A DNA stretch of 64,000 nt, from positions 1-64,000 of the forward strand of contig NZ_JAANOG010000005.1 of assembly GCF_019923745.1 (NCBI RefSeq). Reading direction: 5' to 3'. Of this stretch, positions 1-64,000 are shown in pieces (positions within the stretch are counted from its first letter, which is position 1; every line of letters starts with the position of its first letter). The position numbers and the translations under genes were made by a program. Source of the stretch: Aquirufa aurantiipilula (GTDB lineage Bacteria; Bacteroidota; Bacteroidia; Cytophagales; Spirosomataceae). Below the pieces are notes generated by a model. It worked only from the letters and a program-made list of their open reading frames with translations, had not been told where the DNA came from and ran no database searches.

Positions 1-438
1 ACTTACTTCTCCTTTGGCTTTGAGCCGTTGGATTGCTTGGGTAAAGACTTTTTTGGCAACTGAATACCGTGTTCTTTTTGAAGAATATCAAACATAGTCT
101 TATAAATAAGATTTCGGTCTTGTTCTTCTTTCAAAGCGGTCTCAAGCTGCTTGATCCGCTGTTCAGGAGTAAGTTCACTGTTATTTTCCAAAGTGTATTG
201 TTTGGGTAATGACCAGTCTAAGGTACCATGTTTCCTTAACCAAACCAACACAGTACTTCTTCCCTGGATACCATAAAAAGACTGAGCATTTTTGTAGGTT
301 AGCTCGCCTTTTTCTACTTGCTGCACAACCTGCAACTTAAAAGCTAAACTATAATCACGCTGACTGCGCTTCTGATAAGTACGTGGATCTTTTTTCATAA
401 TAAGTCGATTAGGTGTCAACTTATTTCAGGACGAGACA
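1..438 (-). mobile_element. IS3-family insertion sequence, right end only
   Basis: Holds the first transposase frame (orfA) on the minus strand; the second frame would lie left of base 1, outside the window. Read on the minus strand the outer end begins TGTCTCGTCCTGAAATAAGT at base 438, which has the TG start typical of IS3-family terminal repeats; the other end cannot be seen, so the boundary is inferred. The element sits 8 bases from the A-tract of the carA terminator, a neutral site. Target duplication cannot be checked. Confidence 0.7.
3..398 (-). CDS. IS3-family transposase OrfA
   Basis: DNA-binding subunit of an IS3-type transposase; normally joined to the OrfB integrase domain by programmed frameshifting. 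Residues ~10-60 form a helix-turn-helix (YSLAFKLQVVQQVEKGELTY, then the YGIQGRSTVLVWLRKHG recognition part) and residues ~75-110 a leucine-zipper-like coiled coil (PEQRIKQLETALKEEQDRN). At 131 residues it is a normal OrfA length. I start at the ATG at 398; the longer frame begins with TTG inside the presumed terminal repeat. It ends with TAA at 3-5, so the gene is complete but its OrfB partner is not in view. Product family is clear; the exact IS is not identified. Confidence 0.8.
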   Translation of the reverse strand: MKKDPRTYQKRSQRDYSLAFKLQVVQQVEKGELTYKNAQSFYGIQGRSTVLVWLRKHGTLDWSLPKQYTLENNSELTPEQRIKQLETALKEEQDRNLIYKTMFDILQKEHGIQLPKKSLPKQSNGSKPKEK

Positions 439-446
439 AGGTTAAT

Positions 447-476
447 AAAAAAGGCAACTGTGAAGTTGCCTTTTTT
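447..476 (-). terminator. Rho-independent terminator of carA
   Basis: Stem GGCAACT (453-459) with AGTTGCC (464-470), 4-base loop, flanked by A6 (447-452) and T6 (471-476). It can therefore work on both strands, but it lies 6 bases after the carA stop, so it most likely ends the carA transcript. Confidence 0.85.
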
Positions 477-481
477 ATTTT

Positions 482-1582
482 CTATTTCATCAAGTCAATA
501 AATTGATCGAATAAATATCGAGAATCATGTGGGCCAGGACTAGCTTCAGGGTGATGTTGTACTGAGAATGCTTTTTTCCCATTGACACGTAATCCTTCTA
601 CAGTCTGGTCATTTAAATTAATGTGAGTCAACGTTGCCTGTGAACTAGCTGAAAGTTCTTCCATGCGCACTGCAAAACCATGGTTTTGAGATGTAATCTC
701 AGATAAACCAGTTTCCAAATTCTTCACTGGATGATTTAAACCACGATGTCCATTGTGCATTTTATAGGTCGATAAACCACAAACTTGGGCTAATATTTGG
801 TGACCTAAGCAAATTCCAAAAACGGGCTTATCGCTTGCCAAAAATTGACTAACAGTTTCTACGGCATAAGGCATTACGGCTGGATCGCCGGGGCCATTAG
901 ATACAAAGTAGCCATCTGGCTGCCAAGCAGCAATCTCGTCAAAAGAAGTTTTGGCGGGAAACACTTTTAAATAGCATCCACGATCTGTTAGATTACTTAA
1001 AATACTTTTTTTCACGCCCAAGTCTAGCACTGCTACCTTAAAATCAGCATTTGCATCCCCTAAGAAATATGTTTCTTGGGTACAAACTTGGGAAGAAAGC
1101 TCTAGTCCTTCCATATCAGGAACTTTAGCTAACTCTTGTTGTAAAGTAGGAAGATCAAAGATTTCGGAAGAGATTAGGCAGTTCATAACCCCTTTGGTAC
1201 GAATATGTCGAACTAATGCACGCGTATCAATTCCTGAAATACCTACAATTCCCGCATTCTCTAGATAATCTTGTAAAGAACCAGTAGCCGTAAATCGAGA
1301 ATTTACACTTGAAAATTCATTACATACCATTCCGGCAATCTGAACTTGCTTGGATTCTGCTTCTTCCGCATCCATTACACCATAATTACCAATATGTGCA
1401 GTAGTATTGATAATTACTTGACCAGCGTAAGAAGGATCAGTATAAATTTCCTGATAACCCGTCATACCTGTATTGAAACAAATCTCACCACCGTGTGTGC
1501 CTATTTTGCCTAATGCTTTCCCGTGAAATAGGGTACCATCTTGCAACAATAAAACCGCCGGAGTCGATTCTGTAATTTTCAT
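482..1582 (-). CDS. carA: carbamoyl-phosphate synthase, small (glutaminase) subunit
   Basis: Hydrolyses glutamine and passes ammonia to the large subunit CarB for carbamoyl phosphate, feeding arginine and pyrimidine synthesis in the cytoplasm. The N-terminal CPSase small-chain domain covers residues ~5-140; a class I glutamine amidotransferase domain follows (~180-366) with nucleophile Cys258 in GICLGHQ and His344/Glu346 in HHPEA. The 366-residue length is normal. It lies downstream of rplQ behind a terminator, so it probably has its own promoter, which I could not place convincingly. carB is not in the window. The same rplQ-carA neighbourhood is, as far as I know, common in Cytophagales. Confidence 0.97.
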   Translation of the reverse strand: MKITESTPAVLLLQDGTLFHGKALGKIGTHGGEICFNTGMTGYQEIYTDPSYAGQVIINTTAHIGNYGVMDAEEAESKQVQIAGMVCNEFSSVNSRFTATGSLQDYLENAGIVGISGIDTRALVRHIRTKGVMNCLISSEIFDLPTLQQELAKVPDMEGLELSSQVCTQETYFLGDANADFKVAVLDLGVKKSILSNLTDRGCYLKVFPAKTSFDEIAAWQPDGYFVSNGPGDPAVMPYAVETVSQFLASDKPVFGICLGHQILAQVCGLSTYKMHNGHRGLNHPVKNLETGLSEITSQNHGFAVRMEELSASSQATLTHINLNDQTVEGLRVNGKKAFSVQHHPEASPGPHDSRYLFDQFIDLMK

Positions 1583-1613
1583 AATGTATCTATGTTTGAA
1601 TAATATTTTATCT

Positions 1614-1650
1614 AAAAAAAGGGCTTCAACTAATTAAAGTTAAAGCCCTT
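1614..1650 (-). terminator. Rho-independent terminator after rplQ
   Basis: Stem of gggctt (1621-1626) with aagccc (1643-1648), extended by aact/agtt across one mismatch, then a T7 run on the minus strand (A7 at 1614-1620). It ends the long ribosomal-protein transcript and separates it from carA. Confidence 0.85.
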
Positions 1651-1671
1651 CAAAATTAAAAGAGAAATGAA

Positions 1672-2289
1672 TTATGCATCTTCTCCTTTTTCTTCTTTAG
1701 GCTCTTCTGTTGATTCTTCAGCAGCAGGCTCTTCAGCCGCAGCTACTTCTTCAACTACTTCAGCTGCTGGAGCCTCTGCTACTTCTTCAGCGACAGCTAC
1801 TTCCTCAACAACCTCAGCTGATGGAGCTTCTGCTACAGGAGCAGCAGCTTCAGCGCCTTCTTTCTTTGCACCAGAACGGCGACTTCTACGAGTTTTACCA
1901 GCTTTTTCAGCAGAAGCAGCTAACATAGTTTCGTTGAAATCTACAAGTTCGATGAAACAAATTTCAGCGTTGTCACCAAGACGATTTCCTAATTTGATAA
2001 TACGAGTATAACCACCTGGACGTGCAGCAACCTTTTCAGAAACGATTCCAAACAATTCTTTAACTGAATCTTTGTTTTGAAGGTAAGAAAATACAACACG
2101 ACGATTGTTCGTGCTATCAGTCTTAGACTTAGTAATTAAAGGCTCAACATATTTACGCAATTCTTTTGCTTTCGCAACAGTTGTTTCGATACGCTTGTGT
2201 AGAATTAAAGAGGATGCCATATTAGATAATAAGGCTGCTCTGTGGGAAGCTGTTCTTCCTAAGTGATTGAATTTTTTTCCGTGTCTCAT
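1672..2289 (-). CDS. rplQ: 50S ribosomal protein bL17
   Basis: Large-subunit protein near the peptide exit tunnel. Residues 1-~120 are the conserved bL17 core ([20 protein letters not shown]). Residues ~140-205 are an added tail rich in Ala, Glu and Val with repeated VVEEVA units, strongly acidic. The core protein is usually ~120 residues, so the tail nearly doubles the length; such tails are known in Bacteroidota bL17. Last gene of the alpha operon, 90 bases after rpoA. The repetitive tail creates long shadow frames on the plus strand at 1667-2011, which I do not believe. Confidence 0.97.
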
Positions 2290-2379
2290 TGTGTTAATTC
2301 GTAAGTTAAAAGCCCTTTCGGACTGCGGTTAGTGGGTTTTACATGACCACCACCTATTACTTATTTAAAAATTGATTAA

Positions 2380-3369
2380 TTAATCTTCGTCTAAACGATA
2401 TTTCGCAACATCCATTCCAAAGGTTAAGCCTTTTTCTTCTACTAGTTGTTCTAGCTCAGTTAATGACTTTTTACCAAAGTTACGGAACTTCATCATATCA
2501 GAAATCTCTAATTTCACTAATTCTCCTAGTGTACGAACATCAGCTGATTTAAGGCAGTTGTAAGCACGTACAGATAAATCTAGATCGGCTAAAGAAGTCT
2601 TCAACAATTTACGCATGTGTAACATCTCCTCATCTACTACATTGTCTTCCTCTGCTTTTGGCGTTTCGAAAGTCATTGTCTGATCAGAGAATAACATGAA
2701 GTGTTGGATTAAGATATAAGCAGCACCTTTCAATGCATCTTCTGGATGGATAGAACCATCTGTTTCAATATCTAACACTAATTTTTCGTAGTCAGTTTTT
2801 TGCTCTACACGTGTATTTTCAATGCTAAATTTAACATTTTTAATAGGAGTGTAGATGGCATCGATGGCGATGTGACCAAAAGCTAATTCATTAGCACGAG
2901 GCTCATCAGCAGGAACATATCCACGACCTTTTTCGATGATTAACTCAACTTCTAGTTCTTTCGAAGAATCTAGGTTGCAAATCACTAAATCAGGATTTAA
3001 AACAGTAAAATAAGGCGTAAACTTAGCAATATCTCCAGCTGTAAAGGCTGTTTGACCTTTCACTTTGATACTTACTTTATTTTCCAAAATCTCTTGCGCC
3101 TTCTTAAGACGGATCTTCTTCAAGTTAAGGATGATTTCAGAAACATCTTCATGAACACCTTCAATTGCTGAAAACTCGTGTAAAACACCAGAAATCTTAA
3201 CGCTTGTAATCGCATAACCTTCCAAAGAGGAAAGTAAAATTCTACGAAGTGCGTTACCAATGGTAACACCGTAGCCTTTTTCGAGTGGCTTGAACTCAAA
3301 TGTCCCGTGGAAGTCATCGGCTTTCTCCATCACAACTTTCTCGGGCATTTGGAATGCTAATATTGACAT
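2380..3369 (-). CDS. rpoA: DNA-directed RNA polymerase alpha subunit
   Basis: Scaffold of core RNA polymerase. Residues ~1-230 are the dimerising N-terminal domain (the motif [14 protein letters not shown] is visible); residues ~250-329 are the C-terminal domain with the helix-hairpin-helix ([31 protein letters not shown]) that touches promoter UP elements and activators. The 329-residue length is normal. Sits in the alpha operon between rpsD and rplQ with 70-90 base gaps, so it is co-transcribed with them. Confidence 0.98.
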
Positions 3370-3440
3370 ATTTCGTAGCTTAAAATGATCTTGAAAAAAC
3401 GTTATTGATACTCTTTAAAATTGTATTATTAACCAGATTA

Positions 3441-4046
3441 TTACTTCGAATACAATTCGACAATAGCCTGCTCATTAAAGTTTTCAGGGATCTGATCTCT
3501 TTCTGGATAAGCGGTAAATTTACCAACTAATTCCACTCCATCCCACTCTAACCAGTTGAAACGCTTTGGTGAACGGCTCGCAAGCGAATCAGAAACAACC
3601 TCAAGAGATTTAGATTTTTCACGTACACCTACCAATTGGCCTGGGCGTAATGAGTAAGAGGGCACATTTACTACATCACCATCCACAATGATATGTTTGT
3701 GGATAACCAATTGACGAGCAGCACGACGAGTAGGAGCAATTCCTAAACGATATACTGTGTTGTCCAATCTTGCTTCACACATTTTTAACAAGTTCTCACC
3801 TGTAATACCTTCTTTAACAGCGGCTTTGTGAAACAAATTTTCGAACTGACGTTCTAAAATACCATAGGTATATTTTACCTTTTGTTTTTCCTTTAATTGG
3901 ATGGCATATTCAGAAACTTTTGAACGTTTCCCTTTACCATGCATACCAGGAGCATAATTTTTACGAGCTAATGCTTTACTCGGACCTAAGATTGCTTCGC
4001 CGAAACGACGTGCAATTTTGGATTTTGGACCAGTGTATCTTGCCAT
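3441..4046 (-). CDS. rpsD: 30S ribosomal protein uS4
   Basis: Primary 16S rRNA binding protein; in other bacteria it also represses its own operon translationally. The N-terminal region is [20 protein letters not shown]; an S4 RNA-binding domain spans ~90-155 ([20 protein letters not shown]). No Cys zinc cluster is seen in the N-terminus, so this is the zinc-free form. Length 201 is normal. Follows rpsK after 103 bases. Confidence 0.98.
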
Positions 4047-4149
4047 TTTTTTTAAAAGTCAATGCCCCTCTTATGGGCAATGAAGTAATTAATTAAGTGA
4101 ATAAATGATGTTGGAGAAAATAATTACTAATTACCCAACATGAATAAAA

Positions 4150-4545
4150 TTAAACGCGACGACGTTTTGGAGGACGACATCCATTGTGAGGCATTGGAGT
4201 GATATCCTTAATTAAGGAAACTTCGATACCTGAGTTTTGGATAGTACGGATAGCTGACTCACGTCCAGCTCCTGGTCCTTTTACAAAAACCTCTGCTTTT
4301 TTCATTCCCGCTTCAACAGCTACTGCTGCACAGTTAGATGCTGCCATCTGAGCTGCGTAAGGAGTGTTTTTCTTAGATCCACGGAAACCCATCTTTCCTG
4401 CAGACGCCCAAGAAATTACCTGTCCTGCTGAATTGGTAATTGAAATAATGATGTTGTTAAAGGAAGCTTTGATGTGTACTTGGCCTACTGACTCAACTAC
4501 CACCACTCTTTTCTTCGCTTTATCTTTTCTTTTTGCTTGTGCCAT
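4150..4545 (-). CDS. rpsK: 30S ribosomal protein uS11
   Basis: Platform protein of the small subunit that contacts mRNA near the E site. The hallmark GAGRESAIR and the C-terminal [17 protein letters not shown] are present; 131 residues, normal. Lies 45 bases after rpsM and before rpsD in the alpha operon. Confidence 0.98.
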
Positions 4546-4590
4546 TGGATAAAATCAATAAAAATTGTGTCGAGGAATTATCCCCTGTTA

Positions 4591-4968
4591 TTATTTAGTT
4601 ACTTTCTTCTTGTTAGCAACTGTCTTTCTACGACCTTTTCTCGTACGAGAATTGTTCTTAGTTCTTTGGCCACGTACAGGAAGTCCTTTACGGTGACGCA
4701 AACCACGGTAGCATCCAATATCCATCAAACGCTTGATGTTCAATTGAACCTCAGACTTAAGCTGTCCCTCCGTTTTGAATTCGGCAGCAATAATAGCACG
4801 GATAGCGCTAGCTTCCGTATCATTCCACTCACCAGCCTTCTTGTCAAACGAAATTTCTGCTTTCGTCAAAATCTTTTGAGCAGTGCTACGACCAATACCG
4901 AAGATATAAGTCAACGCAATTTCTCCTCTTTTTTTGTCGGGAATATCAACCCCTGCAATACGAGCCAT
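4591..4968 (-). CDS. rpsM: 30S ribosomal protein uS13
   Basis: Head protein of the small subunit, bridging to the large subunit and the P-site tRNA. Starts [20 protein letters not shown] and shows the typical [20 protein letters not shown] segment and a basic C-terminal tail. 125 residues, normal. Follows rpmJ by 43 bases. Confidence 0.98.
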
Positions 4969-5011
4969 ATAGGTAATTAATTGTTGTTATTAATCATTTA
5001 ATACTTTCGAA

Positions 5012-5128
5012 TTATCCTTGACGTTGCTTGAACTTAGGATTCTTCTTGTTGATGACATAAAGCTTTCCGTGACGACGAATGACTTTGCATTCTGCACTAC
5101 GCTTTTTGATCGATGCTTTAACTTTCAT
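5012..5128 (-). CDS. rpmJ: 50S ribosomal protein bL36, zinc-free form
   Basis: A 38-residue protein too short for ordinary ORF listing: starts [16 protein letters not shown] and ends NPKFKQRQG. In the zinc-binding form three Cys and one His (about positions 11, 14, 27, 33) hold a zinc. Here only Cys14 remains; position 11 is Ser, 27 is Asn and 33 is Phe, so this is the C-minus paralogue, which in bacteria with both forms is used when zinc is scarce. Lies in its normal place between infA and rpsM. Confidence 0.95.
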
Positions 5129-5156
5129 ATTTGTTTAATTTATGGGTCAAACCTTA

Positions 5157-5375
5157 TTATTTATAACGATAAACTATTCTTGCCTTACTCAAATCATAAG
5201 GAGACATTTCTAACTTCACTTTATCACCAGGTAAAATCTTGATGTAATTCATGCGCATCTTACCTGAGATATGCGCAATTACTTGATGCGTATTCTCTAA
5301 TTCCACCCGAAACATCGCGTTCGAAAGGGCTTCCAATATGATGCCGTCTACTTCGATCGAGGATTGTTTGGCCAT
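5157..5375 (-). CDS. infA: translation initiation factor IF-1
   Basis: Small S1/OB-fold protein that binds the ribosomal A site during initiation. 72 residues with the family pattern [39 protein letters not shown] and the end ARIVYRYK. Lies 9 bases after map and 28 before rpmJ. Confidence 0.98.
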
Positions 5376-5384
5376 AATTTTATG

Positions 5385-6191
5385 TTAAATATTCAACAAT
5401 ACTGTTGATGTTTTTAATACTTCTTCAATGTAACTAAAGGTAGTCAGCTGTAAAGCTTCATTTTTTCCTACTGCTACGGTATGTTCAAAATGAGCAGATG
5501 CTTTACGATCTACCGTCCGAATAGTCCAGCCATCCTTATCTACGGTGATTTGACGTTTTCCTAAATTAACCATAGGTTCGATGGCAATAACCATTCCTTC
5601 CTTTAATTTAGGTCCATCTCCTCTGCGACCATAATTGGGAACTTCTGGACTTTCATGTAGATTTTTACCTACTCCATGTCCTACTAATTCCCGAACTACT
5701 CCGTAACCAAATCCTTCGGTATAAGTCTGCACAGCGGAACCTATATCGCCGATACGTTTTCCAGCTACTGCTTGCTTAATTCCTTGGTACAAAGACTCTT
5801 TTGTCCTTGTCAATAAATTTTCAACATCCTCTCCTACTTGACCTATGGCATAGGTATAAGCGCTGTCGGCATGAAAACCATGTTTGTAAACACCTGCGTC
5901 AATGGAGATAATATCTCCTTCTTTCAGTTCTAAACTTCCAGGTAATCCATGAACTACCACATCGTTTACTGAGATGCAAAGCGAATAAGCATATTTTTTA
6001 TCACCTACTTGATAATTTAAAAAGGAAGGATGAGCCTCATGATCCTTTATAAACTGGTAGGCAATTTTATCTAAAGCTAAGGTTGTTACACCAGGTTGAA
6101 TGGCTTTGGCAACTTCAGCGTGACATTTCCCTAAAATTTCACCATTCGCTTGAATGATAGCTAATTCTTGGGGTGTCTTTAAATAAATCAT
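5385..6191 (-). CDS. map: methionine aminopeptidase, type I
   Basis: Removes the N-terminal Met from new proteins. The pita-bread fold residues are all visible: the first His in HPSFLNYQ, Asp pair in SIDAGVYKHGFHADSAYTY, His in GHGVGKNLHE, and Glu in AIEPMV and HFEHTVAV. 268 residues, type I length with no N-terminal SH3 motif. Separated from secY by a single base and translated just before infA, as in most bacteria of this group. Confidence 0.97.
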   Translation of the reverse strand: MIYLKTPQELAIIQANGEILGKCHAEVAKAIQPGVTTLALDKIAYQFIKDHEAHPSFLNYQVGDKKYAYSLCISVNDVVVHGLPGSLELKEGDIISIDAGVYKHGFHADSAYTYAIGQVGEDVENLLTRTKESLYQGIKQAVAGKRIGDIGSAVQTYTEGFGYGVVRELVGHGVGKNLHESPEVPNYGRRGDGPKLKEGMVIAIEPMVNLGKRQITVDKDGWTIRTVDRKASAHFEHTVAVGKNEALQLTTFSYIEEVLKTSTVLLNI

Positions 6192-6192
6192 C

Positions 6193-7512
6193 TTATCTGC
6201 TAATCATTTCCGAACGTCCTTTCACACGTCCTGATTGCATCAAACCTTCATATTTACGCATCAACAAATAACTTTCAATTTGTTGCAATGTATCTAAAAC
6301 TACTCCTACCAAAATCAATAGGGAAGTCCCTCCAAAAAACGAAGCGAAACCTCTAGTTACACCAAATAAATTGGCAATGGCAGGTAAAATAGCGATGATA
6401 GACAACATCAATGCACCTGGCAAAGTAATGCGATCTAAAATGCTAGCAATAAAATTAGAAGTTTCTTCACCCGGCTTAACACCTGGAACAAAACCGCCAC
6501 CACGTTTCATGTCATCCGAAATTTGAGTCGGGTTAATAGAAATCGCTGTGTAAAAAAAGGTAAATACTACAATCAATAAAGCAAACAAGGCATTGTATTG
6601 CCATGTGGTGAAATCACCAAATGCTTGTGCTACAGACTGAGCAAATTCGCTTTTCTCTGCAAAAGATTGAGCTACTAAACCTGGAATAAACATCAATGCT
6701 TGAGCAAAAATGATGGGCATTACACCCGATGCATTCAACTTCAATGGAATGTATTGACGTTCTCCACCTACAGACATCTTGCTTCCAACAACTTGCTTAG
6801 CATATTGAACTGGAATTCGACGAACCGCTTGAGTAACCATCACAGCACCCATCACGACAAAGAATAAAGCAATGACTTCAATGATGAATAATAAAGCACC
6901 GGCCATACCACGTGAACCGGCCTCTTGTAACAAGGAAGCAGGAAAACGAGAAACGATACCAATCATAATCAACATTGAAATACCATTTCCAATACCTTTA
7001 TCGGTAATTTTTTCACCTAACCACATACAAAGCATGGTTCCACCAATTAAGATAGCTACTCCATAAAGACGGAAGAACCAAGGGTCAACCAAGATAGCTT
7101 CTGCTGGAATAGTAACTTGTAAATAGGTAAATCCTTGCGCTGCTGTAACGAAGATGGTTAAGATACGCGTGATTTGGTTTAGTTTTTTACGACCAGATTC
7201 TCCATCCTTTTGCATCTTTTGGAAGTAAGGAAGAGCAATGGTCAACAACTGAATAGCGATAGATGCTGAAATGTAAGGCATAATACCTAAAGCAAATACC
7301 GAAGCATTACTTAAAGCACCACCCGAAAACATGTTCAACAAACCAAAGAGACCACCATCACCGGCTTGTGTTAATTTAGTCGCATCTACACCTGGTAGAA
7401 CGATATAAGAACCCAGACGGAAAAAGGCGATAAAAAGTAACGTATTGAAAATACGACCTCTTAATTCCTCAATCGCGAAGATATGCTTAAACGTTGTTAT
7501 TAGCTTGTTCAT
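6193..7512 (-). CDS. secY: preprotein translocase subunit SecY
   Basis: Channel subunit of the Sec translocon in the inner membrane. 439 residues with ten hydrophobic segments; recognisable pieces are GLLNMFSGGALSNASVFALG near the N-terminus (plug region) and the cytoplasmic loop GVKPGEETSNFI. Lies 17 bases after rplO at the end of the spc operon. Confidence 0.98.
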   Translation of the reverse strand: MNKLITTFKHIFAIEELRGRIFNTLLFIAFFRLGSYIVLPGVDATKLTQAGDGGLFGLLNMFSGGALSNASVFALGIMPYISASIAIQLLTIALPYFQKMQKDGESGRKKLNQITRILTIFVTAAQGFTYLQVTIPAEAILVDPWFFRLYGVAILIGGTMLCMWLGEKITDKGIGNGISMLIMIGIVSRFPASLLQEAGSRGMAGALLFIIEVIALFFVVMGAVMVTQAVRRIPVQYAKQVVGSKMSVGGERQYIPLKLNASGVMPIIFAQALMFIPGLVAQSFAEKSEFAQSVAQAFGDFTTWQYNALFALLIVVFTFFYTAISINPTQISDDMKRGGGFVPGVKPGEETSNFIASILDRITLPGALMLSIIAILPAIANLFGVTRGFASFFGGTSLLILVGVVLDTLQQIESYLLMRKYEGLMQSGRVKGRSEMISR

Positions 7513-7529
7513 TCGTTTAGAATAGAGGA

Positions 7530-7976
7530 TTAACCAACAATAGCTTGACCACCTGCTGCTTCAATAGCAGCTTTAGCAGCACCAGAAAAACCTTTAACTG
7601 TAACTTCTAAAGCAGAAGTAACACTTCCACGGCTTAAGATTTTCACTAAGTCAGACTTAGATACTAATCCGTGGCTGTAAAGTGTCTCAAAATTGATCTG
7701 CTTCAAACCTGTAGCATCAGCTAAAGCTTGTAAGGTATCTAAATTGATTGCTTTGTATTCTACGCGATTGATGTTTTTGAAACCGAACTTAGGTACACGA
7801 CGTTGAATCGGCATCTGACCTCCTTCAAATCCACGCTTACGTGAATAACCTGAACGAGACTGAGCTCCTTTGTGACCACGAGCGGAAGTTCCACCAAGAC
7901 CTGAACCTTGACCACGACCTACTCTTTTTCTTGTTTTTACCGAGCCTTCTGCTGGCTTTAATGAAGATAATTTCAT
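7530..7976 (-). CDS. rplO: 50S ribosomal protein uL15
   Basis: Late-assembly large-subunit protein. The Gly-rich basic N-terminal half (RVGRGQGSGLGGTSARGHKG) is typical. I start at the ATG at 7976 (MKLSSLKPAEG), the conserved start; the frame runs 11 codons further upstream without homology. 148 residues, normal. Confidence 0.97.
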   Translation of the reverse strand: MKLSSLKPAEGSVKTRKRVGRGQGSGLGGTSARGHKGAQSRSGYSRKRGFEGGQMPIQRRVPKFGFKNINRVEYKAINLDTLQALADATGLKQINFETLYSHGLVSKSDLVKILSRGSVTSALEVTVKGFSGAAKAAIEAAGGQAIVG

Positions 7977-8021
7977 GTGTATTGGGCTTAACGCTACCCC
8001 TAGGGGCAACTCGCAATTAAA

Positions 8022-8201
8022 TTATATATTCTCTACTACAATTAAGTGATTGACTGCACGAATCATACCTGCGATAGCTGGATTCAATTCTACTTCAACA
8101 CTTTTACGGATCTTACCTAATCCTAGTGCTTGGATCGTACGTTTCTGAACTTCAGGACGCTTGATAGCACTTTTTACTTGGGTAATTTTAACTTTAGACA
8201 T
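8022..8201 (-). CDS. rpmD: 50S ribosomal protein uL30
   Basis: A 59-residue protein: starts MSKVKITQVKSAIKRPEVQK and continues with the family motif IQALGLGKIRKSVE, ending LIVVENI. It sits in the usual slot between rpsE and rplO, 35 bases after rpsE. Found by translating the gap by hand because it is too short for ordinary ORF listing. Confidence 0.97.
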   Translation of the reverse strand: MSKVKITQVKSAIKRPEVQKRTIQALGLGKIRKSVEVELNPAIAGMIRAVNHLIVVENI

Positions 8202-8236
8202 CGTATGTTCTATTTTAGAGGCACGAAGGCACTCGA

Positions 8237-8755
8237 TTATCCATTAAATACTTTAGCTACAGAAATTCCTCTTTGGAAAGCCACGGTGTGTGGAGCTCTC
8301 ATTTTCACTAAAGCATCAATTGTTGCTTTAACTACGTTGTGAGGATTCGAAGAACCTTTAGATTTCGCTAATACGTCGTGAACACCTGCTGATTCTAACA
8401 CAGCACGCATCGCACCACCGGCGATCAATCCTGTACCTGGAGCAGCTGGCTTAACTAGTACGAAACCACCAGAGAACTTACCTAATTGCTCGTGAGGAAC
8501 AGTGTTCTTCAACAAAGGAATTTGGAACAAATTTTTCTTAGCGTCTTCGATACCTTTTGTGATAGCATCAGTTACTTCGTTTGCTTTTCCTAATCCGAAA
8601 CCTACGATTCCGTGACCATCACCTACTACGACGATAGCAGAAAAACTAAAACGACGACCCCCTTTTACCACTTTGGCAACACGGTTGATGGCTACTACTT
8701 TCTCCTTCAACTCACCCTCATTAACCTTAATTGGTTTTGCTTGTAAATGCGACAT
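8237..8755 (-). CDS. rpsE: 30S ribosomal protein uS5
   Basis: Small-subunit protein of the mRNA entry channel, important for decoding accuracy. The S5 double-stranded-RNA-binding domain ([20 protein letters not shown], then [15 protein letters not shown]) is followed by the C-terminal domain with [19 protein letters not shown]. 172 residues, normal. Starts 8 bases after rplR ends. Confidence 0.98.
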
Positions 8756-8763
8756 ATCTTTTA

Positions 8764-9111
8764 TTAAAATTGTAAGCCACCCTCGCGAGCGCCTTCAGCT
8801 AATGATTTAATTCTTCCGTGATACAAATAACCGTTACGATCAAAAACCACTTTAGTGATTCCAGCAGCTTTGGCTTTATCTGCGATAGCTGTTCCTACTA
8901 ATTTGGCAGCCTCTACATTGTTGTTCACTTTACCTTTCTTGTATGAGGTAGCAGACATGATAGTCTTTCCACTCAAATCATCCACCAACTGAGCGTACAT
9001 CGCTGTGTTGGAACGGAAAACAGTTAAACGAGGACGTTCAGCTGTTCCTTTTATTTTCGCACGTATCGCACGTTTGATGCGAAGTCTACGTAAATCTTTT
9101 GTTGTTGCCAT
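8764..9111 (-). CDS. rplR: 50S ribosomal protein uL18
   Basis: Binds 5S rRNA together with uL5. Shows [20 protein letters not shown] and the C-terminal [20 protein letters not shown]. 115 residues, normal. Between rplF and rpsE in the spc operon. Confidence 0.98.
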
Positions 9112-9156
9112 ATTGATTTAACTTGTTTGTGTGGATTTCCGGCCCACGCTTTCTAT

Positions 9157-9714
9157 TTATTTCTTACCACCTGCTTTACCTGCCTTGCGACGAACTTGCT
9201 CACCCACAAAACGTACACCTTTACCTTTGTAAGGCTCAACTGGACGAAGTGATTTGATTTTAGCTGCCACTTGACCGATCAATTGCTTGTCGATACCTTC
9301 TAAGTTCACCATTGGGTTTTTACCTTTCTCCATCGCCGTAGTGATTTTGATTTCTGCAGGTATAGCCATAAAAATAGCGTGAGAGTAACCTAAGCTCAAT
9401 TCCAAGATATTACCTTGATTTGCTGCTTTGTAACCCACACCAATGATTTCTAAATTCTTCACGAAACCTTCACTTACACCAACAACCATGTTGTTGATCA
9501 ATGAACGATAAAGACCGTGCATAGCCTTGTGACGTTTCTGCTCTGTTGGACGCTTTACTGTCAACACGTTTCCTTCGATTTCGATGATGATATCTTGGTC
9601 TACTTGTTGTGATAAAGTTCCTTTAGGGCCTTTCACTGTTACCAAATTACCTGTGTTAACATCTACTGTTACACCAGCAGGTAGGTTGATAATTTTATTT
9701 CCTATTCTTGACAT
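9157..9714 (-). CDS. rplF: 50S ribosomal protein uL6
   Basis: Large-subunit protein next to the factor-binding site. Two repeated L6 domains; starts MSRIGNKIINLPAGVTV, and the C-terminal EPYKGKGVRFVGEQVRRKAG is characteristic. 185 residues, normal. Confidence 0.98.
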   Translation of the reverse strand: MSRIGNKIINLPAGVTVDVNTGNLVTVKGPKGTLSQQVDQDIIIEIEGNVLTVKRPTEQKRHKAMHGLYRSLINNMVVGVSEGFVKNLEIIGVGYKAANQGNILELSLGYSHAIFMAIPAEIKITTAMEKGKNPMVNLEGIDKQLIGQVAAKIKSLRPVEPYKGKGVRFVGEQVRRKAGKAGGKK

Positions 9715-9775
9715 GAAAATGTAGTTTTTGCTTAGATTTCGAGCTTAGCTCCTTTCAGCGTTAAACAATTAATTA

Positions 9776-10171
9776 TTAATATACGTAGCAAAGTACCTCA
9801 CCACCTACGTGTAGCGTACGCGCTTCTTTGTCAGTAATTACTCCCTTCGAAGTAGACAAGATAGCGATACCCAAACCGTTCAATACGCGTGGTAACTCTT
9901 CAGCTCCGTTGTACTTACGTAAACCTGGCTTAGAAATACGAGTCAAATTAATGATTGCAGGTTGCTTAGTTACTGCGTTATATTTCAAAGCAATCTTGAT
10001 GGTTCCTTGAACTGTAGTATCATCAAATTTATAATTTGAAATATACCCCTTATCAAAAAGCACCTTCGTGATTTCCTTTTTAATGTTGGAAGCAGGAATT
10101 TCAACTACCCTATGGCGTGCCTTCAAGGCATTTCTCAATCGGGTTAAATAGTCTGCTATAGGATCTGTCAT
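9776..10171 (-). CDS. rpsH: 30S ribosomal protein uS8
   Basis: Central-domain 16S rRNA binder and, in other bacteria, translational repressor of the spc operon. Starts [18 protein letters not shown]; the C-terminal [20 protein letters not shown] is the conserved RNA-binding core. 131 residues, normal. Confidence 0.98.
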
Positions 10172-10247
10172 TGTTTTTAAATTTGCCGCAAGCCATTAAA
10201 AAGGCCTGCAAAATTACAAAAATGAATTTAATTAATCAAATTTTATA

Positions 10248-10517
10248 TTACCAGCTTGATTTGGTCACTCCTGGAATCAAACCATTGGATGCCATTTCGC
10301 GGAAAGTAACACGGCTAATGCCGAATTTACGCATATAACCACGTGGACGACCAGTCAACTTACAACGGTTATGAAGACGTACTGGAGAAGCATTTTTAGG
10401 TAACTTATCCAATCCAAGGTAATCACCAGCTGCTTTCAATGCTGCTCTTTTCACTGCATATTTAGCAACCGCTGCTTCGCGTTTTCTTTCTCTAGCTTTT
10501 ACTGACTCTTTAGCCAT
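10248..10517 (-). CDS. rpsN: 30S ribosomal protein uS14, zinc-free form
   Basis: Head protein of the small subunit. 89 residues with [20 protein letters not shown] and [20 protein letters not shown]. It lacks the paired CxxC zinc ribbon and has the longer length of the zinc-free class. Between rplE and rpsH. Confidence 0.97.
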
Positions 10518-10556
10518 GATGTAAAAATTTTAAATGTGTTAGTAGCCGGTGGCTAA

Positions 10557-11111
10557 TTATTTTTTAATATTGGAAAAAGGCATTCCTACGGCAGCTAATA
10601 AAGCGTAAGCTTCTTCATCCGTGTTGGCTGTAGTCACAAATGTGATGTCCATACCGGAGATTTTAGCTACTTTATCGATAGAAATTTCAGGGAAGATGAT
10701 TTGCTCCTTAACCCCTAATGTATAATTTCCACGACCGTCAAATCCCTTTTCTGAGATTCCTTTAAAGTCACGTACACGAGCTAAAGAAACCGTTGTTAAA
10801 CGATCTAAAAACTCATACATACGATCTCCACGCAAAGTTACTTTCACACCAATTGGCATGTTTTCACGCAATTTAAAGTTAGAGATTGCCTTCTTAGAAA
10901 TAGTTGCAACTGCCTTTTGACCAGCAATCTGAGTGATTTCTTCTACAGCTACATCTACTAGCTTTTTGTCCGCTACAGCGGCTCCTACACCTTTGTTGAT
11001 TACGATTTTAGTAATCTTAGGTACTTGCATCACAGACTTGTACTGAAACTTTTCTTTCAAGCTAGGTACAACCTCTTCTACAAAACGTTTTTTTAATCTA
11101 GGTACTGCCAT
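10557..11111 (-). CDS. rplE: 50S ribosomal protein uL5
   Basis: Binds 5S rRNA and contacts P-site tRNA. Shows [16 protein letters not shown] and [17 protein letters not shown] start at the ATG at 11111 ([10 protein letters not shown]), which gives the usual ~184 residues; a longer frame adds ten unconserved residues. Confidence 0.97.
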
Positions 11112-11155
11112 TTTTGTATATGTTGTGGATTTCCGACCCACGCGTTAAATTCTAT

Positions 11156-11491
11156 TTATGCAATAAATTTTCCTGTTACTTTAGAGTAGCGCTGTAACTT
11201 ACCTTGCTCGTTTACTTTACGACCAGTACGTACAGGCTTTCCGTTTTCAACCACCATCAAGTTAGAGATGTGGATTGAACCCTCACGCTTTTCAATACCT
11301 CCTTGAGGATTGCTTGCTGAAGGCTTAACGTGCTTCGTTTGCAAATTAGCTCCTTCTACAATTGCACGAGATTTCTCAACGATCACTTGCTTGATAACGC
11401 CAGTTTTACCTTTGGCATTACCTGCAATCACCATCACAGTATCTCCTTTTTTTACGTGCAATTTTGTTTGCTTGCTTGTATTATTTTCCAT
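11156..11491 (-). CDS. rplX: 50S ribosomal protein uL24
   Basis: Assembly initiator of the large subunit, at the tunnel exit. KOW motif at residues ~13-40 (KKGDTVMVIAGNAKGKTGVI), then the family segment GGIEKREGSIHISNLMVV. 111 residues, normal. Confidence 0.97.
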   Translation of the reverse strand: MENNTSKQTKLHVKKGDTVMVIAGNAKGKTGVIKQVIVEKSRAIVEGANLQTKHVKPSASNPQGGIEKREGSIHISNLMVVENGKPVRTGRKVNEQGKLQRYSKVTGKFIA

Positions 11492-11532
11492 GGTATGATT
11501 TTTTCTATTGGATAACCAATATATCTATCTAT

Positions 11533-11901
11533 TTATAAAACTTCTGGGGCTAAAGAAACAATCTTCATAAAACCAGCCTCACGTAATTCACGTGCCACAG
11601 GTCCAAAAATACGAGTTCCTCTTGGCTCATCGTTGGCATTTAATAAAACGGCCGCGTTATCTTCAAAACGAATATACGTACCATCTTTGCGACGAATTTC
11701 TTTTTTCGTACGAACAACTACTGCTCTTGAAACTGTTCCTTTCTTCATGCTTGAAGAGGAAAGAGCCGACTTAACTGAAACTACAATTTTATCGCCTACA
11801 GAAGCATATCTTTTTCCAGTACCTCCCAAAACGCGAATCACTAAAACTTCTTTCGCTCCAGAATTATCCGCTACACCCAATCTTGATTCTTGCTGTAACA
11901 T
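11533..11901 (-). CDS. rplN: 50S ribosomal protein uL14
   Basis: Large-subunit interface protein forming a bridge to 16S rRNA. Starts [20 protein letters not shown] and shows [15 protein letters not shown] near the C-terminus. 122 residues, normal. Confidence 0.98.
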
Positions 11902-11947
11902 TATCTTTGATCTTTAAATTTTAAATTTTGAATAACAAGAGATAGAA

Positions 11948-12205
11948 TTATTTCGCTTTTGCGATTACTTCTACTAATCTCCAACGCTTATTTTTAGAAA
12001 GAGGACGGGTTTCCATCACTTTCACTGTATCACCAATTCCGCACTCATTATTCTCATCATGAGCCATCAATTTAGTGGTCTTCTGTACGAACTTTCCGTA
12101 CAAGGGGTGCTTAACCTTACGGTCTACTGTAATAGTGATTGATTTATCCATCTTATCACTAACCACTTTCCCAATCCTTACTTTTCTTAGGTTTCTTTCT
12201 TCCAT
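11948..12205 (-). CDS. rpsQ: 30S ribosomal protein uS17
   Basis: Primary 16S rRNA binder with an OB fold. I use the ATG at 12205 ([20 protein letters not shown]), which gives 85 residues and matches the family start; the open frame extends 12 codons further upstream. Motif [20 protein letters not shown] is present. Confidence 0.97.
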
Positions 12206-12274
12206 GGTTGTTGGACTTGTTAAACAATTGACCATTAGCAATTCCGAAATGGTCTATTAAAAATTAATAATTAA

Positions 12275-12466
12275 TTAAGCTTTTGCTTGCGCCGATAAAG
12301 CTGTCTCTAAGCGGGCAATCAATTTACGAGTTTCACGAATACGCATTGGGTTCTCAATCGGTGAAATGGCATGAGCCAATTTCAAGCGAGATAAGTTCTC
12401 CTGCTCTACAGCAATTTGCTGTGTCAATTCCGCTACTCCTAATTTGTTTATTTCTGCGTTTTTCAT
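12275..12466 (-). CDS. rpmC: 50S ribosomal protein uL29
   Basis: Small two-helix protein at the tunnel exit, part of the signal recognition and trigger factor docking site. 63 residues: ELTQQIAVEQENLSRLKLAH and ENPMRIRETRKLIARLET. Between rplP and rpsQ as usual. Confidence 0.96.
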   Translation of the reverse strand: MKNAEINKLGVAELTQQIAVEQENLSRLKLAHAISPIENPMRIRETRKLIARLETALSAQAKA

Positions 12467-12505
12467 AACGATGCTATTTAAATTTTAAACCGGGGGTCTA
12501 AAACT

Positions 12506-12925
12506 CTATTCTGAATAATCTCTACGTACTACAAATTTTGTACGCATCGGTAATTTCTGAGCGGCTAAACGCAAAGCTTCTTGCGCTAGGGCTAAAGGAA
12601 CACCTGCTGATTCGAACAAAATAGTACCTGGACGAACGTTGGCTACCCAATACTCAGGAGCTCCCTTTCCTTTACCCATACGAACCTCTGCAGGCTTCTT
12701 AGTAATAGGTTTGTCAGGGAAAATACGAATCCAAACTTGACCTTCACGTTTCATGGCACGAGTTACCGAAATACGAGCTGCCTCAATTTGACGAGCTGTA
12801 ATACGACCTGGCTCCAAAGATTTAATAGCGAATGATCCAAAATCAATTTCGTGGCCACGGGTAGCAACCCCTCTTACGCGACCTTTTTGCTGCTTACGAA
12901 ATTTCGTTCTTTTTGGTTGTAACAT
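12506..12925 (-). CDS. rplP: 50S ribosomal protein uL16
   Basis: Organises the A-site side of the large subunit. Starts [36 protein letters not shown] is the conserved core, holding the arginine-loop region that is a hydroxylation target in some bacteria. 139 residues, normal. Confidence 0.98.
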
Positions 12926-12968
12926 CTTCTTATAAGTCTAATATCTAATACAAAATTATTATGGATGC

Positions 12969-13796
12969 TTAGCGCTTTCCTCCACGGCCACGGTTTGCAC
13001 CACCAGCACCTGGTTTATTGCGATCACCACCTTGATCTGCTCCTTCTGGACGACGAGAACGTCCTCCTCCGCGACGGTCATCGTCACGACCACGTGGGCC
13101 ACGATCACCAGGACGAGAATCTGCCGAAGTAGATTGCAAGCCCATGTTTGCGTTTGGAGATAAATCACGCTTTCCAAAAACCTCTCCACGGAATACCCAT
13201 ACTTTGATACCGATTTTACCGTAAACAGTTAATGCTTCAGAGATGGCATAATCCACATCAGCACGCAATGTGTGCAATGGGATACGTCCCTCCTTGTATC
13301 CTTCAGAACGTGCCATTTCAGCACCACCTAAACGACCTGATAATTTCAATTTAATACCCTGAGCTCCTACACGCATCGCAGAAGCAATAGCTTGTTTCAT
13401 CGCACGACGGAAAGAGATACGAGCTTGTAATTGTTGAGCAATAGCTTCACCAATTAATTTAGCATCGATTTCTGGGCGTTTAATTTCAAAAATGTTGATT
13501 TGAACGTCTTTTCCAGTGATCTTTTTCAACTCCTCTTTTACCTTATCTACTTCGGCACCTTGCTTACCAATCACGACACCAGCACGAGCTGTATTGATCG
13601 TCAATGTGATACGCTTTAAAGTACGTTCAATAATAACTTTAGAGATAGATCCCTTTGGAATACGAGCAGCCACATACTTTCTGATCTTCTCGTCCTCAAC
13701 CAATTTATCCGCGAAAGTCTTACCACCGTACCAGTTAGAATCCCAACCTCTTACGATACCTAATCTTAATCCAACGGGGTTAATTTTTTGTCCCAT
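12969..13796 (-). CDS. rpsC: 30S ribosomal protein uS3 with Gly/Arg-rich tail
   Basis: mRNA entry protein with helicase-like role. Core residues 1-~215: start [22 protein letters not shown] domain with [20 protein letters not shown], and the C-terminal [16 protein letters not shown]. Residues ~216-275 form an added tail of Arg, Gly and Asp ([20 protein letters not shown]) that is disordered by composition. The usual length is 210-235, so the tail adds about 50 residues. Downstream of rplV by 23 bases. Confidence 0.97.
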
Positions 13797-13819
13797 TTCT
13801 TGTTATATCTAATAGTTAA

Positions 13820-14197
13820 TTATTCAGCTGAATTTGTTTCCTCTAAAGCAGGTGCTGCCGAAGAAGCCACTACTAAAGTGATGTGATTGGATCTTTTCAA
13901 AATCCGGTGACCTCTTCCCTGAGGAGCAGGACGTAAACGCTTGATAGATGAACCTCCATCTACGAAGATAGTCTTGATGTATAAATCAGCTTCTTCGATT
14001 TTAGCGTCCTCATGTTTGTTCTGCCAGTTAGAGACTGCTGATAATAACAATTTTTCAATTGCTTTAGCACCCACTTTAGGCTCAAACTTTAAAATACCTA
14101 AAGCCTTAGATACTTTTTGTCCGCGTACCATATCCGCTACCAAACGCATCTTTTGAGGCGAAGTAGGAACATTTCTTAATTTAGCAATAGCTTCCAT
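13820..14197 (-). CDS. rplV: 50S ribosomal protein uL22
   Basis: Tunnel-lining protein; its loop is where macrolide-resistance changes occur in other bacteria. Shows [20 protein letters not shown] and the C-terminal loop [20 protein letters not shown]. 125 residues, normal. Confidence 0.98.
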
Positions 14198-14236
14198 TTT
14201 TCAATTTCTGATTATAAGACCCGTAGGTCAATATCT

Positions 14237-14515
14237 TTACTTTTTACCCTTGTCTTTTTTCGCTATGTGACCACGGAAGTTACGGGTCGGCGAGAACTCA
14301 CCCAATTTATGACCTACCATGTTTTCAGTTACATAAACCGGAATAAATTTATTCCCGTTGTGAACCGCAAACGTGTGGCCTACGAAATCTGGAGAAATCA
14401 TTGAACGTCTTGACCATGTTTTGATCACCGACTTTTTGCCGGATTCGTTCATCACCTGTACCTTGTTGTCAAGGCGGTAATCAATGTAAGGACCTTTTTT
14501 TAGTGAACGTGCCAT
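14237..14515 (-). CDS. rpsS: 30S ribosomal protein uS19
   Basis: Head protein of the small subunit, contacts A-site tRNA. Starts [37 protein letters not shown] is diagnostic. 92 residues, normal. Starts 3 bases after rplB ends. Confidence 0.98.
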
Positions 14516-14518
14516 CTA

Positions 14519-15346
14519 CTATTTTTTTCTTCTACTGATGATAAGACGATTAGTGTGTTTCTTTGGATTACGAGTTTTCTTACCCTTAGCCAATAAACCG
14601 GTACGAGAACGTGGGTGACCTCCTGAAGCGCGGCCCTCACCACCACCCATCGGGTGATCTACTGGGTTCATCACCACACCACGAACACGTGGACGGCGAC
14701 CTAACCAACGATGACGACCTGCTTTACCTAAGTTCACGTTCATGTGATCTGCATTCGAAACAGTACCGATTGTTGCTAAGCAACGAGCCAATACCATACG
14801 CATTTCACCTGAAGGTAACTTAAGCGTGGCGTATTTACCATCACGTGCTAACAACTGAGCGTAAGTACCTGCCGAACGAGCCATTTCAGCTCCACGACCT
14901 GGTTGCAACTCAATTGCGTGTACCAAAGTACCCAATGGGATGTTTGCCAAAGGCAATGTATTTCCAATCTCGGGAGCCACTGACTCACCAGAGATAACTG
15001 TTTGACCTACTTGAATTCCTTGCGGAGCTAAGATATAAGCCTTTTCTCCATCGGTATACTCAACAAGAGCAATACGTGAAGTACGGTTTGGATCGTATTC
15101 TACTGTCAAAACAGTAGCCGATACATCAAATTTAGAGCGAGTAAAATCAATCACACGGTAACGACGCTTGTGACCACCTCCGATGTAACGCATCGAGCGA
15201 CGACCATCTGCATTTCTACCACCTGTACGCTTGATAGGCTCCAAAAGGGGCTTATACGGCTTGTCCGTAGTAATCTCCTCAAACGTTGGCGCAATGCGCT
15301 GACGTTGGCCTGGAGTTGTTGGTTTTAATTTTTTAATAGCTGCCAT
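14519..15346 (-). CDS. rplB: 50S ribosomal protein uL2
   Basis: Essential for subunit joining and peptidyl transferase centre architecture. Shows [20 protein letters not shown] and the highly conserved [20 protein letters not shown] with the functional His of the loop. 275 residues, normal. Confidence 0.98.
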
Positions 15347-15393
15347 TTATTTTAGTTCAAATTATCGGGATGAACCCCCTTAATACATTCTAA

Positions 15394-15681
15394 TTAAATT
15401 CCTTGGTAGAAGTCAATCACTTCTCCTGTACCTACTGTAACGATTGCCTTCTTAATGGTAGAAGTCCGTCCAGAAGTAATCTTAGTACGAGTGCTCTTGG
15501 ATTTTTTCTTTCCAATTTGACGCATGGTTTTTACATCCAATACCTCTACTCCGTACATTTTTTTAACCTCCTTGGCAATCTCAATCTTGTTTGCAGTCAA
15601 TTCAACCACAAATACATACTTGCCTTTTTCTTGCATGGCTTGCGACTTTTCAGTCAAGGCCGGACGTTTAATAATGCCCAT
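15394..15681 (-). CDS. rplW: 50S ribosomal protein uL23
   Basis: Tunnel-exit protein that docks trigger factor and signal recognition particle. Shows IIKRPALTEKSQAMQEKGKY and VKTMRQIGKKKS. 95 residues, normal. Confidence 0.97.
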   Translation of the reverse strand: MGIIKRPALTEKSQAMQEKGKYVFVVELTANKIEIAKEVKKMYGVEVLDVKTMRQIGKKKSKSTRTKITSGRTSTIKKAIVTVGTGEVIDFYQGI

Positions 15682-15718
15682 GGTATATTTCGTTTATAAC
15701 AGAACTAGGTTCTGAAAA

Positions 15719-16348
15719 TTATTTACTAAAAGATGATTCAATTTTTTGGATCGCTGCTTCTGTGATCAATAATTTAGTAGCATTTACTAAATCATAAGTA
15801 TTCACATCAGATGCTGTCGAAACTTTTGCCTTTGGAACGTTACGTCCTGACAACACTACATTCTTGTCAACTTCTGGAGTGATCAATAATGTTTTTGTAT
15901 TATCTAAAGAGAAAGCTTTCAACATAGTCAAATACGCTTTAGTTTTTGGAGTGTCAAACGCCACTGAATCCAAAATTGCGATATCTCCACTCTGTGCTTT
16001 TGCAGCTAGAGCTGACTGGCGAGCCAATGACTTCACCTTTTTGTTTAATTTGAAATGGTAATCACGTGGACGTGGACCGAAGATACGACCACCACCTTTC
16101 ATCAAAGGAGATTTCATCGAACCAGCACGTGCACCACCTGTACCTTTTTGTTTTTTAATCTTACGCGTTGAACGTGAAACTTCTGCACGCTCTTTCGCCT
16201 TGTGTGTTCCTTGACGTTGGTTCGCCAAATATTGCTTCACATCCAAGTAAACCACATGCTCGTTTGGAACAATGCCAAAGATCTCGTCAGAAAGGGTTAC
16301 TTTCTTTCCGGTATCTTTACCTGCTATGTTATATACTGCTAATTCCAT
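15719..16348 (-). CDS. rplD: 50S ribosomal protein uL4
   Basis: Lines the exit tunnel; in gamma-proteobacteria it also represses the S10 operon by binding its leader. Shows RSTRKIKKQKGTGGARAGSM and FGPRPRDYHFKLNKKVKSLA. 209 residues, normal. Whether it acts on the leader found upstream of rplC here is unknown. Confidence 0.98.
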   Translation of the reverse strand: MELAVYNIAGKDTGKKVTLSDEIFGIVPNEHVVYLDVKQYLANQRQGTHKAKERAEVSRSTRKIKKQKGTGGARAGSMKSPLMKGGGRIFGPRPRDYHFKLNKKVKSLARQSALAAKAQSGDIAILDSVAFDTPKTKAYLTMLKAFSLDNTKTLLITPEVDKNVVLSGRNVPKAKVSTASDVNTYDLVNATKLLITEAAIQKIESSFSK

Positions 16349-16390
16349 AATCAGAATGTCTATTGTTAAAGGCTCGCGCCTTTATGGGTT

Positions 16391-17008
16391 TTAATTTTCA
16401 ATAATTACGTATGAGTTCTTCGCTCCAGGAATTGATCCTGATACCACCAAAAGGTTTTTGTCTGGATAAATTCTCAAAACCTCTAAGTTTTGAACCTTAA
16501 CACGATTTCCTCCTGTGCGTCCAGCCATACGTAAGCCTTTGAATACACGTGATGGGAATGAACAAGCTCCAATAGAACCTGGGTGACGACCGCGGTTATG
16601 CTGACCGTGAGTTTGACCACCCACACCACCAAATCCGTGACGTTTTACAACACCTTGAAAACCTTTACCCTTAGAAGTTCCTACCGCATCAATGAAGGTT
16701 CCAACTTCTAACATTTCTACTGTTAATACATCTCCTAAGTTCAATGGCTGCTCGAACGTGCGAAACTCTACCAATTTTTTCTTTGGAGTTGTGTTAGCTT
16801 TCTTAAAGTGACCCAACAAAGATTTTGTTGTGTGCTTCTCTTTCTTTTCACCGAAACCGATTTGAACAGCATTGTAGCCTTCGTTCTCAACAGTTTTCAC
16901 TTGCGTAACAACACAAGGGCCGGCCTCAATCAGCGTACATGCAACGGATCTACCGTCTTCCATGTATAGGCTGGTCATTCCGATTTTTTTACCAATAATT
17001 CCAGACAT
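16391..17008 (-). CDS. rplC: 50S ribosomal protein uL3
   Basis: Early-assembly large-subunit protein reaching the peptidyl transferase centre. Starts [40 protein letters not shown] holds the conserved tip loop. 205 residues, normal. Here it is the first gene of the operon: no rpsJ precedes it, and the region upstream is a long non-coding leader followed by a divergent gene. Confidence 0.98.
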
Positions 17009-17354
17009 ATAATATTTTGTTTAAAAAAATTATGCTCACAAGGCTAACTATGGCTTGTTGTGAGACTTTTATTCATAAATCATTGCGAACAATGACGAAG
17101 AATCAATAAAAAATGCAGATTGGCGTAAAGCGACAAGATGGAGGCGCTGTGGATAACAGCGAAAAACACCTTGTGTAGCTTAATATTCAATCAATGGGTT
17201 GGGCATTCAACATTCATTAATCAATACCAGTTCTAACACAAAAATCGAGCTTACCTCAATTTAAACCATTTCGACACGCATTTTTGATGTTTTAAATAAA
17301 TTCGAGAAGTTCTGCCAACCTCTTTCTGAATAAAAAACTGCGTTTGTCGAACGG
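17009..17354 (-). promoter_or_regulatory. long structured leader of the ribosomal operon
   Basis: About 345 bases of transcribed, non-coding leader if the promoter at 17360-17389 is used. Hairpins seen: CGCTGT/ACAGCG (17145-17161); CATTG-TTCG-CAATG read on the minus strand (17081-17094); and CTCACAA/TTGTGAG (17035-17064) followed after five bases by a U7 run (17023-17029), ending 15 bases before the rplC start codon. The last has the shape of an intrinsic terminator placed upstream of the first gene, so attenuation is possible. No convincing ORF was seen in it. Confidence 0.5.
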
Positions 17355-17359
17355 GAGTG

Positions 17360-17389
17360 CAAAGGTAGGAAAAATATTAACACATCCAA
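17360..17389 (-). promoter_or_regulatory. promoter of the rplC operon
   Basis: On the minus strand a -7 element TACCTTTG (17367-17360) fits the Bacteroidota consensus TAnnTTTG, with TTG (17389-17387) 19 bases upstream as the -33 element. Predicted start of transcription is near 17354. Match by eye only. Confidence 0.6.
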
Positions 17390-17473
17390 TAGCACAATTA
17401 AAAATATTTTTTAGCTAATCCTCTGAGTCTGTGTATTATTCGGAATTAGGCCTTAGAATTTGTGCATTTTTAC

Positions 17474-17481
17474 TAAATTTG
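17474..17481 (+). promoter_or_regulatory. -7 element of the fbaA promoter
   Basis: TAAATTTG fits TAnnTTTG and lies 60 bases before the chosen fbaA start. A good -33 element at the right spacing was not seen. If used, transcription begins near 17486, which excludes the upstream in-frame ATG at 17460. Confidence 0.4.
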
Positions 17482-17540
17482 TGCCCTACTCACCTGTTAA
17501 TCAGGTAGTTTTTATTTATTTCCCAAGAAAAAAAATCATT

Positions 17541-18623
17541 ATGTCAAGTTTAACTAACCAAAAAGGTGTTTTGCACGGAGATGCCGTTCAGGAATTATTT
17601 GAAATTGCTAAAAAACATCAATTTGCATTACCTGCGGTAAACGTTACTGGTACTGACACTGTAAATGGTGTATTAGAAGCTGCTAAAGCGGTTAATTCTC
17701 CAGTTATCATTCAATTCTCGAATGGCGGTGCTCAATTTTACGCTGGAAAATCTCTTCCTAATGGAAACCAAGAAGCATCCATCGCTGGAGCAATCTCTGG
17801 TGCTTATCACGTACACCAATTAGCTAAAGTATATGGTGTGCAAGTAATTCTTCATACTGACCACTGCGCTAAAAAATTACTTCCTTGGTTAGATGGCCTA
17901 TTGGATGCAGGTGAAAAATTCTATGCTGAAACTGGACAACCTTTGTTCTCTTCGCACATGATTGACTTGTCAGAAGAGCCTTTGGAAGAAAACTTAGAAA
18001 TCTGTGCTAAATACTTAACCCGTATGGCTAAGATTGGTATGACACTTGAAATTGAATTAGGTGTAACAGGTGGTGAGGAAGATGGTGTTGATAATTCAGA
18101 TGTTGATTCTTCCAAATTATATACTCAACCAGAAGAAGTAGCTTATGCTTATGAAGTATTAAATGCTATTTCTCATCGTTTCACGATTGCAGCAGCATTT
18201 GGAAATGTTCACGGTGTATACAAGCCTGGTAATGTAAAGTTACAACCAGTTATCTTGAAGAACTCTCAAGATTTCATTCGCAATAAATATGCATTAACTG
18301 CAGAAAAGCCAATCAACTTCGTTTTCCACGGTGGTTCAGGTTCTTCACGTGAAGAAATCCGTGAAGCTATTTCATATGGCGCCATCAAAATGAACATTGA
18401 TACAGATTTACAATGGGCTTTCTGGGAAGGTATTCTTAATTTTTACAAAGAGAAAGAAGCCTACTTACAGGGTCAAATTGGTAATCCATCTGGCGATGAT
18501 GCTCCTAATAAGAAATTCTATGATCCACGCGTATGGTTACGTAAAGGTGAAGACACATTTGTGGCACGTTTAAAATCCGCTTTTGAAGATTTGAATGCCA
18601 ACAATGCAAATCAATATTTATAA
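17541..18623 (+). CDS. fbaA: fructose-bisphosphate aldolase, class II
   Basis: Cleaves fructose 1,6-bisphosphate to dihydroxyacetone phosphate and glyceraldehyde 3-phosphate in glycolysis and gluconeogenesis; zinc enzyme. Catalytic Asp and zinc His in HTDHCAKK (~residue 107-114), further zinc His in GNVHGVYKPG and FHGGSGSS. Family IIA by the start (LTNQKGVLHGDAVQELFEIA) and by 360-residue length. I start at the ATG at 17541; the frame runs 27 codons further upstream through the probable promoter, with no homology. Single gene, with its own promoter and a strong terminator. Confidence 0.97.
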   Translation: MSSLTNQKGVLHGDAVQELFEIAKKHQFALPAVNVTGTDTVNGVLEAAKAVNSPVIIQFSNGGAQFYAGKSLPNGNQEASIAGAISGAYHVHQLAKVYGVQVILHTDHCAKKLLPWLDGLLDAGEKFYAETGQPLFSSHMIDLSEEPLEENLEICAKYLTRMAKIGMTLEIELGVTGGEEDGVDNSDVDSSKLYTQPEEVAYAYEVLNAISHRFTIAAAFGNVHGVYKPGNVKLQPVILKNSQDFIRNKYALTAEKPINFVFHGGSGSSREEIREAISYGAIKMNIDTDLQWAFWEGILNFYKEKEAYLQGQIGNPSGDDAPNKKFYDPRVWLRKGEDTFVARLKSAFEDLNANNANQYL

Positions 18624-18640
18624 TATTGATTACCTTATAT

Positions 18641-18670
18641 AAAAAGGGGGCTCAAATGAGCCCCCTTTTT
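18641..18670 (+). terminator. Rho-independent terminator of fbaA
   Basis: Perfect stem GGGGGCTCA/TGAGCCCCC with a two-base loop, flanked by A5 and T5, 17 bases after the fbaA stop. Symmetric, so it could also end transcripts coming from the RAYT side. Confidence 0.92.
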
Positions 18671-18730
18671 ATTGATTTATTTCTTTTGGTGAGGATGATT
18701 GGGGGGTTAGGGATAGATTAAGTTTAGGGG

Positions 18731-18769
18731 TAAGGGTTAAGGGTTCAAGGGTTAAGGGTTAAGGGTTAA
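18731..18769. repeat. short tandem array of TTAAGGG-like units
   Basis: Five or so copies of a 7- to 8-base unit (GGGTTAA, once GGGTTCAA) in a row, running straight into the first palindrome of the RAYT unit. Looks like a microsatellite; no gene here. The rest of 18671-18854 shows nothing else recognisable apart from the palindrome. Confidence 0.8.
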
Positions 18770-18801
18770 GATTTGACAACTTTTAAAAAGTTGTCAAATC
18801 T
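18769..18801. repeat. REP-like palindrome, copy 1
   Basis: 33 bases: left arm AGATTTGACAACTTTT, one central A, right arm AAAAGTTGTCAAATCT. Perfect hairpin of 16 base pairs. Identical to copy 2 at 19623-19655; together they bracket the RAYT gene. Confidence 0.9.
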
Positions 18802-18854
18802 AATTGTCAAAGCTATTTGTTAAAGCTAATAATCAAATGATAAATACACACGCA

Positions 18855-19457
18855 CTATTCATCTATCAATGAAAGAATATCAATTTCTTTAAATTCTCTT
18901 GCATGAAAATCAATAAACTGTTTTTTTCCTCCAAACCACTCCAATACAAATTCTTTTTCAACGAAACTCTTCTTGAATTGTAAAATCTTCCCATAAGAGC
19001 TCCATTCCCATTGCCGGAAATCTGCAATTAGACCATGCTTCTGGGGATTCAAGTGTATATAGGCAATTAACGTAGAAAGGTCCTCTATTTTGGTAACTAT
19101 TGCTCTTTTAAAGGGAGTTTGAAATAGTGTACCTACGCGACCATGTTGTTTATTAAATGCCATAGTATATGATTGAAAGAACTTTTTTAGCCTACTTGAA
19201 ATCAGCTCATGTACAGATTTCCCATCCAGGTCACTTTCGCTAAAATGATTCACTTGAACTAAAAAATGAAAATGATTATCATTTAGACTAAAAGCAATCA
19301 CATTTACATAGCCCTCTAAATATTTAATCCATTGTCTTAAGAAATAAGAATAGTTAGATCTTGATTTGAAAATTGATTTCCTATCAACTCCTCTATTATA
19401 CAGGTGGTAATATTCTCCAGAATAAAATTGTGTGTAATAATGCTCTACATAGGCCAT
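18855..19457 (-). CDS. REP-associated tyrosine transposase (RAYT), Y1 HUH nuclease
   Basis: Single-domain transposase of the IS200-like Y1 superfamily, thought to move or maintain REP palindromes by nicking single-stranded hairpin DNA. HUH motif at His62-Phe-His64 (NDNHFHFLVQV) and catalytic Tyr133 in AYIHLNPQKHG; the start EHYYTQFYSGEYYHLYNRGV is the usual N-terminal signature (YHLYNRG). 200 residues with the ATG at 19457, full length for the family; the upstream TTG at 19487 is less likely. Intact frame. Flanked 53 bases downstream and 165 bases upstream by identical palindromes, its expected substrates. No accessory TnpB. Confidence 0.9.
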   Translation of the reverse strand: MAYVEHYYTQFYSGEYYHLYNRGVDRKSIFKSRSNYSYFLRQWIKYLEGYVNVIAFSLNDNHFHFLVQVNHFSESDLDGKSVHELISSRLKKFFQSYTMAFNKQHGRVGTLFQTPFKRAIVTKIEDLSTLIAYIHLNPQKHGLIADFRQWEWSSYGKILQFKKSFVEKEFVLEWFGGKKQFIDFHAREFKEIDILSLIDE

Positions 19458-19685
19458 GAAAAGGAATTTAAAAACGAACCTAACCAAAATGCACTACTTA
19501 AATCAGCTTATTTGGCAGAATATCAATAAGTTGATAAAATTGTTCAAGCAAGAAAATCGAAAGAATTTGATACTACCTTTGGAAAAGAAATTCCTATAAA
19601 TAGATTGGTCTTAAGAGTGCTTAGATTTGACAACTTTTAAAAAGTTGTCAAATCTTTAAAAATCTTTAAAGATAAATACTCACAA
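19458..19685. other. gap with REP copy 2 and a possible decayed coding remnant
   Basis: Between the RAYT start and the siroheme gene. On the plus strand 19552-19649 reads as DKIVQARKSKEFDTTFGKEI and on, with a stop just upstream, which resembles protein sequence but was not recognised. Apart from this and the palindrome nothing is seen. Confidence 0.3.
19623..19655. repeat. REP-like palindrome, copy 2
   Basis: Same 33 bases as copy 1 (AGATTTGACAACTTTT arm and its complement around a central A). Lies on the 5' side of the RAYT gene, 30 bases from the end of the siroheme gene. Confidence 0.9.
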
Positions 19686-20270
19686 TTATTTTTTGAAAAT
19701 TAGGCCCTTCGTTAATTCATTCAACGCCTGAATCTTAGATGCAAAATCTCCCTTAAGTTCCTTACGCAATGTCTCAAGAGAATCTAAAGAGGTCTGAATA
19801 TCATCTGGAATAACTTCTTCTAAAAATGCTCGAATGCGCTTAGCTAAAGTAGGTGACTTGCCATTGGTAGAAATCGCAATTTTCAAATCCCCCTTTTGAA
19901 CGATTGAACCCAAATAAAAATCACATAATGCAGGAGTATCAGCCACATTGCATAACAAATGTCTTTGCTTAGCTAATTCACGAATCTCTACATGTAAGTC
20001 GTATTGATCTGTCGTACATATCACCAAATCTCTACCATCCAAATCCTGCTCCTCAAAGACTCTGTGTATCAATTGTACCTGTGGATAATCCTTTAAATAA
20101 GCCAATGTCTCTTCTCTAAAAAATGGAGCCACCATGCTTATCTTTGAATCAGGAGCATTTCGTAACATAGCCGATGCTTTTTCCAAAGCAACATTCCCGC
20201 CTCCCACAACCAAAACATCCAATTGTTCCAATTTAAGAAATATAGGAAATAGCCTATTCTGCGCTTCCAT
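19686..20270 (-). CDS. precorrin-2 dehydrogenase / sirohydrochlorin ferrochelatase-type protein
   Basis: NAD-dependent oxidation of precorrin-2 to sirohydrochlorin for siroheme, the cofactor of sulfite and nitrite reductases. Rossmann motif VVGGGNVALEKA at residues ~16-27, the family segment FYLGSIVQKGDLKIAISTNG and SPTLAKRIRAFLEE, as in Met8 and the N-terminal half of CysG. 194 residues, so it lacks the CysG methyltransferase half, which must be encoded elsewhere. Nine bases after rlmN, end of that gene run. Ferrochelatase activity is inferred from Met8 only. Confidence 0.88.
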   Translation of the reverse strand: MEAQNRLFPIFLKLEQLDVLVVGGGNVALEKASAMLRNAPDSKISMVAPFFREETLAYLKDYPQVQLIHRVFEEQDLDGRDLVICTTDQYDLHVEIRELAKQRHLLCNVADTPALCDFYLGSIVQKGDLKIAISTNGKSPTLAKRIRAFLEEVIPDDIQTSLDSLETLRKELKGDFASKIQALNELTKGLIFKK

Positions 20271-20279
20271 CCAATAAAT

Positions 20280-21341
20280 TTATGCTGTTTTCTTTCCCGC
20301 CAATTGTCCACAAGCTGCATCAATGTCCTTTCCTCTAGATCGACGAACATTGACAATCATCTTTTTGCTTTCTAGAAATGCCGTAAACTTCGCTAATGCA
20401 TCTGCTTCTGCATTCACAAATGAAGCTTGGGCAATTGGGTTATACTCGATGATATTAATCTTACATGGCAACTTTCTAGCAAACTCCCATAACTCCTTTG
20501 CATCCTCCACCGAATCGTTAAACTTATTGAACATGATATACTCCAAGGTAATCTCATTCTCAGTCTTATCATAAAAATACCGCAATGCCTCCGCTAATGC
20601 CACCAATGTATTCGTCTCATTGATCGGCATAATCTGATTTCTTTTGGTATCATTAGCCGCATGAAGAGAAAGTGCCAAATTAAATTTGACCTGATCATCT
20701 CCCAACTTCTTAATCATTTTAGCAATACCGGCAGTAGATACCGTAATCCGCTTAGGTGACATGCCCAAGCCATCAGGAGAAGTAATTTCTTCAATTGATT
20801 TCAATACATTGGCATAATTCAACAATGGTTCACCCATTCCCATATATACAATATTGGTCAAGGGAATGCCATATTTTTCTTGTGCCTGATCACGAATCAA
20901 CACTACCTGATCGTAAATTTCAAATGATTCTAAATTTCGTTTCCGATCCATATAACCCGTAGCACAAAAACTACAAGTCAATGAACATCCCACCTGTGAT
21001 GACACACAAGCCGTCATTCTTTCTCTGGTTGGGATTAAAACTCCTTCAACTAAATGTCCGTCATGCAACTTAAAACTGGATTTGATTGTCCGATCCGAGC
21101 TTACCTGCATATCATCTGTTTGAACGCATTGCAAAGAAAAATGTTGATTCAACCACTCCCTAGTCGTCTTTGGAATATTGCCCATCGCATCAAAACTACG
21201 GGCAGATTTTTTCCAGATCCACTCATGAACTTGTTTAGCCCGAAACGCAGGATCCCCATGCTGAATCATTAATTGCTTCAACTCGTCCAAACTGAGCTTT
21301 CTTATTGCTCCCAATTCCTCTTTCTTGGCTATTTCTGACAC
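20280..21341 (-). CDS. rlmN: 23S rRNA (A2503-C2) / tRNA (A37) methyltransferase RlmN
   Basis: Radical SAM enzyme that methylates C2 of A2503 in 23S rRNA and A37 in some tRNAs. Iron-sulfur cluster cysteines 119, 123 and 126 (GCSLTCSFCATGYMD), with the two methyl-transfer cysteines at 112 (TACVSS) and 344 (DAACGQL). 353 residues, normal. The start codon is GTG at 21341; no suitable ATG exists upstream of the conserved region. One base separates it from the yqeY stop. Confidence 0.96.
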   Translation of the reverse strand: MSEIAKKEELGAIRKLSLDELKQLMIQHGDPAFRAKQVHEWIWKKSARSFDAMGNIPKTTREWLNQHFSLQCVQTDDMQVSSDRTIKSSFKLHDGHLVEGVLIPTRERMTACVSSQVGCSLTCSFCATGYMDRKRNLESFEIYDQVVLIRDQAQEKYGIPLTNIVYMGMGEPLLNYANVLKSIEEITSPDGLGMSPKRITVSTAGIAKMIKKLGDDQVKFNLALSLHAANDTKRNQIMPINETNTLVALAEALRYFYDKTENEITLEYIMFNKFNDSVEDAKELWEFARKLPCKINIIEYNPIAQASFVNAEADALAKFTAFLESKKMIVNVRRSRGKDIDAACGQLAGKKTA

Positions 21342-21342
21342 T

Positions 21343-21795
21343 TTATTTCTTTAAAAGTTCTCCTACTTTGGTAGAAATGGCTTTGCCATCAGCTAAACCT
21401 GCTAATTGCTTACTTGCCACTCCCATAACTTTCCCCATATCTGCAGGGCTACTAGCCCCTACTTGAACTATAATCGCTTGAATTTTTTCTGTCAATTCAG
21501 ACTCGCTCAATTGCTTTGGCAAAAACTCTTCAATAATACTCAATTCAGCTTGCTCCTTCTCCGCTAAATCTGGACGATTCTGTGCTACATACACTTCCAA
21601 TGAATCCTTACGCTGTTTGGCAGCTTTCATCAAAATCTTCATTTCTGTGTCAGCGGACAATTCTCCTGCATTCGAACCTGAAGTTTCTTCTAATAAGATA
21701 AGTGATTTAATAGCACGCAATGCACGTAATCTATCGGCATCTTTAGCACGCATCGCGTCTTTGATCCCGTTCTCAATGGTAAGTTTTAATGACAT
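21343..21795 (-). CDS. GatB/YqeY-domain protein
   Basis: Resembles the C-terminal tRNA-binding domain of the GatB amidotransferase subunit as a stand-alone protein. Shows LKLTIENGIKDAMRAKDADR, IIEEFLPKQLSESEL and SPADMGKVMGVASKQLAG. 150 residues, normal. The function of free YqeY proteins is not settled; binding of tRNA or tuning of amidotransfer is only a guess. Closely packed between the GH3-like gene and rlmN. Confidence 0.9.
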   Translation of the reverse strand: MSLKLTIENGIKDAMRAKDADRLRALRAIKSLILLEETSGSNAGELSADTEMKILMKAAKQRKDSLEVYVAQNRPDLAEKEQAELSIIEEFLPKQLSESELTEKIQAIIVQVGASSPADMGKVMGVASKQLAGLADGKAISTKVGELLKK

Positions 21796-21799
21796 GTTT

Positions 21800-23332
21800 T
21801 TATTCTTTAAAATGAGCTTTGACTCCCTCCAAAAACTCCCGATTATTACTCAATCGTGGGACTTTGTGCTGGCCTCCTAACTTCCCTCTTTCACGCATCC
21901 AAGCATAAAAAGTTCCCTGTGGAGCCTGATGAACAATGGGTGGGCCTAATACTAAATCATAAGACCGCTTAGCGTCATAATCTGAATTAACCTCGCGTAG
22001 CGTTTGATCCAATACCTCCACAAAGGTACGCATTTCTTTTGGTGCTTTTGAAAATTCTATAATCCATTCGTGACTACCCCTTTGGCCTCCATTCATGTAA
22101 TTTGGTGCAGCCGTATATTCTTTGATGATGGAATTTGTCATCAAACAGGCTTTAGATATAGCCATTTCAGCATTTTCCATGATAACTTCCTCCCCAAAAG
22201 CATTGATAAAATGCTTTGTTCTACCTGAAATTTTAATCCTGTAAGGGTCTAAAGACGTGAAACGAACCGTGTCTCCAATTTTATATCGCCACAAACCAGC
22301 ATTCGTACTAATCACCAAAGCATAATTAACACCCAATTCAACCTGGCTTAAATCAACAATCGTATCTTGCTCTTCCCCCTCATCATTGATGGGTATAAAC
22401 TCATAAAAGATTCCATAATCAAGCATTAGCAATAATTCATCATGCAATGTCAAATCATCCTGTATGCCGAAAAATCCTTCCGATGCATTATAAATTTCCA
22501 GAAAACCCACCCCCTGATCACGGAAAACCTGTTTTTGGAAGAGTTCCCGATAAGGCCCAAAAGCAACCGCTCCATGAATCATAAATTCAAAGTTCTCCCA
22601 AACATCCAGTATGGACTTTTTGCCTGTGATTTCCAAAATTTTCTCTATCAACACCAAGGTCCACGTAGGGACCCCCAAAATACTTGTGACATTTTCTTTG
22701 GAAGTCTCCAAGGCCATCCTTTCTATCTTCTGATCCCAATCATCCATTAAGGCTACTTCCAAAGAAGGAGTACGAATCATTTGAGCCCAAACAGGCAAAT
22801 TCTTCATGATAACTGCCGATACATCCCCAACAAGGACATTGGGATTAGTAGGACAATAGGATAAACTACCCCCAATAGACAAGCCTTTCCCTTCAAAAAC
22901 CCTAGTTTCTGGCCGATTATTAATCAATAAGGTAATCATATCCTTGCCCCCCATCATGTGACAAGATTCCAAAGACTCTTTGGAAACAGGGATAAACTTA
23001 CTTCGTGCATTCGTAGTCCCTGATGATTTTGAAAACCAACTTACAGGGCTATTCCAAAGAATTTGCTGTTCTCCTTGCATCACCCGATCGATGTAAGGAA
23101 AAATTTCCTCATAGGTAGAAATGGGTACCTGAGATTTAAATGCTGCATAATTCGAAATTTGACCATAGCCAAATTCCTTTCCCCATTCAGTTTGGCGGCC
23201 GGCTTGAACCAAATCTTTCAAACAAATTTCCTGCAAATCCAAAGGCCGTGTATAAATGGACTCAATCCTCGACATACGTCGTTTCATGAACCATAAAAGC
23301 GTTTCATTGAATAAGGAAATTCCGTTTGCCAT
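21800..23332 (-). CDS. GH3-like adenylate-forming enzyme
   Basis: Belongs to the GH3 auxin-responsive family, acyl-acid amido synthetases of the ANL fold that adenylate a carboxylate and join it to an amino acid in plants; the bacterial substrate is unknown. Adenylate-binding motif SKSSGTTNARSKFIP at ~residue 90-105, later YNASEGFFGIQ and KISGRTKHFINAFGEEVIME. 510 residues. ATG at 23332 shares one base with the stop of the upstream phosphodiesterase gene (TGATG), so translation is coupled. Often found in Bacteroidota; role not established. Confidence 0.85.
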   Translation of the reverse strand: MANGISLFNETLLWFMKRRMSRIESIYTRPLDLQEICLKDLVQAGRQTEWGKEFGYGQISNYAAFKSQVPISTYEEIFPYIDRVMQGEQQILWNSPVSWFSKSSGTTNARSKFIPVSKESLESCHMMGGKDMITLLINNRPETRVFEGKGLSIGGSLSYCPTNPNVLVGDVSAVIMKNLPVWAQMIRTPSLEVALMDDWDQKIERMALETSKENVTSILGVPTWTLVLIEKILEITGKKSILDVWENFEFMIHGAVAFGPYRELFQKQVFRDQGVGFLEIYNASEGFFGIQDDLTLHDELLLMLDYGIFYEFIPINDEGEEQDTIVDLSQVELGVNYALVISTNAGLWRYKIGDTVRFTSLDPYRIKISGRTKHFINAFGEEVIMENAEMAISKACLMTNSIIKEYTAAPNYMNGGQRGSHEWIIEFSKAPKEMRTFVEVLDQTLREVNSDYDAKRSYDLVLGPPIVHQAPQGTFYAWMRERGKLGGQHKVPRLSNNREFLEGVKAHFKE

Positions 23333-24231
23333 CAATGCACAGGTTTTAAATATTGAGGAACACGGTTGGGGTAATCGGTAATAACAGCATCAACACCCAT
23401 TTCCGCCAAACGGCTAATCTCTTCAGATTCATTAGCCGTCCAAGGCACCACTTTCATTCCATTTTTATGGCTATATACTACAAACTCAGGACTTAAAGCT
23501 TGGTAATTGGGACTATAAATTGCTGGGGTGAAACCCAAATCCTTGATGGTATTCTCTGGACTTTTTCTGGATACTAAAGCTGAAAGCTGAATTTGCTTAG
23601 GGAATTTACCTTCTAACATAGCCCTATTCCAATATTTCAATACTTTGAAATCAAAACTTTGTAACATGATAAACGCTGGTTTTACCTGCTGGGCAATGAC
23701 GTCCCAAACTTTCTCAGAAAATTCCTCAACGGTCTTTGGTTGAGAAATCCCATATTCTGCTTCCACCGACTTAATTTCAATATTATAATATATATCCCTT
23801 TTGTATTTTTTTCTAAATGCTTCGCCTAAGGCTAACACTTCAGAAAGCAATGGTTTATGTGCTGCCATAGCATGCTGCTCTGAGAAAGCAGCATTACCTC
23901 TTTTTCCTGTATCAAACTGCCTAATTTGTTCATAGTTCATCTGGAAAAGATTGAATTTCTTTTCTTCTTCCTTAGTAACTGGTTGTCCATCAGGCTTGGT
24001 GCTGTATGATGAATTCATATATGGTTCATGTGAAACTACAACTTGCCCATCTGCTGAAATGCATACATCCATCTCCAATACTTGAACTCCCACTTGTAAA
24101 GCATGCTCAAATGCAGGAATAGTATTTTCTGGGTAAAGCCCCCTAAAACCTCGATGTCCTTGAATAAAAGGAGATTGCGCCATAGCCATACAGTTTACTA
24201 ACCATAAAAAACATAATCCTACTAGTCTCAT
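23332..24231 (-). CDS. glycerophosphodiester phosphodiesterase, exported
   Basis: Splits glycerophosphodiesters from phospholipids into glycerol 3-phosphate and an alcohol. N-terminal signal peptide (about 19 residues ending AMAQ); active-site HRGFRGLYPENT, then EMDVCISADGQVVVSHEP with metal-binding Glu/Asp and the second His. 299 residues, normal for a periplasmic GDPD. Start overlaps the DUF4296 gene by 4 bases; end overlaps the GH3-like start. Confidence 0.9.
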   Translation of the reverse strand: MRLVGLCFLWLVNCMAMAQSPFIQGHRGFRGLYPENTIPAFEHALQVGVQVLEMDVCISADGQVVVSHEPYMNSSYSTKPDGQPVTKEEEKKFNLFQMNYEQIRQFDTGKRGNAAFSEQHAMAAHKPLLSEVLALGEAFRKKYKRDIYYNIEIKSVEAEYGISQPKTVEEFSEKVWDVIAQQVKPAFIMLQSFDFKVLKYWNRAMLEGKFPKQIQLSALVSRKSPENTIKDLGFTPAIYSPNYQALSPEFVVYSHKNGMKVVPWTANESEEISRLAEMGVDAVITDYPNRVPQYLKPVH

Positions 24232-24569
24232 CGGTGGGAATTTTCAGACTTTTTAAATCGGTTTTCCATGATTCGGTTTACCTTATCATACAAGCGCAAA
24301 AAATCCTTGGGCTCCTGCACATAGCGATCAAAATTGCTCGCGAACTGTAAAGAATCCACCCCATATTTTTTAAAAATACGCTTTTCTTGGTAATTGTATG
24401 CCAACAAAGATGAGTCAATGCTACCAAAGTGCATATTGGAAACCTTGGATTCCTCGATGTGAATATCGACTAATATCTCAGCTAATTTATCCTCTTCAAT
24501 GAGTTTGGATGTGGATGATTCCCTGCATGCTAAGAATCCCAAACATAGTAGGAAATAAATTTTTCTCAT
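24228..24569 (-). CDS. DUF4296 lipoprotein
   Basis: Lipoprotein signal peptide with Cys15 (LCLGFLAC). Body has the DUF4296 pattern: EDKLAEILVDIHIEES, YNYQEKRIFKKYGVDSLQF, FDRYVQEPKDFLRLYDKVN. 113 residues. The family is confined largely to Bacteroidota and its function is unknown. First gene of the run DUF4296-GDPD-GH3-yqeY-rlmN; a TAAATTTG (24581-24574) just ahead of the ATG fits a -7 element but would make the mRNA nearly leaderless. Confidence 0.85.
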   Translation of the reverse strand: MRKIYFLLCLGFLACRESSTSKLIEEDKLAEILVDIHIEESKVSNMHFGSIDSSLLAYNYQEKRIFKKYGVDSLQFASNFDRYVQEPKDFLRLYDKVNRIMENRFKKSENSHR

Positions 24570-24669
24570 GGTTCAAATTTACCCTTAATTTAGAAAGCTT
24601 TTGTGGCTTTTCATTCGACTTGCTCAAAAAATAGGTAATTTAGCACGATTCTAAGCCCTCATTCATTCC

Positions 24670-25542
24670 ATGGATTCGGACATTCATTCCTTTCTTTCCC
24701 ATGTTGTTCAATTGGAAATTCGCATCAGAAAAGCGATAAATACCCAAATGCACGGGAATTTTTCGTCCATTTTCAAAGGGTCTGGATTGGAATTTAGTGA
24801 TCTACGTCAATACCATTATGGCGATGATGTACGTCATATCGACTGGAACACCACCGCCAAAGGCCATGGTACTTTTGTCAAGTTATTCAAAGAAGAAAAA
24901 GAACAAACCGTTTTTTTTCTGTTGGATGTAAGTGCATCCCAACAAGTAGGCAGAAATTCTCAATCCAAACTCAAGACGCTAAAAGAGGTAGCTGGAGTAC
25001 TTTCATTCTCAGCCATGCAGGAAGCTAGTCATTTGGGTTTTTGTGGGTTTTCCGACAAAAACGAGAAATTCATGCCCCCAGCCATTGGCAAAAAACATGC
25101 TTACCGAGTTATTACAGAGCTTTTTAAAATGGATCCCGAAAGTTCAGGAACTGACTTAAAGGCAGCCTTAGGCTTTACTTTACAAGTATTAAAACGCCGA
25201 AGTCTAATTTTTGTGCTTTCTGATTTTATCGATGAGAATTACTATGACTTATTGCGTGCTATGTCTCAAATGCACGACTTAGTAGTGATTCAAGTATTGG
25301 ATAAGCAAGAAATAAAACTTCCTTCTTTGGGCATAATACCCATTTTTGACCCGGAAAGAAAAAGAACCACCTGGGTGAATACCAGTTCTAAATTTTTCAA
25401 AAACCTACAAAAAGAGCAAGGGACCCAAAAGGCCGAAGAGCTCAAAAAATTATGTAAACAATGGCAAGCTGATTACATCAGTATTCGGGCAGGAGAGGAT
25501 TTTGTACCAACCCTAGTAAAATTGTTTACCGTTAGAAAATAA
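24670..25542 (+). CDS. DUF58 domain protein of the MoxR/Bat type
   Basis: DUF58 signature GSGLEFSDLRQYHYGDDVRH then IDWNTTAKGHGTFVKLF at ~residue 37-75, followed by a VWA-like domain with LLDVSASQQVG and a degenerate metal site. 290 residues, soluble. In other bacteria DUF58 proteins work with a MoxR AAA+ ATPase and VWA membrane proteins, as in the next two genes; no MoxR gene is in this window. Stop and next start overlap (TAATG). Confidence 0.88.
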   Translation: MDSDIHSFLSHVVQLEIRIRKAINTQMHGNFSSIFKGSGLEFSDLRQYHYGDDVRHIDWNTTAKGHGTFVKLFKEEKEQTVFFLLDVSASQQVGRNSQSKLKTLKEVAGVLSFSAMQEASHLGFCGFSDKNEKFMPPAIGKKHAYRVITELFKMDPESSGTDLKAALGFTLQVLKRRSLIFVLSDFIDENYYDLLRAMSQMHDLVVIQVLDKQEIKLPSLGIIPIFDPERKRTTWVNTSSKFFKNLQKEQGTQKAEELKKLCKQWQADYISIRAGEDFVPTLVKLFTVRK

Positions 25543-26402
25543 TGCAACAAAAACCCATTCAAATCAAAGGCCAATTCTTGGAGGACTCTGTCAAAATCGG
25601 ACAGCAGATTCACTATGGCCTTTCGGTTCGGCATGGTAAAAATCAAGAAATATTCTTTCCCTCCGTAAATCAAAATTTTGGTGCATTTCAGGCCGTAGAA
25701 AGGACCTATTTCCCAACCAAGACGGATGCCACGGGCAGTATTGATTCGGCAGTTTACACCTTCCAACTTTTTCGAATTGAAAATCAACATAGTTTAGCCA
25801 TACCAGTTTACCTAATGCAGGAGGCTGATTGTACCAAAATCTTCCCTGCTAAAGACCATATATTTTTAAAACGATTAATCCCTCATCCTGAAAAAATCAA
25901 TGTAGATTCCCTTTATCAACATGTCCCAATTGCTCCTTTACAGCCAAAAACCGACCTGAAAAATGTGGTGATTTGGGGACTAGGCCTGCTTATCTTAACA
26001 GGATTAATCTATTGGTTCTTAGGCACTAGCTTAAAAAAGTGGTTTAAACTCTATGTGTTATGGAGGAAAAATGCTGACTTCCGTCGAACATTTCAAAGAT
26101 TTACGCGAAACATCGAGAATAATCAAATAGGTTTACAAAATTTAGAACGAGCCTTTTCGCTTTGGAAAAAATACATCGAAAGCCTTACCTCCAAACCATT
26201 TACCACCTTTACTACTAAAGAAATGGTGGATACTTTAGCCAATAAAAAATTAGCCAAAGCCCTGCATGAATTAGATTCAGCCATTTATGGTGGAAACTTT
26301 TCTGGCAAAACTACGGAATCAGTCAACATGCTAGTGGAAATAGCTAATTCCATTTATCAAGAAGAAAGAATAATCATTTCTCAGGAAATCAAAAAGTCAT
26401 GA
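25542..26402 (+). CDS. membrane protein of the Bat-type operon, function unknown
   Basis: No signal peptide is evident; the N-terminal ~140 residues look like a beta-rich extracytoplasmic domain, then one strong transmembrane segment at ~residue 144-165 (VIWGLGLLILTGLIYWFLGT) and a ~120-residue helical cytoplasmic tail. Place and layout match the BatD/DUF4381-like members of MoxR operons, but I did not recognise the family directly. Overlaps both neighbours by one to four bases, so it is translationally coupled. Confidence 0.7.
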   Translation: MQQKPIQIKGQFLEDSVKIGQQIHYGLSVRHGKNQEIFFPSVNQNFGAFQAVERTYFPTKTDATGSIDSAVYTFQLFRIENQHSLAIPVYLMQEADCTKIFPAKDHIFLKRLIPHPEKINVDSLYQHVPIAPLQPKTDLKNVVIWGLGLLILTGLIYWFLGTSLKKWFKLYVLWRKNADFRRTFQRFTRNIENNQIGLQNLERAFSLWKKYIESLTSKPFTTFTTKEMVDTLANKKLAKALHELDSAIYGGNFSGKTTESVNMLVEIANSIYQEERIIISQEIKKS

Positions 26403-27391
26403 AATACCAGTTATACTTTTCTTGGCAGCAATTTGTTTCCCTTTTTTCCTACCATTGGGAACATGAGGTTTTTCTGTTTCTTCTACCCCTTCCTTTAATC
26501 ATATTCCTAATCCGTTATTTGTTAAATAGAAAAAATCAAGCCAGAATCACCCTATCCTTTACCAAACCCTTAATTCAAAATCGATTAATCCGTTTCATCA
26601 GTTTTATCCCCGATATTGTTCAAATCATGCTCCTCACAAGCATCATTGTAGCACTAGCTGGACCCTATAAAATCAACCCTAAAAGAAAAATTCAGCCCGA
26701 TGGAATTGACATGGCGCTAGCCATTGATATTTCTTCCTCCATGTTAAATCGTGATGTTAGTCCTTCTAGATTAGTCATTGCCAAACAAGTAGCCACTTCT
26801 TTTGTCAAACAAAGAAAAAATGATTTCATCGCTGTAGTTGCCTTTGCTGGTGCTCCATATTTAGCAAGTCCCATCACCAACGATTCTATTTATTTGCAAC
26901 AGGCCTTATTAGGACTAGATTCCAAACTCATTAAAGAGGAAGGGACCGCTCTAGGCGACGCCCTAGGCATGTGCATCAACCAAGTACGCGACTCCCCTAA
27001 CCCTAAAAAAATCAGTATTTTAATCAGCGATGGAAACAATACCGCTGGAAATCTTGATCCATTAACTTCCACTGAACTAGCCAAAACCTTTGGTATCAAA
27101 GTATATACCATTGCCGTAGGTAGCCTAAAACCTTCCCTTGATCCCGTAGATGAAAGCACATTGCGTGTTATCGCAGAGAAAAGTAAAGGGAAATTTTACC
27201 GAGCCACTGACCAAAAAAGCTTAAATGCCATTTTTGACGAAATCAATCAAATGGAGTCAAGCAAAGTGAAAGAAATTTATTGGGAAGAACACCAAGATCA
27301 AAGTAAATTTTTCTTTGATTTTGCCTTCATTCTTTTCTTTTTGGGGCTTTTCCTAAAACTCAGTCCGATCAGTAATATTTTAGAAGATTAA
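26399..27391 (+). CDS. VWA-domain membrane protein, BatA-like
   Basis: Transmembrane segment at ~residue 25-42 and another at 66-88, then a von Willebrand A domain with an intact MIDAS (Asp110, Ser112, Ser114 in AIDISSSM, with later Thr/Asp partners), and a C-terminal transmembrane segment (~305-320). BatA-type proteins have this TM-VWA-TM form and have been linked to envelope stability and stress tolerance in Bacteroides. 330 residues, normal. Confidence 0.88.
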   Translation: MKYQLYFSWQQFVSLFSYHWEHEVFLFLLPLPLIIFLIRYLLNRKNQARITLSFTKPLIQNRLIRFISFIPDIVQIMLLTSIIVALAGPYKINPKRKIQPDGIDMALAIDISSSMLNRDVSPSRLVIAKQVATSFVKQRKNDFIAVVAFAGAPYLASPITNDSIYLQQALLGLDSKLIKEEGTALGDALGMCINQVRDSPNPKKISILISDGNNTAGNLDPLTSTELAKTFGIKVYTIAVGSLKPSLDPVDESTLRVIAEKSKGKFYRATDQKSLNAIFDEINQMESSKVKEIYWEEHQDQSKFFFDFAFILFFLGLFLKLSPISNILED

Positions 27392-27392
27392 T

Positions 27393-28202
27393 ATGGTCCT
27401 TTTCCCCAATGCCAAAATCAATATAGGCCTTCACATTGTGGCCAAAAGACCTGATGGTTTTCATGAATTGGAAACCTGTTTCTTTCATGTACCCTGGACA
27501 GATATACTTGAAATCACACCAAACCCAAAAGTTGAATTCTCCTCTTCAGGTTTACCCATTTCTGGGAAAATAGAAAATAATTTATGCCTAAGAGCCTACT
27601 ATGCCTTAGCAAAGGATTTTCACGTTCCACCTGTACACCTACATTTACACAAAATTATACCCATGGGAGCAGGTTTAGGTGGAGGATCTGCTGATGCAGC
27701 CTTTACTCTTATGGGTTTACGAGATTTATTTGATTTACCTCTTACAAAAGAACAACTAGTCCCTTACGCTCAGCAATTAGGAAGCGATTGTGCTTTTTTC
27801 CTATTTCAACAGGCCCAAATGGGCAAGGGAAAAGGAGATGAATTAAGCCCGATAGCTTGTTCTCTTCAAGGATATCATGTGGTGCTTATTTATCCTAATT
27901 TTGGTATTTCTACTCAGGAAGCCTATTCTCAAGTTAAGCCGCAAACAGCCACTTACAATTTGACCCAATCCATTCAGGAGCCGATAGAACATTGGAAAGA
28001 TCAGATTTCCAATGATTTTGAACTCAGTTTATTCCCTAAATACCCTATTCTGAATCAAATCAAGCAAGAATTATATGACCAAGGTGCCATTTATGCAGCC
28101 ATGAGTGGCTCTGGATCCACCATCTTTGGTATATTTAAAAAAGAAGTCGACCTAGCAGAACGCTGGGCCGACTTCACCTTTTTTCAAGGCCTAATTTCTT
28201 AA
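27393..28202 (+). CDS. ispE: 4-diphosphocytidyl-2-C-methyl-D-erythritol kinase
   Basis: Phosphorylates CDP-methylerythritol in the non-mevalonate isoprenoid pathway. GHMP-kinase fold: start FPNAKINIGLHIVAKRPDGF, ATP-binding PMGAGLGGGSADAAF, and C-terminal AAMSGSGSTIFG. 269 residues, slightly short of the usual ~285. One base after the VWA gene, so it rides on the same transcript. It ends tail to tail with the efflux adaptor gene, overlapping by 4 bases, with no terminator visible. Confidence 0.95.
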   Translation: MVLFPNAKINIGLHIVAKRPDGFHELETCFFHVPWTDILEITPNPKVEFSSSGLPISGKIENNLCLRAYYALAKDFHVPPVHLHLHKIIPMGAGLGGGSADAAFTLMGLRDLFDLPLTKEQLVPYAQQLGSDCAFFLFQQAQMGKGKGDELSPIACSLQGYHVVLIYPNFGISTQEAYSQVKPQTATYNLTQSIQEPIEHWKDQISNDFELSLFPKYPILNQIKQELYDQGAIYAAMSGSGSTIFGIFKKEVDLAERWADFTFFQGLIS

Positions 28203-29329
28203 TCCTTAGCAAATATGGCTTCTAAAGCAGAGGCCCCACTAATAACTACTTTACCTGCTGGTAACGATTTTAAAGGCTCAACTCCTACAAAGGCTTCATT
28301 GGAACTAATCACTTTTACCGGAACCTGTTCCATCAGTCCTTGAGGATTTTCTACATAAATAAATCCTCCTTTACCCACTCGGGCTAAACCAGCCTGAGGT
28401 ATCGTTTTCATTTTTTGATTCCCCACTAAAATCTTTGCATTGATAAACTGACCTACCGTAAATCGTAGCTCATCAGATTCGTTGTTGAAATGACCATGAA
28501 CGGAAGTGGTTCTTGTAGCTAAATCCACTTGCTTACCAATTAGAAACACTTTCCCTCTTCCCTGCATTCCTTCTGCCTCAAACTGTATCGTTTGGCCCAG
28601 TTGCAGACTACCCAAATCCCTCTCAAACACTTTCAATTCCACATGCTTATGAGCAATTCCTACCATTTTAACTAATTCATCCGTAGGTTGAACATATTTA
28701 CCAATCGATAAAAATACATCCACAATATATCCATCTATTGGAGCCTTCAATTCCAAATAGGAGGAGATATTTCCTTTAGCAAGAGATTTTAAATCACATC
28801 CTAAAATTTCCAATTTCAAGCCTAAAGATTTCACCTGGGCCTGCACATTTGAATAATCAGCCTCCGCCATTTGTAATTTCTTTTTAGACCCCACTTCTTC
28901 CGAATTCAACACCTGCTGGCGGGATTTCTCAGAAGTCAAATAGGTTTGTTGACTCAATGCCTGAATATATTCTTGTTGCATTTGAATATAATCCAAACTC
29001 GTGATCGTAGCCAAGATCTGACCTTTTCGCACTTGCTTTCCTGGTAATAATTCAAATGTGGATTTAACATATCCAGCCATAGGTAGCGAAATAGATGCCG
29101 ATGAAATGGGAGGCACATCCACCAAACCGGTGCAAGATACTTCCGATGCCATTTCTTTTTCTTCCAATTCTCCTAATACAATCCCTGCATTTTGCTTTTG
29201 CTCAGCACTTAACTTAATATTTGAAACAGCCGTTTCAGTTACTGCGGTCTCCGTTTCTTTCGTTCCACAAGCAAACATGCTGCCGATGAAAAATAGGGTA
29301 ATACATTGATATATGATGCGCTTATTCAT
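28199..29329 (-). CDS. RND efflux membrane-fusion lipoprotein (CusB/CzcB-like)
   Basis: Periplasmic adaptor of a heavy-metal RND pump. Lipoprotein signal with Cys21 (GSMFAC). Barrel-sandwich domain with GYVKSTFELLPGKQVRKGQI, a helical hairpin (~100-165), GYIVDVFLSIGKYVQPTDEL, then beta-barrel and membrane-proximal domains. 376 residues. Start overlaps the pump gene by 8 bases, so it is translated after it. No His-rich metal tail as in some CusB or CzcB, so the substrate cannot be read from this subunit. Confidence 0.92.
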   Translation of the reverse strand: MNKRIIYQCITLFFIGSMFACGTKETETAVTETAVSNIKLSAEQKQNAGIVLGELEEKEMASEVSCTGLVDVPPISSASISLPMAGYVKSTFELLPGKQVRKGQILATITSLDYIQMQQEYIQALSQQTYLTSEKSRQQVLNSEEVGSKKKLQMAEADYSNVQAQVKSLGLKLEILGCDLKSLAKGNISSYLELKAPIDGYIVDVFLSIGKYVQPTDELVKMVGIAHKHVELKVFERDLGSLQLGQTIQFEAEGMQGRGKVFLIGKQVDLATRTTSVHGHFNNESDELRFTVGQFINAKILVGNQKMKTIPQAGLARVGKGGFIYVENPQGLMEQVPVKVISSNEAFVGVEPLKSLPAGKVVISGASALEAIFAKD

Positions 29330-32300
29330 TTCCTAAAATGGTTTCAATTTGAATGATGTTTTGATTATATGCCAAAACTTCTTGTAAATATTGTTCTCTA
29401 ATCTGCCAGGCTTGTTGGGTATTTTGGAGCATTTCTACATACTCAATTTCCCCTTGCTGATAACTTTTCAATGCCGTTTGGACCAGCCATTCTGCTTGTG
29501 GTAAGGCAGTTTGCTGATAGTACTTCAATGAATTCCCAAACTTCCCCAAGGATATTTGTGCATTTTGCAAATCCGTACTTATTTGACTGTAAACCTGATC
29601 TTTTTGACTAGCAAACACTTGTTCTTGCTTCTGAGCCGCTGAAATACGTGCCTTTTGGCCTTTGGCAAAAATGGGTAAAGCTAATCCTGCTTGCACGAAA
29701 TTTTGACCCCCATAATTTTCAATACTTTGGGTAGTAGCGCCAACACGAATATCTGGTTTCAATTTATTCCTTTCCACCTCTGTTTGAAGCTTAGCATGAA
29801 CCACTTGTTCATCCAATAACTGTAAGGTAGGATTCTTAGCCAAATCTGTTGATATGGGTGGAATTTGCATGGTCAAAGTATTGGCTTTTTGAATCTCAAA
29901 AGGCTCTTTTCTATTCATCCAATAGGCCAAATTTTGATAATTCGCTTGAATATCTGCCTGCAAGGATAGCTGCTTCTGTTGAAATTCTCTTAAACGAGCT
30001 TCAGCTGCGACCACCTCCAATCGATTCGTTTCTCCCTGCTTAAATCGAACACTTGCTGCTTTCAACATCTGGGAATAGATACTATCTTGTTGATGTAAAT
30101 ACTCCACATGCTTTTTCTGAATAAGCAATTGATAATAATACCATTTGACACTAGATAACACCAGATTTTGGGTAATCTTTTGCCTTTTTTCTGCCAACAT
30201 TTTTTGAGATGTCAACGCTTTCACCTGGGCTCTTAATAAGGTAGGCCATGGAATACTCTGGGAGGCAATGACTGTGTAATCCTGACTAAAATAGGTCTGC
30301 GTTTTACCATATTGAAAGTCGATACTTCCTTTGGGCAAATCTTTACCAGAATTAATCAATGCCTCCGCACTTTGAATTTCCAGATTTCCGGTATTCAATA
30401 AAGCATTGTGCTGTAATGCTTCTTGCATGCAGTTCGACAAGTTTAAAACTGGTTTAAAACCTTGACCCAAACTTGAAAAACTCAACATTAAGCCCGCTAA
30501 AATCACCAATACAATCATGGGCTGCGACTTCAACTTATTTTCTTTTCGTGTCATAACTAAAGAATAAACCACAGGAATAACCACTAAAGTTAGAAAAGTA
30601 GCGGTTATCAATCCCCCAATAACCACAGTGGCTAATGGACGCTGCACCTCGGCACCAGGAGAATGACTCAATGCCATGGGTAAGAAACCCAAAGAAGCCA
30701 CCGAGGCAGTCATGATAACTGGACGGAAACGCAATTCCAAACCTTTTTTTAGTCGCTCAGCTACCGAATACCCTTCTGTTGCTAATTGCTTAAAAAAGGA
30801 TAAAAGTACAATCCCGTTTAACACTGCCACTCCAAACAAAGCAATAAAACCGATACCTGCGGAAACTGAAAAAGGCATTCCCCTTATGTAGAGTGCCCAA
30901 ATCCCTCCAATAGCAGAAAGCGGAATAGCTAAATAAATGATGGCCGCTTCCAACATCGAATTGAAAGTAAAAAACAGGAGAGCAAAAATCAGTGCTAATG
31001 CTAAAGGAACTACTAATGACAACCTGGATTTTGCGGCTTGAAGATTTTCAAAGGTTCCACCATACTTGACATAATAACCTGCTGGCAAAGTGATTTTGTT
31101 CTTCATTACCTTTTCAATATCTGTCACCACACTTTGTACGTCACGATTCCGGACATTGATACCAATGGTAATTCTTCTATTGGTATTATCCCTGGAGATT
31201 TCAACTGGTGCATTTTGATAATCTACTGTGGCTACTTCCTCCAAAGGAATTTGTGAACCATTGGGTAAATCTAAATATAGCTCCTTCAAGTTTTGAATAT
31301 CAGCTCGATGGGCTGAATCCATACGAACCACAAGATCATAGCGTTTCTCTCCTTCCATTACTAAACCTGCTGTTTCTCCCGCAAATGTCATTTTCACACG
31401 ACGATTCACATCTTGAATACGCAAACCATACTGTGCCATTTTAGACCGATTGTAATGAACGACTAATTGAGGTACTCCATCAATCTGTTGTACTTTGATA
31501 TCTCCTACCCCTTCGATTTTCCGAATATACCGAGCAGCCTCGGTTGCCTTCTCAAACAAAATTTGTAGATCTTCACCGAATATTTTAATGGCCACATCAG
31601 ATTTAACACCGGCAATTAGCTCATTAAAACGCATTTGAATTGGCTGTGTAAATTCAAAGTTGACTTCGGGGAAAGCATCCAACTCACGATCCATCTTTTC
31701 TTCCAATTCTTCCATGGTTTCGGCTTTTTTCCAAACACTTGGCTCATTTAAAATAATGATTAAATCGCAAGCATTAATTCCCATAGGGTCGGTTGGAATT
31801 TCTGATGCTCCAATTCGAGACACCACTTGCTTGATTTCATCCGGGAATTTTTTGAGTAATAAAGCTTGAGCATTATTGTTGACAGCTATACTCTGTGAAA
31901 GAGAAGCATTCGTTGGCAAAATGGTTTCTACCGCAAAATCGCCCTCATTAAGCTCAGGAATAAATTCCCCTCCCAAGGTGGTAAACAATCCGATACTCCC
32001 TGTTAGTAGAATAAGCGATGCCACAATCACTTTCTTGCGATTTCTAAGTGCCCAATTGACCATAGGGCTGTATTTGCCATACATGAAGTTCATAATCCTA
32101 TCAGCCCAAGTGACCTTATGACTAACTTTCTTACTTAAAAATAAGGAAGACATCATAGGGACATAGGTTAAGGAAAGCAATAGTGCTCCAAAAATGGCAA
32201 AGGATACTGTTTGGGCCATTGGTCTAAACATTTTACCTTCAATCCCCCCTAAGGCCATAATCGGTAAATACACAATCAGAATGATGATTACTCCAAAAGC

Positions 32301-33650
32301 AGCCGATTTAAAAATGGCTTGGGCTGAGATATTGACCTCCTCATCCATTTCATGTTGACTCAGCACCTCTCCTTTCCTCCTGGAATGAAGTCGATGAATG
32401 ATGGATTCCACAATAATGACTGCCCCATCCACGATCAAACCAAAATCGATGGCCCCTAATGACATTAGATTAGCAGAAACACCAAAGATATTCATCATGG
32501 CAAAGGCAAATAGCAAACAGAGAGGAATCATGGAGGCTACTATTAAACCTGCCCGCCAATTTCCTAAAAGCAGTACTAGAATAAAGACAACAATTAAACC
32601 TCCTTCGATTAAGTTTTTCTCAACCGTGTTAATAGCTTTTCCAATTAATATACTTCGATCTAAATAGGCATTGATGTGAATTCCTTGTGGAAGTGTTTTT
32701 TGAATCAATTCCATTCGGTCTTTCACATCCTTCACTACGGTATTGGCATTAGCACCCTTTAACAAAAGCATCACAGCACCTACCGCTTCTCCATTGCCAT
32801 TTTTGGTCATAGCACCATAACGAACCGCTTTCCCAAATTGAACTTTGGCTACGTCCTTGACAAAAACAGGCAATCCTCCTGATCCGCGCTGTTTGACTAC
32901 CGTATTTTCAATATCCGACAAGGACTGAATCATCCCCTCGGAACGGATGAAATAAGCATCGGTTCCTTTTTCTAAATAACTACCTCCTGAATTGGAGTTG
33001 TTATTTTCCAAAGCGGTAAAAAGCTCATCGATACTGATGTTCATGGCACGAATACGCTCCGGATTAACGGCTACTTCATACTGTTTGACATAGCCCCCAA
33101 AAGAACTGACTTCAACCACCCCTTTAATGCCGAGCAATTGACGCTTGACAATCCAATCTTGGTAGGTACGTAAATCCGCTAATGAATATTGATCTTTGAA
33201 TTCAGGATCAACGTCCAAGGTATATTGATAAAACTCGCCAAGACCTGTGGTAATGGGAGCCATTTCAGGAATACCAGCGCCTCGTAACAAATATGGCTCA
33301 GCTGCTTTTAGTTTTTCCGAAACCTGCTGTCGGGCTACTTCCATAGCTACCTCATCTTCAAAGACAACAGTAATGATGGATAAGCCCATGCGGGAAATGG
33401 AACGAATATCCTTCACATTAGGGATGGTTCTCAACGAAATCTCTAAGGGATAGGTGACAAATTTCTCAACTTCAGACGCAGCTAAAGCGGGAGATTGTGT
33501 AATGACTTGTACCTGATTGGAGGTAATGTCAGGCAATGCATCAATGGGCAAACGGGTGAGAGAATAGCCTCCCCATGCCACTAGACCTAAGACGAATAAA
33601 CCAACAATGAGTTTATTTCGAATACTAAAATATATTATCGAATTAATCAT
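29322..33650 (-). CDS. heavy-metal RND transporter fused to a TolC-like outer-membrane channel
   Basis: Residues 1-~1040 are a CusA/CzcA-type HME-RND pump: start with TM1, QVQVITQSPALAASEVEKFV, two periplasmic loops, and the proton-relay motif IDFGLIVDGAVIIVESI (~400). After the last pump helix and a basic stretch (MTRKENKLKS) comes a signal-peptide-like hydrophobic segment (IVLVILAGLMLSFSSLG, ~1050-1066), then ~375 residues of an outer-membrane factor with long helices (AEARLREFQQKQLSLQAD). 1442 residues; ordinary pumps have ~1040. Such fusions occur in Bacteroidota. Exports a divalent or monovalent metal ion; which one is unknown. Confidence 0.92.
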   Translation of the reverse strand: MINSIIYFSIRNKLIVGLFVLGLVAWGGYSLTRLPIDALPDITSNQVQVITQSPALAASEVEKFVTYPLEISLRTIPNVKDIRSISRMGLSIITVVFEDEVAMEVARQQVSEKLKAAEPYLLRGAGIPEMAPITTGLGEFYQYTLDVDPEFKDQYSLADLRTYQDWIVKRQLLGIKGVVEVSSFGGYVKQYEVAVNPERIRAMNISIDELFTALENNNSNSGGSYLEKGTDAYFIRSEGMIQSLSDIENTVVKQRGSGGLPVFVKDVAKVQFGKAVRYGAMTKNGNGEAVGAVMLLLKGANANTVVKDVKDRMELIQKTLPQGIHINAYLDRSILIGKAINTVEKNLIEGGLIVVFILVLLLGNWRAGLIVASMIPLCLLFAFAMMNIFGVSANLMSLGAIDFGLIVDGAVIIVESIIHRLHSRRKGEVLSQHEMDEEVNISAQAIFKSAAFGVIIILIVYLPIMALGGIEGKMFRPMAQTVSFAIFGALLLSLTYVPMMSSLFLSKKVSHKVTWADRIMNFMYGKYSPMVNWALRNRKKVIVASLILLTGSIGLFTTLGGEFIPELNEGDFAVETILPTNASLSQSIAVNNNAQALLLKKFPDEIKQVVSRIGASEIPTDPMGINACDLIIILNEPSVWKKAETMEELEEKMDRELDAFPEVNFEFTQPIQMRFNELIAGVKSDVAIKIFGEDLQILFEKATEAARYIRKIEGVGDIKVQQIDGVPQLVVHYNRSKMAQYGLRIQDVNRRVKMTFAGETAGLVMEGEKRYDLVVRMDSAHRADIQNLKELYLDLPNGSQIPLEEVATVDYQNAPVEISRDNTNRRITIGINVRNRDVQSVVTDIEKVMKNKITLPAGYYVKYGGTFENLQAAKSRLSLVVPLALALIFALLFFTFNSMLEAAIIYLAIPLSAIGGIWALYIRGMPFSVSAGIGFIALFGVAVLNGIVLLSFFKQLATEGYSVAERLKKGLELRFRPVIMTASVASLGFLPMALSHSPGAEVQRPLATVVIGGLITATFLTLVVIPVVYSLVMTRKENKLKSQPMIVLVILAGLMLSFSSLGQGFKPVLNLSNCMQEALQHNALLNTGNLEIQSAEALINSGKDLPKGSIDFQYGKTQTYFSQDYTVIASQSIPWPTLLRAQVKALTSQKMLAEKRQKITQNLVLSSVKWYYYQLLIQKKHVEYLHQQDSIYSQMLKAASVRFKQGETNRLEVVAAEARLREFQQKQLSLQADIQANYQNLAYWMNRKEPFEIQKANTLTMQIPPISTDLAKNPTLQLLDEQVVHAKLQTEVERNKLKPDIRVGATTQSIENYGGQNFVQAGLALPIFAKGQKARISAAQKQEQVFASQKDQVYSQISTDLQNAQISLGKFGNSLKYYQQTALPQAEWLVQTALKSYQQGEIEYVEMLQNTQQAWQIREQYLQEVLAYNQNIIQIETILGNE

Positions 33651-33694
33651 TTTTCAATGGAAAAGGTGAACGTAAGGAAATGAATGTCAAATCC

Positions 33695-34078
33695 CTAGAA
33701 CCGAGGAGGTGCGATTAGCACTCTCGCTAATGAAAAACGATATAGATTTTGCCAATTGATTAACTGGCGACGAGGTAACACAAAAAGAAGAGGTACGATA
33801 AATACTAAATAAATGGATGGAAGTACATAACCACTGACACCACTAAAATCAAAACTTGGTAAACTAGGATGCTTCGTCGTTTTTGCATGCTTAGAATCTG
33901 CAGCATAATGCATCCAAAGGAAATCCATAAAACTGAATCCTGCAGGTGCCTGACGTTTATGATCTTGGAAGTGTTTTAGCAATTCATTTGCCTTAAAACT
34001 TTGTTCCATTCCCACCTTCGGAATCCAGGATCCCGAAAAGATAATCACAAAAAGGATGGAGGCTAGCCAAGTTTTCAT
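33695..34078 (-). CDS. small exported/membrane protein ahead of the metal pump
   Basis: Not recognised. 127 residues: signal peptide or N-terminal helix (1-~20), a short His-containing stretch (MHYAADSKHAKTTKHP, ~56-71), a second transmembrane helix (~82-102, SGYVLPSIYLVFIVPLLFVL) and a basic end. Lies 44 bases upstream of the pump gene on the same strand, so a role in the same metal response, such as periplasmic ion binding, is possible but unproven. A TACATTTG -7-like element lies at 34090-34083, close to the start. Confidence 0.65.
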   Translation of the reverse strand: MKTWLASILFVIIFSGSWIPKVGMEQSFKANELLKHFQDHKRQAPAGFSFMDFLWMHYAADSKHAKTTKHPSLPSFDFSGVSGYVLPSIYLVFIVPLLFVLPRRQLINWQNLYRFSLARVLIAPPRF

Positions 34079-34192
34079 AGCTCAAATGTAGGAAAAAATG
34101 GAAATTTTAATGGATATTTATACTCTCAATGTACATTTTTTTGAGACAAAAGCCTAAAAACCAACGATTAATAAGCGAGTATAGCCCCTATT

Positions 34193-34810
34193 ATGGATGA
34201 AATAAATATTTTATGGCATCAGTTAACTGATTCTGAAACCATCATTCGCTCTGGCTTACTTGTAATCACGTTGATTGTTTTTGCTGAAAACGGGCTATTC
34301 TTTGCATTTTTTCTTCCAGGGGATTATTTGCTTTTTTTAACAGGAGTTTTTGGGGGCACAGGTGTCCTAAAAGAACCTTTATCAGGATTATTGGCTAGTA
34401 TATTCTTAGCCGCAGTTATAGGTTCTCTCGTCGGTTATTTGTCGGGACGTTTCTTCGGGAAATCCCTCGAAAACAGACCTGATAGTCTCTTTTTCAAGAA
34501 AAAACACCTGGATTCAACAAGAGAATTTTTTGATAAATATGGCTTTATGGCCTTAGTTATCAGTCGATTTTTACCTGTGGTTAGAACTTTCACCCCCATC
34601 TTGGCCGGTATTAGTAGAATGCCTTGGTATAGTTATTTATTATTGAATATCGTGGGAGGTGGCTTGTGGGTAGGCATTTTGGTTACTTCGGGGTATTACC
34701 TTGGCCAGCATTTCCCTTGGATTATTAATTACGTCCATTACATTATTTTGTTTTTCTTGGGCATAACTACCTTTACTGTTATTAAAGGTTATTTAAAAAT
34801 GCGGCAATAA
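34193..34810 (+). CDS. DedA-family membrane protein
   Basis: Polytopic inner-membrane protein of the DedA/SNARE-associated family; members act as lipid-carrier (undecaprenyl phosphate) or phospholipid flippases and affect envelope integrity. Shows ENGLFFAFFLPGDYLLFLTG near the N-terminus and FMALVISRFLPVVRTFTP, GISRMPWYSYLLLNIVGG. 205 residues, normal, 5-6 hydrophobic segments. Its stop overlaps the nuoA start (TAATG). Confidence 0.9.
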   Translation: MDEINILWHQLTDSETIIRSGLLVITLIVFAENGLFFAFFLPGDYLLFLTGVFGGTGVLKEPLSGLLASIFLAAVIGSLVGYLSGRFFGKSLENRPDSLFFKKKHLDSTREFFDKYGFMALVISRFLPVVRTFTPILAGISRMPWYSYLLLNIVGGGLWVGILVTSGYYLGQHFPWIINYVHYIILFFLGITTFTVIKGYLKMRQ

Positions 34811-35274
34811 TGGAAGCATTTGCATACGTAGCGGCCTTTTTGATAGCAGGGATTCTATTCCTTGCCTTCATTTTAACCCTTGCCAAATGGATTAGGCCTA
34901 ATCGTCCTAATGTAGAAAAACTAAGCACATATGAGTCGGGAGAAGCACCCATGGGAAATGCGAATATTCGCTTTAATCCTCGATTTTATTTAATTGCTTT
35001 GATGTTTGTTTTGTTTGAAATAGAACTCATTTTCCTTTTCCCTTGGGCTTCTGTTTTTCATCATCCAGACTTAGAAAAAGCAAGTCCAGTATGGTCTAGC
35101 TATGCCTTGGTTGAAATGTTCATTTTCATTGGTATTTTAGCCTTAGGCCTTGCATTAGCGTGGGTGAAGGGCTATTTAAATTGGGAAAAACCCATAGCGC
35201 CTAGCCTTCCAAACGACAGCCCGATTCCGGATCAAGCTTACCAAAAAATTCGTGATAAATACGTTTCGAAATAA
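34810..35274 (+). CDS. nuoA: NADH-quinone oxidoreductase subunit A
   Basis: Membrane subunit of respiratory complex I. Three transmembrane helices, the conserved STYESGEAPMG loop and FEIELIFLFPWASVF. 154 residues, a little longer than usual because of the loop and the C-terminal tail. No other nuo gene is present: the next gene is on the opposite strand 2 bases away, so nuoA is split from the rest of complex I, at least here, and translationally coupled to dedA instead. Confidence 0.93.
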   Translation: MEAFAYVAAFLIAGILFLAFILTLAKWIRPNRPNVEKLSTYESGEAPMGNANIRFNPRFYLIALMFVLFEIELIFLFPWASVFHHPDLEKASPVWSSYALVEMFIFIGILALGLALAWVKGYLNWEKPIAPSLPNDSPIPDQAYQKIRDKYVSK

Positions 35275-35276
35275 GA

Positions 35277-36413
35277 TTAATGTGGCGTAGGAACGCCGAT
35301 CTTATTGTTAATCGTGATCCCCAAGACCAGTTCATGTGAACCCATGGATTGATTGGCTAATCCATTCGCATTTAGATCATAGGAATAGGACATGTGCATA
35401 TTATGCCGAAGCTGAACTCCAAACATGGCAGAATAAGATTCCTTATGTCGATATCCAAAGCCCATCCAAAACTGCTGATTAAAATCGGCTTTCACATTCG
35501 CCTCAATGGACATCGTGCCTGCTTTGTAAAACTTCACCAAAGCTGCAGGTGAAACGGTGAAATACTTCGATGTTCTAATATGATAGCCCAACATAGCAAA
35601 TAAATTGGGCTTCATGGTACCGGAATATAAAGCCCTAGTCATGACTTTGTCATTATCAAAATCCGAATTATTAGGCCAATAATACCTTCTACTCAAAGTA
35701 TCCAAAGCAGCAGGGTCCGAGCGCTCATAAGTGAAATTCTCAAATATTAATTGATTGGCAGATAAGCCTAAGAAAAATTCTCTGTTGTAATATAATACTC
35801 CCACATTGGCCAATAATTGTCCAGCCGTAAGTGAGCCATAAGGAGTTGGAGCTGAGGTAATGGCCGTTCCTGCCGGAGGATCCAAATATAAAATGAGAGG
35901 ATCTCCTCCATCCTTAACATCAAAGTTATTCATGTTCAAGCCTCTAGAATAATAACCGGCTGTAGCTCCAACAGACAACTTATCTTCTCCTCCTAAAGAA
36001 ACATGGTATGCATAAGAGCCGGCTACTGAGAAAGTCGACATAGGGCCAAGTTGATCCGCCTGAACTTGTAGACCTAAGCCTTGGTGAAATTCCCAACGGT
36101 AGTCTTTCTTTCTACGTTTTGTTGGATTAAATGATCTACGTATCGTTTTGGACATATAAGGTGTAGGTCCAGTAGAAGTTCTATCGGATTTGTCAATGGC
36201 CCAATTGGCTGTGGCATAAAAGGTTTTCATCCCCTCTGATAAACCAAGCCATTGCTGTCTATAGCCCACTTTTATGTCCGTAAAATCCTCAAATCCAGCA
36301 AAAGCAGGATTGTACAGATAACGATTCATCATGAATTGAGTAACTTGAGGTGTTTGTTGGGCAAAGCCCAAATGCGCAACTAGTAATAAGAAAAGAAAGA
36401 CGAAAAACCTCAT
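35277..36413 (-). CDS. PorP/SprF-family type IX secretion protein
   Basis: Outer-membrane beta-barrel of the PorP/SprF family, in which members help attach or export T9SS cargo such as SprB-like adhesins. Signal peptide to ~residue 18 (LLLVAHLGFAQ); typical start QTPQVTQFMMNRYLYNPAFA and GFEDFTDIKVGYRQQW, ending QLRHNMHMSYSYDL and a short C-terminal strand. 378 residues, longer than the usual ~310. No large adhesin gene is next to it, unlike many SprF genes. Confidence 0.9.
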   Translation of the reverse strand: MRFFVFLFLLLVAHLGFAQQTPQVTQFMMNRYLYNPAFAGFEDFTDIKVGYRQQWLGLSEGMKTFYATANWAIDKSDRTSTGPTPYMSKTIRRSFNPTKRRKKDYRWEFHQGLGLQVQADQLGPMSTFSVAGSYAYHVSLGGEDKLSVGATAGYYSRGLNMNNFDVKDGGDPLILYLDPPAGTAITSAPTPYGSLTAGQLLANVGVLYYNREFFLGLSANQLIFENFTYERSDPAALDTLSRRYYWPNNSDFDNDKVMTRALYSGTMKPNLFAMLGYHIRTSKYFTVSPAALVKFYKAGTMSIEANVKADFNQQFWMGFGYRHKESYSAMFGVQLRHNMHMSYSYDLNANGLANQSMGSHELVLGITINNKIGVPTPH

Positions 36414-36520
36414 TTGAAAAATTAGAACCTCAAAAATCTGTTAAATATATTTAATTTCGCTCGAACTTTCTGGAAAACAGTTGGGTTTTTATATATTAAC
36501 AGCCCTTTCTACTCAACCAT

Positions 36521-38083
36521 ATGCCTATCCAAAGCTACCCGCTATCTCAAATTGAAGCTTTCAGTTCTTTACTGTTGGACTATCTAGTCGAGGAACCCAA
36601 ATTAAAAAACTTATACCAAAATAGCCCGAAAATCACCGGCTTTAAAAATCAATTAGCTGATAAAAAATCATTTTCGATTAAGCATAGAAAAGTATTAGTA
36701 GAAGTGCTTCAAGATCAATATCAAAGTCTTGAAAACGCTCCGGCCATCGAAAAATTACTCGATGATCATACGTTTACTGTGACAACAGGCCATCAGCTCA
36801 ACCTAATGACTGGCCCTTTGTATGTCATCTATAAAATTGTTTCTACCATCAATTTGGCTAAACAATTAAAAGCAGAATACCCCGAATATCACTTTATTCC
36901 CGTTTATTGGATGGCAACTGAGGACCATGATTGGGATGAAATAAATCATGTGAATTTAAACCAAAAGACTTACACCTGGCAAACAGAACAACAAGGAGCT
37001 GTGGGTAGATTTAACTTGAATGGAATAAGTGATTTTCTTAGCTCTTTGCCATACTCATTGCCCATTTTCCAAAAAGCCTATACCCAAAGTTCAAGCTTAT
37101 CAGAAGCTGTTCGATGTTACATGCATGAACTTTTTGGTGCCGAAGGATTGGTCTGCTTGGATGCCGATGATGCCCGATTAAAATCACTTTTCCTTCCTAT
37201 GATGGAAGCTGACTTAGTAGACCAGGTGCATGAAACTTTGGTAGAAAAGCAAAACCAACATATAAATGAGTTGGGATATAAAACCCAGATCAATGCCCGT
37301 GGAATCAATTTATTTTATTTATTGGATGGCAGTAGAGAACGCATTGAAAAACAAGGAGATCATTACCAAGTATTGAATCAGGGCATTCGATTTAGCCTTG
37401 AAGAACTAAAAAACGAATTACAACTTCATCCGGAGAGATTTAGCCCAAATGTGGTGCTTCGCCCTCTTTACCAAGAGTGTATTTTACCCAATCTTGCTTA
37501 TTTAGGTGGGCCTGCTGAGGTAGCTTATTGGTTACAATTAAAAGGAATTTTCGACCATCATCAGATACCTTATCCAATAGTTTTACCTAGAAACTTTGCT
37601 TTACTTCTACCTTCTGTAGAGCAAAAAAGAGTGGAGAAATTAGGCATTCAAATCAGTGATTTATTCCTTCCAGAAGCATCGTTAGTCCGAAAATATGTGC
37701 TTGAAAATTCCGTGAATAGCTTAGATTTTAAGCAAGAAATAGAAGACGTTACTCCCATTTTAGAACAAATGGTTTTAAAAGCCAAACAAGTAGATCCTAC
37801 ACTAGAAGGCAGTATTTTGGCCGAAAGACAACGATGGATCAATGGTTTAGAACGCATGGCAAAAAAGTTAAAACGTGCAGAGGAAAGAAATCATGAAACA
37901 GCCATTCGCCAAATCCAACAAGTGAAAGAACGTCTTTTCCCACAGGGTCATTGGCAAGAAAGATACGATAACCTATTAGATTTTTACTTAGATAAGCCCC
38001 GTTTAATTCAGGACTTATTGGACAGTTTTGATCCATTAAATTTTGAACTTTACGTGATTCCTTTACAGTCTCCCAATGCCTGA
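36521..38083 (+). CDS. bshC: bacillithiol biosynthesis cysteine-adding enzyme
   Basis: Adds cysteine to glucosaminyl-malate, the last step to bacillithiol, the low-molecular-weight thiol of Firmicutes and many Bacteroidota. Family segments: TVTTGHQLNLMTGPLYVIYK, FIPVYWMATEDHDWDEINHV, LEGLVCLDADD-like GLVCLDADDARLKS, and LGGPAEVAYWLQLKGIF. 520 residues, normal. The overlap of 8 bases with mnmH and close cysE-cysM make one operon in which the later genes supply the cysteine. Confidence 0.94.
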   Translation: MPIQSYPLSQIEAFSSLLLDYLVEEPKLKNLYQNSPKITGFKNQLADKKSFSIKHRKVLVEVLQDQYQSLENAPAIEKLLDDHTFTVTTGHQLNLMTGPLYVIYKIVSTINLAKQLKAEYPEYHFIPVYWMATEDHDWDEINHVNLNQKTYTWQTEQQGAVGRFNLNGISDFLSSLPYSLPIFQKAYTQSSSLSEAVRCYMHELFGAEGLVCLDADDARLKSLFLPMMEADLVDQVHETLVEKQNQHINELGYKTQINARGINLFYLLDGSRERIEKQGDHYQVLNQGIRFSLEELKNELQLHPERFSPNVVLRPLYQECILPNLAYLGGPAEVAYWLQLKGIFDHHQIPYPIVLPRNFALLLPSVEQKRVEKLGIQISDLFLPEASLVRKYVLENSVNSLDFKQEIEDVTPILEQMVLKAKQVDPTLEGSILAERQRWINGLERMAKKLKRAEERNHETAIRQIQQVKERLFPQGHWQERYDNLLDFYLDKPRLIQDLLDSFDPLNFELYVIPLQSPNA

Positions 38084-39101
38084 AAAACTTAGCCCCTTGG
38101 ATTTTATTTCCGCTTCTGCAGAAGGGGTGATGTTAGATGTCCGTTCTCCTGGAGAATTTGAAAGAGCCCATATACCTGGTGCCATTTCATTCCCTATGTT
38201 CAATAATGAGGAAAGAGCGGCTGTGGGAACATGTTATAAAAAAGAGGGTAAAGATAAAGCTGTTGAATTAGGTCTATCGATCGTTGGACCCAAATTAGCT
38301 ACCTGGGTAAAATCAGCTAAAAAACTTTCTCAAGGAAAACCTGTATTGATTCATTGCTGGCGTGGCGGTATGCGCAGTGGAAGTATGGCCTGGTTACTGG
38401 AAACAGCTGGATTGCAGGTTAAATTACTGATAGGAGGTTATAAGGCCTACCGGCATTTGGTATTAAACTCATTGGCAAATCCCATTCCTTTACGAGTTTT
38501 GGGAGGCAAGACAGGCAGTGGAAAGACGGAAATATTATTAGAAATGAAAAAGCGAGGCTTTCAGGTCATTGATTTAGAAGGCATCGCTCATCATCGAGGT
38601 TCTGCTTTTGGTCATTTGGGATTAGCCCCTCAGCCAAGTAGTGAACATTTCGAAAATGTGCTTTTTCATGAATTATGCCAATTGGATTTACAAAAAACCA
38701 TTTGGGTGGAAGATGAAAGTAGACACATTGGTAAGGTATTCATGAATTTGGAATTTTATAACCAACTTCGGGATGCTCCCGTATTATTTTTGGATATTGA
38801 TGCCCAATATCGCTTACCCTATTTGGTCAAAGTATATGCACAATATCCTAAAGAGTTGTTAGCAGAAGCCATCGAAAAAATAAAGAAACGATTAGGTGGC
38901 CAACACTATCAAAAAGCCCTTGATTGTTTAGATTTGGGTGAATTTGAGGAAGTAGCAGCTATAACCTTACAGTATTATGATAAAGCATATTTACATGGAT
39001 TGGAACAAAGGAACTCTCAAAAAATCCACCGATTAGAGGTCCATTCCTTGGATACCCAAAAACAAGTAGATGCTATTTTACCACATTTAATGAACGCCTA
39101 A
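38076..39101 (+). CDS. mnmH: tRNA 2-selenouridine synthase
   Basis: Replaces sulfur by selenium in 2-thiouridine at the wobble base of some tRNAs, through a geranylated intermediate. Rhodanese domain at ~residue 8-130 with Cys94 (HCWRGGMRS), then a P-loop domain (GGKTGSGKT at 143-151). 341 residues, normal. No selD or other selenium gene is in the window, so selenophosphate supply cannot be judged. Starts within the end of bshC. Confidence 0.93.
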   Translation: MPEKLSPLDFISASAEGVMLDVRSPGEFERAHIPGAISFPMFNNEERAAVGTCYKKEGKDKAVELGLSIVGPKLATWVKSAKKLSQGKPVLIHCWRGGMRSGSMAWLLETAGLQVKLLIGGYKAYRHLVLNSLANPIPLRVLGGKTGSGKTEILLEMKKRGFQVIDLEGIAHHRGSAFGHLGLAPQPSSEHFENVLFHELCQLDLQKTIWVEDESRHIGKVFMNLEFYNQLRDAPVLFLDIDAQYRLPYLVKVYAQYPKELLAEAIEKIKKRLGGQHYQKALDCLDLGEFEEVAAITLQYYDKAYLHGLEQRNSQKIHRLEVHSLDTQKQVDAILPHLMNA

Positions 39102-39119
39102 AAAACTTAACCGAAGCAC

Positions 39120-39923
39120 ATGTTACCTTCCGAATTTTTAGATGCCATACTAGCTAAACACGAGCAAACTCGTGATTTCCCTGCTACTTCTGATATAAAA
39201 AAACTATTTACGAAGATTATTCTGACCCTTTTTCCTGAGCAAACGCGAAAGCATTTCTCTCAAAAGGAAGAATTGGTCGCTGTATGGGAAAGCATCGAAA
39301 ATGGATTGGAATCCATGTTACACTCGATGAAAAACGAATTGCCAACGGACCCTCATAGCTTAACCCAGGCCTATATGGCCCGTATTCCTCAGGTGTATGA
39401 TACCTTACTGACGGATGTAGAAGCTATGGTCAATGGAGACCCTGCAGCAAATACAGATTTTGAGGTAATTCGAACCTATCCAGGCTTTTATGCCATGGCT
39501 TTTTATCGCTTGGCTCATGAACTTTGTGCCTTGGGCGTTCCATTAATCCCTCGGATATTAACCGAATATGCACATTCTAAAACGGGTATTGACATCCACC
39601 CAGGTGCACGCATTGGCAAATACTTTTTTATGGACCATGGAACAGGAATTGTCATAGGAGAAACTTGCATCATCGGGGAACGCGTGAAAATTTACCAAGG
39701 TGTAACTTTAGGGGCATTATCGGTCGACAAAAGCATGGCATCTACCAAAAGACATCCTACCATAGAGGATGATGTGGTGATCTATTCTGGTGCCACAATC
39801 CTAGGTGGTGATACAACCGTAGGAAGAAATTCAGTTATCGGAGGAAACGTTTGGCTAACTAGAAGTGTGGCCCCCAATACCAAAATATACCATCAAGAAA
39901 ATACAAAAGTAATCTTAGACTAA
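39120..39923 (+). CDS. cysE: serine O-acetyltransferase
   Basis: Acetylates serine with acetyl-CoA, first step of cysteine synthesis. N-terminal helical domain (~1-140), then the left-handed beta-helix with hexapeptide repeats: IDIHPGARIGKYFFMDHGTG, IGETCIIGERVKIYQGVTLG. Catalytic His in DHGTG. 267 residues, the longer EpsC-type form. Stop lies 1 base before cysM, whose product uses O-acetylserine. Confidence 0.94.
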   Translation: MLPSEFLDAILAKHEQTRDFPATSDIKKLFTKIILTLFPEQTRKHFSQKEELVAVWESIENGLESMLHSMKNELPTDPHSLTQAYMARIPQVYDTLLTDVEAMVNGDPAANTDFEVIRTYPGFYAMAFYRLAHELCALGVPLIPRILTEYAHSKTGIDIHPGARIGKYFFMDHGTGIVIGETCIIGERVKIYQGVTLGALSVDKSMASTKRHPTIEDDVVIYSGATILGGDTTVGRNSVIGGNVWLTRSVAPNTKIYHQENTKVILD

Positions 39924-39924
39924 C

Positions 39925-40800
39925 ATGAGCACGCTATTAGACTTAGTTGGGAATACCCCTTTGGTAGAATTAAATAAATTGCACAGCAATAAAAATGTGC
40001 GCATTTATGGTAAGCTTGAAGGTAACAATCCTGGGGGTTCAGTAAAAGATCGGGCGGCGAAAAACATGATTGAGTCGGCGCTTAAACGAGGAGATATACA
40101 ACCCGGTATGAAGCTCATAGAGGCTACCTCTGGAAACACAGGTATTGCCTTAGCCATGATTGCTTGCTTGTATCAATTGGAAATTGAATTAGCTATGCCC
40201 GCAAATTCTACGCGTGAGCGAGTGCTAACGATGGAAGCGTTTGGAGCGAAAGTTACCCTAACCAAAAGTATAGAAGAAGCTAGAGATTATGCCGTGGCTA
40301 AGGCTGCCACAGGTGAATATATTCTATTAAATCAATTCGAAAATCCCGATAATTATTTGGCCCACTACAAAAGCACGGGTCCAGAAATTTATCGAGATAC
40401 ACAGGGAGAAATTACTCATTTTGTAAGTTCAATGGGTACCACAGGTACTATCATGGGAACTTCCATGTTTTTAAAAGAGCAAAATCCCAACATTCAAATA
40501 GTCGGTTGCCAGCCTACTGAGGGTTCTTCCATACCAGGGATTCGTCGCTGGCCTGAAGCTTACCGTCCAAAAATTTACCAACCTGAACGTGTAGACCGTA
40601 TCATGGACATCTCTGAAGATGAGGCTGTGGCTATGACTAGAAAACTAGCTAAAATAGAAGGGGTTTTTGGAGGTATGAGCAGTGGTGGAGCAGTAGCTGC
40701 CAGTATTCGTTTGGCCGAGGAATTAAAGGAAGGAGTCATTGTTTGCATTATATGCGATCGAGGTGACCGATACCTTTCCAGTAATCTATTTGGAGAGTAA
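39925..40800 (+). CDS. cysM: cysteine synthase B
   Basis: PLP enzyme making cysteine from O-acetylserine and sulfide (or thiosulfate). PLP Lys41 in GGSVKDRAAKNM, substrate loop EATSGNTGIALAM, phosphate-binding SSMGTTGTIMG. At 291 residues and with the GSSIPGIRRWPEAYRPKIYQ segment it is of the CysM rather than CysK type. Last gene of the thiol operon; overlaps the convergent lipoprotein gene by 15 bases. Confidence 0.94.
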   Translation: MSTLLDLVGNTPLVELNKLHSNKNVRIYGKLEGNNPGGSVKDRAAKNMIESALKRGDIQPGMKLIEATSGNTGIALAMIACLYQLEIELAMPANSTRERVLTMEAFGAKVTLTKSIEEARDYAVAKAATGEYILLNQFENPDNYLAHYKSTGPEIYRDTQGEITHFVSSMGTTGTIMGTSMFLKEQNPNIQIVGCQPTEGSSIPGIRRWPEAYRPKIYQPERVDRIMDISEDEAVAMTRKLAKIEGVFGGMSSGGAVAASIRLAEELKEGVIVCIICDRGDRYLSSNLFGE

Positions 40801-41361
40801 TACTCCCAAAAGCTTATAATGCGTGGGTTTCCCCCAGCGCAATTTTTGACTTCCTTCAATGTAATATGTTTGCACATGGCCGTCTGAAAAAGTCATGTGC
40901 ATGTTTTTGCTGGTTTCAAATAGGAAATTTTTTTGAGATACCTCAATCTCCACTCGAGTAGGTCTGTTGAGTTCATCCATATGAACCATGAATTTCTTAA
41001 CTGGCAAACTCTCTCCTAATTTCAAGGAATACCAAATCAAATCAGGTTCTGAAAGATTATCATAGCTTTTTTCAAAGGCTGGTTTATTCAAATCAGCTTC
41101 TAAGAAAAGTGACCATTCTTTATTCCAATCTATATCAGACACCACTTTTACTTCTTTAACTCCGTCCAAAAATACGGTTTTATGTACTTTAGGCTTAGTT
41201 AATTCAAACGATTTAATGTGAGAATTGAGTAAGTCCGCCCAAGCGAAATAGGTGTTTTTGGGACTCGTATTTGCCGTATCAGCACATGAAATAAATAATA
41301 AGCCTGTCAATAAACAGAATAATGGTACAAATTGACGGGTATATAAATTAGAGTTTCTCAA
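40786..41361 (-). CDS. lipoprotein of unknown function
   Basis: Not recognised. Lipoprotein signal peptide with lipobox LFISC (Cys26). The rest is a soluble, probably beta-rich domain with KTVFLDGVKEVKVVSDIDWN and a C-terminal EVSQKNFLFETSKNMHMTFS, SDGHVQTYYIEGSQK. 191 residues. Single gene, converging on cysM with a 15-base overlap. Likely faces the periplasm. Confidence 0.75.
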   Translation of the reverse strand: MRNSNLYTRQFVPLFCLLTGLLFISCADTANTSPKNTYFAWADLLNSHIKSFELTKPKVHKTVFLDGVKEVKVVSDIDWNKEWSLFLEADLNKPAFEKSYDNLSEPDLIWYSLKLGESLPVKKFMVHMDELNRPTRVEIEVSQKNFLFETSKNMHMTFSDGHVQTYYIEGSQKLRWGKPTHYKLLGVLLSK

Positions 41362-41418
41362 AACAAGAACGTTGTTTGATGGTGGTATAAAGGTACGGAT
41401 AATCCCTAAATATGAAAT

Positions 41419-41447
41419 AGAAAAGCCGGCTTTTGAAAAACCGGCTT
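41419..41447 (-). terminator. probable terminator of the XRE gene
   Basis: Stem AAGCCGG/CCGGCTT (41423-41429 with 41441-41447), then a short, broken T-run on the minus strand, 15 bases past the XRE gene stop. Moderate strength. Confidence 0.6.
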
Positions 41448-41461
41448 ATTCTGGATATTGT

Positions 41462-41668
41462 TCAACTGGCCATCACTTCTTCCAAAGGAATTTTGAGCAC
41501 TTTGGTCAATTGAAAAATCTTAGTCGCGTTAGGATAATGTTTACCAGATTCCCAATAATTGTAAGCGCTTTGGCTTACTCCTACTGCACTGGCGACTTGT
41601 TGTTGGGTGAGTTGCAAAGATTGCCTTGATTTGATCAAAGCCACAGAGAATAAATGTTTGGTTTTCAT
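41462..41668 (-). CDS. XRE-family helix-turn-helix regulator
   Basis: 68-residue Cro/C1-type DNA-binding protein: IKSRQSLQLTQQQVASAVGV is helix 1-3 and SQSAYNYWESGKHYPNATKI the recognition part. No extra domain, so no sensing part is visible. Monocistronic with its own promoter and terminator. A TTCAA-N10-TTGAA palindrome overlaps its -7 element, which suggests autorepression; targets elsewhere are unknown. Confidence 0.85.
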   Translation of the reverse strand: MKTKHLFSVALIKSRQSLQLTQQQVASAVGVSQSAYNYWESGKHYPNATKIFQLTKVLKIPLEEVMAS

Positions 41669-41698
41669 ACTATTAATTGGTTAGGTGATACTTATTAA

Positions 41699-41732
41699 TT
41701 CAAATGTTTCGAATTGAAGTATAATTTACAAA
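41699..41732 (-). promoter_or_regulatory. promoter with possible operator of the XRE gene
   Basis: On the minus strand TTTG (41732-41729), 20 bases, then AACATTTG (41708-41701), near the consensus TAnnTTTG. Inverted half-sites TTCAA (41699-41703) and TTGAA (41714-41718) straddle the -7 element. Confidence 0.45.
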
Positions 41733-41837
41733 TGCCATCAAAAAAAATATCCTATTTTATGATTTTTTTGATATTGGCCCTACTTATTATGCAAAAATAT
41801 AGCCTGAAAAGAGAATTTCAGGCTTAGTAGTAAAATC

Positions 41838-41870
41838 AAAAAAAAGGCCTGTGTCAAAAGATCACAGGCC
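41838..41870 (-). terminator. terminator of the amidohydrolase operon
   Basis: Perfect stem GGCCTGTG/CACAGGCC (41846-41853 with 41863-41870), 9-base loop, T8 on the minus strand. Lies 6 bases after the stop of the 432-residue amidohydrolase. A second hairpin AGCCTGAAA/TTTCAGGCT (41801-41824) follows. Confidence 0.9.
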
Positions 41871-41876
41871 CGATCA

Positions 41877-43175
41877 TTACTTGATTTGATATTTATATTT
41901 ATAGCGCTCAAACAATTGAGTATGTTTGTTTTGTAAATCTACCGCTCGACCTTGGATAAAAGCATGGCTCAAAACACTGGATTTCATATCCAATAAATCA
42001 CCTTGGCAAATTAGGATATTGGCATCTTTTCCATTTTCGATACTCCCTGTTCTCTTATCTATTCCCAAAATCTTAGCAGGATTGAGCGTGATAACCTGTA
42101 GTGCCTCCTCTTTTGTCAAACCATAAGCTGCTAAAGTTCCTGCCATAAAAGGCAAATTCCGTTGTTGGGTATAACCGTCACCAGAATCTTGACTAATACT
42201 AACCAAAACGCCTGCTTTATATAACATGGCACCCGTTTTATATGGTTGATCCACAGCATCATCCTCCGTAGCAGGTAAACTATGTGGCTCTGAAAGAATC
42301 ACACTCACTTGATTTTCCTTCAAAATATCGGCTATCATCCAACTATCTGCCCCACCTGCAATCACCAATTTGAAATTGAATTCCTTATTCAACTCGATGG
42401 CGGCCAACATTTCCTTGACTAAATCACAATGAATGTACAAAGATTGACTACGATCAAATAGGCCCTTCACCGCTTCAAATTTCAAATTAACTTCAGCATG
42501 AGTCTTTTCATTTAAATAAGCTTTCGCTTCTCTAAAGAAGCCTTTGGCCTGTTCAATTCTCGCCAATCCTGCCCTTACAGGATCACCTCCAGGTAAATTT
42601 CCACGACGCGTATTACTTGGGCGATTAATTAGAGCAGGCATAGTCATATGAATCCCCTCGTCAACCAAATAAGCTGCATCTTCCCAGTTCCAAGCATCCA
42701 ATTGGACAACGCTTGAGCTTCCTGAAATTAAACCTCCCTGAGGAACGATCTGCGCCAATAAAACACCGTTGGTACGTAAAGTATTGATTACTTTACTATC
42801 TGTATTGTAGGCCACCAATGAACGAACATTGGGATGAATATCCCCTAATTCAACGTAGTCTACGGTTGCTCGGGTAGAACTAACTTCTACCAAACCTAAA
42901 TTAGTATTGGGAGCAATGATTCCTGGATAGATGTGCTTACCAGTAGCATCGATGTGTTCCACATCAGCTCCTAAACTAGGATTTGACGTTTCAATTTTCA
43001 TTTTCCCCTTTTCAATGATCAAATTACTTTTCTCAATCACTTGGCCATTTCCTACGTGAATGCTTGCTCCAGTAATGACAATTTTCTTTGTCTGTGCAGG
43101 AGACGGGTGCATGGTTTCCTGAGCCTGAAGCCCTAGGGAAATCATACTAAGTATAGCTATGAATATTTTTTTCAT
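41877..43175 (-). CDS. amidohydrolase-fold protein, metal motif lost
   Basis: Signal peptide (~residue 1-18, SMISLGLQAQ) followed by an amidohydrolase superfamily fold: ITGASIHVGNGQVIEKSNLI at the start and EEALQVITLNPAKILGIDKR near the end. The first metal motif HxH, expected after GKHIYPGII, reads APNTNLG, so the two His are Asn. Later pieces (IHCDLV, EPHSLPATED, ISQDSG) keep a few His. 432 residues. Eleven bases downstream of the 1001-residue homologue. Probably binds or assists rather than hydrolyses, or uses other ligands; not certain. Confidence 0.85.
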   Translation of the reverse strand: MKKIFIAILSMISLGLQAQETMHPSPAQTKKIVITGASIHVGNGQVIEKSNLIIEKGKMKIETSNPSLGADVEHIDATGKHIYPGIIAPNTNLGLVEVSSTRATVDYVELGDIHPNVRSLVAYNTDSKVINTLRTNGVLLAQIVPQGGLISGSSSVVQLDAWNWEDAAYLVDEGIHMTMPALINRPSNTRRGNLPGGDPVRAGLARIEQAKGFFREAKAYLNEKTHAEVNLKFEAVKGLFDRSQSLYIHCDLVKEMLAAIELNKEFNFKLVIAGGADSWMIADILKENQVSVILSEPHSLPATEDDAVDQPYKTGAMLYKAGVLVSISQDSGDGYTQQRNLPFMAGTLAAYGLTKEEALQVITLNPAKILGIDKRTGSIENGKDANILICQGDLLDMKSSVLSHAFIQGRAVDLQNKHTQLFERYKYKYQIK

Positions 43176-43186
43176 GTTGATGTCGA

Positions 43187-46100
43187 TTAATTTTCAGTCA
43201 ATACCATGCGTGATTGGATACGCTCCCAAAGACTTTTGTCGTGTTGGTGATCTTCTTCGCAATTATTCAATTCCTTGAAAGTGGGTGCCGCCGGGCGAGT
43301 ACTTGCTCCTCCTTTTTTAGCATTTGCCATTTTTTGAACCAAACGCTGTTTCTCAGCTTTCAAATTAGCTTGTAATGTAGCGTCCAATTCGCGGTCAAAT
43401 ACAATCATGCCATCCACTATCGTCTTTTCAGATTTGGCATAAATGCTTAAAGGATGTGCCGACCAAAGTACTAAATCCGCATCCTTCCCTTCCTTAATAC
43501 TGCCTACACGGTCAGCCACATGCAGCATTTTAGCTGGATTCAATGTGACCATTTTCAAAGCATCTTCCTCACTCATACCTGCATATTTCACGGACTTCGC
43601 AGCTTCTTGATTCAATCGACGAGCCATTTCAGCATCATCCGAATTGATGGCTACATTAACCCCATTTTTCTGCATTAAAAAGGCATTTTGAGGAATGGCA
43701 TCCAGAACTTCCATTTTATAATTCCACCAATCACTGAAAGTAGAAGCATTAGCCCCATGCTGTTTCATTTTGTCTGCTACTTTATAGCCTTCCAAAATGT
43801 GGGTAAACGTGTTTACGGAGAAATTAAAGCTTTCTGCCACTTTCATCATGGAATTAATTTCACTCTGCACATAGGAGTGACAGGTGATGAATCGCTTTTT
43901 ATTTAGAATTTCCAATAAGGTTTCCAATTCCAAATCAATTCGCTTGCCTGGTCCTAATTTTTCATATTCTCTAGCGCGGGTAAATGCATCTACCAAAACT
44001 TGCTCCACGCCCATTCTAGTATCTGGAAAACGGTTGTTGCTTGTATTATAAGAACGTTTCACATTTTCTCCCAAAGCGAATTTGATGAAAGGATCCCAAT
44101 TGGCAAACTTCATTTGCTCCGCATTTTGTCCCCAACGAAACTTAATTAATTGGGTTTGACCACCTATGGTATTACAACTTCCATGTAAAATATGACTACT
44201 AGTCACGCCTCCGCTTAATTGTCTGTAAATGTCCACATCTTCTGGGTCAATCACATCGGCTACTCGCACCTCAGCGGTTACTGACTGGGAACATTCATTT
44301 ATGCCTCCAGCAGCAGCCACGTGTGAATGCTCATCAATGATTCCTGCAGTAACATGCTTATTGGTTCCATCGATTACTTTAGCTGAAGCATCTTTAAGGT
44401 TTTTCCCTACTGAAACGATTTTCCCATTCTTCACCAAAACATCCGTTTCTTTCAGAATTCCTTGTTTTTCATTGGTCCAAACTGTGGTATTTTTAATCAA
44501 AATAGTTTCTTGTTTTGGCATACTTTTTTGGCCAAATCCATTGAAAGGGTACACCAAAGCACCTAAGGCTTCCTCTTCTGCTTTCTTTTCCTTTTTATCT
44601 GATTTACTTTCTTCCGAAGCACCCTCACGAGTTGCTTTCCAACTAACCCAATCCCCTGAAGCTAATTGTCCTGTTCCTAACCAATTGGCACCTTGCTGTG
44701 TTCCTGTCAAACGAACACGTTTTCCAGCTTCACCTTTTTTAGAGAATACTAAATTGACCAATTGATCTTTTTGGCTCAGTTCTACCTGAATGGTATCAGC
44801 ACCTTGTAAAGTTGCTTTAAAATCTGCTTTAACCACTAAGGTATATTTCTCTGAGCCTAATTGAAATGCATATTTCCCTGATAGATTGGACCAAGCATCT
44901 ATTTGTACTCCATAACCATTTCCTTGTACCCAGTTTTCCACAATTTGTGTTTTATCTTGGAAAATAGGACCAGTAGTTATGAGAAAATTCGCCAATTTCC
45001 CTGCTTCCAAAGTTCCAACCTGATCCGCAACACCTAAAAGCTGCGCTGGACTTGTGGTTAGTGCATCCATTGCTCTTTGCTCGGAAAGTCCCATTTGAAT
45101 GGCCTTTTTCAAGTTTGTTAAGAAAGACGTTGACTCTTTCAATCCATGTGCAGTGATAGCAAATGGAATTCCCGCCTTTTCGAAAGTAGCTGGATTAGTT
45201 GGGGCTAATTCCCAATGCTTTAATTCGGCCACGTTAACAAAACGGGCATCAGTAGGGTCTTCCAAATCCATCGCTTGAGGAAAAGCCAAGGGCAAAATGA
45301 AGCTTGCTTTTGTTGACTTAATATCTTCAATTCGTTGGTATTCATCACCAGCCGCCTTAATGATATATTGTACCCCAAATTCATCTCCAATTTTATCAGC
45401 ACGTAAGACAGACCATTTATCACTTACTTCAAAAATTTGAGGCAAGGATAAGTTCTCATTAAAGGATGATAAACTCAAATTAACTCCTTCCTTAGATGGT
45501 TTCGATTTATACCATTTGGCATCCAAGAAATTCTGCCTGAGTAGAGCCACACTCCCCATCAGCGAGGTTGGATAATCTTGGGTAGACGAGCCTTTGCTGA
45601 ATGAATAATGAGCAGAGGCTTTTTCTTTTAGAATTACTAAATTCTCTTTCTGATTGGCTAAGGTAACAAGGGTCCCCGCTCCTCTTGAAATTCCATCCAT
45701 TTGGTGAGTTAAAACAACACCAAAACCTGATTGTCTTAATTCTTTAGCTTTAGTCTCATTCACATTGAACATTTTCACATGAGCCAATTCCGATTTCAAA
45801 GCCTGATTCCATGAATAGGGACCTTTGGTATTGGAGAGCATCTGAGAAGGACTACGAAAATTTGAACCACCACTTCCCATGGCAGGAGTTCCATAGTCAC
45901 TGTACATATCTATAAATGAAGGATAGATATATTTACCTTGACAATCTAAAACGACCGCTTCTTTTGGAATAGCAATATTGCTTCCTACTTGTTCAATCTT
46001 TCCCTGACGAATAATTAGTGTAGCATCAGTTAGCGTTGTTTTAGAATCCTTCACGATGGTCGCATGCGTAAAGGCATAATATCCCTGTCGGGGATTGGCA

Positions 46101-46192
46101 ACATCATTTACAGGGTAGGTAATTTGGGCCAGCAACGGAATTCGGATGACCCACATGAGCGCTAAAGCCCCAAGAGTAAAAAAGTGTTTCAT
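43187..46192 (-). CDS. tandem amidohydrolase-family protein, exported
   Basis: Signal peptide (to ~residue 22), then two amidohydrolase-like halves. The N-terminal half (~25-430) has VTLANQ... and ends with DALTTSPAQLLGVADQVGTL, but its HxH site reads FIDMYSDYG, so it is degenerate. Middle ~430-560 is a beta-rich insert with a charged EESKSDKKEKKAEEEA stretch. The C-terminal half (~570-1001) keeps HSH in GIIDEHSHVA, then FITCHSYVQSE, FTHILEGYK and INSDDAEMARRL, the metal and catalytic residues. 1001 residues. Likely a periplasmic hydrolase of peptides or cyclic amides; substrate unknown. Confidence 0.88.
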   Translation of the reverse strand: MKHFFTLGALALMWVIRIPLLAQITYPVNDVANPRQGYYAFTHATIVKDSKTTLTDATLIIRQGKIEQVGSNIAIPKEAVVLDCQGKYIYPSFIDMYSDYGTPAMGSGGSNFRSPSQMLSNTKGPYSWNQALKSELAHVKMFNVNETKAKELRQSGFGVVLTHQMDGISRGAGTLVTLANQKENLVILKEKASAHYSFSKGSSTQDYPTSLMGSVALLRQNFLDAKWYKSKPSKEGVNLSLSSFNENLSLPQIFEVSDKWSVLRADKIGDEFGVQYIIKAAGDEYQRIEDIKSTKASFILPLAFPQAMDLEDPTDARFVNVAELKHWELAPTNPATFEKAGIPFAITAHGLKESTSFLTNLKKAIQMGLSEQRAMDALTTSPAQLLGVADQVGTLEAGKLANFLITTGPIFQDKTQIVENWVQGNGYGVQIDAWSNLSGKYAFQLGSEKYTLVVKADFKATLQGADTIQVELSQKDQLVNLVFSKKGEAGKRVRLTGTQQGANWLGTGQLASGDWVSWKATREGASEESKSDKKEKKAEEEALGALVYPFNGFGQKSMPKQETILIKNTTVWTNEKQGILKETDVLVKNGKIVSVGKNLKDASAKVIDGTNKHVTAGIIDEHSHVAAAGGINECSQSVTAEVRVADVIDPEDVDIYRQLSGGVTSSHILHGSCNTIGGQTQLIKFRWGQNAEQMKFANWDPFIKFALGENVKRSYNTSNNRFPDTRMGVEQVLVDAFTRAREYEKLGPGKRIDLELETLLEILNKKRFITCHSYVQSEINSMMKVAESFNFSVNTFTHILEGYKVADKMKQHGANASTFSDWWNYKMEVLDAIPQNAFLMQKNGVNVAINSDDAEMARRLNQEAAKSVKYAGMSEEDALKMVTLNPAKMLHVADRVGSIKEGKDADLVLWSAHPLSIYAKSEKTIVDGMIVFDRELDATLQANLKAEKQRLVQKMANAKKGGASTRPAAPTFKELNNCEEDHQHDKSLWERIQSRMVLTEN

Positions 46193-46256
46193 GGTAAGTT
46201 TGTTAATGAATTTTAAAGGTAATCACTGGTAGGCTTTTTTTAACCTGATTTATCAT

Positions 46257-47645
46257 TTAATTGTTTTTTAGTCGAACATGCTTTTTGTCGTAATACTTGG
46301 CGATGCATTTACACCACAAATGACTAGAATCAGTAGAAATTTCCTCATTAAATAAGAAAGCAGATTTTGTTTGTATGGCTGGTATCTCAACCAATTCGTC
46401 CTTATTTTCTTGAAGCGCCAAAAACCTAGCTTTTTGTTCCTTCGCGAATTGTAATGCAGTACCTGAGCTAATTTCTGTAGCCATCAAATGGGCACTTTTA
46501 CTAAAATGCATGTTGGGCAAAATCATAAACATGATGATTAGCTGAACAGGAAAATGAGCTTTACTAGGGAGGGACCAAGCCAATTTTTGATGTAGAACAA
46601 AACTCAAAAAACTAGAGCCCATTAATAAATACATGAACAATAGACTCAGAGTACGGTTGGGAATGCCTGTTTCGTCTAAAGCTAAAGAAATCGGCAAAAA
46701 ACTAAGGTAATAGCCTAGAACCAAAATGCCGAAAAGTCCTAAAAAAAGTGGCCAAGACACAGGATACTCTTGTTTTTTTCCTGTTCCAAATAAAAGAATC
46801 CAAATATTCATGAGCCAAAATAAGGGCTCTTTTAAAAACAAATAGAACTGATGCATGGCATTCTTAGCAGCTTCAACTAATCCATCCAGTAAAGCAATGT
46901 GCTTGGTGGCACGAATTGCGTTCCCGGGAGCCAAAATTACCAAGGCCAAAGCAATCACCCAGACAATTCCCAAAATCCAAAGCTCTGGCTCGATGCGTCT
47001 ATTTTGGATGACTCGATAGAGTTGCAGGCAGCCAAAAACGGCCGAGAAGAATATCATGGTAATTTCACTGCTTCCGATCAAAAGAAATAGAACAAGAGGC
47101 AAAATGAAAAACCGAATCCACTTAGCTTTTTCAAAATAATAGAGGTTGAAGAATAAAATGACTAATTGGAAGGATAAAGGATAAAAAAGCCCCGAAAACC
47201 AAAAATACCATTCATAAAATCCTGGAATGGTGTACCAACCTATGGCTTGAAAAATAAGTGCGCTCCACAATACGGTAGGATTCCACCAAGGTTTTTGAAA
47301 AATGTTTTTCGACAAATAGAGCGTATTGGCCAAACTCAAGGCCATAACTATCCAAGTACCCCATTTAAAATACCCAAAATCAGGACTAAAGATTAATGGA
47401 TTTAAGTGCAAGATTACATTACCGAAGAAACGGCCACTCCAGCCAATGTAATATTGGTAAGCGCCTCCAAAGATTCCATATTCCTTCCCTACCCAAGCAA
47501 AACAAAAATCATCTGTGATATTGGGTCCATTGGCGATAGCCATACTTCCCATTAAATAGGCCATCATTCCCCAAAATACCAATCCTAAAAGAAGCAGGAT
47601 ATAAGATTTCACATCGGTCTTTGGAGTTATGGAATTTGGCATCAT
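46257..47645 (-). CDS. DUF6056-like polytopic membrane protein
   Basis: 462 residues with about ten transmembrane helices. The short motif TDDFCFA after the first helix and the YYIGWSGRFFGNVILHLNPL loop resemble DUF6056 and glycosyltransferase-C type proteins that use polyprenyl-linked sugars. The C-terminal ~60 residues are soluble. Family recalled from motif only; enzymatic role is a guess. Second Met codon at 47642 could be the true start. Single gene, divergent from the esterase gene. Confidence 0.7.
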   Translation of the reverse strand: MMPNSITPKTDVKSYILLLLGLVFWGMMAYLMGSMAIANGPNITDDFCFAWVGKEYGIFGGAYQYYIGWSGRFFGNVILHLNPLIFSPDFGYFKWGTWIVMALSLANTLYLSKNIFQKPWWNPTVLWSALIFQAIGWYTIPGFYEWYFWFSGLFYPLSFQLVILFFNLYYFEKAKWIRFFILPLVLFLLIGSSEITMIFFSAVFGCLQLYRVIQNRRIEPELWILGIVWVIALALVILAPGNAIRATKHIALLDGLVEAAKNAMHQFYLFLKEPLFWLMNIWILLFGTGKKQEYPVSWPLFLGLFGILVLGYYLSFLPISLALDETGIPNRTLSLLFMYLLMGSSFLSFVLHQKLAWSLPSKAHFPVQLIIMFMILPNMHFSKSAHLMATEISSGTALQFAKEQKARFLALQENKDELVEIPAIQTKSAFLFNEEISTDSSHLWCKCIAKYYDKKHVRLKNN

Positions 47646-47826
47646 GATGGTATAAAGAACCCTATTTTGGAAAGGGAAAGGTTAAAAATACGCAGAAAAA
47701 ATAAAAAAATTAGACCCTAGTCTGAAGGAATCTCCTGAAGAAATACGGATTCTCTTCCTTCTTTTGCAAATAATTTAATGAGCTATTGAATTGAAAGGAA
47801 TGAATAAATTTAAAAATATTGATACC

Positions 47827-47853
47827 TTGTACTTGGTTTCCTAAATATATTTG
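47827..47853 (+). promoter_or_regulatory. promoter of the T9SS esterase gene
   Basis: TTG (47827-47829), 16 bases, TATATTTG (47846-47853), a full TAnnTTTG match with slightly short spacing. Predicted start near 47860 lies inside the longest open frame and supports the ATG at 47891. The rest of the 245-base gap to the divergent gene shows nothing clear. Confidence 0.45.
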
Positions 47854-47890
47854 TCAGAAATTTTCAGCTAGGAAAAGAAAAAGCAAATCC

Positions 47891-49630
47891 ATGATTCATC
47901 GAATTTTAATTTTTTGTTGCCTCTTAAGTTTAGGTTTCCAGACAGAATTGAGTGCACAGAAAATTGGCGATTTTGTATTCAATAAATTACCTCAGAACTA
48001 CCATTTTTATCCAAGAGACGATAAAAACAAAGCGGATATCGTCATTGCGGCGGATATTACCAATAAATCCGTAACGGCCGTTTCGGTTAAAGTTTTACGC
48101 AATGGTAGCTTATTTAAATATGTCAAAAGTGCGGTTACAGCCAACAATCCTTATAAAAACAACCTAGCCATCAATGCCGAACTAGCCGAATATGATTTGG
48201 AAATCTACCAGTTTGTTGGACTGGATTCGAGTTTAGTAGTTAAAAGAAAAAACATCGTAGCGGGTGATGCCTTTTTAGTCAGTGGTCAATCGAATGCCTG
48301 GATTGGGCCCATTGACGATAAAGTTTTTCAAGGAGAATATTTACGGTCTTTTGGTGCAGTGCAAGGTTCCGACAATTACGGTCCCTATAATTTAGCGGAT
48401 ACGCTCTGGTCGCTTGCTACTGATAAAGCACGGGTGGGTCCTTGGGTTTCAGAAATAGCCAAATACTTAATCGAATCCGAAAAAATTCCATTTTGTTTCA
48501 TCAATTCAGCGGCAGGTGGTTCAGCTATTGATTTCCATTTGATATTAGACGGAGATTTGAAGGCGCCATATGGTGGCAACATCATGCTCTATAAAGCCAC
48601 GAAAGCAGGGGTGTTAGACAAGGTTCAGGCCATCATATACCGACAAGGGGAAGCGGAATCGACTCTTCCTGTAGGTAGCCCATTTGATTGGTGGTGGAAA
48701 TTTGACCAGTTAAAAACCAAATACAAAAAGTTCTTCCCCAGTGCCAAATACGTTTTTTGTCCACAAACCAACGTATATGAATTTCAATATTCCCCGGCCG
48801 CATTGGTGCGTGAAAACCAACGTGCACAATACACCAATGACCTGTATGTCAAGTCTTTTGCTACGGTAGGAACCAAACAATTTGATGGGCTTCACTATGG
48901 AAATGAGGGCTATAGACAAAGCGGATTTGAGCTATTCAGAATTATTTCTGCTGAAGTATATAAACGACCATGGGATAAACAAGTATACAGCCCCAACGTA
49001 GTTAAAGCCTATTTCAAATCGAAAACAGAAACTAGAAAACTGTATTTAGAATTTGAGCAGGGGCAAATGATGGTCGCTCCTACGGATACCTCTTTTATAG
49101 ACCCTGCGGGTAAAACCCAGAAACGAATCATGAAGGATAATTTCTTTTATGATGGGATTAATGCGGTAAGTGCCGCCAAATTCATCGACAACATTGAAGT
49201 TGAGGGAAACAAAGTCATACTGAATTTGAATCAAGAATACCCCAGCGAGATCATCAGTTATTTACCCGACTATTTTAGAGAGTTTTATACCTTTAACAAA
49301 TCCCCATTCCCTGGACCATTTATTAGAAACAAGGCTGGAATGAGAGCATTTGCTTTTTCTGCCATCCCCATTGTTCGATTAGACCAAAACTTTGAATTCA
49401 GTATTGGACCTAATCCTGCTGTTGACAAAATCACCATTCGTTGGCAAAATATGTCGACAGGCACCTTGAAAATTTATGACATGAAGGGAAATGTGGTCTT
49501 TGAAGACACTTATCTAGCGGTATTTTTTAAAGATGTGGATTTGTCCAAATTACCTGCTGCCAATTACTTCTTGAGTACTACAGGATTAGATGGCTCCACC
49601 ATCACCAAACGATTAGCTGTTGTTAAATAG
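47891..49630 (+). CDS. SASA-domain esterase exported by type IX secretion
   Basis: Signal peptide (~1-22, ending ELSAQ), a long domain with the SGNH-type sialate O-acetylesterase blocks: nucleophile Ser in FLVSGQSNAW, IYRQGEAEST, and the Asp/His pair in FDGLHYGNEGY. C-terminal ~75 residues are a T9SS sorting domain (IGPNPAVDKITIRW, LKIYDMKGNVV, LPAANYFLSTTG, TKRLAVVK), so the protein is sent through the outer membrane to the surface or medium. 579 residues from the ATG at 47891. Likely removes acetyl groups from sugars; exact substrate unknown. Confidence 0.9.
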   Translation: MIHRILIFCCLLSLGFQTELSAQKIGDFVFNKLPQNYHFYPRDDKNKADIVIAADITNKSVTAVSVKVLRNGSLFKYVKSAVTANNPYKNNLAINAELAEYDLEIYQFVGLDSSLVVKRKNIVAGDAFLVSGQSNAWIGPIDDKVFQGEYLRSFGAVQGSDNYGPYNLADTLWSLATDKARVGPWVSEIAKYLIESEKIPFCFINSAAGGSAIDFHLILDGDLKAPYGGNIMLYKATKAGVLDKVQAIIYRQGEAESTLPVGSPFDWWWKFDQLKTKYKKFFPSAKYVFCPQTNVYEFQYSPAALVRENQRAQYTNDLYVKSFATVGTKQFDGLHYGNEGYRQSGFELFRIISAEVYKRPWDKQVYSPNVVKAYFKSKTETRKLYLEFEQGQMMVAPTDTSFIDPAGKTQKRIMKDNFFYDGINAVSAAKFIDNIEVEGNKVILNLNQEYPSEIISYLPDYFREFYTFNKSPFPGPFIRNKAGMRAFAFSAIPIVRLDQNFEFSIGPNPAVDKITIRWQNMSTGTLKIYDMKGNVVFEDTYLAVFFKDVDLSKLPAANYFLSTTGLDGSTITKRLAVVK

Positions 49631-49632
49631 TG

Positions 49633-50043
49633 CTAGTGTATTTCATTGACATCATCGATGAAAAAGCAATAATCGTGTTTTTGCATTCCAATTTTAGGAT
49701 AATACTCTCTGGCAGCTGGGGCTGCTAAAAGAATTAATTTAGCTCGGGGATGCATGTTTTTGGCTATTTTCAATAATTGTTTTCCAATGCCTTGATGCTG
49801 ATAGGCTTCATCTACAGCTAAGTCTGCTAGATAAGTTGAAAATACAAAATCCGTCATACCTCTGGCTAAACCGATTAATTTCTCCCCATCATAAGCTCCC
49901 ACATATACATTGGCATGGTTTAACATGATTTCCATGGCAGCCAAATCATCCAAAGGTCTCCTTTGGCCTAAAGTTGACTTATCTAAAATTTCAATAAATT
50001 CCCCCAGGGAAATGGAAGGATTTTCTTTATACGTAATAACCAT
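49633..50043 (-). CDS. GNAT-family N-acetyltransferase
   Basis: Transfers acetyl from acetyl-CoA to an unknown amine. Acetyl-CoA loop LAVDEAYQHQGIGKQLLKIA (~residue 72-91), preceded by the GARGMTDF-type strand IGLARGMTDFVFSTYLADLA, followed by AAREYYPKIGMQKHDYCFF. I use the ATG at 50043 (136 residues); the longer frame starts with TTG. Small single gene between convergent and divergent neighbours. Confidence 0.85.
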   Translation of the reverse strand: MVITYKENPSISLGEFIEILDKSTLGQRRPLDDLAAMEIMLNHANVYVGAYDGEKLIGLARGMTDFVFSTYLADLAVDEAYQHQGIGKQLLKIAKNMHPRAKLILLAAPAAREYYPKIGMQKHDYCFFIDDVNEIH

Positions 50044-50173
50044 TATATCAACATTTAATTTCTTCAAAACTACTTTTCCTAGTTGAAGACTATTTTACCA
50101 AATCATTAAAATATCAAACCAAGATTCATTTATATAAAAATGCTTGTAAATTGAGACATCAAAACCTTTCACT

Positions 50174-52636
50174 ATGAAAATCCATTTTTCTAAAAGCCTA
50201 TGCTTGGGCTTAGCTTGCGCTTTATTATTGGGTCATGACTCATTCGCTCAAGGCACGAGCAAATTACAACAAGATTTACAGAAAAAGAGAGTCCGTCTTC
50301 CCAATGGATGGAAATTATCGCCTCATGGGAAATCATTGGCACTAGGCGATTTACCTTTAAATTTAGCTGTTTCTGCTAATAAGCAATGGATGGTAGCCAC
50401 CAACAATGGACAAAGCATTCAAAGTTTACAATTAATTGATGTTCAATCCAATGAGGTTGTTCACAGTATTGAAGTAGCAAAATCTTGGTATGGATTGGCG
50501 ATTTCTTCAGACAATAAAACTGTTTACGCTTCTGGTGGAAATGATAATAAGGTACTGAAGTTTGAAATAAGCAATAAACAATTAATCGCTAAAGGTTCTA
50601 TTTCCCTCACTGAAAAAGCTAAGGACATCATCTCTCCTACTGGAATGGCTTTAGACGATGAGCGGGGGGTATTATATGTAGTTTCTAAAGATAATAACAA
50701 GCTGTATTTGGTAGATATTCGCGAGAATAAGGTGACAGATACTTTTCCTTTACCAGCTGAGGGATTTACTTGTTTACTAAGCCCTAAAAAGGATAAATTA
50801 TACATCTCCATTTGGGGAGGTGCGCAAATTTTACCCTTCAATTGTCAATCAAAAAGCTTTGATAAAGGTATCCCCGTTGGCGATCATCCCAATGAAATTC
50901 TACTGACTAAAAACGGGAACACGTTATTTGTAGCCAATGCCAATGATAATTCGGTATCTGTCATTAATACGCGTACCAACCAGGTCATTGAGGTGTTAAA
51001 TGCCGCTCTATTCCCAAATGCTTTGGAGGGTTCCTCCACGAATGGCTTGGCTCTGTCTGAAGATGAAGAGAGATTGTATATTTCAAATGCCGACAATAAC
51101 TGTTTAGCGGTTTTTGAAGTTGAAAATCCTGGAAAATCAAAATCGCTGGGCTTCATTCCTGTAGGTTGGTATCCCACTGCTGTGAAAGTGATTGGTAAAA
51201 CAGTTTATGTTGCCAATGGTAAAGGCTTTTCCTCCTTTGCAAATCCAAAGGGGCCAAACCCAATGGCTAAAATCCAAAAAGTTACTTATCAGCAAGCTGA
51301 TAATGAGAAAAAAGCCAAGGTAGAATACATTGGAGGTTTGATGAAAGGGACCATGTCCTTATTTCAAGAGCCCAATAGTGCTGAATTAGCTATTTTGTCC
51401 AAAGCGGTATATACCAACACCCCTTACAATAAGCAGATTGAGCTTCAAGCAAAAGGTGAAAAGGGGAATCCAATCCCTACCAGGATCGGCGGTAAGTCAC
51501 CTATTAAATATGTGTTTTATATCCTAAAGGAGAATCGTACCTATGATCAGGTATTAGCCGATGTAAAAGGAGGAAATGGAGATTTATCCTTGCTGTTATT
51601 TGGAGAAAAAGTAACGCCTAATCAACATAAACTAGTGAAAGACTTTGTTTTGCTAGATAATTTTTATGTGGATGGAGAAGTAAGTTCGGATGGTCACAAT
51701 TGGTCTACATCTGCTCATGCGACAGATTATTTAGAAAAGACTTGGCCTACAGGTTATGGTGGAAGAGGTGGTAAATATGATGGAGAAGGAAATAGAGCTA
51801 TCGCAAATCCAAAAAATGGTTTCATTTGGGACTTCTGCAAAAAAGCCGGCGTTTCTTACCGTACTTATGGAGAATTTGCCGATGATTTCAAACCTAATAT
51901 TCCTTCTATTGCGGGCCATTTCTGTCCAGATTTTCCTTCCTTCGATCAGAAAATCATGGATACACTTCGATTCAATCGTTGGAAGAAAGATTTTGATGTT
52001 TTATTAGCAAAAAACCAAGTTCCACATTTCAATTCCTTACGATTTCCCAATGACCATACGGAGGGACAAAAATTAGGTTCTTACACTCCTACGGCCTTTG
52101 TAGCGGAAAATGACTATGCCATTGGCTTGTTTGTAGAGCATTTATCCCAATCCAAAATTTGGAAAGAAACTGCCATATTTATTGTAGAAGATGATGCTCA
52201 AAATGGTTCTGACCACGTGGATGCACACCGGACCACTGCCTATGTAGCAGGAGGTTTTGTTAAACGTGGATTTGTCGATCATACCCCATATTCTACTTCA
52301 TCCATGTTAAGAACGATGGAATTGATTTTGGGCATTCCCCCAATGAGTCAATATGATGCAGCCGCTACGCCTATGTACAAATGCTTTACATCAAAAGCGG
52401 ATGTTAGACCTTTCCAGCATATAGCGCCACAAGTAGATATATTTGAAAAGAACGTAGCAGATAATGCTAGTGCTCGTCTCAGTGAAAAATTGGATTTCTC
52501 AAAAGAAGACGCTATCCCTGATTTGGTGCTGAACCAGATCATTTGGAAGTCGGTACGTGGTGAACATTCTGAAATGCCCGCACCACGTAGAGCTGCCATT
52601 TTAAATACGAAAGAGGACGAGGAAGATGAAGATTAG
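50174..52636 (+). CDS. YncE-like beta-propeller fused to a phosphoesterase
   Basis: Signal peptide (~1-25, GHDSFAQ). Residues ~60-400 are YVTN beta-propeller repeats (LFVANANDNSVSVINTRTNQ and similar). Residues ~430-800 are an alkaline-phosphatase-fold domain of the AcpA/phospholipase-C type (FYILKENRTYDQVLADVKGG, SSDGHNWSTSAHATDYLEKT, FIVEDDAQNGSDHVDAHRTT) with the expected metal-binding Asp/His. 820 residues. Likely a periplasmic or surface hydrolase of organic phosphates. The stop overlaps the TonB receptor start by 11 bases, so the two are coupled. Confidence 0.87.
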   Translation: MKIHFSKSLCLGLACALLLGHDSFAQGTSKLQQDLQKKRVRLPNGWKLSPHGKSLALGDLPLNLAVSANKQWMVATNNGQSIQSLQLIDVQSNEVVHSIEVAKSWYGLAISSDNKTVYASGGNDNKVLKFEISNKQLIAKGSISLTEKAKDIISPTGMALDDERGVLYVVSKDNNKLYLVDIRENKVTDTFPLPAEGFTCLLSPKKDKLYISIWGGAQILPFNCQSKSFDKGIPVGDHPNEILLTKNGNTLFVANANDNSVSVINTRTNQVIEVLNAALFPNALEGSSTNGLALSEDEERLYISNADNNCLAVFEVENPGKSKSLGFIPVGWYPTAVKVIGKTVYVANGKGFSSFANPKGPNPMAKIQKVTYQQADNEKKAKVEYIGGLMKGTMSLFQEPNSAELAILSKAVYTNTPYNKQIELQAKGEKGNPIPTRIGGKSPIKYVFYILKENRTYDQVLADVKGGNGDLSLLLFGEKVTPNQHKLVKDFVLLDNFYVDGEVSSDGHNWSTSAHATDYLEKTWPTGYGGRGGKYDGEGNRAIANPKNGFIWDFCKKAGVSYRTYGEFADDFKPNIPSIAGHFCPDFPSFDQKIMDTLRFNRWKKDFDVLLAKNQVPHFNSLRFPNDHTEGQKLGSYTPTAFVAENDYAIGLFVEHLSQSKIWKETAIFIVEDDAQNGSDHVDAHRTTAYVAGGFVKRGFVDHTPYSTSSMLRTMELILGIPPMSQYDAAATPMYKCFTSKADVRPFQHIAPQVDIFEKNVADNASARLSEKLDFSKEDAIPDLVLNQIIWKSVRGEHSEMPAPRRAAILNTKEDEEDED

Positions 52637-54644
52637 GATTGGCGTTTTTATTTTACTGATTTTAGTGAGTCAAAGGGTGTCGCTTTTTGCCCAAAAGGCG
52701 GCTAGCGACACTTTACAAAATATTGTAGTCAGTGCGAGTAGAAAAGCACAAACTGCTCTACAAATCCCCTATTCAACACAAGTCTGGACAGATTCAAGTA
52801 TTCGTCAAAAAGGTGCTAGAACAAGCCCAGAGCTTTTGATGAATATGCCAGGAATCTTTCTTCAAAAAACAAATCAAGGCGGAGGATCTTTATTTGTCAG
52901 GGGATTAACAGGGAATCAAACTCTTTTGATGTTGGATGGAATAAGGTTCAACAATTCCACTTTTCGATATGGTCCAAATCAATATTTGAATACAATTGAC
53001 CCCTTTACCTTGGAGCGAGTAGAAAGTGTCATGGGTTCTGGGGCGGTTCAGTATGGATCAGATGCCTTAACGGGTGTTGTTCATTTGTATAGTCAAAAAC
53101 CTCAGTTTAGCTCTAAGCCTCTTTTACAAGTAGGACTTCAAAAAAGATGGGCTAGTAGCGACATGGAGAATGCCTATCAAGGGAAAATCATGTATGGACA
53201 AAAAAACTGGAGTTTATTGGTATCGGGATCTAGCAAAAAATTTGGCGATTTAATTCGAGGCAACCAATTAGGGGCACAAAGCCCAAGTGGCTATCAAGAG
53301 GGTTCTTCCATGTTTAAATTTAGACATCAGGCAAGTAAGACATTTGAATGGGAAGTAGGCTATCAACAAATGTTACAAAATAATGTACCCGTTTACCATA
53401 AAATTGTCTTAGAAAACTTTGCCATTAATGAAATGGAAAAGCAAAAATATGAACGAATTTATTGGAAAGGTACTGCTAGAACTCTACATGCTTGGGCACA
53501 AAAAATTACGGGAATTGTGGCCTTTCAATCTAGTGTAGAGAATAGAAGAGCCCAGAAAAATGGAAGTCCAACCTTACGAGTAGAATCTGATCAAGTGAAT
53601 ACTCGAAGCTTCAGTTTGGATGTTGAGAGCCAATGGACAAAACACTGGTCTTCTACCTCTGGCTTTGAGATATATCATGATTGGGTGGGTAGTTCCCGTG
53701 CAGATATCAATCAATCTACACAAAAAACCACAGCCTTGAGAGGCTTATATCCTGATCAATCTACCTATGAGCAAAGCTCACTTTTTACATTGCACCATAT
53801 TCGGATGAACCAGTATCAACTTGAACTAGGAATGCGTTGGCATCAAGTAAAAGCTACTTTACCCGATACGACTTTGGGATTAAGTATTGTTCAAAATCAA
53901 GCATTGGTTTATACAGCAGGTATAAGTCGCTTCATTGGTCCAAACTCTAGCTTATACCTTTCCAGCAGTTCTGGTTTTCGCTCACCCAATTTGGATGATT
54001 TAGGAAGCCTTGGTATTGTTGATTTTAGGTATGAAAAACCGGCCTATCAATTAAAGCCTGAATATTCTTTGAATCTAGAAGTGGGTTATAAATTTGAAAA
54101 CTATCGTTTTCGGCAACAGCTTTCCGTTTTCAGAACGGGCCTTAGTAATTTAATTACCCGGGTGAAAACAAGCAATTTGATTCAAGGCTATCCTGTCTAT
54201 GAAAAAAGGAATGTAGAAGAAAGCTATTTGGCTGGAGGAGAATGGTCAGGATTGTATAAAATCAATACCAAAAGTGCTTTGCAAGGGCAAATATCTTATG
54301 TTTTCGGTCAAAATTTGACACAAAATGAACCTATGCGACGAATTCCACCTTTGCATGGCTCAATCCAATACCTGATTCAAACAGGTCGATTTACCTCCCA
54401 AGTTGAACATGTGTTTGCTCTAAGTCAGGAACGACTAAGTGCTGGGGATAAATCTGACAACCGAATGAATCCTTTGGGGACAGCTGGTTGGGGCATTTTG
54501 AATTTACAAACTACTTATGCCCGTAAGCATTGGCAATTGAGTCTTCAACTGCAAAACCTGGGTGATGTGGATTACCGCATGCATGGTTCAGGCATCAACG
54601 GAGTTGGTAGAAGTGTTTGGGCGCAGTTTCTTGTATTAATGTAG
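52626..54644 (+). CDS. TonB-dependent receptor
   Basis: Outer-membrane gated pore. Signal peptide (to ~residue 22), plug domain (~30-155: QNIVVSASRKAQTALQ, GGGSLFVRGLTGNQTLLMLD, VMGSGAVQYGSDALTGVVHL), then a 22-strand barrel ending WAQFLVLM with a terminal hydrophobic strand. 672 residues, no SusC-type N-terminal carboxypeptidase domain and no SusD partner. Coupling to the phosphoesterase suggests uptake of a product of that enzyme or of a phosphate-bearing ligand; a vitamin- or siderophore-type ligand is equally possible from the sequence alone. Confidence 0.9.
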   Translation: MKIRIGVFILLILVSQRVSLFAQKAASDTLQNIVVSASRKAQTALQIPYSTQVWTDSSIRQKGARTSPELLMNMPGIFLQKTNQGGGSLFVRGLTGNQTLLMLDGIRFNNSTFRYGPNQYLNTIDPFTLERVESVMGSGAVQYGSDALTGVVHLYSQKPQFSSKPLLQVGLQKRWASSDMENAYQGKIMYGQKNWSLLVSGSSKKFGDLIRGNQLGAQSPSGYQEGSSMFKFRHQASKTFEWEVGYQQMLQNNVPVYHKIVLENFAINEMEKQKYERIYWKGTARTLHAWAQKITGIVAFQSSVENRRAQKNGSPTLRVESDQVNTRSFSLDVESQWTKHWSSTSGFEIYHDWVGSSRADINQSTQKTTALRGLYPDQSTYEQSSLFTLHHIRMNQYQLELGMRWHQVKATLPDTTLGLSIVQNQALVYTAGISRFIGPNSSLYLSSSSGFRSPNLDDLGSLGIVDFRYEKPAYQLKPEYSLNLEVGYKFENYRFRQQLSVFRTGLSNLITRVKTSNLIQGYPVYEKRNVEESYLAGGEWSGLYKINTKSALQGQISYVFGQNLTQNEPMRRIPPLHGSIQYLIQTGRFTSQVEHVFALSQERLSAGDKSDNRMNPLGTAGWGILNLQTTYARKHWQLSLQLQNLGDVDYRMHGSGINGVGRSVWAQFLVLM

Positions 54645-54647
54645 AAT

Positions 54648-54762
54648 GAAGAATGTAGAATGTAGAATGGAGTGAAAAATTAATTTACATTTAACTGTTA
54701 ACTTCATTAATCCCATTTGAAAGTGAGTCTTTTTCTGAAAAACTCTACATTCTACATTCTTC
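54648..54762. repeat. 19-bp inverted repeat between convergent genes
   Basis: GAAGAATGTAGAATGTAGA (54648-54666) and its perfect complement (54744-54762), separated by 77 bases. Each arm also holds direct repeats of GAATGTA. The left arm begins 4 bases after the TonB receptor stop; the right arm ends 6 bases before the GH95 stop. Could work as a two-way terminator, though there is no clean T-run. Confidence 0.75.
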
Positions 54763-54767
54763 TCTCC

Positions 54768-57185
54768 CTATAAAATTCTCACTTTCTTCCCTTTAGCAAT
54801 CTGAATTTCTTTGGAAGAACCATTAACAAATAAGGTGGTTTTTCCACCCGGAACACTTTTGATGTATAACTGAACAACCTTGCCATTTTTCCAAGCCATA
54901 TCAATTTCAAATCCCCCTCTTGCTTTTAGTCCTTTAACTTCCCCTTCCACTTTCCAATCATCAGAAATTGCAGGAAGTAAATAAATTTTGTTCATATCAG
55001 ATTGTACCAACATCTCGGCCACAGCAGCAGCGCCGCCAAAATTTCCATCTATTTGGAAAGGAGGATGAGCATCAAACAGGTTAGGATATGTTCCCCCACC
55101 GCGGCGGTATTCAATCTTAACTCCGTCTGGTTCTACATATTTCAGTAATTCACGGTACATTTTATAGGCATGATTTCCATCTTTTAACCTTGCCCATAAA
55201 TTGATTCGCCAGCCTTTAGACCATCCTGTCGTTTCATCACCTTTTATTTCCAAGGTCCTTTTGGCGGCATTGGTTAATGCAGGTGTGTTCTCGACAGTCA
55301 AATGTGTTCCAGGGAACAAACCAAATAAATGACTTTGGTGGCGGTGGGTAGGTTCTACATCTTCCCAATCAAAATACCATTCTTGTAAATTACCTTTTTT
55401 ACCTACTTGATACGGATATAATTTTTTAAGGGCATCTTGTAGCTGTTGACTAAAATATGCATCTTGTTTTAATATTTTATCCGCTTCTATAAGATCTTGA
55501 AATAGTTCACGAATCATGGCCAAATCTGCAGCACCCCCATAAGCGGTTTCCCCTTGGTAACCCGTTGGTGTGATGAACCTGTTTTCTGGAGAAGTTGAAG
55601 GAGAGGTAATCAAATTGCCTTTTTTATCTTGAATTAACATGGCCAGACAAAACTCAGCTGCTCCTCTCATTAATGGATAAGCTTTTTCCTTCAAGAATTT
55701 ATCATCCTTAGTAAAGCTATAATGTTCCCATAAATGAGTAGCAGCCCAAGCACCACCCATATACCAGTTTGCCCAGCTTGGAGATCCATTCCCAAAGTCG
55801 CCAACGGGATTCGTCATAGCCCAAATGTCTGAGTTATGATGCACAGTCCAACCTGGAGCATCATAAAAAGTCTTGGCTGTAATTTTTCCTGTTTTCTCTA
55901 AATTTTCAATGAAGCTTAAAAAAGGGGCATGCATTTCTGACAAGTTCGTATTTTCTGCCAGCCAATAATTTTCCTCTGCATTGATATTCATGGTATAATT
56001 ACTGCTCCAAGGTGGTTGGATATGCGGATTCCAAAGACCTTGTAAATTGGCAGGAACACCCAAAGTCCGAGAACTTGAAATCAATAAATAACGACCAAAT
56101 TGGAAATATAAAGTCTCTAAATAAGGGTCTTTCTCACCTTTGGCATACCTTCTTAAGCGATCATCCGTAGGGAGCTCAGGAGCCTGCTCGCCTCCTAAGC
56201 GAAGATTCACTCGCTTGAAATATTGCTGATAGTCTTGAATATGTCTAGCACGCATTTCCACAACGGTTTTCCGACTAGCCACTTGCAATTGCTCTTGTGC
56301 AATGGCATCATCATTTAGACCTTGGCTTTGAGGGTTTTTATCAAACCCATTAAAACTTGTAGCTAATGAAACCAAAATAGTGGCTTCTGTGGCATTGGAA
56401 AGACTAACTGTACTATCTGTTCTAGCAACTTGCCCATCAGTGGATTGTAATAAAACATCGGCTGAAAAGCGAGTTCCTTGATTTTCTTTAAAAATAATTG
56501 GATTCCCTTTTTTTCTAACATAATTTGGTTCTGCTCGCACAGGAGCTACCCCTTGAAAATGCAAGTGATTGATGGTAGATTTTGATTTATATTTCAATTG
56601 AGAGCCAAATCTTACACTAAAATTAAGCCCTTTTGCTTGAGAGCTTTTTAGGTGAATCACTAGAATTTTGTCTGGATATGACACAAAATATTCTTTCGAA
56701 ATGGTTTGATTACCTGCATCATACTTGACAGAAGCAATGGCCTTTTCCAAGTCCAACTCACGGTAATAATTCGTTACCTGACTAGATTTAAAATCGATAT
56801 ATAAGTCGCCCAAAGGTGCATAGGACTCTGAAAATTTACCTTGAAGTTTCTTGACTAATGAATCGGCTAGTTTATAATTTTCTTGCTTGAGAGCTTCTCG
56901 AACGGCTGGAAGATGTTTGTAGGCTTGTGGATTCATGTATGGATCCATCGGCTCTCCAGACCAAAGTGTGATATCGTTTAGGTGAATTTTATCGGTATCG
57001 GTACCACCATAAACCGTGGCTCCAATCCGACCATTACCCAAGACCAATGCCTCTTCAAAATATTTAGCTGGCTTATTATACCAAAGTTTTAATTTTGGGG
57101 AAGTGGATTTGGTAGTTGGTTCTGCGGCTAATTGTACAAATGATATTCCACACAAAAGAGCTGCTAGTAAACTGAATTTTTTCAA
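54768..57185 (-). CDS. GH95-family alpha-L-fucosidase-like glycoside hydrolase
   Basis: Signal peptide (LLAALLCGISFVQLAAE), N-terminal beta domain with LWYNKPAKYFEEALVLGNGR and IHLNDITLWSGEP, then an (alpha/alpha)6 barrel with TMNINAEENYWLAENTNLSE (the catalytic Asn pair of GH95), SPSTSPENRF with the acid Glu, and PFQIDGNFGGAAAVAEM with a catalytic Asp. Short beta C-terminal domain. 805 residues, normal. Inverting GH95 enzymes remove alpha-1,2-fucose or related galactose. Start codon is TTG at 57185; no ATG gives the signal peptide. Eight bases after the isomerase gene. Confidence 0.9.
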   Translation of the reverse strand: MKKFSLLAALLCGISFVQLAAEPTTKSTSPKLKLWYNKPAKYFEEALVLGNGRIGATVYGGTDTDKIHLNDITLWSGEPMDPYMNPQAYKHLPAVREALKQENYKLADSLVKKLQGKFSESYAPLGDLYIDFKSSQVTNYYRELDLEKAIASVKYDAGNQTISKEYFVSYPDKILVIHLKSSQAKGLNFSVRFGSQLKYKSKSTINHLHFQGVAPVRAEPNYVRKKGNPIIFKENQGTRFSADVLLQSTDGQVARTDSTVSLSNATEATILVSLATSFNGFDKNPQSQGLNDDAIAQEQLQVASRKTVVEMRARHIQDYQQYFKRVNLRLGGEQAPELPTDDRLRRYAKGEKDPYLETLYFQFGRYLLISSSRTLGVPANLQGLWNPHIQPPWSSNYTMNINAEENYWLAENTNLSEMHAPFLSFIENLEKTGKITAKTFYDAPGWTVHHNSDIWAMTNPVGDFGNGSPSWANWYMGGAWAATHLWEHYSFTKDDKFLKEKAYPLMRGAAEFCLAMLIQDKKGNLITSPSTSPENRFITPTGYQGETAYGGAADLAMIRELFQDLIEADKILKQDAYFSQQLQDALKKLYPYQVGKKGNLQEWYFDWEDVEPTHRHQSHLFGLFPGTHLTVENTPALTNAAKRTLEIKGDETTGWSKGWRINLWARLKDGNHAYKMYRELLKYVEPDGVKIEYRRGGGTYPNLFDAHPPFQIDGNFGGAAAVAEMLVQSDMNKIYLLPAISDDWKVEGEVKGLKARGGFEIDMAWKNGKVVQLYIKSVPGGKTTLFVNGSSKEIQIAKGKKVRIL

Positions 57186-57193
57186 GAAGGTAT

Positions 57194-58141
57194 TTATACT
57201 TTATATTGAGCGTTTACTCGTTTTACTACAGCTTTCATCTTTTCTAAACCAGTTTTAGCCACAACTAAAGGGTCTTGAGCATACAATTGCTTATTAAATA
57301 ATTCTAAGGAAAGAACTACAGGCTGAGCACTTGGCTTTAAAGCATGTACGATTTTATCAATGGGAGCTTCTCCATCACCAGCATAGATACGGTCTGCATC
57401 TTTAATTTGATCTGGTTTTATACTTGTGACATAATCATTAATATGAAAAATATCAATGGAATTCTCGCCAACCAAATGAAGGCTTTCATGACTAGAACCA
57501 CCTTTGTAAATATGAAATACATCCAAAAGCAATCGAGCTTTGGCATGTCCACTTTCAGCGGCCACAAAAAGCACATCAGCTACACGATGTAAATTTTTGG
57601 AATGACCCCACATCTCTAATTGAGGAATGACGTTCATTTGCACACCTAATTCCAAAATAGTTCTATATCGTTCTGCAGCCGCTTTTAAATTCAAGCCTGG
57701 CTCAGCAGTGGCACCCATAGGGGGTGCCGCAGTACGCTTACAGCCTAGTTCTGCTAATAAACCCATTTCTCGCTTTAATTGCTCTAGGCCTTTCGTCCGA
57801 GTAGTATTGTCATCCACAATCCATTGAGCAAATCCGATGGCATTTTCTATGGTAAGACCTAAGTCTGCGATGCGTTTTTTGGCATCAGCGATGGTTCCTC
57901 CAGACGCTAAATATTTTTCGAGGGTTGGCATCCAAATTTCTACGGATCTAAATCCAGCTTGAGATGCTACTTCTAATTCTTTAATAAAACCTAAGTTTTG
58001 ACCCATGATGGTACTTAGGTTCAAACTTAAACGGAATGTGTTTTTGGATGGGGTATTTTGGGCGGTAGAAAGCTGAGGAACAAGGGCCATACCTGCGGTG
58101 GTGCCCGATGCCTTCAATAAATCCCGACGACTCATTTTCAT
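57194..58141 (-). CDS. sugar phosphate isomerase/epimerase-like protein, Tat-exported
   Basis: TIM barrel of the AP-endonuclease-2/xylose isomerase-like family (EVASQAGFRSVEIWMPTLEK, LLLDVFHIYKGGSSHESLHL, FHINDYV, YAGDGEAPIDKIVHAL) with metal-binding His, Asp and Glu. N-terminal Tat signal SRRDLLKASGTTAGMALVPQ, so it is exported folded. 315 residues from ATG 58141, or 313 from 58135. Joined to the GH95 gene, so it may process the released sugar; substrate unknown. Confidence 0.87.
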   Translation of the reverse strand: MKMSRRDLLKASGTTAGMALVPQLSTAQNTPSKNTFRLSLNLSTIMGQNLGFIKELEVASQAGFRSVEIWMPTLEKYLASGGTIADAKKRIADLGLTIENAIGFAQWIVDDNTTRTKGLEQLKREMGLLAELGCKRTAAPPMGATAEPGLNLKAAAERYRTILELGVQMNVIPQLEMWGHSKNLHRVADVLFVAAESGHAKARLLLDVFHIYKGGSSHESLHLVGENSIDIFHINDYVTSIKPDQIKDADRIYAGDGEAPIDKIVHALKPSAQPVVLSLELFNKQLYAQDPLVVAKTGLEKMKAVVKRVNAQYKV

Positions 58142-58209
58142 AGGTTATTAAGCTAGGTTAAAATCAGTTTACTTATATCAATTGCGTTCAAAATTGATTC
58201 ATTTGGCTT

Positions 58210-58242
58210 AGATTTGTCAACTTTTGAAAAGTTGACAAATCT
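58210..58242. repeat. REP-like palindrome, copy 3 with compensating changes
   Basis: Left arm AGATTTGTCAACTTTT, centre G, right arm AAAAGTTGACAAATCT. Compared with copies 1 and 2, base 8 is T for A and its partner base 26 is A for T, keeping all 16 pairs; only the unpaired centre (G for A) differs besides. 40 kb from the RAYT gene. Confidence 0.85.
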
Positions 58243-58313
58243 AGGGGTGAACCTAAACAAAAATCTTGCCGCAAATCTTGACAATGATTAACAAATCTAG
58301 CCTAATATTGGAT

Positions 58314-58347
58314 AAAAAAAAAGACCCTAACTTTCGTCAGGGTCTTT
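58314..58347 (-). terminator. terminator downstream of the tRNA-Phe
   Basis: Stem AAAGACCCT/AGGGTCTTT (58320-58328 with 58339-58347), 10-base loop, followed on the minus strand by a T-run of about nine. Lies 12 bases past the tRNA 3' end. Confidence 0.9.
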
Positions 58348-58359
58348 CTAAAATTGAAG

Positions 58360-58437
58360 TGGTAGAGCCCGGACTCGAACCGGGGACACACGGATTTTCA
58401 GTCCGATGCTCTACCCTCTCTATTAAGCTCTAAGGCC
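58360..58437 (-). tRNA. tRNA-Phe (GAA), 5' part replaced, probably a remnant
   Basis: On the minus strand the anticodon arm (CGGA CTGAAAA TCCG, anticodon GAA), T arm (CCCGG TTCGAGT CCGGG) and 3' acceptor strand CTCTACC plus discriminator A are perfect from 58415 down to 58360; no CCA is encoded. Upstream of the D-loop GGTA the sequence changes: the expected 5' acceptor strand GGTAGAG and 5' D-stem are not found, and the nearest candidates pair poorly. Best explained as the tRNA 3' segment displaced when the neighbouring island inserted. An intact copy is predicted at the island's far end. Bounds on the right are approximate. Confidence 0.65.
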
Positions 58438-58483
58438 ACTTTTAGCTCATATTTCACCTGAGTGAGTCAAATATGAGTCAAAC

Positions 58484-59599
58484 ATGAAAATTTCTAGTAC
58501 TTCCATTTTTTTTAGTGAAGACCTTTCCAAGAGGTCATATGTGTACTTTTACATCAATAAAAAAAGGTACAGAATTTATAATGCTTCAGTATTTGGCAAG
58601 GCTTGTACCCCCAATCAGGTAAGGGGAGCAAAGGCTAGATTCAAAGAACTTATCAAGCTAGAGACCCTAGTACAGGATGAACTAAGAAATGGCTGGATAC
58701 CTGGTCATGTCACGCATTACATAGAAGAACTGTTTACTAACCTTGTACAAGAATACCACCAATCAGCATATTCTAAGAAGTACATCCGCGACTGTACCAT
58801 TGTTATAAAGGAGTTATTGGAGTACTGCCAAACTAGAGACTTGTTAGCCTCTGAAATAAGTGCTCTAACCCCTGAGGCCATAGAAATATTCCTTAAAAGG
58901 TATAACTCTTCCAATGCCTATTATGCCATCAAAAGAAGAACATTAGGGGCTGTTTTCAGTAAGTTAGTTAGTAGAGGCATCATTGAAAAAAATCCAGCCT
59001 TAAGTACATCTACCAAAAGAGTTGAAGCTGTACATAATCAAGCTTTTACTGACAGCCAGTTAGAAGATGTGCTTGTCAAGGTAAAAAATGGAAACAAGCG
59101 CCTGTATCTGTGTTCATTATTTATGTATTGTATGCTCCTAAGACCTCACAAAGAAGTTAGGCTACTCAAGAGAGGAAATTTTGATGAAGAGCTAAAGACA
59201 CTCATATTATCAGGCAGGGAGAATAAGTCCAAGAGGGTAAGAGCTGTTCCTGTCCCAGACATCATCAGGATATTTCTATTGGAAGGTGGTGTTGACCAAT
59301 TACCTAGTGAGTATAATATTTTCACACATCAATTAGTGCCCTTAAATGAGTCCTTTTTCTCAACTGCATGGTCAAGAGTAAAGAGCAAGCTTTTAAAAGA
59401 AGGTTTTATTACCCAATATCATACTCTCTATTCATTCAGACATACAGCAGTTTGCTCTGTGTTTAAAAGAGATAAAGACCTACACTTAGTACAAAGATTA
59501 TGCTCCCACCAATCCATGTTAACAAGCTTAAAGTACTTACGTAGTTTAGGTATGGAGCAGGTAGGTACACTGGACGAATTACCCCAACTTAATTTTTAA
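58484..59599 (+). CDS. tyrosine recombinase / integrase
   Basis: Site-specific recombinase for island integration and excision. N-terminal Arm-type region (~1-75), SAM-like core-binding domain (~80-175), catalytic domain with Arg220 (LLRPHKEV), Lys250, the box YSFRHTAV (Arg319, His320), His342 (CSHQS) and nucleophile Tyr351 (SLKYL). In the usual HxxR box the first His is replaced by Tyr316, as is common in Bacteroidota integrases. 371 residues, intact. Reads away from the tRNA remnant. Confidence 0.92.
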   Translation: MKISSTSIFFSEDLSKRSYVYFYINKKRYRIYNASVFGKACTPNQVRGAKARFKELIKLETLVQDELRNGWIPGHVTHYIEELFTNLVQEYHQSAYSKKYIRDCTIVIKELLEYCQTRDLLASEISALTPEAIEIFLKRYNSSNAYYAIKRRTLGAVFSKLVSRGIIEKNPALSTSTKRVEAVHNQAFTDSQLEDVLVKVKNGNKRLYLCSLFMYCMLLRPHKEVRLLKRGNFDEELKTLILSGRENKSKRVRAVPVPDIIRIFLLEGGVDQLPSEYNIFTHQLVPLNESFFSTAWSRVKSKLLKEGFITQYHTLYSFRHTAVCSVFKRDKDLHLVQRLCSHQSMLTSLKYLRSLGMEQVGTLDELPQLNF

Positions 59600-59666
59600 G
59601 GTAGCCAGACTTCTTTTTCAGCTAAAAAAGTGAGACATTACTTGCTGAATAGCGGAAACTGTACTT

Positions 59667-60014
59667 ATGGATCAATACAGCATGTTTAAGTACTTCAAAG
59701 GAGAGGAAGAAAACCCCTTTGATAATGATACCCAAAATACCCAATACCAGTTCTGGGGTTATGAAAGGACCTTTGATAATCACTTCAATAGCCAAAATTT
59801 TACTCAAGACAACTGGGTGTCTGAACATGCTTTTGACATTAATGAGTGGAAAGCTGTGCTAAATAGAATACCTATTAATAAGGAAGAACTATTTAAGCTG
59901 TGGCTGTTCAGGTTACTTATGGATCATCTACCAGATAAATACATAAGTGACCATGACAGGTTTTTAAGGCTCTATTATGACACTCATATTGATGACAGAA
60001 CCTCTACATCCTAG
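59667..60014 (+). CDS. small acidic protein of unknown function
   Basis: Not recognised. 115 residues, rich in Asp, Glu, Asn, Phe, Tyr and Trp in the first half (FKGEEENPFDNDTQ, FWGYERTFDNHFNSQNF), then a helical part (NKEELFKLWLFRLLMDHLPD). Net charge is negative. No signal peptide or TM. Follows integrase by 67 bases on the same strand and overlaps the convergent DUF4268 stop by 4 bases. Real gene judged from length, codon pattern and intact frame; role unknown. Confidence 0.6.
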   Translation: MDQYSMFKYFKGEEENPFDNDTQNTQYQFWGYERTFDNHFNSQNFTQDNWVSEHAFDINEWKAVLNRIPINKEELFKLWLFRLLMDHLPDKYISDHDRFLRLYYDTHIDDRTSTS

Positions 60015-60946
60015 TTTGAGATATACCTCTTGAAGGTTTTACTAAATACCTCAACTGTATTGGTGCACCACTCAAAATAATTGTTCCAATGTTGGCGGTC
60101 TTTAGGATTGCCCTTTAATGTCACTTGTATAACAGATGACTTATTATCAGGGGACTCTCTCCATTCTAGCTCAAGGCCAATAGCTTTTTCTATTTCTGCT
60201 TTACTTTGAAACAATGAGCTGTATAAAGCCTTATCATTCATAATAAACAACTCACAACCAATATGGGGTTTCTGGGTATTTAAGGTAAGAGTCACATGGC
60301 ACTTACTTGAACCAATGGACACATTAAACCAATTCTTAGGCTTTGGAGAGTGTGAGAAATTTACCTTTGAACCTCTTGCTGTGGCATACTCCTTTAATCC
60401 TTCCCAAAACTCCATTTGTAGAAGCTTGGTAGCACTTACGGTATCACCAGAGCCTGAGCTTTTAAGTGTCTTACCCCAGTTATTTGGCTCACAAATAATG
60501 TTAAACTTGGGTGCAGGGTCAGACTCACCAATTTTATACACTTCTATCTGTACCAAGAAAAAACTAATGTTCTCACTGATATTCCTGTTAAACCAGTCAA
60601 TGGCCTGTCTGTGTTCCTCTGTGTAATCTGTTACCACCCAAATGATAACACTTGCATCATAGGAGGAAGCATAAGTAAGAATCTGCCCTAAGTGCTTGTG
60701 ATCTGTGGGTTCTAGCTGATTTTCAATGATAACTTTACGCTTAGTATCAATATCATCCGCCACCAAGTCAACATTATATCTACCTGCTGCTGCCTCAGGC
60801 TTTATATTTTCAAGGTTCAACTCAAGTTCCTCACAGAGTACAGCAATATTTTCATCCTTAGCAAGCCATTGGGTGAAATCAAGTGCCTCATGTTTCCAGA
60901 CCTCTCGGGGATTTACCTTGGTAATTCGGGCAAGTTTAATGGTCAT
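60011..60946 (-). CDS. DUF4268 protein linked to the type I RM operon
   Basis: N-terminal ~1-130 resembles a PD-(D/E)xK-type nuclease fold: NVDLVADD, then VIIENQLEPTDHKHLGQILT with Glu and Gln/Lys positions; the C-terminal part is the DUF4268 domain (FWEGLKEYATARGSKVNFSH, SIGSSKCHVTLTL). 311 residues. Five bases after hsdM on the same strand, so it belongs to the operon. Function not established; a nuclease or DNA-binding helper of the restriction system is an inference. Confidence 0.8.
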   Translation of the reverse strand: MTIKLARITKVNPREVWKHEALDFTQWLAKDENIAVLCEELELNLENIKPEAAAGRYNVDLVADDIDTKRKVIIENQLEPTDHKHLGQILTYASSYDASVIIWVVTDYTEEHRQAIDWFNRNISENISFFLVQIEVYKIGESDPAPKFNIICEPNNWGKTLKSSGSGDTVSATKLLQMEFWEGLKEYATARGSKVNFSHSPKPKNWFNVSIGSSKCHVTLTLNTQKPHIGCELFIMNDKALYSSLFQSKAEIEKAIGLELEWRESPDNKSSVIQVTLKGNPKDRQHWNNYFEWCTNTVEVFSKTFKRYISN

Positions 60947-60951
60947 ATGCC

Positions 60952-62448
60952 TTATTTTAAGCTCAACATTATCTCCCTAAAGCTGTCTATACCTGCTTGA
61001 AGATTATCAATAATTTCTTCTGCCAACACATCTGGGTCAGGTAGGTTGTCTAAGTCAGTAAGACTTTTGTCCTTGAGCCAAGTAATGTCTAAGCTGGTTT
61101 TATCCCTTTCCACAATTTCCTGATAAGTAAACTTTCTCCACCTTCCCTCAGGGTTGGTTTCAGGGTGGTAGGTCTCAACTCTCTTACTGATATTTTCAGA
61201 GTTATAGCAGGTAATAAAGTCTCTAAGGTCTTCAAACTTCAAAGGGTTTTTCTTGAGCGTGAAGTGGATATTTGTCCTAAAGTCATAGAACCATACTTCC
61301 TTTGTCCATGGGTCTTTGGTAGTAGGCTTATTGTCAAAAAACAATACATTAGCTTTTACACCTTGTTTGTAAAATATACCAGTTGGTAACCTAAGTATGG
61401 TGTGTAAATTGGTGCTTTCCAATAATTTCTTCCTTACAGTTTCACCACCACCCCCTTCAAAAAGGACATTGTCAGGAAGTACAACTGCAGCTTTACCATC
61501 TGTTTTAAGCATGGTCTTAATATGCTGCATGAAATTCAGTTGCTTGTTACTTGTTGTCACATAAAAGTCTTGCCTATTGTAGGTCAAATCTTCTGAATCC
61601 TGCTCTCCCTCTTCATTAGTAAAAGTCATGCTACTTTTCTTGCCAAATGGAGGGTTAGCCAGTACGTAATCTACCTTGTACCCAGGGTCAGAAATTAATG
61701 CATCAGCTGGGCTAATGTGACTGTCTACATCAAAGTCACCAATGTTGTGTAAGAAAAGGTTCATCAATGCCAATCTCCTGGTGCTAGCTACAATCTCATT
61801 GCCATAAAAGGTCTTCATCTTGAGGAACTGCTTCTGCTCCTTGTCCAATGAATAATTGGCAGGGTTGGCTATGAAGTCATAAGCCGCTAGAAAAAAACCA
61901 CCTGTTCCACATGCTGGGTCTGCTATGGTTTTCATAGGCTCTGGCCTAATACATTCCACCATGGCTCTAATTAATGCCCTTGGAGTGAAGTATTGACCCG
62001 CACCACTTATTGTATCTTGTGCATTCTTTTCAAGTAAACCCTCATAAATTGTACCTTTAATATCGGCTCCCATGGTGCTCCATTGCTCCTTGGCAATCAT
62101 GTCAATGAGCTTAAAGAGCTTGGCAGGGTCTTGTATCTTATTCTGACTCTTGGTAAATATCTGTCCAAGGAAGCCCTTTGCATTAGCTAACTCACGTAAT
62201 GTCTGAGTGTAATGCTCCTCTAATTCTGCACCACGCTTATCTACCAATGTCTGCCAATCATAGCCTGCTGGAATGTGTAATGGCCTATTATATGGAGGCT
62301 TACTAAACTCATCCGCCATTTTTAAAAACAGCAGGTAAGTTAATTGTTCTAGGTAATCTCCATATCCTACACCATCATCTCTAAGTACTGTGGAGAAACT
62401 CCATACCTTACTAATAATGCTGGATGTGTTATTATCTTCTGTGCTCAT
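60952..62448 (-). CDS. hsdM: type I restriction-modification methyltransferase subunit
   Basis: N6-adenine methylase subunit, works with HsdS for modification and with HsdR for cleavage. N-terminal HsdM_N helices (~10-135), then SAM-binding motif I DPACGTGGFFLAA and catalytic motif IV LANPPFGKK. 498 residues, normal. Starts one base after hsdS ends. Confidence 0.95.
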   Translation of the reverse strand: MSTEDNNTSSIISKVWSFSTVLRDDGVGYGDYLEQLTYLLFLKMADEFSKPPYNRPLHIPAGYDWQTLVDKRGAELEEHYTQTLRELANAKGFLGQIFTKSQNKIQDPAKLFKLIDMIAKEQWSTMGADIKGTIYEGLLEKNAQDTISGAGQYFTPRALIRAMVECIRPEPMKTIADPACGTGGFFLAAYDFIANPANYSLDKEQKQFLKMKTFYGNEIVASTRRLALMNLFLHNIGDFDVDSHISPADALISDPGYKVDYVLANPPFGKKSSMTFTNEEGEQDSEDLTYNRQDFYVTTSNKQLNFMQHIKTMLKTDGKAAVVLPDNVLFEGGGGETVRKKLLESTNLHTILRLPTGIFYKQGVKANVLFFDNKPTTKDPWTKEVWFYDFRTNIHFTLKKNPLKFEDLRDFITCYNSENISKRVETYHPETNPEGRWRKFTYQEIVERDKTSLDITWLKDKSLTDLDNLPDPDVLAEEIIDNLQAGIDSFREIMLSLK

Positions 62449-62449
62449 A

Positions 62450-63727
62450 TTATTTTACCTTTTTAGTTGTCTTCGCTGGTTGTAGGGCAGCTCTATCAGC
62501 CTTTATCTTCTCTAGAAGTACTGAGGCAGGCTCATCATTGGGGTCTTGGGGTACCAACTTACCCTCAAAAGCTTTCTTAAGTATACTTTGCCGCAATGCT
62601 TCTGCTTGTTGTAGACCCTCTTCTAGGCTTTCTTCTATCTTGTCACAAACAGAAAGCCGGAACTCTATTTCATTTATAACTTCTGCCTGTAATTTTAGCG
62701 ACTCTGGAATAGGGATCAACACTTTCTTTAGGTCATTTGGGGAGAGGTTTGGCTGTAAGGTTTCAGTAAACTTTGCCTTTATAGCTTTTTTGAATTCCTC
62801 AGTCATACAGAAATAGAAAATATATTTGGGCAGACAAGTAATATCCTTGAAGCAAGCAACACGCTGATTGAGTAAACCACTCAAATCATTATTGGGGTAG
62901 AAACAAATTTTAGTCGTATTATTAGTTATGGGCCTTGTAAGCGCGAATAAGAGATCTCCACTGTTTATTATATACTTACTGTGCGCTAACAAAAATGACT
63001 CAGGTAGATATTGTTGGTCTTTATACAAAAACTGTGAATACCCTATGTTGGAAATTTTAACAACCTTTATTCCAGAAGTTAAGAAATCTGAGCTTTTAAA
63101 GGCAAACCCATTAAGTAGCTCACAAACACTTTCCACACTTTTTTTACCCCACCCCTCTGGCAACTCCCCTTCTGGTAAATCAGGGTTGGTTAACCTACCC
63201 TCAAAGGCATACTTTAAAACAGATTGTCTGTATACCTTAAGTTGTTGCTGTGCTGTTTTAAGTAAATCAACACCCTTGTCCAATTCACTAAAAAGCTCTT
63301 CTATCTTGGCTACAATTCGGTGCTGTTCTGCAAGGGGTGGGAGGAGAAACTCTATTTGTAACAAGTCAGATTTTGCTAAACTGGGTATTGTAGTGCTTTT
63401 ATCTAGCTTCTTAAAGTTATAGAATAAACAGTAATAGTAGAATAGCTTTTTATGCACTCCAAAAGGTGAAAGGCCAAAGGCTGTATCCACATTCCAGAAC
63501 CTTTCATTAACATAAATTGGAGAGTTAATAGTGCCTTTTCTGCCAATTATTGTTGTCCCTGCTTCACATAAATACTGGTCTGCTTTACTCATTACACCTC
63601 CGCTACCATATATTGGATATTGCCCTTTATTACTCTCAACATTTTTCTGGTTTTTACCACTAATAATGTCAATTACATCACCAAAATGTACAAGCTCCCA
63701 GCCATCAGGCAAACTTTCCTCTATCAT
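62450..63727 (-). CDS. hsdS: type I restriction-modification specificity subunit
   Basis: Sets the target sequence through two target-recognition domains (~1-150 and ~190-330), each followed by a coiled-coil spacer (LPPLAEQHRIVAKIEELFSE, AEALRQSILKKAFEGKL and the parallel YRQSVLKYAFEGRL). 425 residues, full length, with a basic Lys-rich tail. Start overlaps the hsdR stop by 4 bases (ATGA). Confidence 0.93.
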   Translation of the reverse strand: MIEESLPDGWELVHFGDVIDIISGKNQKNVESNKGQYPIYGSGGVMSKADQYLCEAGTTIIGRKGTINSPIYVNERFWNVDTAFGLSPFGVHKKLFYYYCLFYNFKKLDKSTTIPSLAKSDLLQIEFLLPPLAEQHRIVAKIEELFSELDKGVDLLKTAQQQLKVYRQSVLKYAFEGRLTNPDLPEGELPEGWGKKSVESVCELLNGFAFKSSDFLTSGIKVVKISNIGYSQFLYKDQQYLPESFLLAHSKYIINSGDLLFALTRPITNNTTKICFYPNNDLSGLLNQRVACFKDITCLPKYIFYFCMTEEFKKAIKAKFTETLQPNLSPNDLKKVLIPIPESLKLQAEVINEIEFRLSVCDKIEESLEEGLQQAEALRQSILKKAFEGKLVPQDPNDEPASVLLEKIKADRAALQPAKTTKKVK

Positions 63728-64000
63728 GCTACCAACACATCATTTAGTTCTTCAATAATTACCTGCATATCTGCTCCAAACAACTGGCTAAGCTTACCTC
63801 TTCCACCCAAAGAGTCAAATGGAGTAAAATCCAAATCTTCCACATCCAAGTGTACACTAGTGGCAATATGCTCCTTAATAAGGTGAAGCCACTGCATCTG
63901 CTCTGGGGTAAACTTGGTGGCATTACCCTGATGTTTCTTCCACACCCATTGTTGAAAATTCTGGTCCACTGTTTTGTCAAAAGCTGTCAAAGTGGTATCT
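63724..64000 (-). CDS. hsdR: type I restriction endonuclease subunit R, C-terminal part
   Basis: Only the last ~91 codons are inside the window; the frame is open to the right edge. The segment (DQNFQQWVWKKHQGN, FTPEQMQWLHLIKEHIATSV, LGGRGKLSQLFGADMQVIIE) matches the C-terminal domain of EcoEI-type HsdR subunits that contacts the methylase. Function as ATP-dependent translocase and nuclease is from the family; its motor and nuclease domains are outside the window. Confidence 0.9.
   Translation of the reverse strand, partial: DTTLTAFDKTVDQNFQQWVWKKHQGNATKFTPEQMQWLHLIKEHIATSVHLDVEDLDFTPFDSLGGRGKLSQLFGADMQVIIEELNDVLVA

Follow-up and report, generated by a model that had tools for sequence, protein, structure and literature searches.

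TnpAREP of E. coli (4ER8) and the REPtrons of gamma-proteobacteria combine a Y1 HUH enzyme of low gene copy number with palindromes that bracket its gene and with further intergenic copies dispersed through the genome. According to excerpts of the published work, the substrate of TnpAREP is the folded, single-stranded REP, which coevolves with its enzyme (PMC8266576; for gamma-proteobacterial REP/RAYT also PMC2817692). A canonical REP has a GT[AG]G foot, and the E. coli REP forms a bulged polar hairpin. In the parts of Quentin et al. (PMC6006769) used here, GT[AG]G defines canonical REPs and not every subclass; W94, Q95 and R104 are conserved in the subclasses with typical REPs, whereas subclass 2.6 is not conserved at these positions. 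Two inverted REPs form one unit, the REPIN, which forms long-lived intragenomic populations (Bertels and Rainey 2011, in excerpt). Earlier publications cover REP/RAYT systems, atypical structures flanking RAYTs in Bacteroidetes, and RAYT genes that contain REPs, as excerpts of four articles attest (PMC6006769; PMC3733652; PMC2817692; PMC8049555).

Two TnpAY1 subclasses resemble the locus described here, as far as the excerpts of PMC6006769 go. Subclass 2.6 (Bertels group 5) occurs mostly in Bacteroidetes. Its atypical flanking structures, termed weaker, are free of GT[AG]G and have copies elsewhere, and the GTAG-reading region of the enzyme is not conserved. Its motifs are NH[LIV]H, WQ and YIH[QN]NP, and 21 aa are inserted between alphaC and beta4. 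Subclass 2.4 (Bertels group 4) occurs in Bacteroidetes and various phyla. Its symmetric ‘double foot’ REPs contain GT[AG]G, its enzymes carry WQ and YIxNNP with a variable insertion between beta3 and alphaC, and in-frame REPs lie in the gene between HuH and Y.

We analysed a stretch of 64,000 nucleotides from Aquirufa aurantiipilula (hereafter the window), which contains the following features.

18769 to 18801, no strand assigned: class A palindrome of 33 bp downstream of RAYT-A; perfect
18855 to 19457, minus strand: RAYT-A gene, HUH/Y1 transposase of 200 aa; ATG at 19457, stop at 18855
19059 to 19061, minus strand: putative catalytic tyrosine of RAYT-A, Y133
19266 to 19274, minus strand: H-F-H codons of the RAYT-A HUH motif, N61-H62-F63-H64
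19623 to 19655, no strand assigned: class A palindrome of 33 bp upstream of RAYT-A; perfect, identical to the copy at 18769 to 18801
58210 to 58242, no strand assigned: dispersed class A palindrome, intergenic; variant TTTGTCAAC with a compensating change in the opposite arm

A sequence-only reading of the window had described an intact Y1 HUH gene between two identical, perfect 33-bp palindromes, and this description is borne out. RAYT-A carries NHFH and YIHLNP, as in a Y1 HUH domain with a single tyrosine, Y133, predicted to be catalytic. REP_Tyr_transpos is its sole NCBIfam match (E 1.5e-13, below the model's 80-bit cut-off) and Y1_Tnp its sole Pfam match; because both lie below cut-off, library names alone do not settle its identity. 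The AF2 model of RAYT-A (pLDDT 92, pTM 0.88) finds its top PDB fold match in 4er8, the E. coli RAYT with a REP hairpin (E 1.5e-8, TM 0.60/0.72), followed by the transposases of IS608 and ISDra2. Next to the left palindrome, short TTAAGGG-type repeats occupy window positions 18726-18767.

We compared the motifs of 141 proteins from as many RAYT loci, a set that includes duplicates (e.g. L034/L122, L040/L104) and 31 loci from the one genus. The HUH motif reads NHFH in 118 proteins, NHYH in 16, NH[VLI]H in five and NHTH in one, with one unmatched; the Y motif is YIHxNP, in which x varies. In the region of E. coli W94-Q95, a pattern allowing F or W matched 134 of the 141 proteins, all with LF, and the residue aligned to E100 is Arg in 133 of these 134 (the pattern permitted R, K or S). 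The positions aligned to W94/E100/H101/R104 are F, R, A or K, and T.

The clade of RAYT-A shares with subclass 2.6, as excerpted above, the host phylum, the flanking structures with copies elsewhere and the unconserved GTAG-reading region. It differs by the motifs NHFH, LF and YIHxNP and by structures that are strong and nearly fixed in length. In the model of RAYT-A, H82-105 and E117-120 are separated by 11 residues. With subclass 2.4 it shares the variable insertion between beta3 and alphaC (seen in the alignment, and bounded in the model by strand 62-69 and helix 82-105), the in-frame palindromes, the spread over Bacteroidetes and various phyla, and the symmetry of the repeat. On the other hand, GT[AG]G is missing here, and LF with YIHxNP stands in place of WQ and YIxNNP. 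By sequence and against these excerpts, the motif table appears to fit neither subclass, features being common to both and the assignments conflicting. The placement among known RAYT groups proposed in the sequence-only reading therefore reaches the E. coli RAYT as best fold match and stops short of a subclass.

In the 3.08-Mb genome (G000), a loose end-anchored pattern finds 25 class A elements, 24 of 33 nt and one of 32. The window's exact arms recur in seven of the 25, and the remainder are arm variants compensated on the opposite side; a count allowing paired changes, as the sequence-only reading had proposed, finds the palindrome enriched. The palindrome pattern gave no match in 100 shuffles of the window, the reversed pattern none in the genome, and ten shuffled contigs held no palindromes with arms of at least 12. 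A chance origin of the palindromes is excluded. Both copies bracketing RAYT-A are built as 16+1+16, so that the 16 pairs around one central base read earlier hold for the copies in the window; the family as a whole usually has 15 bp + 3 nt + 15 bp and often lacks the 16th pair next to the central base.

The same genome has a second RAYT at C34:233780, which is 39% identical to RAYT-A. It is bracketed by a different 33-mer pair, class B (AACGCTGTCAAGGTT-NNN-complement), of which the genome holds 43 copies with up to two mismatches. One genome thus contains two RAYTs, each between its own 33-mer pair. A third Y1-like match at C34:161302-161619 (L338; NF047646, 31.5 bits, below cut-off) lies near a class B palindrome. 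It is not detected by our 26-member RAYT profile, and a regex check there returned an acetyltransferase-like ORF, not a Y1 frame.

With that profile (E 1e-6) we searched 38 genomes of the genus, of which 25 are RAYT-positive and 22 miss the mark of 90% completeness and 5% contamination, and we counted five palindrome classes by pattern (A with at most one mismatch; B, C, D and E with at most two). In the matrix of five classes by 38 genomes, all 33 RAYT-positive cells hold 8-47 copies (median 24). Zero copies are found in 148 of the 157 RAYT-negative cells, the other nine having 1, 1, 3, 3, 4, 4, 5, 5 and 6. The cells are counted genome by genome and may not represent independent gains or losses; classes A and B, for instance, occur in the same six genomes. 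The expectation of the sequence-only reading that copy number follows the cognate RAYT agrees with these counts, and the outcome that it held to be fatal, a palindrome that is missing, or just as frequent in relatives without the RAYT, did not occur in the 38 genomes.

RAYT classes were first assigned from the bracketing palindromes; for those copies the argument is circular. The coupling goes beyond this circularity, because protein identity gives the same classes (0.67-0.99 within and 0.29-0.59 between, 32 proteins) and because the copies far exceed the bracketing two. The few copies left where the cognate RAYT is lacking (D in G163, G180 and G181; C in G147, G161, G165 and G178; E in G171 and G175) could be decaying since the enzyme was lost, or the gene may have escaped detection in an incomplete assembly. 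We also notice that the class E palindromes (L188-L190, L192, L193, L195-L197, L239, L240) mostly contain an internal mismatch and are inverted around the RAYT, unlike the symmetric classes.

RAYTs are recognised by low copy number and fixed position, and by bracketing palindromes that recur dispersed through the genome. Besides the dispersal, the genome has two dissimilar RAYTs in constant positions: the neighbour genes of RAYT-A are the same in five other species, those of RAYT-B are likewise constant in the six, and each of the six class A/B genomes has a single RAYT-A and a single RAYT-B. Both genes are under purifying selection, with dN/dS of 0.04-0.10 (11 of 20 pairs computable, genes with stops excluded) and dS from 0.65 up to saturation. 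Membership of the Y1 family and the inverted class E palindromes would also suit a minimal IS200/IS605-type IS, the palindromes being its ends and the solitary copies remnants or MITE-like derivatives. We regard this as improbable, since the single genes with constant neighbours lack the multiple copies of a mobile element, and since conservation of the solitary copies falls off past 33 bp and none contains the interior of an IS. In one of the six genomes (G160), the RAYT-A frame (L202, G160:C51:155751-156305) is interrupted by a single stop, and the genome has 14 class A copies, compared with 24-25 in the other five. RAYT-B of G167 also has one internal stop, but its class B copies show no drop.

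All 27 distinct G000 sites examined lie outside ORFs of at least 100 aa (19 of class A, seven of class B and one inside-out B; a subset of all copies, namely those with DNA to hand). Convergent genes flank 14 of the 27, compared with 18 of the 113 intergenic gaps of contig C34, the sole background, which was scored by the same simple ORF rule (Fisher p 2e-4). Such placement is what host intrinsic or bidirectional terminators would show, with the RAYT caught between two of them by accident. This explanation is very hard to maintain. A T-run directly follows the hairpin 3' at only two of 54 strand ends, and classes B, D and E, and more weakly A, have on both strands an excess of pyrimidines in the 5' flank and of purines in the 3' flank, a bias that C lacks. 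Moreover, palindrome class tracks RAYT class, and a separate terminator-like inverted repeat stands beside one palindrome copy (window 18639-18672).

Beyond the genus, the 141 loci include 30 from a sample of the order and the best 80 of 575 RAYT loci from a scan of named genomes. The latter are labelled Bacteroidota, Chloroflexota and a few others, and some phylum labels may be binning errors because these loci are mostly MAGs. Within 500 bp of these best 80 RAYTs, or inside them, 78 of 169 palindromes (six of the 169 being N-runs) are exactly 33 nt long; in the more distant parts of these loci, which comprise four times as much DNA, 17 of 49 are (four of the 49 being N-runs). Over all 141 loci, 115 have a palindrome of 33 or 34 nt at a distance of up to 600 bp and 26 have none in that range. 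Similar paired palindromes of 33-34 nt occur at 92 loci, on both sides of the gene in 81 and with a further copy inside the gene in 25, and 49 loci have no similar pair. By source, 18 of 30 loci are paired in the order sample, 45 of 80 in the named set (best 80 of 575) and 29 of 31 in the genus, which gives 63 of 110 outside the genus. The suggestion of a distinct Bacteroidota class of REP therefore stands as to the lack of a GT[AG]G foot, but not as a restriction to Bacteroidota, since Chloroflexota-labelled and other contigs carry it, and earlier work had already described atypical structures associated with Bacteroidetes RAYTs (PMC6006769, in excerpt).

Palindrome sequence changes with the enzyme, and length hardly does. 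RAYT identity and arm similarity correlate with a Mantel r of 0.40 (n=67; 0/5000 permutations), of 0.305 in a thinned set below 70% identity (n=54; 0/5000), and, also positively, of 0.21 when fragmentary proteins and one mis-registered arm are included. Arms match at 12 or more of 15 positions in 0-2% of RAYT pairs below 40% identity, 32% at 50-60%, 89% at 60-75% and 100% at 75-90% (n=67). This climb suggests that specificity is passed on between close relatives and rewritten between more distant ones. Relatives of RAYT-A in other genera have class A arms, at loci of Mucilaginibacter (L082), Taibaiella (L087) and MAGs (L084, L085 on one side only, and L088 inside the gene only). A simple rule is broken by L079-L081, which at 51-53% identity come closest to RAYT-A among the best 80 of 575: their arms belong to class E and not to A. 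On a contig labelled Thiomargarita (L084, 2811-6567), 18 class A arm copies are packed in 3.8 kb, much of it at an alternating 39/45-nt spacing; it is either an array or a mis-binned contig.

A core pattern, TGWCAA..TTTNAAA..TTGWCA, was considered as a universal signature. It is true of some classes only, and palindromes were found locus by locus instead. In the order sample it occurs in 11 of 146 genomes, eight of which have a RAYT (55 of 146 overall); G087, G136 and G138 have the pattern and no RAYT match at E 1e-8.

In order to follow the element in place, we compared 11 sites that are orthologous between as many as six species; BLAST segments of their 3-kb flanks are 75-97% identical. The 15-nt arms have a mean per-position pairwise identity of 0.984 (lowest single arm position 0.77). 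The loops have 0.75 over the three central bases and 0.54 at the centre, and the 40 bp on each side have 0.56-0.57 (ungapped, hence understated where indels occur). Identity falls at the 33-bp boundary, the first flanking bases still reaching 0.91 and 0.85. The element is present in 63 of 66 site-by-species slots, two slots lying beyond a contig end or outside the sequence examined. At site s7 in G160 it is missing and leaves what looks like a decayed copy; no clean empty site, and so no movement, was seen at the sites compared. Both arms have changed at s11 in G167, and a G160 copy (C21, 142,270) has no counterpart in the G000 stretch examined. At the class B site s6 (G000 C34:276012), an inside-out element with exchanged arms occupies the same site in all six species.

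The arm of 15 nt contains a second, imperfect palindrome. In 26 non-redundant arms, including the mis-registered arm of L083, position i is complementary to position 16-i in 129 of 182 cases (0.71); the 12 other registers give 0.17-0.37 and column shuffles 82.8 (sd 5.1; 0/2000). Predicted folding as ssDNA yields 15-bp hairpins of -13.5 kcal/mol for class A (3-nt loop) and -16.9 kcal/mol for class B, and no stable fold is predicted for the half-arms alone, so two separate mini-hairpins are unlikely compared with one long hairpin. Unlike the bulged polar hairpin of E. coli, the unit here is a symmetric, near-perfect 33-mer. Compared with a REPIN (known to us in excerpt), it likewise joins two inverted units, but its two 15-nt quasi-palindromic halves are merely 3 nt apart. 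We found no description of this nested 15+3+15 design of 33 nt, of the RAYT-lineage coupling or of the site-by-site conservation in the open-licence PMC full text that was searched.

The lack of a GTAG-type foot was read correctly from the window: GT[AG]G occurs near the foot at nine of the 92 paired loci and at 23 of 92 in a control window 20 nt away, which is no enrichment. Short class-specific flanks do exist, and the claim of no foot stands for GT[AG]G alone. At the first outer base, the mismatch T.G (equivalently C.A) is almost invariant in class B: 18 of 19 thinned copies show it and none has a pair, where shuffling gives 8.5. Pairs at this base number 0 of 11 in D (3.6 shuffled), 0 of 7 in C (3.0) and 19 of 72 in A (26.5), and one base further out in class E they number 3 of 31 (12.1); the thinned copies behind these counts are not fully independent, because orthologs with diverged flanks remain among them. 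Pairing outside the 33-mer falls below the shuffled expectation in class A (145 vs 175.4, sd 10.8) and class E (87 vs 110.3, sd 6.7), and in the same direction, not significantly, in B (53 vs 63.2, sd 7.9) and D (23 vs 28.0, sd 3.8). The exception is five bases out in class A, where 28 of 72 pair against 18.6 expected. Flank complementarity as guide or cleavage-site pairing is unsupported, outside pairing being below the shuffled level.

Palindromes are also found inside the RAYT genes themselves, 32 of them in 32 of the 141 loci (some loci duplicates), 28 of 33 nt and four of 34 nt; RAYT-A has none. At 31 of the 32 the position falls within residues 64-109, a loop that lies between beta3 and alphaC in the AF2 model, and excerpts of PMC6006769 place the in-frame REPs of subclass 2.4 at that same point. 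All three reading frames are used (8, 10 and 14), which suggests that palindromes entered this one protein loop independently and more than once. An insertion of 33 nt keeps the frame, because 33 is divisible by three; the open frame at these copies is in part by construction, because stop-free ORFs were selected.

Arms that are far better conserved than their flanks, while synonymous sites of the RAYTs are often saturated, and a 15-nt arm that is quasi-palindromic like a dimer site could also belong to double-stranded, operator-like sites of a host DNA-binding protein in chromosome or gene regulation, the RAYT merely carrying two of them. We consider this unlikely, if somewhat less so than the IS or the terminators. 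Five palindrome classes each track a RAYT class in one genus, many RAYT genes contain an in-frame palindrome of their cognate class, and each class would require a separate, co-varying regulator.

Taken together, the gene, the palindromes of near-fixed length, their dispersal, their coupling to RAYT class and the conservation of their arms at fixed sites most likely belong to a REPtron, that is, a domesticated Y1 HUH transposase with a cognate 33-bp REP that has no GT[AG]G foot. For RAYT-A on its 33-mer, we infer hairpin binding, cleavage, movement and the strand used by analogy. In the likeliest mechanism, the element would fold as a 15-bp hairpin when it becomes single-stranded, for example on the lagging-strand template. 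RAYT would recognise the stem sequence of its own class, cleave at the element boundary through Tyr133, and paste or copy the 33-mer into other intergenic sites; each RAYT lineage would thereby maintain its own small population of dispersed palindromes. Specificity would reside in the stem itself and not in a GTAG foot, and strand choice might come from the mispaired flank or the loop, or neither strand might be preferred.

Judging by the inner symmetry and the inside-out element, the stem may be readable from both ends. A tentative extension of the REPtron reading, which we hold possible but on balance doubtful, is that the 33-mer is a fused REP dimer or ‘micro-REPIN’. Its two 15-nt quasi-palindromic units, 3 nt apart, would give a stem of two-fold quasi-symmetry that the enzyme, perhaps as a dimer, could read from either end or strand, and the RAYT would keep the resident copies uniform in place. 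If true, this would explain the inside-out arms, the fixed length with free sequence, and the avoided pairing beyond the stem. The populations would then be long-lived and stable in site, not hopping repeats, with separate enzyme-repeat pairs within one genus.

Our findings bear on two open questions, namely how RAYTs recognise repeats that have no GT[AG]G signal and what role REPs play. Many natural enzyme-repeat pairs, at least five of them in one genus, differ in sequence and hardly in length, which makes recognition mappable by swaps and covariation. Meanwhile, arms that stay constant while their flanks drift suggest that either the host benefits from these repeats or the enzyme keeps rewriting them.
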